The translations under genes were made by a program, and so were the position numbers. Source: Bacteroidaceae bacterium (GTDB lineage: Bacteria > Bacteroidota > Bacteroidia > Bacteroidales > Bacteroidaceae). Taken from it: 36,761 nucleotides of DNA. Shown piece by piece: positions 1 through 36,761 of the stretch. Location: NCBI GenBank assembly GCA_024682035.1, contig JAIKZS010000108.1, forward strand, positions 1 through 36,761, in the 5' to 3' direction. Every line of letters begins with the position of its first letter. Within the stretch, counting starts at the first letter, position 1. A model generated the notes under the pieces. It searched no databases. It was not told the origin of the DNA and saw only the letters and a program-made list of their open reading frames with translations.

Positions 1-184
1 CAACAGCATTGAGGTAACGGCTATAAGCATTATCAACCGGAACTTCTACTTTTTTCTCTACCTCAACAATTTTTTCAACTTCTTTCTCTACTTCAACGAT
101 TTTTTCGTCTTTCTTGCAAGAAGAGAAAGTCCCTGCAAGGACCACAGCCATCATGGCCATCATTAAAAATTTAATCTTCTTCAT
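1..184 (-). CDS. lipoprotein (partial, runs off the left edge); SpII signal (MKKIKFLMMAMMAVVLAGTFSSC) followed by a charged Glu/Lys/Val heptad-like segment
   Basis: Minus-strand reading from ATG at 184: MKKIKFLMMAMMAVVLAGTFSSCKKDEKIVEVEKEVEKIVEVEKKVEVPVDNAYSRYLNAV...; overlaps the 3' end of the upstream TonB receptor by 14 nt. Confidence 0.8.
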   Translation of the reverse strand, partial: MKKIKFLMMAMMAVVLAGTFSSCKKDEKIVEVEKEVEKIVEVEKKVEVPVDNAYSRYLNAV

Positions 185-2309
185 TAGTATTTAATTTTGA
201 GTTAAACTTGTTATTTGTTTTCTTTCCTCTGCTGAACTTAATCGTGATCGACGCATAAACAGTAGTACCAGGAGAAGTAGTTCCTAAATGCCTACCGTGA
301 GGGGTGGTATCACGGTAATTAAAGATGTTATCAACACCAGCTTCTACGTGATAGGTCATTGTTTTGCCCTTGCCAAAATCATGATTGGTGTTGATGCGCC
401 AAATTTGATAACCTTTACCATTTCCATCAGTCTGGTAATAACGCTTGCTACTCATGCGCCCATAAATACCAATACCAAAATTATATGCATCACTGAATTT
501 ATGTTTCCATGTAACATACGCATTAGCTTTGTGGTGAGCGGTACCATCAATGATTACTTTACGCATTGTATCTTTGCTCGTATCATACACGTTCGCTTCA
601 TTGTCAAGCCAGCTGTAGCCAATGCCTGCTGTCCAGTTCTTGTTGGCGTAGCGCAAGGTTACATCTACACCGTATGTCTTGGCATTTTCCATATTCTGGT
701 ACTGACGTGTTTTCTTCAGTTCATAGGCAACCTGATATTCAGCAGGGGCTTTATAATTAGGAATGGTTACCAAGTTAATCATTTTGTCAAGCTTGTTGTA
801 ATAACCCGTTACGTTGAAATAAAAGCCATTCCATGAATACTCTGCACCCAATGAAAAATAATCTGAGGTCTGTGGTTTCAACTCTGTATTACCCAAATAA
901 AGATAGGAACCACTCATTTCCCTGATATATCTATAATATAGTTCCTTGGGAGTTGGCGATTTAAAGCCTTCACTCCAAGTAGCTCTCAGACGGAAATTGC
1001 CCTTACTGAGCATAGCCGAAATCTTTGGCGTAAGTTTCATTCCAAAGTTTTGGTTTTTATTCACCCTGAGTCCTGCCGTTATGTTCAACCAGTTTAACAA
1101 GTTAAATTCATCTTGCACATAAATAGCTCCAGTCCAATCACTAACTTTTTCACCATCTACACGCATTGGTGCATGTAACCAGTCGTACCTCCACTCTAAG
1201 CCCACACTTAAACGATTTTCAAGAGGTAACTCGAACACACCTTTCAGATTAACCATGGTGCGTTGTTGGTCACTTTGCAGACCGTGTTCCTCTGGAAACA
1301 TAGGATAGTAGTGGGTAAATTTTCCAAAGAGATATCCATCAACCAAAGTAGTATCAGTAAAATGGTAATAATAAGCATGACGGTTCCAGTCAACATCCAA
1401 TGTTATTTGGTCGGTAGCGTTAAGTTTGTATTTGGCACCAATAGCTGCCGATGAATTATGATATTCCAAATCATAGGTTTTTACATCATAATGTGCGTAT
1501 TTGCCACTAGGTCGATAGATGTGTTTCCAATAAGCACTTCCTTCCGCATAGAGTTGTAGCAAGTCGCCTATGTCATAAGTAAACTTTTGAGCTATTTGGG
1601 CATTGGTATAGCGGTTTACTGTTTTGTTCTTACTATCAGTTACAGGTTTTTCACTTGATGTTGTATATTCTGTAGCAGTGTTTTGCCACCCATCTGTGTG
1701 TTGTAGTTGGAAGTTAGTATAACTTTGGAAACGACCGATGCGGAAACCTATGCCATTATGCTGACGCACATCGCCATAAGAACCTATGCGGGTGGTGTTT
1801 TCGAGCAATAAACCTTCATCGTGTTTTTTAGTGATGACATTAATTACACCAGCTATTGCATCGCTTCCATAAAGTGCACTGGACGCGCCCTTTACTATTT
1901 CAATTTTTTCAATGTTGCTGGGGTCAATTAAACCTAAGTCATTTTGACCGCCAACATCACCATGAATGCGCTTACCGTCGATAAGAATAAGGATGTAGCC
2001 GTTGCCAAGTCCATTCATCTGAATTTGACTACCCATATCATCCTGATTAAAGTCGAGCGAAGAGGTAAGCATCAGAAGCATGTCTTGCAAACTCTTGCCA
2101 CCATAATTCTCCAACATTTTACGATTGATAACCTCTGTCTGAACTGGTACATCCTTCAACAAATGTTCCGTGCCAGTACCCGTTACCACAACCTCGTCAA
2201 GCATCATTGACAATTCCTCGGTGGTCTTGTTCTCAATGATGCTTTGTGCGGATACACAAAAGGAAACCAGACATAAGCCTGTTGTTAAAATGAAATGTCT
2301 AAATCTCAT
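171..2309 (-). CDS. btuB: TonB-dependent outer membrane receptor, probably cobalamin/corrinoid (BtuB-like)
   Basis: Signal peptide, TonB-like box region (LDEVVVTGTGTEHLLKDVPVQTEVI), plug motifs (IEKIEIVKGASSALYGSDAIAGVINVITKK), C-terminal beta-barrel; preceded by a cobalamin riboswitch on the same strand. B12 specificity rests on the riboswitch. Confidence 0.85.
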   Translation of the reverse strand: MRFRHFILTTGLCLVSFCVSAQSIIENKTTEELSMMLDEVVVTGTGTEHLLKDVPVQTEVINRKMLENYGGKSLQDMLLMLTSSLDFNQDDMGSQIQMNGLGNGYILILIDGKRIHGDVGGQNDLGLIDPSNIEKIEIVKGASSALYGSDAIAGVINVITKKHDEGLLLENTTRIGSYGDVRQHNGIGFRIGRFQSYTNFQLQHTDGWQNTATEYTTSSEKPVTDSKNKTVNRYTNAQIAQKFTYDIGDLLQLYAEGSAYWKHIYRPSGKYAHYDVKTYDLEYHNSSAAIGAKYKLNATDQITLDVDWNRHAYYYHFTDTTLVDGYLFGKFTHYYPMFPEEHGLQSDQQRTMVNLKGVFELPLENRLSVGLEWRYDWLHAPMRVDGEKVSDWTGAIYVQDEFNLLNWLNITAGLRVNKNQNFGMKLTPKISAMLSKGNFRLRATWSEGFKSPTPKELYYRYIREMSGSYLYLGNTELKPQTSDYFSLGAEYSWNGFYFNVTGYYNKLDKMINLVTIPNYKAPAEYQVAYELKKTRQYQNMENAKTYGVDVTLRYANKNWTAGIGYSWLDNEANVYDTSKDTMRKVIIDGTAHHKANAYVTWKHKFSDAYNFGIGIYGRMSSKRYYQTDGNGKGYQIWRINTNHDFGKGKTMTYHVEAGVDNIFNYRDTTPHGRHLGTTSPGTTVYASITIKFSRGKKTNNKFNSKLNTNEED

Positions 2310-2369
2310 ATAAATTTATAAAGTGACATTCATTACTCCTTACCTGGGAGCTCTGTCATAATCAGTTTG

Positions 2370-2548
2370 GAAAAGGTAGGTATTCTGGCTCTCCTCCGTC
2401 TGCTTGGCCTTCCCATTGCAATAACAATAGTGACACTTGTGGAAGCAGACCACTTTATTTTTGAGGATTACAGCTGCAGGAACAGCTCAGGTTTTTCACC
2501 TGATTCCCTTAAAGCCTAGTACGAAATACAAAGGCTTGCCATTTCCGT
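2370..2548 (-). promoter_or_regulatory. cobalamin riboswitch (adenosylcobalamin/B12 element)
   Basis: Reverse complement contains GGGAATCAGGTGAAAAACCTGAGCTGTTCCTGCAGCTGTAAT and a B12-box-like AGCCAGAATACCTACC (2375-2390), the conserved cobalamin riboswitch core; sits between promoter and TonB receptor start. Confidence 0.92.
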
Positions 2549-2551
2549 TTG

Positions 2552-2582
2552 CAAAGATAGTACAAGAAAAAGACATAGCAAA
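2552..2582 (-). promoter_or_regulatory. Bacteroidetes-type promoter for riboswitch/TonB receptor transcript
   Basis: Reverse complement TATCTTTG (2552-2559) with TTTG (2579-2582), 19-nt spacing, matching TTTG-N19-21-TAnnTTTG. Confidence 0.7.
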
Positions 2583-2650
2583 GTTTTTATTTAGTTTTTT
2601 GCAAAAAGAGTCTTTTTATCATTAATGAGGTGACCAGCATCTGAAAGTAA

Positions 2651-2698
2651 AAAATAGTTAAGTTTATTTTGTTCTGTTTTTAGTTTGCTCTATCTTTG
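2651..2698 (+). promoter_or_regulatory. promoter of cobQ with TTTTG (2667-2671), 19-nt spacer, TATCTTTG (2691-2698); preceded by AAAATA-N8-TATTTT box
   Basis: Direct reading AAAATAGTTAAGTTTATTTTGTTCTGTTTTTAGTTTGCTCTATCTTTG. Confidence 0.75.
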
Positions 2699-2702
2699 CA
2701 GC

Positions 2703-4202
2703 ATGAACAATCTACATCCCATCATGTTTGCAGGCACGGGCAGCGATGTTGGTAAGAGTATCATTGCTGCAGGTTTCTGTCGAATATTTAGGCAGGACGG
2801 CTATCATCCTGCACCTTTTAAGGCGCAGAATATGGCACTTAATTCTTATGCTACCCCTGAAGGGCTTGAGATTGGACGAGCACAAGCCGTACAGGCTGAG
2901 GCAGCTGGAATTGCTTGTCACACAGATATGAATCCTTTGCTGTTGAAGCCACAAAGTGATCATACCAGTCAGGTAGTATTGAATGGAAAGCCTATTGGCA
3001 ATCGGCATGCTTATGACTATTTCCGCAAGGAAGGACGAGAGGAACTGCGCCAAGCTGTATGTGAGGCTTATGACAGATTGGCTAATCACTATAATCCCAT
3101 CGTGATGGAGGGAGCTGGCAGCATATCTGAAATTAACCTGCGTGATAGTGATTTAGTGAATTTACCCATGGCTATGCATGCTGGTGCCGACGTTATATTG
3201 GTAGGTGATATTGATCGCGGTGGAGTGTTTGCTAGTGTTTATGGATCTATAGCTTTGCTAAACCCAGAAGAGCGAAAGTATATAAAAGGCATTATCATTA
3301 ATAAGTTCCGAGGTGATTTGCGCTTGTTTGAAAGTGGCGTGAGCATGTTGGAAGAATTATGCAAAGTGCCAGTATTAGGTGTAGTGCCTTATTATAAAGA
3401 TATTTATATAGAAGAAGAGGATAGTGTGGATTTGGCTACGAAATCTATGCAGGCCCAGCAGGGTAAGGTGAATGTGGCGGTAGTTTTGCTGAGACATTTG
3501 AGTAATTTTACCGATTTCAACGTATTGGAACACGACCAAAGGGTGCACCTTTTTTATACTAATAATACGGAAGACATTTTGAAAGCCGATATCATTATTT
3601 TACCTGGGAGTAAAAGTACTATAGATGATTTATATGAACTTCGAAGAAACGGTGTGGCGCAAGCTATTATTCGGGCTCATCGTGAAGGTGCTTCTGTCTT
3701 AGGTATTTGTGGAGGCTATCAGATGATGGGAACAGAGGTGCTTGATCCTGATCATGTGGAAGGTACTATAGAAAGATTGCCTGGGTTGGGATTGCTGCCT
3801 ATTAGTACTTCGATGACAGGAGAAAAGATTACTCGTCAGGATGTTTTTCGATTGGCAGTAGCTGATGTGTCATCTGAAAAGATGAAAGGATACGAAATCC
3901 ATATGGGAGAGACGAATGTCATAAAAGATGCACTATATTCACCTTTGAATGTATTTGTTGATGGTCATAAAGACGGTTATTATGTAGATGCTAAATGCAT
4001 GGGTACATACATTCATGGGATATTAGATAATACTGCTTTCATTGATTTTTTATTGCAACCATGGGGTAAAAAGATGGAGCAAGCGGCAAAGCCTTTTGAC
4101 TATCAAGCATTCAAAGAAGAGCAGTACAACAAATTAGCTGAGCATATTCGTCGGCATGTTGACATAGATAAAGTCTATCAAATATTAATGAATCATGATT
4201 GA
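2703..4202 (+). CDS. cobQ: cobyric acid synthase
   Basis: MFAGTGSDVGKSIIAAGFCRIFRQDGYHPAPFKAQNMALNS, DRGGVFASVYGS, ILPGSKSTIDDL, GICGGYQMMG glutamine amidotransferase triad region; ATG at 2703 preferred over the upstream TTG at 2685, which lies upstream of the -7 element. Confidence 0.95.
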   Translation: MNNLHPIMFAGTGSDVGKSIIAAGFCRIFRQDGYHPAPFKAQNMALNSYATPEGLEIGRAQAVQAEAAGIACHTDMNPLLLKPQSDHTSQVVLNGKPIGNRHAYDYFRKEGREELRQAVCEAYDRLANHYNPIVMEGAGSISEINLRDSDLVNLPMAMHAGADVILVGDIDRGGVFASVYGSIALLNPEERKYIKGIIINKFRGDLRLFESGVSMLEELCKVPVLGVVPYYKDIYIEEEDSVDLATKSMQAQQGKVNVAVVLLRHLSNFTDFNVLEHDQRVHLFYTNNTEDILKADIIILPGSKSTIDDLYELRRNGVAQAIIRAHREGASVLGICGGYQMMGTEVLDPDHVEGTIERLPGLGLLPISTSMTGEKITRQDVFRLAVADVSSEKMKGYEIHMGETNVIKDALYSPLNVFVDGHKDGYYVDAKCMGTYIHGILDNTAFIDFLLQPWGKKMEQAAKPFDYQAFKEEQYNKLAEHIRRHVDIDKVYQILMNHD

Positions 4203-5226
4203 AGGACACGGAGACGACAGTTATCACTTCCAGCATGAAATAGTAATAAATTTCAGCTCAAACATTTATGCTCATGCTAATTTAAAAGGTTTGTATGCTT
4301 ACTTACATGATCGAATGGAAGTGATAAACTCTTATCCAGAACCTGAAGCATTCTCGCTGGAAGCAGAATTAGCTGACTTACTCCATATAAATAAAGATTC
4401 TGTATTGGTAACTAATGGGGCTACCGAAGCCATTTACCTCATTGCTCATGCTTATAGAGGCTTATACGCCCAGGTACTCCAGCCAACGTTTCGTGAATAT
4501 GCTGATGCTTGCGTAATGAATAGTTCTAGGGTGGGGGCTTTGTGGCAACTTCCAAGTGAACGAGAACATTATCTTCTTGATGATGAAGTGCGTATATTAT
4601 GGCTTTGCAATCCCAATAATCCTACTGGTAACTTAGTTCCCAATACTTATCTTCAAGCATTGATAGAAGCCAATCCACAAGTGTTGTTTATAATAGATCA
4701 ATCTTATGAATATTTTGTACAACAACCTTTGTTTACAGCATCTGAGGCAATGAAATTCGAGAATGTCTTGTTACTCCATAGCCTTACCAAACGCTATTGT
4801 GTGCCAGGATTGCGATTGGGGTATATTACGGCTGCTCCCCATATAATGCGGCACCTTCGGACTTATAAAATGCCCTGGTCGGTCAATGCTTTAGCTATCG
4901 AAGCTGGGCATTATTTGTTGCATAACGATATAGAAGGCTTACCTTCAGTAGATTCTTATCTTCGTGAAGCTCAACGCTTAAGAGATAATCTTAATGCACT
5001 CGGTGCACTACAAGTGTGGGAAACTTCTACACATTTTATGTTAGTCCAATTGCGTTATGGTAAAGCATCAGCTTTAAAAAATTGGTTAGCTAATGAATAC
5101 GGAATTCTTATTCGCGACGCATCTAATTTTGAGGGCCTTGATGCCCGTTTCTTCCGTATAGCAGCACAGAAACCAGAAGAGAATGACAAATTGGTAGAGG
5201 CAATTCAAAAGTGGATAATTGAATAA
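4195..5226 (+). CDS. cobD: L-threonine-O-3-phosphate decarboxylase-like PLP aminotransferase (cobalamin pathway)
   Basis: Aminotransferase class I/II fold motifs (TNGATEAIYLIAHAYRG, LCNPNNPTGN, SLTKRYCVPGLRLGY); overlaps cobQ stop and precedes cbiB. Confidence 0.85.
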   Translation: MIEGHGDDSYHFQHEIVINFSSNIYAHANLKGLYAYLHDRMEVINSYPEPEAFSLEAELADLLHINKDSVLVTNGATEAIYLIAHAYRGLYAQVLQPTFREYADACVMNSSRVGALWQLPSEREHYLLDDEVRILWLCNPNNPTGNLVPNTYLQALIEANPQVLFIIDQSYEYFVQQPLFTASEAMKFENVLLLHSLTKRYCVPGLRLGYITAAPHIMRHLRTYKMPWSVNALAIEAGHYLLHNDIEGLPSVDSYLREAQRLRDNLNALGALQVWETSTHFMLVQLRYGKASALKNWLANEYGILIRDASNFEGLDARFFRIAAQKPEENDKLVEAIQKWIIE

Positions 5227-5241
5227 ATAAAGGAGGAAGAC

Positions 5242-6183
5242 ATGTTCATCATTCCATCGTCAATAATCAATGTTCTAGCTGGTTATACGTTAGATCGCTG
5301 TTTGGGAGACCCCTCGTGGTTACCTCATCCCATCGTGCTTTTTGGTAAGATGATTTCGAAAGGTGAACATGCCCTTAATAAGGGTACATACCGAAAAATC
5401 AAAGGTTTTTTGCTCGCTGTTTTTCTTGTCTTGTTGGTCTTTTTCTGTACGCAGTGTATCCTTCAACTATGTGCCATTTTATCTCCTTGGCTTAATTCTG
5501 TGTTACAGATTTTATTAATATTTTATTGTTTAGCAGGTACCACTTTAATTCGCGAGGTGCGTGATGTGTTTTTTGCATTAGATCGTTCGCTGGAAGAAGG
5601 CAGGCAACAGGTGGCACGTATTGTTGGTCGTGACACTACTCAACTTTCTGAGCAAGAAGTACGAAAAGCTGCATTGGAAACTCTTGCCGAAAATTTAAGT
5701 GATGGAGTTATTGCTCCGTTGTTTTGGTATATTCTTTTAGGAGTTCCTGGCATGATGGCTTATAAGATGGTAAATACCCTTGATAGTATGATTGGTTATC
5801 ATTCTGAGCGTTATCTACATTTTGGCTGTTTTGCAGCAAGACTGGATGATGTGGCCAATTATATTCCTGCTCGTTTAACTGCTTTGTTGATGGTGATAGC
5901 ATCTGGTCGTCCTAGTCTCTTACTTTTTGTAAAAAAATATGGTTCTTGTCATGCCAGTCCTAATTCGGGCTATCCAGAATCGGCTCTAGCGGGTATTTTA
6001 GATTGTCGGTTTGGTGGCCCTCACATCTATTTTGGCGAATTGTTTGATAAACCCTATATAGGTAGTAATGATCGTCTGCTTACAACCAATGATATGAAGG
6101 TAGCTATACGTATCAATCGATTGACAGAGCTGCAAATGATAATTATTACCATTGCCCTGCAATATTTTATTCATTGTTGGTAA
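5242..6183 (+). CDS. cbiB: adenosylcobinamide-phosphate synthase CbiB
   Basis: LDRCLGDPSWLPHPIVLFGKMIS, ETLAENLSDGVIAPLFWYILLGVPGMMAYKMVNTLDSMIGY, DDVANYIPARLTAL are hallmark CbiB motifs. Confidence 0.95.
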   Translation: MFIIPSSIINVLAGYTLDRCLGDPSWLPHPIVLFGKMISKGEHALNKGTYRKIKGFLLAVFLVLLVFFCTQCILQLCAILSPWLNSVLQILLIFYCLAGTTLIREVRDVFFALDRSLEEGRQQVARIVGRDTTQLSEQEVRKAALETLAENLSDGVIAPLFWYILLGVPGMMAYKMVNTLDSMIGYHSERYLHFGCFAARLDDVANYIPARLTALLMVIASGRPSLLLFVKKYGSCHASPNSGYPESALAGILDCRFGGPHIYFGELFDKPYIGSNDRLLTTNDMKVAIRINRLTELQMIIITIALQYFIHCW

Positions 6184-6943
6184 TTTCTATTGTTTTTTCT
6201 TTGCTTTTTTTATCGCGTCGTTGATTTAATTCATCCGTATAGCCAGCTGTTATAATGCCCGATGGTAGTGCAATAATGGCTATGCCCACAATAGATGAAA
6301 TTATACTGATAATGCGACCCGTGGAGGATATAGGATAGAAGTCACCATAGCCTACAGTTGTTAGTGTGCAAGCAGACCAATAGAAGGCTTCAAAGAAATT
6401 ATTAAACACAAATTCACCTGTTTCAGGGTTGATCTCTAATTCAGCATTGAACATAATGAGTGCTGTAACAAACACATAAAATAAGGCTAATGAAAGCACC
6501 GTAAACAGTATTTTGCTTTGACGGCGAATAACGGCCAAAATTATGCCCAACGGCTCAAAGTAGCGGATAACCTTCACTACACGAATAATTTTGAGTAAGC
6601 GCGAAACCCTGGCAATTTTAAAGGTTGAACTTAAAACTGTGAAAGTTGGTAAGATAGAAATGAGGTCGACGATGGCCATTGGGGTAAACGGATAAATAAG
6701 GAAAGCCACCCATGGTTTACGTTTTGATCGTAAGTCGGCTGTTATCCATCTTAATACATAATCTATCGTAAAACAGATGCCTGAAGCAAAATCCATTAGC
6801 CAGAATGTGATGTTTTGAGTTCTAAACATAAGGGGAAAAATTCCGGCAAAGATCATAAACATCATAAACCAGTCATATATACGAGAATAAAGTAGATCAC
6901 TATTTGTCTCTACCATATTATTAATTTTTTCTCTTATAACCAT
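6167..6943 (-). CDS. voltage-gated-type potassium/ion channel (6TM ion_trans)
   Basis: S4-like KIARVSRLLKIIRVVKVIRYFEPL and selectivity filter TLTTVGYGDFYP; convergent overlap with cbiB 3' end. Confidence 0.92.
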   Translation of the reverse strand: MVIREKINNMVETNSDLLYSRIYDWFMMFMIFAGIFPLMFRTQNITFWLMDFASGICFTIDYVLRWITADLRSKRKPWVAFLIYPFTPMAIVDLISILPTFTVLSSTFKIARVSRLLKIIRVVKVIRYFEPLGIILAVIRRQSKILFTVLSLALFYVFVTALIMFNAELEINPETGEFVFNNFFEAFYWSACTLTTVGYGDFYPISSTGRIISIISSIVGIAIIALPSGIITAGYTDELNQRRDKKSKEKTIEITNNE

Positions 6944-6973
6944 AATATTACAAAGACTTATTTGTATGTGGTG

Positions 6974-7654
6974 TCAGAATAAATCGAGTTGATGACTACT
7001 GTCGTAAACTTCTTTCTTGAATTTTAGTAATTCTTTCTTTGAGAGTTTTGTAGAAGGTTTCTTTTCTGCACCTTTAGTGGTAGGATAAACGCCTGTTTGA
7101 CGTAGATATCGATATACGGTAGAATAACTGCGAATATTCAGCAATGCCATGATGCGGCTAACAGGCAAACCATTATCATACAGTTGTCTGCATTGTTGAG
7201 GCTTGTTTTTGTTACGTTTATTCACGCTTCCTTCCTTGCGTCCAAACTTCACGCCCTTTCTTTCAGCTTCCTTACGACCTTCTGATACACGCGCTTTAAA
7301 TACGTCATTTTTAAGAGTCATCAAAGCTTGTGTAATATGTGCTAACACTTGCCCGGTAAGTCCATTTGTGTTAAAGTTATCATCTAACGAAATAAATGTA
7401 ACATTCATATTTACCAGTTCGTTGAGCATTAACAATACTTTTTCTACTTTATTACCTAAGCGTTCAAGGCGACAAACAATAAGTGTGTCACCAGCACGTA
7501 AACTGTTAATACATTTTTTTAGCTTAAGTCTTTCTGCTCGTACACCAGAAAGTTTTTCTTGATAAATGCGTTCGCACCCTAATTCTTGCAACCGCTTCAC
7601 TTGTTGGTCAAGCGCTTGCTCAATTTCACTGCTATATGCATAACCTACCTTCAT
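6974..7654 (-). CDS. serine recombinase/resolvase family protein with C-terminal HTH; several catalytic positions substituted
   Basis: N-terminal resolvase fold (VGYAYSSEIEQ..., EKLSGVRAERLKLKK, RAGDTLIVCRLERLGN), C-terminal GRKEGSVNKRNKNKPQQCRQLYDNGLPVSRIMALLNIRSYSTVYRYLRQ. Confidence 0.88.
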   Translation of the reverse strand: MKVGYAYSSEIEQALDQQVKRLQELGCERIYQEKLSGVRAERLKLKKCINSLRAGDTLIVCRLERLGNKVEKVLLMLNELVNMNVTFISLDDNFNTNGLTGQVLAHITQALMTLKNDVFKARVSEGRKEAERKGVKFGRKEGSVNKRNKNKPQQCRQLYDNGLPVSRIMALLNIRSYSTVYRYLRQTGVYPTTKGAEKKPSTKLSKKELLKFKKEVYDSSHQLDLF

Positions 7655-7682
7655 AATGTATAGAATTTATATCGTTATATCT

Positions 7683-8366
7683 TCATTTCGTTATATCGAA
7701 CAGATATGAAAGCTTAATGCTGATAGTTGTATTGGCAGAACGACCGAAAATATCTTGTTTTTCGTTTCCAAAAAAGTCAGACAGTGCATAGTAATACCTC
7801 CCTTCCAAAAGAAAATTTCCTGCTTTTTTAGTCTTTAGTTCGATGCCTAAACCACCAGCAATACCGTAGTCGAATTTATGCTTTATGTTCAGTGTGTGTT
7901 GCGCAACTATAACATCTGTCAAACTTTCCCAATCACCTTCAATCTTACTCTTATCGTTGAGGTAGAAACCAATTTGAGGACCACCGTCTATAAAGAATTG
8001 AAACTTTTTTCCAAAAGCTAAATGTGCCAAAAAAGGAATGTCAATGTAATTAAGCGTGCGTTGGAATTGCAGGTCATCGAATCCTTCCATAAATTCTTTC
8101 CAACCATGCTGTGAGTAGTTTACTTCCAAACGCACACCGCACGTCATACCAAAATATTTTTCAGAAATATATCGACCAGTTATGCCAAAAACGGTGCCTA
8201 TCAGCTGACTTTGTCTTATTGTAGGACTGAACTGAGCGCTATTTAGATTGACACCAGCATTTACACCCACAGAAAAATTATTCAACAAGTCGCCAACTTG
8301 AGCCGAAGCACCTGTAGTGAGACACGTCAGTATTGTAAAAAGCACTATGCTACGCCACCATTTCAT
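7683..8366 (-). CDS. outer membrane beta-barrel / porin-family (PorT-like) protein
   Basis: Signal peptide ending in ASAQ, alternating barrel strands (NFSVGVNAGVNLNSAQF, FFIDGGPQIGFYL, IELKTKKAGNFLLEGRYYYAL). Confidence 0.8.
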   Translation of the reverse strand: MKWWRSIVLFTILTCLTTGASAQVGDLLNNFSVGVNAGVNLNSAQFSPTIRQSQLIGTVFGITGRYISEKYFGMTCGVRLEVNYSQHGWKEFMEGFDDLQFQRTLNYIDIPFLAHLAFGKKFQFFIDGGPQIGFYLNDKSKIEGDWESLTDVIVAQHTLNIKHKFDYGIAGGLGIELKTKKAGNFLLEGRYYYALSDFFGNEKQDIFGRSANTTISIKLSYLFDITK

Positions 8367-10195
8367 TGGTCAAAATCAAGTTTAATGAGTTCAAAATTAG
8401 GGGTAAATCTCACAAAGAACGCTTTTTTGTTGATAAATCCACCCCAGTTGTTCACACGCTCAAATTTAAAGCCCGTTTGTATGGGTGTAAGTCTCATTTT
8501 TTGCAAGTTGTTCTCCAAACCAGAACCATATAATGCCAACCCCTTTAAGAAGAAATAACCAGTATCAAAGCCAAGCATGCCGTATTTTGGATAACGATCT
8601 TCCATATCTTTTCCATACCAGTGACGGTAATTTACATTAAACTTGCGTGGAGCAGCCAACAAATTGTTCGTATAGAATGAGGTATAGAAATAAGTATCAA
8701 GGTCAAAGAATGCCGACAAGTGATCCTTTGTATAGGTTTGCCATTCAGGATAACCAAATAGATGTACTTCTGCATTGATGTTTTCTTTGTAAAGAGAATC
8801 ATTTACCATAGCAGTAAGTTGAGGCAATGTCTTAATTAAAACTGTATTGCTTCCAGATGTAGGAACAAATACATTTGCTTTATCTTTTTGTACAACAGCC
8901 AACATCTGTTCTGAAGTAGCATCTTCGCTCAAGTTAGTGAATGGCATCTTTTTACTTGTCAATTCTTCTCGGAAGCCTTTTATGAATTCGGCTTTATCTT
9001 CTGCACCGTTAGTGGCATCTAAAAAAATTACGTGAGCCCTAGGGAATTGACGCATAAAGTGCTCATATACTTCTGAATATAGATATGATTGAGGCGTATT
9101 AATCTGATAGATCTCAGGATTGCGATACACTGTATTGTCGCGACTCGTGAAAGGAATAACCAAGCGAATGTGGTTCTTGCTAGCGAAATCGGCCATAGGC
9201 TTAATTTGCTCTGTGTATAGCGGACCAAAGATGATATGCATACTTCGCATCTCTGGTTTTGCTAAAATAGCATTAACACTTTCTACGGTAGAGCCCGAGT
9301 CATAAGTATATAAGTCGATCGATGTACCAGTACGTTTAAGGCTATCAACCGCCATCAAGAAGCCCTGATAATACTCAAGCATGCGCGCACTTTCAGCTTT
9401 ACTCTTCTCATTAGGAACAAGTGGTAAAATAACAGCAGCTTTGATCACGCTAATGTTATGGTCTGCAACTTTGTTCTCGTTAAATAGCTCAGCGTTAGTA
9501 GGAATCTTTTCTTCCTTAGGCTGCTCATTTTGTTTAGCTTTAGGATAGGGGATGCATAGCAATTTGCCTTTTTTCAGTTTCTTAGCATTACTAATTTCTG
9601 GGTTCGCATCCAGCAATTCTTGCTCACTAATGCCATACATGCGAGCTATACTGTAAATCGTTTCTTTGCGGGCCACCTTGTGCATTTCTTTACATCTGCT
9701 CTGTACGGGGCCTGGTATCCCTTGCTGCGCTTTAGGATTATCAATTGTATTAGCTTGAACTTCAGTAGTTTCTTTGGTGGTATCTGTTGCTTTCTCAGCA
9801 TTGCTTTTAGGAATATTGACCACTTGCCCGAAACGGAAATTCTTTTCATTTAAGCCGGGATTAGCATCAAGAATGGACTTAACAGACACTTTGTATTTTT
9901 GCCCAAGTCCATAAAGAGTTTCACCTTGTTGTATAGTGTGATAAGTACCTTCAGCAGTAATCTCATCTGGGCGTGGCACTTTCAATTGTCTTCCTTCAAC
10001 GATTATCTGATCACTACCGGGGTTTAATTTTACAATAGCATCCACGGTAGTGCCATACATATTAGAAATAGAGTAAAGGCTTTGACCCTTTTGAATAGTG
10101 TGGATAATGTATGTCTGATTTTCCTGCGCTTGAACTTGCATGCTCCATATGAAAGCAAACAGGAATGTAAGGCATAATTCTCTAAAAATCTTCAT
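8363..10195 (-). CDS. three-LysM protein fused to a type I periplasmic-binding-protein-like domain
   Basis: Three LysM repeats (IIHTIQKGQSLYSISNMYG..., YHTIQQGETLYGLGQKY..., MHKVARKETIYSIARMYG...), then ABC substrate-binding-like region (KAAVILPLVPNEKSKAESARMLEYYQGFLMAVDSLK...); 4-nt overlap with the downstream porin gene. Confidence 0.88.
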   Translation of the reverse strand: MKIFRELCLTFLFAFIWSMQVQAQENQTYIIHTIQKGQSLYSISNMYGTTVDAIVKLNPGSDQIIVEGRQLKVPRPDEITAEGTYHTIQQGETLYGLGQKYKVSVKSILDANPGLNEKNFRFGQVVNIPKSNAEKATDTTKETTEVQANTIDNPKAQQGIPGPVQSRCKEMHKVARKETIYSIARMYGISEQELLDANPEISNAKKLKKGKLLCIPYPKAKQNEQPKEEKIPTNAELFNENKVADHNISVIKAAVILPLVPNEKSKAESARMLEYYQGFLMAVDSLKRTGTSIDLYTYDSGSTVESVNAILAKPEMRSMHIIFGPLYTEQIKPMADFASKNHIRLVIPFTSRDNTVYRNPEIYQINTPQSYLYSEVYEHFMRQFPRAHVIFLDATNGAEDKAEFIKGFREELTSKKMPFTNLSEDATSEQMLAVVQKDKANVFVPTSGSNTVLIKTLPQLTAMVNDSLYKENINAEVHLFGYPEWQTYTKDHLSAFFDLDTYFYTSFYTNNLLAAPRKFNVNYRHWYGKDMEDRYPKYGMLGFDTGYFFLKGLALYGSGLENNLQKMRLTPIQTGFKFERVNNWGGFINKKAFFVRFTPNFELIKLDFDQ

Positions 10196-10305
10196 TTCAC
10201 TGTGTTTTTATATCAATCCTTATGTCTTGGTATAATATACCTTGTTGCAAAAATACAATTATTAATTGAAATAATCGATTAGATGGCATACTTTTTTACA
10301 AAGGG

Positions 10306-10338
10306 TTTTGCTTTTGACGTACTTTTCTTATAATTTTG
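10306..10338 (+). promoter_or_regulatory. promoter of uvrA: TTTTG (10306-10310), 20-nt spacer, TAATTTTG (10331-10338)
   Basis: Matches Bacteroidetes -33/-7 consensus spacing. Confidence 0.6.
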
Positions 10339-10356
10339 TGGGGCAAATTTATAGTT

Positions 10357-13191
10357 ATGAGTGAAAAGACCGATTACATATACGTTTATGGAGCTCGAGT
10401 ACACAACTTGAAGAACATCGATGCCACCATACCACGACGCAGTTTGACGGTAATGACAGGCTTGAGTGGTAGTGGGAAGTCGTCATTGGCTTTTGATACT
10501 ATTTATGCTGAAGGACAACGTCGTTATATTGAAACGTTCTCAGCTTATGCTCGCAACTTCTTAGGTAACCTCAGTCGTCCCGATGTTGACAAAATTACAG
10601 GTTTAAGTCCTGTAATATCTATTGAACAGAAAACTACTAACAAGAACCCGCGTTCTACAGTTGGCACAACCACAGAGATTTACGATTATCTCCGATTGCT
10701 TTTTGCACGAGCTGGCGAGGCTTATTCTTACCTTTCTGGAGAGAAAATGGTAAAATATACCGAGGAGCAGATACTTGATCTCATTTTGAATGATTATCAG
10801 GGCAAGCGTATTTATATTTTGGCCCCTTTGGTGAACAGTAGAAAAGGGCACTATCGAGAGTTGTTTGAGACTATTCGCAGAAAAGGTTTTCTCAATGTAC
10901 GTGTAGATGGAGAAATAAAGGAAACGGTTCCTGGCATGAAACTTGATCGCTACAAAAATCATGATATTGAGGTGGTGATTGATAAGTTAAGGGTAGCTGA
11001 TAAAGACGATTCTAGATTGAAGAATAGCGTTAATAACGCAATGCAACAAGGTAATGGTCTGATGCTTATATTAGATGCTGAAACAAATCAAATAAAGCAT
11101 TATAGTAAGCTTTTAATGGATCCTATTACTGGCTTGTCATATCCAGAACCAGCTCCTCATAGTTTCTCTTTCAACTCTCCACAAGGTGCTTGCCCGAAGT
11201 GTAAAGGATTAGGCGTGGTTAGTCAAATTGACATCGATAAGGTGATTCCCGACCGTCACTTATCTGTGAAAGAAGGAGGCATTGTTCCATTAGGAAAATA
11301 CAAGAACAGTATGATATTTTGGCAGGTCGAAGCTGTTTTGGAAAAATACGAGGCAACTCTTGATACTCCTATCAACGATCTTACTGATGATGCTATTGAT
11401 GAAATCCTTTATGGTACCTCTGAGCGTATAAAGATAAAGAGCTCGTTGATAGGTACTTCCTCTGATTATTTTGTGAATTTTGAAGGAGTAGTAAAATATA
11501 TCTCAATGCTGAGAGACAACGATGCTTCTGCCAGCGAACAAAAATGGGCAGAACAATTTGCAAAGACCGCCGTTTGTCCAGCGTGTGGTGGGACTAAGTT
11601 GAATAAAATAGCTTTGTCTTACCGCATACATGATAAAAATATTTATGAATTATCTTGCATGGATATCAACGAGTTATATGATTGGATGCAACAAGTGAAT
11701 CCATTCTTGTCACATAAGCAGGGCATCATTGCAGCTGAAATATTGAAAGAAATACGTACTCGATTGAAATTTCTGCTTGATGTCGGGTTGGAATATCTCT
11801 CGCTTGATCGTTCGTCTGCCAGTTTATCGGGTGGTGAGAGTCAACGCATTCGATTGGCTACACAAATTGGCTCTCAGTTGGTGAATGTGCTTTATATCCT
11901 CGATGAACCTAGTATTGGATTGCATCAACGTGACAACCAGCGACTTATTAATTCTTTGAAAGAATTGAGAGATTTGGGCAATACAGTTATTGTAGTGGAG
12001 CACGACAAGGATATGATGTTAGCTGCCGATTATGTGGTCGATTTGGGACCAAAAGCTGGCCGTTTAGGAGGGAAAGTCGTTTTTCAAGGAACACCTCAAG
12101 AGATGATGCGTACCCACACCTTGACCTCACAATACCTGAATGGAGAAAAAAGCATTGAGGTTCCATTACAACGCAGACCTGGAAATGGTAAGAAACTTGT
12201 GATTAGAGGCGCATCTGGTAATAACTTGAAGCATGTAGATGTAGAGTTCCCGTTAGGGAAACTCATCTGTATTACAGGCGTTTCTGGTAGTGGAAAATCC
12301 ACTCTTATCAATGGAACATTGCAACCCATCTTGTCACAAAAATTTTACCGTTCTCTGCAAGATCCTTTGCCATATGACAGCATAGAGGGTATTGAAAATA
12401 TAGATAAGGTCGTGAATGTTGACCAATCACCTATTGGTAGAACACCACGCTCTAATCCAGCTACTTATACAAATGTATTTACCGACATTCGTAATTTGTT
12501 TGTTGAACTCCCGGAGGCAAAGATTAGAGGATATAAACCAGGTCGTTTCTCTTTTAATGTAAAAGGTGGTCGCTGCGAAGCTTGCCAGGGAAATGGTTAT
12601 AAGACCATCGAGATGAATTTCCTTCCCGATGTTTATGTGCCTTGTGAGGTTTGTCATGGTAAACGTTATAATCACGAAACATTAGAGGTGAGATTTAAGG
12701 GAAAGAGCATTTCTGATATCCTTGATATGACTATTAATCAGGCTGTTGAGTTCTTTGAAAATGTACCAAGTATTCTCAGTAAGATTAAAGTAATTCAAGA
12801 CGTAGGCTTGGGCTATATCAAACTTGGCCAATCATCAACCACACTGTCCGGAGGTGAGAGCCAGCGTGTAAAATTAGCTACGGAACTTAGCAAACGAGGG
12901 ACGGGTAAGACGCTCTACATACTTGACGAGCCCACAACAGGTTTGCATTTTGAGGATATTAGGGTATTGATGGGAGTCTTGAATCGATTGGTTGATCAAG
13001 GAAATACGGTGGTGGTAATAGAGCATAATATGGATGTCATCAAAATGGCCGATTATATTATTGATATGGGACCTGAAGGTGGAAAAAGCGGTGGAACCGT
13101 ACTTTCTGTAGGAACTCCAGAAGAGGTAGCTATGAGTGAAAAGGGCTATACTCCACGTTTTTTACGTGAAGAATTGAAAATTAACCTTTGA
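10357..13191 (+). CDS. uvrA: excinuclease ABC subunit A
   Basis: Two ATPase halves ([34 protein letters not shown]), [16 protein letters not shown] and [16 protein letters not shown] signatures, zinc-binding CPKCKG/CEACQG; ATG at 10357 preferred over in-frame upstream start. Confidence 0.98.
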
Positions 13192-13271
13192 TTTTTACTG
13201 AATGTTGACAAGATTATTATATCTTTGTAGTCAAAGAATCATAAAATAATAACTAAATAACTTTTAAATCT

Positions 13272-14828
13272 ATGTTTGAAGGACAACCGAAAGGCTTATG
13301 GGCATTAGCTTTGGCCAATACAGGTGAACGATTCGGCTACTATACTATGATAGCCGTTTTTGCATTATTCTTAAGAGCTAATTTCGGCTTGAGTGCCGGC
13401 GTAGCAGGAACCATTTATAGCTCGTTCCTGATGTTCGTTTATTTCTTTCCGCTTATTGGTGGTATATTGGCTGATAAATTTGGCTTTGGAAAGATGGTAA
13501 CCACGGGTATCATTGTGATGTTCCTGGGTTATTTATTACTTTCTATCCCTCTGGGCGGTGTGGATAAGGCTACAGGTCAGACAGATATGTTGGCAATGGG
13601 CGTTATGATTGCTGCTTTGTTGCTCATAGGTTTTGGAACCGGCTTGTTCAAGGGTAACTTGCAAGTAATGGTGGGTAATCTTTACGATGATCCAGCTTAT
13701 GCAGCTAAACGCGACTCTGGTTTCTCCTTATTTTATATGGCCATTAACATTGGTGCTTTGTTTGCACCAACTGCTGCTGTTGGAATAAAGGAATGGGCCG
13801 AAAACTCATTAGGTTTTAGTGGTAACGATGCTTATCATTTTTCATTTGCTGTAGCTTGTGTTTCGCTCATCGTATCTATTGCAATTTATTATATCTTCCG
13901 CTTCACTTTCCGTCATGTCGAAGGGAAAAAGAATGATAACGTTGCTGCTCAGCAGAATGTGCCAGAGCTCAGTGCTAAGGAAACGAAGGAACGCATAGTT
14001 GCCCTCTGCTTAGTATTTGCCGTTATTATTTTCTTCTGGATGGCTTTCCATCAGAATGGTTTGTCACTGACATACTTTGCTAATGAATTTACGGCACAGT
14101 CATCTACAGGTCTTGAAAGTATGGCGTTTGATGTAATCAACCTTGTGATGATTATCCTTATTGTTTATGCAGGATTCTCTTTGTATGAGGCTAAGACTAC
14201 AAAAAGCAGAACCATCGCATTTGGTGTTATTATTCTGGCCTTGTTGGTATTGTTCTACAAATATACTAATCTTGAAGGAGAAGTTGCAGTAAGTGCTCCT
14301 ATCTTCCAGCATTTCAACCCATTCTATGTTGTAGCATTAACTCCTGTAAGTATGGCATTGTTTGGTTACCTGGGCCGTAAAGGCACTGAACCAAGCGCAC
14401 CTCGTAAGATAGCTTATGGTATGATTGTGGCTGCGTTAGCTTATTGCGTAATGGCAGTTTTCTCTGTTGGTTTGCCACAACCTCAGACCGAAATGGGACC
14501 TGATGGAGTGATGGTAGCTAAGCATGTGGCAGATGTTACGCCTAACTTGTTGATAGGTACTTATCTCATTCTTACTTTTGGTGAACTGCTGTTAAGCCCT
14601 ATGGGTATCTCATTCGTGTCAAAGGTAGCTCCTCCTAAATATAAAGGTATGATGATGGGTGGTTGGTTTGTAGCGACTGCTATTGGTAACCAGCTCGTTA
14701 TGGTAGGCGGTTTGTTGTGGGGTCCTCTGCCTCTTTGGGCAGTATGGAGCGTATTCATTGCCCTCTGTCTTGTAGCAGCTCTGTTCATGTTCGCAATGAT
14801 GAAGCGTCTTGAGAAGGTAGCAAAATAA
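13272..14828 (+). CDS. POT/PTR2-family peptide MFS transporter
   Basis: PTR2 motifs (GERFGYYTMIAVFALFLRANFGLSAGVAGTIYSSF, GGILADKFGFGKMV, GLFKGNLQVMVGNLYDD), multiple TM helices. Confidence 0.92.
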   Translation: MFEGQPKGLWALALANTGERFGYYTMIAVFALFLRANFGLSAGVAGTIYSSFLMFVYFFPLIGGILADKFGFGKMVTTGIIVMFLGYLLLSIPLGGVDKATGQTDMLAMGVMIAALLLIGFGTGLFKGNLQVMVGNLYDDPAYAAKRDSGFSLFYMAINIGALFAPTAAVGIKEWAENSLGFSGNDAYHFSFAVACVSLIVSIAIYYIFRFTFRHVEGKKNDNVAAQQNVPELSAKETKERIVALCLVFAVIIFFWMAFHQNGLSLTYFANEFTAQSSTGLESMAFDVINLVMIILIVYAGFSLYEAKTTKSRTIAFGVIILALLVLFYKYTNLEGEVAVSAPIFQHFNPFYVVALTPVSMALFGYLGRKGTEPSAPRKIAYGMIVAALAYCVMAVFSVGLPQPQTEMGPDGVMVAKHVADVTPNLLIGTYLILTFGELLLSPMGISFVSKVAPPKYKGMMMGGWFVATAIGNQLVMVGGLLWGPLPLWAVWSVFIALCLVAALFMFAMMKRLEKVAK

Positions 14829-14847
14829 ATATGAACATTAATTATTT

Positions 14848-14880
14848 GAGACGGGGCTAAATACCCCGTCTCCTTATTTA
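14848..14880 (+). terminator. intrinsic terminator after the POT transporter
   Basis: GAGACGGGG-CTAAATA-CCCCGTCTC perfect 9-bp stem (14848-14872) followed by T-rich CTTATTTA. Confidence 0.85.
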
Positions 14881-14887
14881 TATAAAT

Positions 14888-15388
14888 ATGTTGAGAATCC
14901 GCAAAGCAAATATCAATGATTGTCCACTTATTCATGAGTTGGCGTTTCAGGTTTTTCCTTTGACCTATAAAGATATCATTACACCTGAACAGTGTGATTT
15001 TATGATGGATTGGATGTACAGTGTTCCTAATCTTCAGAAGCAAATGCAAGAAGAAGGACATGTATATCTGCTAACTACCGATGAAGAAGGCCATTACATT
15101 GGCTATGTTAGTGTTCAACCTCAAGGCGAGAACCTCTGGCATCTACAAAAAATCTATGTCTTGCCTCAGTATCAGGGATTAAAGGCTGGGAAGTTCATGT
15201 TCCAAGAAGCCATTAAATATATAAAAGATGTGCATCCAGCACCTTGCGTACTTGAGTTGAATGTAAATCGTAACAACAAAGCAGTAACCTTCTATGAACA
15301 CATGGGTATGCACAAAGATCGTCAAGGCGATTTTCCCATAGGTAATGGCTTCTATATGAATGATTACATTATGGCTATGACTATATGA
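14888..15388 (+). CDS. GNAT family N-acetyltransferase
   Basis: MLRIRKANINDCPLIHELAFQVF..., LWHLQKIYVLPQYQGLKAGKFMFQEAI acetyl-CoA binding loop. Confidence 0.9.
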   Translation: MLRIRKANINDCPLIHELAFQVFPLTYKDIITPEQCDFMMDWMYSVPNLQKQMQEEGHVYLLTTDEEGHYIGYVSVQPQGENLWHLQKIYVLPQYQGLKAGKFMFQEAIKYIKDVHPAPCVLELNVNRNNKAVTFYEHMGMHKDRQGDFPIGNGFYMNDYIMAMTI

Positions 15389-15434
15389 CCTGATGTGATA
15401 ACGCTATTATATAAAACCCTAATCTAAAAAAGCA

Positions 15435-17063
15435 ATGAAGAAATTTATGTTTTTGGCTTTGCTTGCTGGAGCCATCCTTTCCTGCAATAGCGGAAATGAA
15501 GAAAAAACAAGTACTACTGTTGATGAACCATCAACATCATTCCTGCCTCCATTAATGGGATGGAGCTCATGGAACACCTATCATGTAAATATTAACGAAG
15601 AGTTGATTAAGCGACAAGCTGATGCAATGGTCAGTCAAGGCTTGAAAGATGTAGGTTATCTATATATCAACACTGATGACGGATTTTTTGGCTGGCGTGA
15701 TGAAACAGGCTTGATGCATACACATCCCGATCGTTTTCCTAATGGGATGAAACCTGTAGCAGACCATATTCATTCTTTAGGCCTCAAAGCGGGCATCTAT
15801 TCCGATGCTGGTACCAATACCTGCGGATCTATGGGCGATAACGATGTGCGAGGCATAGGCTCTGGACTCTATGGCCACGAACAGCAAGATATGGATTTGT
15901 ATTTGAAAGAGTGGGGCTTTGATTTCATAAAGATAGACTATTGTGGTGCAAGCGAATTAGGCCTTGATGAGCATCAGCGTTATGCTGAAATTGTAGATGC
16001 TATCCATAAGACGGGCCGTACAGATGTATCAATTAATATATGCCGTTGGGCTTATCCCGGAGCATGGGCAGCAGAGCTGGCTCGTTCTTGGCGCATGAGT
16101 GGTGATATTCAAGATGGGTGGAGTTACGTAAAGAGTATTATTGGCGAAAGCCTTTATCTGTCGTCGTTTGCACATGATGGCCATTATAACGATATGGATA
16201 TGTTGGAGATAGGCCGCAGTCTTACACAATCAGAAGAAGAAGTGCACTTCGGCATTTGGTGTATCATGAGTTCTCCTTTGCTTATAGGTTGCGACATGAC
16301 AACTATTCGTGAATCGTCATTGAACCTATTAAAGAACAAAGAGCTGATTGCTATCAATCAAGATAAATTAGGATTGCAAGCCTATGTGGCACAGCGTTTT
16401 GGCGATTGTTATGCTTTTGTAAAAGACATAGAAGAGTTACATGGTAACAAGCGAGCTATGGCTCTTTATAATCCAACAGAACAACCTTTCGAGTTTACTG
16501 TTGATTGGAAAACAATGGAATTAGGTGGTGATGTAAAGGTTCGTGATTTGGTTCACCAAAAAGATTTAGGTACCTTTAATGGTAGCTTTACCTATACCGT
16601 TGAACCTCATGGAGTACTGGTAGCCAGCATTGAAGGCCAGCGCCTCGAAACCGATGTATATGAGGCTGAATGGGCTTATCTGCCTTTCTATAATGAGATT
16701 GGTACACGTCGTCAAATGATTAATTTTTTGCCTGAGGAAACAGCATCTGGAGGCATGATGGTCACCAATATTGGTGGTCAGCCTGGCAACGACATTGTGT
16801 GGAAAAATGTATATAGTGAGCAAGGCGGTGATTATGAGATGACAGTTTACTGCAATAGTAAGTTCAAGCGCAATGAGAAAACCCGCGATTTGCATGTGTT
16901 GGTAAACGATGTCGAACAAGCTGTAGTAAATAACTTGCATAGTGATGAAATCGAAGCCATTAAGGTCAAAGTTGCTTTGCAGCCTGGCTTTAATAAAGTG
17001 ACTATGAATAATACTATTTTTTGGGCACCTGACATAGATAGATTTACGCTAAAGAAGCTTTAA
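15435..17063 (+). CDS. secreted/lipoprotein alpha-galactosidase, GH27
   Basis: SpII-like MKKFMFLALLAGAILSC; LMGWSSWNTYHVNINEELIKRQADAMVSQGLKDVGYLYINTDDGFF, FIKIDYCGA, WRMSGDIQDGW; C-terminal beta-sandwich-like extension. Confidence 0.93.
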   Translation: MKKFMFLALLAGAILSCNSGNEEKTSTTVDEPSTSFLPPLMGWSSWNTYHVNINEELIKRQADAMVSQGLKDVGYLYINTDDGFFGWRDETGLMHTHPDRFPNGMKPVADHIHSLGLKAGIYSDAGTNTCGSMGDNDVRGIGSGLYGHEQQDMDLYLKEWGFDFIKIDYCGASELGLDEHQRYAEIVDAIHKTGRTDVSINICRWAYPGAWAAELARSWRMSGDIQDGWSYVKSIIGESLYLSSFAHDGHYNDMDMLEIGRSLTQSEEEVHFGIWCIMSSPLLIGCDMTTIRESSLNLLKNKELIAINQDKLGLQAYVAQRFGDCYAFVKDIEELHGNKRAMALYNPTEQPFEFTVDWKTMELGGDVKVRDLVHQKDLGTFNGSFTYTVEPHGVLVASIEGQRLETDVYEAEWAYLPFYNEIGTRRQMINFLPEETASGGMMVTNIGGQPGNDIVWKNVYSEQGGDYEMTVYCNSKFKRNEKTRDLHVLVNDVEQAVVNNLHSDEIEAIKVKVALQPGFNKVTMNNTIFWAPDIDRFTLKKL

Positions 17064-17087
17064 CAGCACATCGCTGGTCTTAATCCC

Positions 17088-17148
17088 ATCAAGGAATAAA
17101 AAAATATGCAAGCATATTTTGTTCTGCTCTTGATTTGTCGTAACTTTG
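17088..17148 (+). promoter_or_regulatory. proS promoter with upstream palindrome (copy of composite promoter element)
   Basis: AAAATATGCAAGCATATTTT (17101-17120), TTTTG 17117-17121, 19-nt spacer, TAACTTTG 17141-17148; outer arms ATCAAG (17088-17093) / CTTGAT (17129-17134). Confidence 0.75.
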
Positions 17149-17182
17149 CATCCTCAAAATGAAAAACTAAAAGAATAAGATA

Positions 17183-18673
<1,491 letters not shown>

Positions 18674-18690
18674 TGGCATTATATTAAGCT

Positions 18691-18735
18691 ACAAGCGCCT
18701 ACGGTCATCAAAAACTGTTGGCGCTTGTCTTATTT
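18691..18735 (+). terminator. hairpin terminator after proS
   Basis: ACAAGCGCC (18691-18699) ... GGCGCTTGT (18720-18728) followed by CTTATTTT. Confidence 0.7.
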
Positions 18736-18746
18736 TCAACGATTTA

Positions 18747-18778
18747 TTTTGTGAATTTGCTTAAAAGATGTAATTTTG
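18747..18778 (+). promoter_or_regulatory. promoter of nif3-like gene: TTTTG (18747-18751), 19-nt spacer, TAATTTTG (18771-18778)
   Basis: Matches Bacteroidetes consensus, located just before ATG 18790. Confidence 0.7.
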
Positions 18779-18789
18779 CAAACGAAAAT

Positions 18790-19578
18790 ATGAAAATAAA
18801 GGATATTGTGTGCGCCCTTGGACAATTCGCGCCTCTGCCTTTGCAAGACAGCTATGATAATGCAGGTTTGCAAGTGGGACTGACAGATGCGGAAGTTACA
18901 GGGGCTTTATTGTGCCTTGACGTCACAGAGGCTGTGGTTGACGAAGCCATTGCACTAGGCTATAACTTGATTATTTCGCATCATCCACTTATTTTCCGTG
19001 GATTTAAGTCTTTGACTGGTGTGAATTACATCGAGCGATGCATTATAAAGGCAATTAAGCATGATATAGTGGTATATGCAGCTCATACCAATCTTGACAA
19101 TGCTTTGAATGGTGTAAGCTTTAAAATGGCCGAGAAAATAGGAATTACTAATATTGCTTTCTTGGAACCCAAAACCGATTGCGAACCATTACAAGCAGGA
19201 GCAGGGGTAATAGGCACATTGCCGGTTCCATCAGTTGATGTTGATTTCCTGCATCGCATAAAAGAAATTTTTCAAGTTGGATGTGTAAGGCATACAATTC
19301 TGAAAAACAGAATGATAAAAAAAGTAGCTTTGTGTGGAGGGGCTGGAGCTTTCCTGATGGAAGAAGCGATTAAGGCAGGCGCCGATGTATTTATTACAGG
19401 CGAAATTAAATACCACGACTTTTTTGGGCATGATGATGAAATCTTGTTGGCCGAGATAGGTCATTACGAGAGTGAACAATATACAAAAGAAATTTTTAAA
19501 CAAATTATAAGTGAAAAATTCCCCGAGGTACCTTTAAAAATGACCAAGGTGAACACTAATCCAATTTATTACTTGTAG
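18790..19578 (+). CDS. Nif3-like dinuclear metal center protein
   Basis: DSYDNAGLQVGL, LIISHHPLIFRGFKSLTG, VYAAHTNLDNALNGVS, GAGAFLMEEAIKAGADVFITGEIKYHDFF, IGHYESE; ATG 18790 preferred because the ORF-track start lies upstream of the promoter. Confidence 0.95.
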   Translation: MKIKDIVCALGQFAPLPLQDSYDNAGLQVGLTDAEVTGALLCLDVTEAVVDEAIALGYNLIISHHPLIFRGFKSLTGVNYIERCIIKAIKHDIVVYAAHTNLDNALNGVSFKMAEKIGITNIAFLEPKTDCEPLQAGAGVIGTLPVPSVDVDFLHRIKEIFQVGCVRHTILKNRMIKKVALCGGAGAFLMEEAIKAGADVFITGEIKYHDFFGHDDEILLAEIGHYESEQYTKEIFKQIISEKFPEVPLKMTKVNTNPIYYL

Positions 19579-19582
19579 AATT

Positions 19583-20410
19583 ATGGCAGCAGAAACAAAG
19601 AAAGACCCACAGGATCTTACTGTGGAAGAGAGACTAAAGGCACTGTATCAGTTACAGACAACTCTGTCTAAGATTGATGAGATCAAGACGTTGCGAGGCG
19701 AACTTCCTTTGGAAGTAGAAGACTTGGAAGACGAAATTGTAGGTTTGAATACCCGTATTGAAAATATCAAGGCTGACATTAATGATCTTCGTCGTGAATT
19801 GTCTGGTCGTAAGGCCGAGATTGAAAAAGCTAATTCATCTATTGCTAAATATAAGGAGCAGCAAGACAATGTAAGCAACAATCGTCAGTACGATTTGTTG
19901 AGCAAAGAGATTGAGTACCAGCAGTTGGAAGTTGAGTTGGCTGAAAAGAAAACGCGCGAAGCTAATGAAGCTTTAGAAGCCCGTCAAGCTGATTTGGCTC
20001 AGGCTCAAAATGCTATTCAGGAAAGAAATACTGACTTGGTAGAAAAGAGAGCCGAACTGGAAGAGATTATTGCAGAAACAAGAACAGAGGAAGAAAAACT
20101 GCGTGAAAAGTCTAAAGAACTGGAAACCAAGATAGAACCTCGTTTGCTGCAGTCATTCAAGCGCATCCGTAAAAATAGTCGCAATGGTTTGGGTATTGTT
20201 TATGTTCAGCGTGATGCTTGTGGCGGTTGCTTTAACCACATTCCTCCACAGCGACAGTTAGACATCAAGTCACACAAGAAAATTATTGTATGCGAATATT
20301 GTGGTCGCATCATGGTTGACCCAGAGTTGGCTGGTGTAACTGTTGCACCAAAAGAAGAGCAACAGGGGAAGAAAACACGCCGTCCTCGACAAACTAAGAC
20401 TGATAATTAA
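19583..20410 (+). CDS. coiled-coil protein with C-terminal C4-type zinc ribbon
   Basis: Long Glu/Lys/Leu coiled coil then CGGCFNHIPPQRQLDIKSHKKIIVCEYCGRIMVDPE. Confidence 0.9.
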   Translation: MAAETKKDPQDLTVEERLKALYQLQTTLSKIDEIKTLRGELPLEVEDLEDEIVGLNTRIENIKADINDLRRELSGRKAEIEKANSSIAKYKEQQDNVSNNRQYDLLSKEIEYQQLEVELAEKKTREANEALEARQADLAQAQNAIQERNTDLVEKRAELEEIIAETRTEEEKLREKSKELETKIEPRLLQSFKRIRKNSRNGLGIVYVQRDACGGCFNHIPPQRQLDIKSHKKIIVCEYCGRIMVDPELAGVTVAPKEEQQGKKTRRPRQTKTDN

Positions 20411-20435
20411 AAAATCAATATTTAATCAAAAGAGG

Positions 20436-20466
20436 AGGCTGCTTTATATAAGCAGCCTTTTCTTTA
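20436..20466 (+). terminator. intrinsic terminator
   Basis: AGGCTGCTT-TATAT-AAGCAGCCT perfect 9-bp stem followed by TTTTCTTT. Confidence 0.9.
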
Positions 20467-20572
20467 TGTGTCTTGTAGGCCCCCCAGAACCTTCCGTCTT
20501 ATAGATTTTTCATAGTTTAAAATACTTTTTTGGGGGCAAGGTATAGTTTTTTAGTTTGAGATTCCTCACTTC

Positions 20573-21022
20573 TTATAGTTTGTCATAACTGGGTATCGCT
20601 TCAAGGAAAACATAGCTGTTATGTGCGTAGTCCATTTTGCAGCAGTAATGTTCCATACCATTACTAACTACCAAGTAATCAACCATTAATACCATATTAT
20701 ACCGCATAATTTGATCAAACACCTTTTGTGATATTGCAATATCAGCCGCCTTGTATTCCACAATCATGCGAGCCTTTAACTCTCGATCGAACAGCACAGT
20801 ATCGCATCGCTTGCTGGTGCCGTTTAGACTAACTTCTATTTCATTGGCCAGAAGTTCTTGCGGATACCCCAACTTCTCAATGAGATAATGCACAAAATGC
20901 TGACGCACCCATTCTTCTGGAGTAAGTGCTACATATTTTCTGCGAATTACATCGAAAATTGACTTTTTTGCACCATCATCTTTTATTTTTATCTCAAAAG
21001 CAGGTAAGTTTAATGCTAACAT
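20573..21022 (-). CDS. stand-alone type I restriction HsdR N-terminal-domain-like protein (PD-(D/E)XK fold)
   Basis: LTPEEWVRQHFVHYLIEKLGYPQELLANEIEVSLNGTSKRCDTVLFDRELKARMIVEYKAADIAISQKVFDQIMRYN; D...ExK motif; no helicase or methylase domain nearby. Confidence 0.88.
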   Translation of the reverse strand: MLALNLPAFEIKIKDDGAKKSIFDVIRRKYVALTPEEWVRQHFVHYLIEKLGYPQELLANEIEVSLNGTSKRCDTVLFDRELKARMIVEYKAADIAISQKVFDQIMRYNMVLMVDYLVVSNGMEHYCCKMDYAHNSYVFLEAIPSYDKL

Positions 21023-21048
21023 TTGCTATCTTTGTATTTTAATACTTA

Positions 21049-21080
21049 CAAAAGTACGTAAAGTCGAGGGCAGAACAAAA
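21049..21080 (-). promoter_or_regulatory. promoter of the HsdR_N-like gene embedded in repeat copy 1
   Basis: Reverse complement TTTTG (21076-21080), 19-nt spacer, TACTTTTG (21049-21056). Confidence 0.7.
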
Positions 21081-21097
21081 TAAGCTTGCTTATTTTT
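21060..21097. repeat. 38-bp direct repeat copy 1 containing palindrome AAAATAAGC-TT-GCTTATTTT
   Basis: AAAGTCGAGGGCAGAACAAAATAAGCTTGCTTATTTTT, identical to 21135-21172. Confidence 0.95.
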
Positions 21098-21134
21098 TAT
21101 GCCGAGACGAAGTAATTTATTTAAAATTTTTTAG

Positions 21135-21172
21135 AAAGTCGAGGGCAGAACAAAATAAGCTTGCTTATTTTT
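21135..21172. repeat. 38-bp direct repeat copy 2
   Basis: Identical 38-bp sequence, 75-bp period. Confidence 0.95.
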
Positions 21173-21188
21173 AAAAAAAATAAAGATT

Positions 21189-21968
21189 ATGTTGAAAACT
21201 AAAGAAGAAATAGTTAACAATTGGCTACCCAGGTACACACATCGGCCGGTAGAAGATTTTACCAAAAATATTTTACTCACTAATTTTACCAATTATGTGG
21301 AGATTTTTGCTGAAAAATTCAATGTTCCCATCGTTGGCAAAGATGCCAATATGTGTTCAGCATCGGCCGAAGGCATAACAATTATCAATTTTGGCATGGG
21401 TAGTCCTAATGCAGCCCTTATCATGGACCTGCTTAGTGCTGTAGAGCCTAAAGCCTGTTTGTTCTTAGGTAAGTGTGGTGGCATCTCGCCTAAGAATCAG
21501 TTGGGCGACTTTATCCTACCCATAGCAGCCATTCGAGGCGAGGGTACCAGTCATGACTATTTACCATTGGAAGTGCCTGCTTTACCGGCGTTTATGTTGC
21601 AGCGTGCCGTCTCAACAGCCATCCGTAATTTTGCTCGCGACTATTGGACTGGTACGGTTTATACCACCAATCGTCGCATATGGGAGCATGATCAAGAATT
21701 CAAAGATTACCTTCTCAAGACCCATGCTATGGCAGTTGATATGGAAACTGCTACTTTGTTCACTTGTGGTTTTGCTAACCATATCCCTACAGGAGCCTTG
21801 TTGCTGGTTTCCGATCAACCTATGACCCCTGAAGGCGTGAAAACCGAGAAAAGCGACAAACAGGTTACTCGCAAATATGTACACGAACATGTGGAGATTG
21901 GCATTGATGCCTTGCGCATGATTATTGATGAAAACAGAACCGTTAAACACTTGAAGTTCGATTGGTAA
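21189..21968 (+). CDS. amn: AMP nucleosidase
   Basis: NP_phosphorylase fold: INFGMGSPNAALIMDLLSAVEPKACLFLGKCGGISPKNQLGDFILPIAAIRGEGTSHDYLP, AVDMETATLFTCGFANHIPTGALLLVSDQP. Confidence 0.92.
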   Translation: MLKTKEEIVNNWLPRYTHRPVEDFTKNILLTNFTNYVEIFAEKFNVPIVGKDANMCSASAEGITIINFGMGSPNAALIMDLLSAVEPKACLFLGKCGGISPKNQLGDFILPIAAIRGEGTSHDYLPLEVPALPAFMLQRAVSTAIRNFARDYWTGTVYTTNRRIWEHDQEFKDYLLKTHAMAVDMETATLFTCGFANHIPTGALLLVSDQPMTPEGVKTEKSDKQVTRKYVHEHVEIGIDALRMIIDENRTVKHLKFDW

Positions 21969-21974
21969 CTTGTT

Positions 21975-22994
21975 ATGGCAAAGCAAGATACTACATACGA
22001 TAGCATCATGGCCAGCTTGAGGGCCAAGCAATATGCTCCTATTTATTGTCTAATGGGAGACGAAGGTTATTACATTGACGAGATCTCTAACTACATTATT
22101 GACCATGTATTGACCAGCAACGAGAAAGAGTTCAATCTGACTATAGCTTATGGTGCCGATATTGATATTGCTACCATAATCAATGCTGCCAAGCGATACC
22201 CCATGATGTCTGAATACCAGGTAGTAGTGGTGAAAGAAGCGCAGAATGTAAAGAATCTCGAAGAGCTTGGCTATTACCTTCAAAAGCCGTTGAAATCGAC
22301 AATTTTAGTCATTTGCTATAAGAATGGCAGTATAGATAGCCGTAAGAAATGGCTGAAAGAAGTATCGAAGGTTGGTGTGCTCTTTGAATCAAAGAAGCTG
22401 AAAGACTATCAGTTGCCAGCTTTCATCAATGGCTATATGCAGGCCAAAGGCTTAGAGATTGACTCCAAGGCTGCTCAAATGATGGCTGATTTTGTGGGCA
22501 CTGATTTAAGTCGTATGACGGGTGAACTTGAAAAACTAATTATTACTCAACCACGCGGACAAAAGCGGGTGACGCCTGAGCAAGTAGAGCAAAATATTGG
22601 CATCAGCAAAGATTTCAATGTGTTTGAACTGCGAAGTGCCATAGTGGCGAAGGATGTTATGAAGGCCAACCGCATCATTAAATATTTTGCCGAAAACCCT
22701 AAGACCTATCCATTGCAAATGACTACGGCACTGTTGTTTAACTTCTTTTCCAATCTGTTTATGGCATATTATTCTCCCGACAGAAGCGAAGCAGGAGTGG
22801 CGTCTTTCTTAGGATTGAAGTCATCCTGGGCCGCTAAGGACTATCTGACTGCCATGCGCAATTTTTCAGGAATAAAAGTCATGCAAATTATCCACGAAAT
22901 TCGGCTTACCGATGCTCGTTCCAAAGGTGTTGATAATAATTCTGTGAGTGATGCCGATCTTCAGCGAGAACTCATTTTTAAGATGCTGCATTAA
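21975..22994 (+). CDS. holA: DNA polymerase III subunit delta
   Basis: APIYCLMGDEGYYIDEISNYI, TDLSRMTGELEKLI, ISKDFNVFELRSAIVAKDVMKANRII, LQMTTALLFNFFSNL. Confidence 0.93.
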   Translation: MAKQDTTYDSIMASLRAKQYAPIYCLMGDEGYYIDEISNYIIDHVLTSNEKEFNLTIAYGADIDIATIINAAKRYPMMSEYQVVVVKEAQNVKNLEELGYYLQKPLKSTILVICYKNGSIDSRKKWLKEVSKVGVLFESKKLKDYQLPAFINGYMQAKGLEIDSKAAQMMADFVGTDLSRMTGELEKLIITQPRGQKRVTPEQVEQNIGISKDFNVFELRSAIVAKDVMKANRIIKYFAENPKTYPLQMTTALLFNFFSNLFMAYYSPDRSEAGVASFLGLKSSWAAKDYLTAMRNFSGIKVMQIIHEIRLTDARSKGVDNNSVSDADLQRELIFKMLH

Positions 22995-23017
22995 TTACAA
23001 AAATATTCACCTACAAT

Positions 23018-23051
23018 CACCTCAGGATATCACTCCTGGGGTGTTTTTTTT
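23018..23051 (+). terminator. intrinsic terminator after holA
   Basis: CACCTCAGGA-TATCAC-TCCTGGGGTG (10-bp stem, one G-T pair) followed by a run of T. Confidence 0.92.
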
Positions 23052-23817
23052 ATACATAACTTGGAGCGTTCGTGAGGGGGCTCCATAAGGTTGACAGTTT
23101 TACTGAGTTACTTTTTATGTCGTTTGTTGGCATTACAGCAGTAAAGTATGGTAAAAAATGGGGTAAAATAGTAGAGGAGAGCAAATTTCGTTAGAATCGC
23201 GTTTTTTTGAACAATTCGACCTGTTGTCCAGAAAATCGCAAGGATTTTATTTTTCATTTCTAAAAAAATTTTGGCCATTTCATCGGCATTTTAAAGTTTA
23301 CCAAAAAGATTGACTTGTATTATTATAAATGTACATTTTTGGAGCAGTTAATCGCCACAAGTTTTCCAATTAACTTCCATTGACATTTACATAAATACAT
23401 AATACGATTGTAATTTTACTACAATAATAGCATTTTACACACCTTAAACCACTTCATTTACAAATTTACAAGCATGAATAAGGTTGTAGTGTTATAAAAT
23501 GAATACCTATATTTCTACACCCATGCAGGGTTTAAATCTAGTATATTGTTTATAGATACAACTAATAACCAATAATTTAAATAATTTTATTAAACTAAAC
23601 GATTGTACAGATTAACACTCCTTGTCTATTTTTATACTCATTTACCTATAATTGTGTTTATTCTATTCAAAAACGCCTTTATATCAGTGTAATTATTAAT
23701 TTTATTATAGTTAAATATAGGCTATAAATATGGTTTTTCTGTATTTCTACAGTTGTATTATCTATTTTTATATCGATTCCATCGTATAATTATATAAAAT
23801 ACTTTTGTATCAAAATA

Positions 23818-23849
23818 TTTGCTTTTGTAAATCCAAAACATTACTTTTG
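23818..23849 (+). promoter_or_regulatory. probable promoter of XRE regulator: TTTG (23818-23821), 20-nt spacer, TACTTTTG (23842-23849)
   Basis: Matches Bacteroidetes consensus; a second TACTTTTG lies at 23800-23807. Confidence 0.55.
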
Positions 23850-23888
23850 TAGCAGTAATAATAATCTTTACAATTGTAGTTTCCCGAA

Positions 23889-24365
23889 ATGATGACCATA
23901 ATTGACCGCCTGAAGATGATTTTAGAGCGAGTAAATCTCTCGCCCGGCAACTTTGCTGAACAAATTGGTGTAGCCCCTGCTACCATCTCTCATATCCTTA
24001 GCGGCAGGAACAAATATCCCAGTGCCGAGGTCATGTTGCGTTTGCATGAAGCCTATCCTGAGATTGATCTCAACTGGTTGCTTACTGGCGAAGGCATGAT
24101 GAAGAAAGACGATCCCGATTCATTATTCACGGGAACACTTTTTGGAGAACCTACGTTAAATGCCGCTAAGACTTCCATAAATGCTGCCACGAGTACAGAA
24201 AAACCAGAAAATCGCAAGGAAATTCAGTCAGATATCCCTTTAAACACAGATAATACCGTTGTAAAACAGGAGATTATCTATAAAGAAAAGCCTTCTAGGA
24301 AAATTGCTGAAATAAGAATTTTCTACGACGATGGTACCTATGAAACATTTACCCCCAATAAATAG
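23889..24365 (+). CDS. XRE-family helix-turn-helix transcriptional regulator
   Basis: IIDRLKMILERVNLSPGNFAEQIGVAPATISHILSGRNKYPSAEVMLRLHEAYPEIDLNWLLTGEGMM. Confidence 0.92.
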   Translation: MMTIIDRLKMILERVNLSPGNFAEQIGVAPATISHILSGRNKYPSAEVMLRLHEAYPEIDLNWLLTGEGMMKKDDPDSLFTGTLFGEPTLNAAKTSINAATSTEKPENRKEIQSDIPLNTDNTVVKQEIIYKEKPSRKIAEIRIFYDDGTYETFTPNK

Positions 24366-24419
24366 TTGTCTTTCCCGAAAAAAATTTTTATCTTCGCCTT
24401 CATAATATAAATATGTATT

Positions 24420-25196
24420 ATGAAGAAATATCTTTTAGACCTTAAGGTAGTTGAGAACTCGCTCCTTGCTCCTAATTTTTCCTTGTTGAAGTTACAAGGT
24501 GAAGCATCTTTGCCCAGCATGTTACCTGGACAGTTTGCAGAAATTCGAGTTGATGATGCTCCCAACACCTTCTTACGTCGCCCTATTTCCATTAATTATG
24601 TTGACCGTAAGGACAATACTGTGTGGTTTCTTATACAGCTGGTAGGCGAAGGAACCAAGCGTTTGGCTGCCCTTCATAAAGGTGACATTGTAAATGTGCT
24701 ATTGCCCTTGGGCAATGGGTTTGCAATGCCTGACCGTCCCGACGAAAAGCTTTTGCTGGTGGGCGGAGGCGCTGGAACAGCTCCCATGCTCTATTTCGGC
24801 GAGCAACTTGTCCAGAAGGGTTGTCGTCCCGCTTTCCTATTAGGTGCCCGTACCGCTTCTATGTTGCTGCAACTCGATGAATACAGTAAATATGGCGATG
24901 TATATACCACCACCGAAGACGGTAGTTATGGAGAGAAAGGTTTTGTAACACAGCATTCTGTCTTGCAGCAGCAGTCATTCGACCGCATCTGCTGTTGTGG
25001 TCCCAAACCCATGATGCTGTCAGTGGCTCGCTATGCCAAAGCCCAAAACATCCGCTGTGAGGTATCACTTGAGAACAAAATGGCCTGTGGATTAGGCGCT
25101 TGTCTCTGTTGTGTGGAAAACACCACCGCAGGTCATGTTTGCGTTTGTACAGAAGGACCCGTGTTTAATATCAACGACTTATTATGGCAGATCTGA
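24420..25196 (+). CDS. pyrK: dihydroorotate dehydrogenase electron transfer subunit
   Basis: [35 protein letters not shown], iron-sulfur [27 protein letters not shown]; overlaps pyrD. Confidence 0.95.
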
Positions 25197-26095
25197 AAGT
25201 TAATATAGGAGAATTGAAGCTGAAGAACCCTGTGCTCACAGCTTCTGGTACATTCGGTTACGGCGAAGAATTCGCTGATTTCATCGACCTTACCCGTTTG
25301 GGAGGGTTCATAGTGAAGGGCACCACCTTGCATCCGCGTGAGGGCAACCCTTATCCTCGCATGGCCGAAACTCCTCATGGCATGCTCAATGCTGTGGGAT
25401 TGCAGAACAAAGGTGTACATTATTTTGTAGAGCACATCTATCCTCGCTTGAAGGATATTGATACCAATGTAATTGTCAATGTATCAGGCTCATCTGTTGA
25501 AGATTATAGCGAGACTGCTGCCATTATTGACGAGCTTGAACACATTCCTGCCATCGAATTAAACATATCTTGTCCCAACGTGAAACACGGAGGTATGACT
25601 TTTGGTGTGCAGCCATCGGCCGCTGCCGAAGTGGTTTCGGCTGTACGCAAGGCCTATCATAAGACACTCATTGTGAAACTTACGCCTAATGTGACCGATA
25701 TTACTGAGATTGCGAAGGCTGTAGAAGGCGCAGGAGCTGATAGTGTATCATTAATTAACACCATGTTAGGTATGGCCATTGATGCAGAACGTCGCAAACC
25801 CTTACTCTCTACCGTTACTGGAGGTTTGTCGGGTCCTTGCGTGAAACCCGTTGCCTTGCGCATGGTATGGCAAGTAGCCAAAGCTGTTAAAGTGCCCGTT
25901 GTTGGTCTGGGTGGCATCATGAATGCTACCGATGCCATTGAGTTCCTCTTGGCTGGTGCCAGTGCAATAGAGTTAGGTACTGCCAACTTCATTGATCCAG
26001 CTATTACCGTCAAGGTGGTAGATGGCATAAATGAATACCTCGACCGTCACGGTTTTAAATCTGTTAACGACCTTATAGGCGCTTTAGAAATTTAA
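25184..26095 (+). CDS. pyrD: dihydroorotate dehydrogenase (class 1B)
   Basis: [105 protein letters not shown]. Confidence 0.97.
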
Positions 26096-26131
26096 ATAAT
26101 TCACAAGTCAAACTAAAATAAATTTAATAGC

Positions 26132-27307
26132 ATGAAAAACTTTAGTTATTATGCTCCCACACAAGTGGTATTTGGAGCTGATGCAGAAAAAAAGATTCCC
26201 CAGCTTATTCAGCAATATGGTGGAACCAAAGTACTTATACATTATGGTGGTAAGAGCGCTGAGCGTTCAGGCCTGATAGCATCTATTGAACAAAGCCTTA
26301 CTGAGGCAGGTATTAAGCATTTGAAATTAGGTGGTGTGGTGCCCAATCCACGTCTTTCCAAAGCTCAGGAAGGCATAGATTTGTGCCGTCGTGAAGGTGT
26401 CGATTTCATTCTGGCTGTAGGCGGTGGCAGTGTAATCGACTCATCCAAGTGCATGGCCTTAGGTATCCCTTACGAAGGTGATGTGTGGGATTTCTATGCA
26501 GGAAAAGCTCAAGCCAAAGCTTGTTTGCCATTGGCTGCAGTACTTACCATCCCCGCTGCTGGAAGTGAAATGAGTGGTGGTAGTGTGATTACAAAAGACG
26601 ATGGTGACCTGAAATGGTCATACGACGACAACCTTTGTCGCTGTAAGTTTGCCATTATGAACCCCGTACGCACCTATACCTTGCCACCTTACCAAACAGC
26701 GTGTGGTGTTACCGATATCATGATGCATACCATGGAGCGTTACTTCTCGCAAGAAGAAATGGGCATTACTGACGCATTGGCTATTGCTCTGCTGAAGGCC
26801 GTCCGCCAATTCGGACCGATGGTACTTGAAAATCCTGAAGATTACTACCTCCGCAGTCAGATCATGTGGGCAGGCAGTTTGGCACATAACGACCTTACAG
26901 GATGTGGCACCATTGGCGATTGGGGCACACACAACATGGAGCATGAGCTCAGTGCTCTCTATGGTGTAGCTCACGGAGCCGGATTGGCAGCTTTGTGGTG
27001 TCATTGGGCCACCTATGTTTTCGATGCAGGTCCAGCCCGTTTTGCCCGCTTTGCCCGTGAGGTGCTCGATGTTGTAGAAGATGATGATACACAAGCTGCT
27101 TTAAAAGGTATTCAGGCTATGCGTAAGTTCTATCACAGCATTGGTATGCCTGCTAGCATTCCTGAACTCATTGGTCGTAAGGCTACTGACGACGAGTTGC
27201 AACTGATGGCAGAGAAATGCTCTCGAGGCCGTACCATTACTAATGGTAATTTCAAGAAGCTGGCCTACGACGATGTACTGAAGATTTACACAGCAGCCAA
27301 CGAATAA
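26132..27307 (+). CDS. iron-containing (NADH-dependent butanol-type) alcohol dehydrogenase
   Basis: FILAVGGGSVIDSSKCMALG, LTIPAAGSEMSGGSVIT, TDIMMHTMERYFS, GDWGTHNMEHELSALYGVAHGAGLAALW. Confidence 0.95.
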   Translation: MKNFSYYAPTQVVFGADAEKKIPQLIQQYGGTKVLIHYGGKSAERSGLIASIEQSLTEAGIKHLKLGGVVPNPRLSKAQEGIDLCRREGVDFILAVGGGSVIDSSKCMALGIPYEGDVWDFYAGKAQAKACLPLAAVLTIPAAGSEMSGGSVITKDDGDLKWSYDDNLCRCKFAIMNPVRTYTLPPYQTACGVTDIMMHTMERYFSQEEMGITDALAIALLKAVRQFGPMVLENPEDYYLRSQIMWAGSLAHNDLTGCGTIGDWGTHNMEHELSALYGVAHGAGLAALWCHWATYVFDAGPARFARFAREVLDVVEDDDTQAALKGIQAMRKFYHSIGMPASIPELIGRKATDDELQLMAEKCSRGRTITNGNFKKLAYDDVLKIYTAANE

Positions 27308-27327
27308 GAGTGGTAACATATCCAAAA

Positions 27328-27360
27328 AAAGAAGTGAAGACCCACCATCTTCACTTCTTT
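27328..27360. terminator. bidirectional terminator between convergent genes
   Basis: AAAGAAGTGAAGA-CCCACCA-TCTTCACTTCTTT, perfect 13-bp stem with A/T tracts on both sides. Confidence 0.9.
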
Positions 27361-27380
27361 CTTTATAAGTACTACATCTT

Positions 27381-29144
27381 TTATTTCTCGTCACATTGTT
27401 GACAACCCTCCAGTTTCACAATAATGGCACTACAAGCATCCAGTCCAATCACATCACCTTTGCCTTTAGGCAAAATCTTGTACGAGCCTTTGCCAGTAGC
27501 ATAAGCAATAGCAGAAGTTGATGCTCCTTGCGCATGAATTGTCGTTTTTACCTTTTTACCACTGGGGTTGATAGCAATTATATAATCTTCATAATCAGAA
27601 CTGCGTCGATAAACCATTGGGTAGGGCTGTTCCTTGTCGCCCACATAAACCCAAGAACCGTCATTGCCCAAAGCCTCAGAGCCAGCACGCAGTTTCAGTA
27701 AGCCCTTTACGAAATTCAACAAAGAATTTGGATCCTTTTCTTCTGCTTCTACCGTAATCTTACCATTTTCTGTGTTCACCGGCAAGTACAGTTTGTCGGG
27801 CGTAGCCGTAGAAAAGCCAGCCGTTTCTTCTCCCGTCCACTGCATGGGAGTTCTACAACCAGAGCGCGCATTGCTGCCTTCCTTACTTGGCAAACCAAAT
27901 TGTTGTTTCATGCCAATTTCATCACCATAATATATAAAAGGAGTGCCGGGTAAAGTAAGCAAAAAAGACATTGCCACTTTTAGATCTTGCGTGGTGCGAG
28001 GCTCCTGACTCATGCGTTCAGAGTCGTGGTTGCCCGTAGGCAACGATAAGTAGCCATAATTCTTTGTATGCTCATACGTCTGATTAAAAGCCTCGACAAA
28101 CGCCTTTACCTCACCTTGTCCGGCTCTATCGAAATAAGCCTTTGGCTGGGTCGCGCCACCAAAGTTTCTGTTAGCATTCAAGCGGAATAAGTTCATGCTG
28201 GCGCCAGGCGTGCCAGGGCGTCCCCCAATACGGTAGAAATCAATGTCGAAGCCAGCAGGTAACGATTGGTCTGGGTTAAACCACTCAGCAATCAAAGCTC
28301 TGTCGGCAAAGTTCTCATCACGCCATTTACGCATCTCTTGCCAAAGCTTGCTCACCTCTTTTTTATCAGGGTCGTTTTTCACCAACGACGAAGCCAAATC
28401 AACACGAAATCCGTCAACCCCTTTTGAGAACCAGAAGGTCATGATGTCCTTTAACTCTTGTCGCGTAGCTTGTGGACCAGCGGCTGTTACGGGTTGTTCC
28501 CAAGGATGATTAGGGTCTGGATTGGCATAGCCATAATTCAAGGCTGGCTGACTTTCATAGAAATTTTTCTCATAATATTTCGCTCTTGGAGCATTCGCCT
28601 CAACAAACCTTCCAATCGTACTTGCTGAAGGGTCGGGAGCCTCATATCGCTTTTTAATAAGTTCTTTCTCATCCTCTGAAATCTCATCCGTCCATATGTA
28701 GTAATCGCTGTATCTCAAATCCTTACCACTCTTAGATTGCAAGAACCACTCATTCTTGTCGCTTGTATGGCCAGCCACCAAATCCAAACACAGTTTCATG
28801 CCACGCTTATGCAATTCATCAGCCAGCACTACCAAATCGGTGTTGGTACCAAAACGCGGATCCACTTGGTAGAAGTCAATCACATCGTAACCACCATCTT
28901 GCCATCCCGACACATATATCGGATTGAGCCACAATGCAGTAATACCCAACGACTGCAGATAGTCCAGTCGAGAGGTTATACCTGGTAAATCGCCAATGCC
29001 ATTGCCATCACTATCCATATAACTCGATGGATAAATCTGGTAAAACACAGCCTTCTTCAGCCATTCAGGTCCTGCCTCAGCCCTCAAAGAAGCCGGTAGC
29101 AAACAAATGGCTGTCAACCCCCATAAAAAACTCTTTAACTTCAT
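27381..29144 (-). CDS. secreted GH13 alpha-amylase family glycosidase
   Basis: MKLKSFLWGLTAICLLPASLRAEAGPEWLKKAVFYQIYPSSYMDSDGNGIGDLPGITSRLDYLQSLGITALWLNPIY, GFRVDLASS, ALIAEWFNP, LPTGNHDSERMS; start at 29144 chosen because of the signal peptide. Confidence 0.94.
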   Translation of the reverse strand: MKLKSFLWGLTAICLLPASLRAEAGPEWLKKAVFYQIYPSSYMDSDGNGIGDLPGITSRLDYLQSLGITALWLNPIYVSGWQDGGYDVIDFYQVDPRFGTNTDLVVLADELHKRGMKLCLDLVAGHTSDKNEWFLQSKSGKDLRYSDYYIWTDEISEDEKELIKKRYEAPDPSASTIGRFVEANAPRAKYYEKNFYESQPALNYGYANPDPNHPWEQPVTAAGPQATRQELKDIMTFWFSKGVDGFRVDLASSLVKNDPDKKEVSKLWQEMRKWRDENFADRALIAEWFNPDQSLPAGFDIDFYRIGGRPGTPGASMNLFRLNANRNFGGATQPKAYFDRAGQGEVKAFVEAFNQTYEHTKNYGYLSLPTGNHDSERMSQEPRTTQDLKVAMSFLLTLPGTPFIYYGDEIGMKQQFGLPSKEGSNARSGCRTPMQWTGEETAGFSTATPDKLYLPVNTENGKITVEAEEKDPNSLLNFVKGLLKLRAGSEALGNDGSWVYVGDKEQPYPMVYRRSSDYEDYIIAINPSGKKVKTTIHAQGASTSAIAYATGKGSYKILPKGKGDVIGLDACSAIIVKLEGCQQCDEK

Positions 29145-29157
29145 GTTTACTATTATT

Positions 29158-29835
29158 TTATTTCTGCAAAAGGTCAGGTCGTAATCTTTTCGTGCGTTCC
29201 AACGATTGTTCCATTTCCCATTCCTTGATTTTTGCCTCGTTGCCCGACAACAATACTTCTGGCACTTTCCAACCATTGTAGTCAGAAGGACGTGTATAAA
29301 CAGGAGCTGCCAGCAAGTTATCTTGGAAAGAGTCGGAGAGGGCCGACTGCTCATCGCTTATTACTCCTGGAATAATTCGCACAATGGCATCTGCCATCAC
29401 AGCAGCAGCCAATTCACCTCCCGTCAGCACATAGTCGCCAATGCTCACTTCTTTCGTAATAAAATGCTCGCGAATACGGTAGTCAATGCCTTTGAAATGC
29501 CCACACAGAATAATAATGTTTTGCATGAGCGACAGCGAGTTAGCCATTGGTTGACAAAATTGTTCTCCATCGGGAGTAACGAATATCACCTCGTCATATT
29601 CACGTTCCGCTTTCAGTGCATTGATGCATCGTTCCACCGGCTCGATTTTCATTACCATTCCAGCAAAACCTCCGAATGGATAATCATCCACACGGCGATA
29701 TTTGTCCTGCGTATAATCGCGCAGATTATGTATATGAATCTCTGCTAGGCCCTTATCCTGTGCCCGTTTCAGTATCGAGCAATTAAAGAAGCCTTCAATC
29801 ATTTCTGGATAAACCGTAATAACGTCTATTCTCAT
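29158..29835 (-). CDS. trmD: tRNA (guanine-N1)-methyltransferase
   Basis: [103 protein letters not shown]. Confidence 0.97.
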
Positions 29836-30119
29836 CCTCTCGTTCTGTTAGTTGCTGCGAAGTTACTAAAAAATCAATTAAATGAAGAATGATGAATGAA
29901 GAATTAGTGCACAATTTGCCTCAAGCAGGTGTGATGCAACCTGGAAGCAGAAAATAAGAAAAGAAATTGTTAAGGTTAATTATTGTATTTTTGGAGAAAG
30001 GTATTATATTTGTGAATTATTAATTAATTTAGTGGAATATAAGAGATAATTTTTAAAATAACATATCAACTTGCCAACTATTGCAGGTTAGCGAAATGAT
30101 ATAACTAATACTTAATAAT

Positions 30120-30683
30120 ATGGAAAAAAGATTCAAGCAGAGAACGAAAATTTTGGATATCGCAATATCATTTATATCCGTCGTTCTTTCCGTCGGCTCA
30201 TTAGTATATGGTGCTTTTTATTACGATTTGGATGATTTATCCATCTTAATTGAACTATCGTTAAATGTCCTCTACATACTCTGTTTGGTCTTGATTGGTC
30301 TGTATTTTTATAAAATACACATTACCACACACCAATTTTATTATTGGTGCTCCATATGTATAGGTATAGCCATATTTCTGCGAGACATCCTTTTCCCCGT
30401 CGAGATGGACTATTCTTTCCATCTGGTGCGCATAACCTTGGCTACCCTCATGTTATTAATGCTGACCTATTTCTATTCCCGCAAGGAATGGCGGACTTAC
30501 ACCAAGCGAAATTTGTGGTTTATTCTCTTGGTTGACGTACTTATCGCTGCTGTTTATCAAACCGAAGTCATTCTTTATCCCTCTAGTGAATTAACCGACT
30601 TTTACGTTACAGAAATATGGATACGTCCCACCATCACCTATTGTCTGGTAGCTTGTTACATGTCTGAACCAGAAGATGAATAA
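30120..30683 (+). CDS. hypothetical integral membrane protein (several predicted TM helices)
   Basis: Open frame with alternating hydrophobic segments (ILDIAISFISVVLSVGSLVYG, LSLNVLYILCLVLIGLYF, WCSICIGIAIFLRDILF, ITLATLMLLMLTYF, LWFILLVDVLIAAV); family not recognised. Confidence 0.75.
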   Translation: MEKRFKQRTKILDIAISFISVVLSVGSLVYGAFYYDLDDLSILIELSLNVLYILCLVLIGLYFYKIHITTHQFYYWCSICIGIAIFLRDILFPVEMDYSFHLVRITLATLMLLMLTYFYSRKEWRTYTKRNLWFILLVDVLIAAVYQTEVILYPSSELTDFYVTEIWIRPTITYCLVACYMSEPEDE

Positions 30684-30692
30684 TACATAACA

Positions 30693-30723
30693 GGCATCGT
30701 TCTTACACAAGAAAAACGATGCC
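30693..30723. terminator. hairpin between convergent genes, possible terminator
   Basis: GGCATCGTT ... AACGATGCC 9-bp stem; poly-T tail weak. Confidence 0.5.
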
Positions 30724-30759
30724 AGTTATACATAAGTCAGGACTTATTAAAGTCTTGTC

Positions 30760-31056
30760 TTATTTAATGTCAAACAACTTGTAAAAGCCTGTCAAAGTGA
30801 ATATTTTCTGAATTTCACCTTCTACGTGTGTCAGTACCAGCTTACCTCCCTTAGCTACGCTTTCCTTTCTCAGCAGCAGTAATCCACGAAGGCCCAGACT
30901 ACAGATGTAATCCAACTTTGAGCAGTCAATTTCTATACTTTTATCAGCATTTTCTAAAAGAGGTTTTAATTCTTTCATAAAATGTTCAGCTTCGGCTGTG
31001 TCAATCCAGCCCGTCAATGTTCCAATGTAGGAACCGTCTTTTTCAATAATATTCAT
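30760..31056 (-). CDS. STAS domain anti-sigma-factor-antagonist-like protein
   Basis: IEIDCSKLDYICSLGLRGLLLLRKESVAKGGKLVLTHVEGEIQKIFTLTGFYKLFDI; Ser53 aligns with the phosphoacceptor Ser of SpoIIAA/RsbV-type STAS proteins. Confidence 0.92.
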   Translation of the reverse strand: MNIIEKDGSYIGTLTGWIDTAEAEHFMKELKPLLENADKSIEIDCSKLDYICSLGLRGLLLLRKESVAKGGKLVLTHVEGEIQKIFTLTGFYKLFDIK

Positions 31057-31060
31057 ATTG

Positions 31061-32863
31061 TTATTGTAATGGAGTTAACGGATAAATAAAATTCACAATC
31101 AAAATGTTGGCTGCCAGAATGATGAAGTTCATCAATACGCCAACACGCATAAAGTCGCTAAAGCGATAGCCACCAGGACCATACACCAACATGTGTGTAG
31201 GCGACCCAATAGGAGTAGCAAAACTACTGCTGATACTTACCATCAAAGCAATGAGGAAAGGGTAGGGTTCATACCCCAGTTGTTCGGAAGCTTGATACAT
31301 AATGGGGAAGAACATAGCACCAGCAGCCGTATTAGAGATGAACTCTGTAATAAAGGTACCCACCAGACAGATGGCCGTCATGACAACAATCGGATTGGTA
31401 CCGCACACATCAAGTATACCGAAAGCCATACGCTCTGCAATGCCCGTCTTCTGGATGGCTAATCCTAGTACTACAGAACCAGCAAACACCATCAGAATAT
31501 CCCAGTTGATGGCCTTCATTGCTTGATCAACACTACAGCATTTAAAAATTAGCATGGCCATGGCTGCCAGGAAAGCACACTGCAGCAATGGAATAATATT
31601 CATGGCTGAAAGCACCACCATGATCAGCATAATAGTCGAAGAAATCAGTGTTTTCTTACTTATATTAGGCAATTGTGGTGAATCGAAGAACTGTACCATC
31701 GACTTAAGACTATCCATGTTGATTTCCACATTTGGCGAGCTCTCGAACAACAGTGTATCACCAGCTTGCAACAACACCTCTCGTGGCGATTGGTCTATTC
31801 GTTCGCCACTGCGGGCTATGGCCACCAAGGTTAAATTATGGTCTTTTTCAAATGTCAGCTTGCTAAAAGTATTGTTAATCAAGCTACTGCCGAAACTAAC
31901 ATAAGCTGTGCGCAGCTTGCGGTCTTTGTCCAGCTCTTCCATTTTGAAAATATTATGGTCGGCATTCACAAAAGCATGACTCTTCTTCAGTTCCAGCAAT
32001 TCATCAATCTGTCCGGCAAACACCAGTCGGTCGCCACCCATCAGCATCTCATCATCTGGTACAGGCGATAAAATCTTATAATTGTCAAAGTGCTTAATTT
32101 CAATCAGCGAACCACCATTTACATTCGTCAGGCCCGCTTCCGCAATAGTTTGTCCGATATATTCACTGTCTGAAGGAACCAGCAGTTCAATGGTATAGTC
32201 GCTAGTTGCCTCAAAGGCCGATTCTGGAGCCTTCCTATTGGGCAGCAATTTACGCATAGCAATGATACTCAGCACTCCCACGAACAAACAGAACAAACCT
32301 GGAATAGTCGTAGCCAGCACATTCATAACATGGCCCGTCTTTTCTGCATAAAGACCAGATATAATCAAGTTAGGAGGCGTACCGATCAATGTACAAACGC
32401 CACCCATGCCTGATGCATAGCTTAAAGGAATCAATAGTTTTGATGGAGATACATTCAGCTTTTTCGCCCATATCTTGACGATGTTAACGAAGATTGCCAC
32501 CACTGTGGTGTTGCTTAGGAATGAGCTCAGCACAGCCACCGGCACCATCAATCTTACAACCGCCTTGCCATAACTGGAAGGCTGACCAAGTAAATGTTTT
32601 ACAATCCATTGCAGCAGGCCCGTATGCATTAATCCGGCTACCACCACAAACAACACGCCAATGACGATCACAGAGGTAGAGCTGAACCCCGAAAAGGCTT
32701 CTTTCGCATCCAGCACACCCGTTACGAATAAAACACCTATCGCGCCAAGGAATACAAAATCTGACCGTAGTTTGGTAAACAGCAGTACTGTAAACATCGA
32801 GAGCACTGTGATGATTGTAATCCAAGCGTAAATATTAAATCCCAAAAATAAAAATGAGTCCAT
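31061..32863 (-). CDS. SLC13/DASS-type permease with internal RCK_C (TrkA_C) domains
   Basis: KLLIPLSYASGMGGVCTLIGTPPNLIISGLYAEKTG, FITEFISNTAAGAMFFPIMYQASEQLG, SSSFATPIGSPTHMLVYGPGGYRFSDFMRVG; two central RCK_C-like segments (IELLVPSDSEYIGQTIAEAGLTNVNGGSLIEIKH..., ...IDQSPREVLLQAGDTLLFESSP). Confidence 0.94.
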   Translation of the reverse strand: MDSFLFLGFNIYAWITIITVLSMFTVLLFTKLRSDFVFLGAIGVLFVTGVLDAKEAFSGFSSTSVIVIGVLFVVVAGLMHTGLLQWIVKHLLGQPSSYGKAVVRLMVPVAVLSSFLSNTTVVAIFVNIVKIWAKKLNVSPSKLLIPLSYASGMGGVCTLIGTPPNLIISGLYAEKTGHVMNVLATTIPGLFCLFVGVLSIIAMRKLLPNRKAPESAFEATSDYTIELLVPSDSEYIGQTIAEAGLTNVNGGSLIEIKHFDNYKILSPVPDDEMLMGGDRLVFAGQIDELLELKKSHAFVNADHNIFKMEELDKDRKLRTAYVSFGSSLINNTFSKLTFEKDHNLTLVAIARSGERIDQSPREVLLQAGDTLLFESSPNVEINMDSLKSMVQFFDSPQLPNISKKTLISSTIMLIMVVLSAMNIIPLLQCAFLAAMAMLIFKCCSVDQAMKAINWDILMVFAGSVVLGLAIQKTGIAERMAFGILDVCGTNPIVVMTAICLVGTFITEFISNTAAGAMFFPIMYQASEQLGYEPYPFLIALMVSISSSFATPIGSPTHMLVYGPGGYRFSDFMRVGVLMNFIILAANILIVNFIYPLTPLQ

Positions 32864-32871
32864 ATATTTTA

Positions 32872-33381
32872 CTAAGTTTCAATAATTTTAGTTAGTCTTA
32901 GTATATTATAGCCATCGGCTGTACGCTCATACGAAATCGAGTCCATAATTGACTTCACAAGATGAATACCCAGTCCGCCCAACTTACGTTCACTCAGTGG
33001 AGCATCCAAGTCCGATACATTATATTGTGTGGGGTCAAAAGGCATTCCTTTGTCACTAATCTTAATCATTATAACCCCGTCAGCCTTATCAACAGCCAGT
33101 TCCAGAAGGCCATGCGTGCCCTTGGGGTAGGCATAGCTAACCACGTTGACCACCCATTCTTCTACAGCCAAGTTAAGCATTTTGAAAGTTTCATTGTCAA
33201 TGTTGAATCCTGTACATACCTCCTTAAAGAAGTCATGCATGCGTTTCACCTCACTCATTTCATTTTTCAGGATAATGTGTGGCAGGCCAGCAGAGCTTTT
33301 CCACTGTATATATAATGGAGCATACTTGTCATCAGAGGTATTCCGATTGTCAATCAACTGCGTTTTTTCTGAATTCTCCAT
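32872..33381 (-). CDS. RsbW/SpoIIAB-like HATPase_c_2 anti-sigma factor kinase homologue
   Basis: N-box LAVEEWVVNVVSYAYPKG, G1 KISDKGMPFDP, G2 LGGLGIHLVKSIMDSISY. Confidence 0.93.
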   Translation of the reverse strand: MENSEKTQLIDNRNTSDDKYAPLYIQWKSSAGLPHIILKNEMSEVKRMHDFFKEVCTGFNIDNETFKMLNLAVEEWVVNVVSYAYPKGTHGLLELAVDKADGVIMIKISDKGMPFDPTQYNVSDLDAPLSERKLGGLGIHLVKSIMDSISYERTADGYNILRLTKIIET

Positions 33382-33577
33382 GCAACTAATCTAGAAATTC
33401 AATTGTTATTGAGGGTGCTAATTTACAAGTTATTTTTTACATAAGCAACAAAAAACGATTGTCTATTTGTTACATAGCTATTGGAAATCGTAAAAAGTTA
33501 CTTTTTTTGTCAATCTGCCTATAATATATGAGTAAAATAATATATCTTTGCAATATTGTCGAAAAAGAATAAGATGT

Positions 33578-35314
33578 ATGGCCATTGATGATTCAACAAA
33601 GGAAAGTGTGTGGAAGCGTTTAAAGGCTTTCTTTAAGAAACAGACTAATCTGGTTGTCATCATTGTAGCTGCAGTCTTGTTAGAGACTGCTTTAGGTATA
33701 ATGTTCTATTTGCAGCGTAATCTTACATCCAAATTCTTAAATGAAATTACTGACAGCGAAATGTTGGTCATATCCCTTGGCGTTCGCAACCATTTTACCA
33801 AAATAGAAGCCACACTCGATAACATGGCATGGATGTTGACAGATCGCCTTGACAATCCCAATTCCTTGTTCCAGGAAAGCTACAAATTGTTGGAAAATAA
33901 CCCTAATATCTATGGTTGCAGCATTGCCTGCATTCCCAACCTTTTCCCTGACAAAGGCTATTGGTTCGAGCCCTATGCCGTTCGCAAATCCAATGGATCC
34001 ATTGAATCCTCACAGTTGGGATCGGCCAATCATGACTATACGAAATCTAGTTTTTACGTAGAAGCTATTGCACGTGGCGAGGGGCATTGGAGTGAGCCTT
34101 ACCTTGACTCTGATGGCGCTAAGACCATGATTACCAGCTATAGTGTGCCTATTCGCAACAAACAGAATAATATTGTGGCTGTTATCAGTGCCGACATTTC
34201 ACTCGATTGGGTAGCTGAAGTCATGAACAATACATTGCCCCTCGAGCATTCTAAGCGTTTCCTTATCAGCTCTCAATACACCATGCTGGGAGGCGAAAAC
34301 AACTTACTGTTCAACACCATAGTGCAGCATTTAAAGACTAACGATGTAAGCAATGGCTACTTCGAGTTGAACGATGAAAATGTACACGTATTCTTTGATC
34401 CAATAGGAGGAAAAACCGACTGGCTAATTATTTGTGCGGTGGACGAAGATATTTTTTTCGGTTTTTTAAAAAAACGACAATTATTCATGCTCCTATTGGT
34501 AGGTGTTTGCTTTCTGCTGCTGTATTACATTGTACAGCGTACCTCGCGCAACCAAAAGCAATATAACAAGGTACATGCCGAGAAAGAGCGTATCAGCTCA
34601 GAGCTGCAAGTGGCCCACGAGATACAGCAAGGCATGTTGCCAAGCAGCAGCCTGAAGCTCAAAAATGTTGAGGTGTATGGTTCGTTGGTACCTGCCCGCG
34701 AGGTGGGTGGCGATACGTTCTATTACCACATCGTCGATGATTATCTTTATTTCTGCATCGGCGATGTCAGTGGCAAGAGTACCCCCAGCGCCTTATTTAT
34801 GGCCTCCATCAGTTCATTATTCATTGCCTTTTCGAAACAAAAAGATAATCCTGCCGCCATCATGCGCAGAATTAATGCGATATCAACTCCTGGCAATGAT
34901 ACCTGCTTGTTTATCACCCTGTTCATTGGCATGCTACACTTGCCAACAGGTCGTTTGCTTTATTGTAATGCTGGACATGATTCTCCTCTCATCAAGAGTG
35001 ATGGCTTTTGGAGCACGTTAACTTCAGCATCGCAAATACCAGTTGGTTTGGTGGAAAATATGCAATATGATGAGCAGGAAGTATATTTGGCACCCAGCAG
35101 TGAAATTTTCCTTTATACCGATGGTGTTACTGAAGCTGTCAATAGCAGTCGTCAACTCTTCGGGATAGATCGGTTGGAGCAAGTGCTGGCAACTTGTACC
35201 GATGTAGATCCGCAGGCTTTGCAAGATGCGGTGACCAAAGCTGTGCATCAATTTGTAGGCAATGCTGAGCAGAGTGATGACCTTACCATGCTTGTCATTC
35301 ACTATAAGCCATGA
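33578..35314 (+). CDS. membrane-anchored Cache-domain PP2C-type (SpoIIE/RsbU) serine phosphatase
   Basis: N-terminal TM, Cache-like extracellular region (KGYWFEPYAVRKSNG..., GHWSEPYLDSDGAKTMITSYSVPIRNKQNNIVAVISADISLDWV), second TM, then SpoIIE domain (LQVAHEIQQGMLPSSS, VGGDTFYYHIVDDYLYFCIGDVSGKSTPSALFMA, FLYTDGVTEAVN, QSDDLTMLVI); ATG 33578 preferred over TTG 33548. Confidence 0.94.
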   Translation: MAIDDSTKESVWKRLKAFFKKQTNLVVIIVAAVLLETALGIMFYLQRNLTSKFLNEITDSEMLVISLGVRNHFTKIEATLDNMAWMLTDRLDNPNSLFQESYKLLENNPNIYGCSIACIPNLFPDKGYWFEPYAVRKSNGSIESSQLGSANHDYTKSSFYVEAIARGEGHWSEPYLDSDGAKTMITSYSVPIRNKQNNIVAVISADISLDWVAEVMNNTLPLEHSKRFLISSQYTMLGGENNLLFNTIVQHLKTNDVSNGYFELNDENVHVFFDPIGGKTDWLIICAVDEDIFFGFLKKRQLFMLLLVGVCFLLLYYIVQRTSRNQKQYNKVHAEKERISSELQVAHEIQQGMLPSSSLKLKNVEVYGSLVPAREVGGDTFYYHIVDDYLYFCIGDVSGKSTPSALFMASISSLFIAFSKQKDNPAAIMRRINAISTPGNDTCLFITLFIGMLHLPTGRLLYCNAGHDSPLIKSDGFWSTLTSASQIPVGLVENMQYDEQEVYLAPSSEIFLYTDGVTEAVNSSRQLFGIDRLEQVLATCTDVDPQALQDAVTKAVHQFVGNAEQSDDLTMLVIHYKP

Positions 35315-35387
35315 AAGGCATGTCCGCTGGCATCTAGCTGGGGACTTTTGAAAGAATTTTTTGTAATCTATAAATAAGGGAAGTAAT

Positions 35388-35912
35388 ATGAAAAAGGTAT
35401 TATTTGCTTTCGCTGCCCTAGCTGTTTTGGCAGCTTGTGGTGACAAACAGATTTCCGTTCCTACCGAAGAAGGAAATGCACTGAAAAATGAAGTAAATAC
35501 TGAGGTTTCCAGCGAAGTAAAAGGTGAAGCTGCCATTGAGGAAAGTGCAGGAGTGGAGTATGAAATAGCCAAGAACTATTTCTTCAAGAACGGCCAGGAA
35601 ATACCTGCCAGTCCGAAAATCAGTAAGGCTGATGTTTTCGACCAACTCTTTGGCATGGCTACGGTCATGGGAGCAGACGGCATGCCTACCGAAATTGACT
35701 TTAGCCATCAGTTTGTTTTAGCTATCGTACTGCCTGTCACCGACATAGCCACCGAAATCATTCCAGTCAACGTGGAGGATAAAGGCGATACACTGGTCTA
35801 TACTTACGAAGTCAAGACTGGTCAGAAGCAATCATACAGCATTCAGCCTATGTCGCTTATCATTCTCGACAAGCAATACGAAAACAAGGAAGTTGTGCTG
35901 GTCAGCAAATAA
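35388..35912 (+). CDS. hypothetical lipoprotein
   Basis: SpII signal MKKVLFAFAALAVLAACGDKQ; rest not recognised. Confidence 0.8.
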   Translation: MKKVLFAFAALAVLAACGDKQISVPTEEGNALKNEVNTEVSSEVKGEAAIEESAGVEYEIAKNYFFKNGQEIPASPKISKADVFDQLFGMATVMGADGMPTEIDFSHQFVLAIVLPVTDIATEIIPVNVEDKGDTLVYTYEVKTGQKQSYSIQPMSLIILDKQYENKEVVLVSK

Positions 35913-35941
35913 TGATAGAGTCGTAGTTTGTCACGTCACGA

Positions 35942-36565
35942 TTATTTAGTGTACGAAAAACCACATTTAAGTCCCGACACTAATTTCGAAGCACTTGAAA
36001 GCGCCTCCACGAAATCATTGTCGGGCACGCCCCCTAGCTCCCGGAAGATTTCCAACATCTCTTTCGGACTGGTCAGTAGTAGCAGTTCACCATTTTCCAG
36101 TCGTGTAATAATGTTAGCTATCACCACATTCTTATTAGCCAACATCAGTTTTTCGCCACCCACCATCCAAGTGCCGTTAGTCTTGCTCTTCACCATAATG
36201 CTAAGAAAAGTACCATTCACATTGAAAGAAATATGCGTATTAGACGAGTTGATACCGCTCTTCTCGGTATAGTTCTCCAATACCTTCTTCAAGCTGCTAG
36301 CCAGGGTATTAGCCGCAGCCTTCTTCAGCAAGTTGCGGTCGGTACTCAGCACTGCCGTTCCGCTAAACTTCCACGTGCCAATCAAAGAGTCAGCCTTTGC
36401 CACCTTCCCGTCAATAGCATCCTTCAGCTTCTCATAGGTGTCTTCCACAGAGTCCGCTATCTTTTCAGTCTTTGATTTGTCCTCTGCATTATTCACATTT
36501 TGTGCCCCAGCAGATACAGCCCAACCCAGTAAGGCACAAATACAAAATATTTTCAGTCTCATCAT
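35942..36565 (-). CDS. secreted hypothetical protein, resembles DUF4923-type Bacteroidetes proteins
   Basis: Signal peptide ...VSAGAQ; DSLIGTWKFSGTAVLSTDRNLLKKAAANTLASSLKKVLENY...; family assignment from memory. Confidence 0.75.
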   Translation of the reverse strand: MMRLKIFCICALLGWAVSAGAQNVNNAEDKSKTEKIADSVEDTYEKLKDAIDGKVAKADSLIGTWKFSGTAVLSTDRNLLKKAAANTLASSLKKVLENYTEKSGINSSNTHISFNVNGTFLSIMVKSKTNGTWMVGGEKLMLANKNVVIANIITRLENGELLLLTSPKEMLEIFRELGGVPDNDFVEALSSASKLVSGLKCGFSYTK

Positions 36566-36761
36566 AATACTATATTATTTGAGTGTGAAGATAGTGTTTT
36601 TATCTTATTTCAGCAATAATCTGTGGGTATAAATTGCAACAATTCTTTTTTCTACCATCTCTCGTGATTCAATAGCCGATTGTTTTCATCCTTGCGCAGA
36701 CAGCATTTTGGAGAATTTCGATGCATGTTCCACCCATTTGTTTGATGACATGTTTTATTCC

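Follow-up and report, generated by a model that had tools for sequence, protein, structure and literature searches.

A 36,761-nt contig of a Bacteroidaceae bacterium (JAIKZS010000108.1, assembly GCA_024682035.1), analyzed here over its whole length and referred to as the window, carries a partner-switching gene set with a membrane carrier inside its operon and raises the question of what such a switch controls. Gut and rumen bacteria of this kind commonly encode RsbU/W/V proteins, and conserved linkage to one carrier subfamily provides a concrete candidate target for those operating without sigma-B or sigma-F.

Gene set and signature residues of the locus

Three minus-strand genes follow each other in the order HATPase, SLC13 carrier and STAS, with intergenic gaps of 8 and 4 nt, and a divergent Cache-SpoIIE phosphatase gene lies 196 nt upstream of them (Table 1). 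The original prediction had given the positions of all four ORFs exactly, and the two short gaps that it described are borne out in the DNA. The Pfam matches of all four proteins exceed the cut-off. Judged by sequence, the predicted products comprise an RsbW-type HATPase with catalytic Glu and Asn, an RsbV-type STAS protein with an acceptor serine and a SpoIIE/RsbU-type phosphatase with a sensor.

Table 1. Features of the locus, with positions in the window.
Feature	Position	Strand	Basis
RsbW/SpoIIAB-like HATPase_c_2 serine kinase (predicted), 169 aa	32872..33381	-	Pfam HATPase_c_2 2.6e-23
SLC13/DASS-type carrier, 600 aa, two TrkA_C (RCK_C) domains mid-protein	31061..32863	-	Pfam and VcINDY alignment
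First SNT motif, S117-N118-T119	32507..32515	-	aligned with first SNT of VcINDY
First TrkA_C/RCK_C domain, residues 225-293	31985..32191	-	Pfam
Second TrkA_C/RCK_C domain, about residues 320-378	31730..31906	-	Pfam stretch; edges from relatives
Second SNT motif, S510-N511-T512	31328..31336	-	aligned with second SNT of VcINDY
STAS-only protein, RsbV/SpoIIAA-like, 98 aa	30760..31056	-	Pfam STAS 4.1e-14
Ser53, predicted phospho-acceptor of STAS protein	30898..30900	-	invariant; SpoIIAA Ser58 column
TATCTTTG, candidate Bacteroides -7 box, 27 nt before phosphatase ATG	33543..33550	+	motif scan
Membrane Cache (PDC)-SpoIIE PP2C phosphatase	33578..35314	+	SpoIIE 1.5e-43, MCP-like_PDC_1 4.5e-21
Extracytoplasmic PDC/Cache sensor, phosphatase residues 104-213	33887..34216	+	Pfam PDC/Cache match 4.5e-21
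SpoIIE phosphatase catalytic domain, residues 387-576	34736..35305	+	Pfam SpoIIE 1.5e-43

The window HATPase can be aligned with RsbW (6m36) and SpoIIAB (1til, 1l0o), and its catalytic E75 and N79 correspond to E46 and N50 of SpoIIAB. Together with D110 and G112 of the DxG segment at 110-112, these residues are kept in all 13 operon HATPases aligned. The protein scores under the NCBIfam equivalog cut-offs for RsbW and SpoIIAB, indicating that it is related to these kinases and not an orthologue. In the HATPase tree it groups with the HATPase parts of the phosphatase-HATPase fusions that precede SLC13 in genus g41 (SH-aLRT 98). The STAS protein matches the PDB profiles of SpoIIAA, RsbV and TM1442 and reaches 51.8 bits against TIGR00377, slightly under the cut-off of 53.45. 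Its Ser53 aligns with Ser58 of SpoIIAA, which becomes phosphorylated, and is present in 13 of 13 operon STAS proteins. The nearest relatives of the window STAS are not those of g41.

The closest solved relatives of the phosphatase are 3lic and the PctA chemoreceptor for the PDC/Cache domain, and the SpoIIE domain has solved relatives in RssB (3es2) and SiaA (6k4e). Over the full length (about 587 aa), its best matches in our set are not the g41 phosphatases but two other phosphatase-HATPase fusions adjoining SLC13, L209 (40%) and L176 (39%). An origin of the window phosphatase by splitting of a g41 fusion was rejected, as the HATPase groups with g41 (support 98) and the phosphatase catalytic domain does not. 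A motif scan upstream of the phosphatase ATG revealed the candidate -7 box (Bacteroides consensus TAnnTTTG) and no -33 box. Since a TTG-started ORF from 33548 overlaps this box, the ATG at 33578 is the better start.

The carrier matches CitMHS (2.8e-80), Na_sulph_symp (1e-18) and, in two stretches, TrkA_C (1.8e-15). Like other DASS/SLC13 proteins, it can be aligned with VcINDY over both carrier halves, and it has kept intact both SNT motifs, the sites of substrate and Na+ binding in DASS carriers (PMC7553777). It differs from VcINDY in having two RCK_C domains between its halves and in its partner-switch operon. The first RCK_C domain presents a weak match to that of BusR, a c-di-AMP receptor (7b5u, E 2.8e-4); a diadenylate cyclase (DAC) gene occurs in 13 of 13 genomes tested and, being universal in this sample, does not discriminate on c-di-AMP as RCK_C ligand.

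Linkage of the switch to RCK_C carriers across the family

We surveyed 93 carriers of the window SLC13 subfamily from 13 genera of the family. A HATPase gene, a STAS gene or both lie within 1.6 kb of 57 carriers, in all 13 genera, and the phosphatase, HATPase and STAS genes all lie within 3.2 kb of 27 (12 genera). The linked loci present at least five gene orders, and no deep branch of the carrier tree is without them. Many genera have a phosphatase-HATPase fusion gene immediately ahead of SLC13, an arrangement that anchors both enzymes to the membrane and that sets the relatives of the window module apart from sigma-B and sigma-F switches. Close kin of the window HATPase and of the window carrier occur in the same g41 operons. 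The window genome, a draft MAG of 174 contigs that is 74% complete, harbors a second HATPase-SLC13-STAS operon; both of its HATPase_c_2 genes over the cut-off and both of its stand-alone STAS genes adjoin SLC13 carriers, the third STAS match being a SulP-like carrier ORF. The neighborhood is conserved beyond this strain, with the four parts co-occurring in at least 12 genera and in several gene orders, so that the original prediction withstands the refutation it had proposed on this point. These comparisons support the view that phosphatase, HATPase, STAS protein and carrier form a conserved functional unit.

The linkage is not universal. No partner-switch gene lies within 1.6 kb of 36 of the 93 carriers, among them those of the same genus that are nearest to the window carrier (61-77% identity), and at some loci (L190, L220, L228) STAS is the only partner beside the carrier. 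Among the RsbW-like HATPases of 43 carrier-bearing genomes, 37 of 77 lie away from SLC13 and beside other genes; the switch is therefore modular, and its target may be another one. A second RCK_C carrier family (Asp-Al_Ex; AspT-RCK_C) appears repeatedly in these clusters. Genes with a RelA_SpoT domain are another repeated neighbor of the modules and of SLC13, counted at 16 loci, with orders that include, among the matches listed, HATP-STAS-RelA (L008), RelA-kin-HD-PP2C/HATP-SLC13 (L210/L211) and PP2C/HATP-STAS-RelA (L272). The original prediction mentioned neither of these two kinds of neighbor, nor the second operon, the phosphatase-HATPase fusions or the paralogues that lost their SNT motifs.

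Sigma factors and the proposed output of the switch

The RsbU-RsbV-RsbW and SpoIIE-SpoIIAA-SpoIIAB switches are built from the same three protein families, and their kinase residues, acceptor serine and SpoIIE domain are all found here. In contrast to the sigma-B and sigma-F switches, no cognate alternative sigma factor is present in the recovered genome, and the SLC13 carrier takes the place of the sigma gene in the operon. No gene for a sigma factor or for an anti-sigma factor of another type was recognized in the window, in agreement with the original prediction, and the absence of a sigma-B/F-type factor extends to the recovered genome and to near-complete relatives. Our survey covered proteins with sigma region 3, a count to which ECF factors, lacking that region, do not belong. 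In it, a 286-aa RpoD is the sole Sigma70_r3 protein of the recovered genome (74% complete); among 12 further genomes with such carriers, 11 likewise have RpoD alone, and G298 has two such proteins. A hidden sigma-B/F-type factor was rejected on these grounds.

The explanation that we favor, tentatively and as somewhat short of probable, is that the module is devoted to an SLC13/DASS anion carrier, not to a sigma factor, and sets the activity of that carrier. An extracytoplasmic ligand would make the Cache-SpoIIE phosphatase more or less active; Ser53 of the STAS protein would be phosphorylated by the HATPase and relieved of its phosphate by the phosphatase, as in the cycle of the RsbU/W/V families. 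Conjecturally, STAS phosphorylation would decide whether the STAS protein or the freed HATPase docks on a cytosolic face of the carrier, the RCK_C pair, and the docked protein might then set carrier activity. We count in favor of this explanation the conserved linkage on all deep branches, the rearranged gene orders, the phosphatase-HATPase fusions and the placement of HATPase and STAS genes in the window genome. We add to these RpoD as the sole Sigma70_r3 protein, the conserved kinase and acceptor residues, the kin of window HATPase and carrier in shared g41 operons, the second RCK_C carrier family and the precedent of MlaB. Against it we count the unlinked carriers (36/93), the roughly half of HATPases located elsewhere, the incompleteness of the MAG and the fact that g41 does not supply the nearest relatives of the window STAS and phosphatase. 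A broader proposal, possible but less assured, is that a sigma-independent switch regulates, or is fed by, RCK_C carriers throughout the family. Carrier activity would be set by an RsbW-like kinase acting on the detached STAS protein against a Cache-sensing phosphatase that is often fused to it, and the paralogues that lost their SNT motifs would be pure membrane sensors in this circuit.

If the switch acts on the carrier, partner switching would reach beyond transcription and govern secondary transport directly, and the STAS domain fused to SLC26/SulP carriers would have a counterpart under phospho-control. In those carriers, too, a STAS domain is linked to an anion carrier; the window STAS differs in that it is a separate ORF, carries an acceptor of the RsbV type and has a kinase of its own. 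A SulP-type system with fused STAS was rejected, as the window carrier is of the CitMHS/Na_sulph_symp and not the Sulfate_transp type and the STAS protein is unfused. Because the carrier is of the CitMHS/DASS type, the SLC26/SulP analogy can serve only as a lead, and E. coli MlaB is a better precedent for a transporter acted on by an unfused STAS protein. No described carrier-linked partner switch was found in the open-licence literature. The combination of a sigma-free switch and carrier linkage suggests that a transporter is controlled, or used for listening, in a manner not described before.

Other readings of the linkage

Rather unlikely, in our judgment, is an output in transcription or second-messenger signaling, with RpoD or a RelA/SpoT-domain enzyme as the target of the switch and the carrier co-regulated or accessory. 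A sigma target is conceivable because chlamydial RsbW binds the housekeeping sigma66, and chlamydial RsbU senses alpha-ketoglutarate (PMC11619594). The Chlamydia module resembles that of the window in its Gram-negative host, the periplasmic sensor on its phosphatase and the lack of sigma-B, but differs in this binding of sigma66 and in that a carrier is not described as a member (PMC11619594). The recurrence of RelA_SpoT genes and the many HATPases away from SLC13 also point in this direction; however, no RelA gene was recognized within the window, and such an output leaves unexplained both the attachment to the carrier over 13 genera and several rearrangements and the location of the only two HATPase/STAS pairs of the window genome at carriers.

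The carrier might also be the input, a transceptor in which substrate binding or the state of the RCK_C domains controls the kinase/phosphatase/STAS cycle and the output is another protein, a possibility that we regard as unlikely. Evidence for it is the loss of both SNT motifs in 28 carriers, comprising the same-genus core operon clade and its sister clade (branch support 100), in which the first motif has changed to GC- or NS-type residues and the second to SNV/SDV, yet HATPase/STAS genes are still alongside 21 of the 28. The window genome encodes a paralogue, L017, that, like its clade, has not kept the SNT motifs and whose match to VcINDY is far weaker than that of the window carrier. These paralogues may be sensors where they sit in linked operons, but the altered motifs may also reflect an altered substrate. 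The window carrier itself retains both motifs, the phosphatase already owns a Cache sensor, and an association of SNT erosion with partner-switch linkage was rejected across the tree (independent pairs, median p 1), erosion changing only about 4 times. The eroded paralogues nonetheless provide a natural test of carrier versus sensor.

A constitutive role of the STAS protein as an MlaB-like carrier subunit, with the HATPase only tuning assembly and the neighboring phosphatase incidental, is very unlikely. In E. coli, the free STAS protein MlaB binds and stabilizes a transporter subunit, and a phosphomimetic at Thr52 weakens the binding (PMC7367683). The likeness of MlaFEDB lies in a free STAS acting on a transporter with a phospho-acceptor position at the interface (PMC7367683), and the loci with STAS as sole partner would fit such a role. 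MlaFEDB is, in contrast, an ABC transporter for which neither a kinase nor a phosphatase is known. The window STAS was ruled out as an MlaB, scoring 15.1 bits against a cut-off of 90 with model NF033618 and having no recognized mla genes beside it, and the many operons that fuse phosphatase to HATPase indicate that the phosphatase is part of the unit.

Chance adjacency, a strain-specific neighborhood or an assembly artefact, to which a draft MAG could be prone, is refuted by conservation over 12-13 genera and can practically be discounted, as dozens of assemblies obtained independently, including G190 (3.7 Mb in 3 contigs; linked locus L189), contain the set in both fixed and shuffled orders. 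A phylum-wide association was also rejected: at none of the 29 loci sampled from the other classes (L239-L267) does a partner-switch gene come within 1.5 kb of the carrier. Their SLC13-RCK_C carriers are related in sequence (32-36% identity, TrkA_C confirmed in L239) but differ in their surroundings, which comprise mostly a CysQ-like and often a CysD- or CysC-like neighbor among ORFs recognized by eye.

The unit and its paralog in the same genome

Re-reading of the window's ORFs and DNA bore out the positions and intergenic gaps originally noted for the HATPase, SLC13, STAS and phosphatase genes, each of whose products matches its Pfam families over cut-off.

Features of the window and of one compared locus
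Feature	Sequence	Coordinates	Strand	Remarks
HATPase	window	32872-33381	-	HATPase_c_2
SLC13 carrier	window	31061-32863	-	CitMHS/Na_sulph_symp, two TrkA_C stretches
STAS	window	30760-31056	-	STAS
Phosphatase	window	33578-35314	+	divergent; PDC/Cache, SpoIIE
TonB-receptor-like ORF	window	171-2309
Cobalamin-biosynthesis-like ORFs	window	2685-6183		CobQ-, CobD-, CbiB-like; strand opposite to the preceding TonB-receptor-like ORF
Resolvase/invertase-like ORF	window	6974-7654		between potassium-channel-like and porin-like genes
Alpha-amylase ORF	window	27381-29354		from first ATG
trmD ORF	window	29158-29835
RelA_SpoT to OPT run	L012	5772-12665

Alignments show that the HATPase retains the SpoIIAB/RsbW Glu/Asn pair and DxG box, and that Ser53 of the STAS protein occupies the column of SpoIIAA Ser58, identical in 13/13 operon STAS proteins. 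From these protein families, the STAS would undergo a phosphorylation cycle with the HATPase and phosphatase. The phosphatase can be aligned with RssB and SiaA over its catalytic domain, and with 3lic and PctA over its sensor domain. Both carrier halves are alignable with VcINDY, and the alignment extends to the two SNT motifs; in DASS carriers, these motifs coordinate substrate carboxylates and contribute to the Na+ sites (PMC7553777).

On contig C115 (L017), the source genome (a 2.0 Mb MAG in 174 contigs, 74% complete) harbors another full HATPase-SLC13-STAS operon. Its two HATPase_c_2 genes over cut-off lie one in each SLC13 operon, as do two of its three STAS matches over cut-off, the third lying inside a 565-aa ORF judged from its sequence to be a SulP-like carrier. 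The genome encodes four SpoIIE phosphatases, the remaining three being Cache-HAMP-SpoIIE proteins without kinase or STAS neighbors. Its sole sigma70_r3 protein is RpoD (286 aa), and 12 further carrier-bearing genomes have one each, except G298 with two. This search, which covers proteins with sigma70 region 3 (a region that ECF sigma factors lack), revealed no sigma-B/F-type sigma factor in the recovered portion of the genome.

Conservation and phylogeny of the linkage

Close relatives of the C115 carrier occur in 15 of the 160 genomes of the genus, 12 of which (own genome counted) carry the HATPase-SLC13-STAS operon. Comparison with wider flanks locates the C115-type operon at the same chromosomal place in six of the loci so compared, flanked by a PfkB-like/S41-protease-like pair on one side and comF/nrdDG/topA-like genes on the other (named by sequence inspection). 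Family-wide, the carrier subfamily is present in 61/399 genomes and 13/30 genera. HATPase and/or STAS genes lie within 1.6 kb of 57 of the 93 examined carriers (13/13 genera), and phosphatase, HATPase and STAS all lie within 3.2 kb of 27 (12 genera); the four-gene neighborhood on which the original prediction hinged thus recurs beyond this strain. Gene orders comprise HATP-SLC13-STAS, PP2C/HATP fusion-SLC13-STAS, PP2C/HATP-STAS-SLC13, SLC13-STAS-HATP, STAS-HATP-STAS-SLC13 and, with PP2C and HATP separate, PP2C-HATP-SLC13-STAS. Among 43 genomes picked for having the carrier, 40 of 77 strong HATPase_c_2 matches fall within about 3 kb of it, against 0.3 expected under a rough uniform-placement estimate that adjusts neither for kinship nor for how the genomes were picked. 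We found no description of a carrier-linked partner-switch unit in the open-licence literature.

Linked carriers appear on all deep branches of the carrier tree, and the linkage label requires 20 changes, compared to 32.6 when shuffled; this is most simply read as an ancient association that has come apart repeatedly. The window HATPase clusters (support 98) with HATPases of three operons from one genus (g41); the carriers in those operons share 76-78% identity with that of the window and rank among the rows nearest to it. The g41 HATPases are fused to the phosphatase, whereas the window encodes a free kinase and a different, divergently encoded phosphatase, most similar over its full length to other SLC13-linked fusions; in similarity comparison, the STAS nearest to that of the window does not come from g41. 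Parts of the unit have thus been exchanged.

Readings of the carrier-switch association

We tentatively favor, at somewhat below even confidence, control of the carrier by the partner switch, which would dock on it. MlaB sets a precedent for such contact: this free STAS protein binds and stabilizes a transporter subunit, and a phosphomimetic at the acceptor position weakens the contact (PMC7367683). The modules' recurrent neighbors are RelA_SpoT-domain genes, HD hydrolases, Asp-Al_Ex carriers with TrkA_C and OPT transporters. Because two unrelated RCK_C carrier families thus recur beside modules, there are hints that the RCK_C domain is relevant. The first RCK_C of the window carrier has weak similarity to BusR, a c-di-AMP receptor; all 13 genomes tested encode diadenylate cyclase, which thus lacks discriminating power on c-di-AMP as ligand. 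An output through a third party instead of the carrier, which we consider rather unlikely, is kept in play mainly by the recurring RelA_SpoT-domain genes, and Chlamydia RsbW, which binds the housekeeping sigma factor (PMC11619594), is a counter-precedent to carrier control.

Both SNT motifs are lost in 28 carriers, which make up the core operon clade together with its sister clade and share one branch (support 100). Switch genes are nevertheless retained beside 21 of the 28, a pattern consistent with these carriers having become sensors or having taken on a different substrate. Across the carrier tree, however, erosion and linkage show no association, so this is not a general rule, and we regard the carrier as sensor as improbable. 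The nearest carrier relatives outside the class adjoin CysQ-, CysD- and CysC-like genes (ORFs recognized by eye), making sulfate or a similar di-anion our best guess for the putative ancestral substrate.

Further gene neighborhoods

L011-L016 share a conserved run of RelA_SpoT, HD_4, kinase-like ORF, PP2C/HATPase fusion, STAS and OPT oligopeptide transporter genes, which combines a partner switch with a different kind of carrier and with alarmone-type enzymes. RelA_SpoT-domain genes also adjoin SLC13 and/or HATPase-STAS in L210, L211, L223, L227, L232, L199, L207, L084, L085, L008 and L272, overlapping STAS by 4 nt in L008 and L211. An AspT/YidE-type carrier (Asp-Al_Ex with TrkA_C), a second RCK_C carrier within SLC13/partner-switch clusters, adjoins SLC13 and switch genes in L194, L198, L201, L202, L205, L206, L221, L222 and L225. 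In L271, L273, L274, L275 and L279, PP2C/HATPase-STAS is followed by an ORF of about 450 aa and then a very large, open-ended ORF (1300+ aa) resembling an NRPS condensation type. In L101 and L102, from large genomes of the same genus, genes for a STAS-HATPase fusion, an NMT1-like periplasmic binding protein, a phosphatase and an unfused HATPase follow one another, and SLC13 is missing.

Elsewhere in the window, the alpha-amylase ORF probably starts at an internal ATG preceding the signal peptide, because its first-ATG version overlaps trmD by about 200 nt. Orthologs of the window's cobalamin-biosynthesis-like ORFs lie about 3 kb from an SLC13 carrier in L084.
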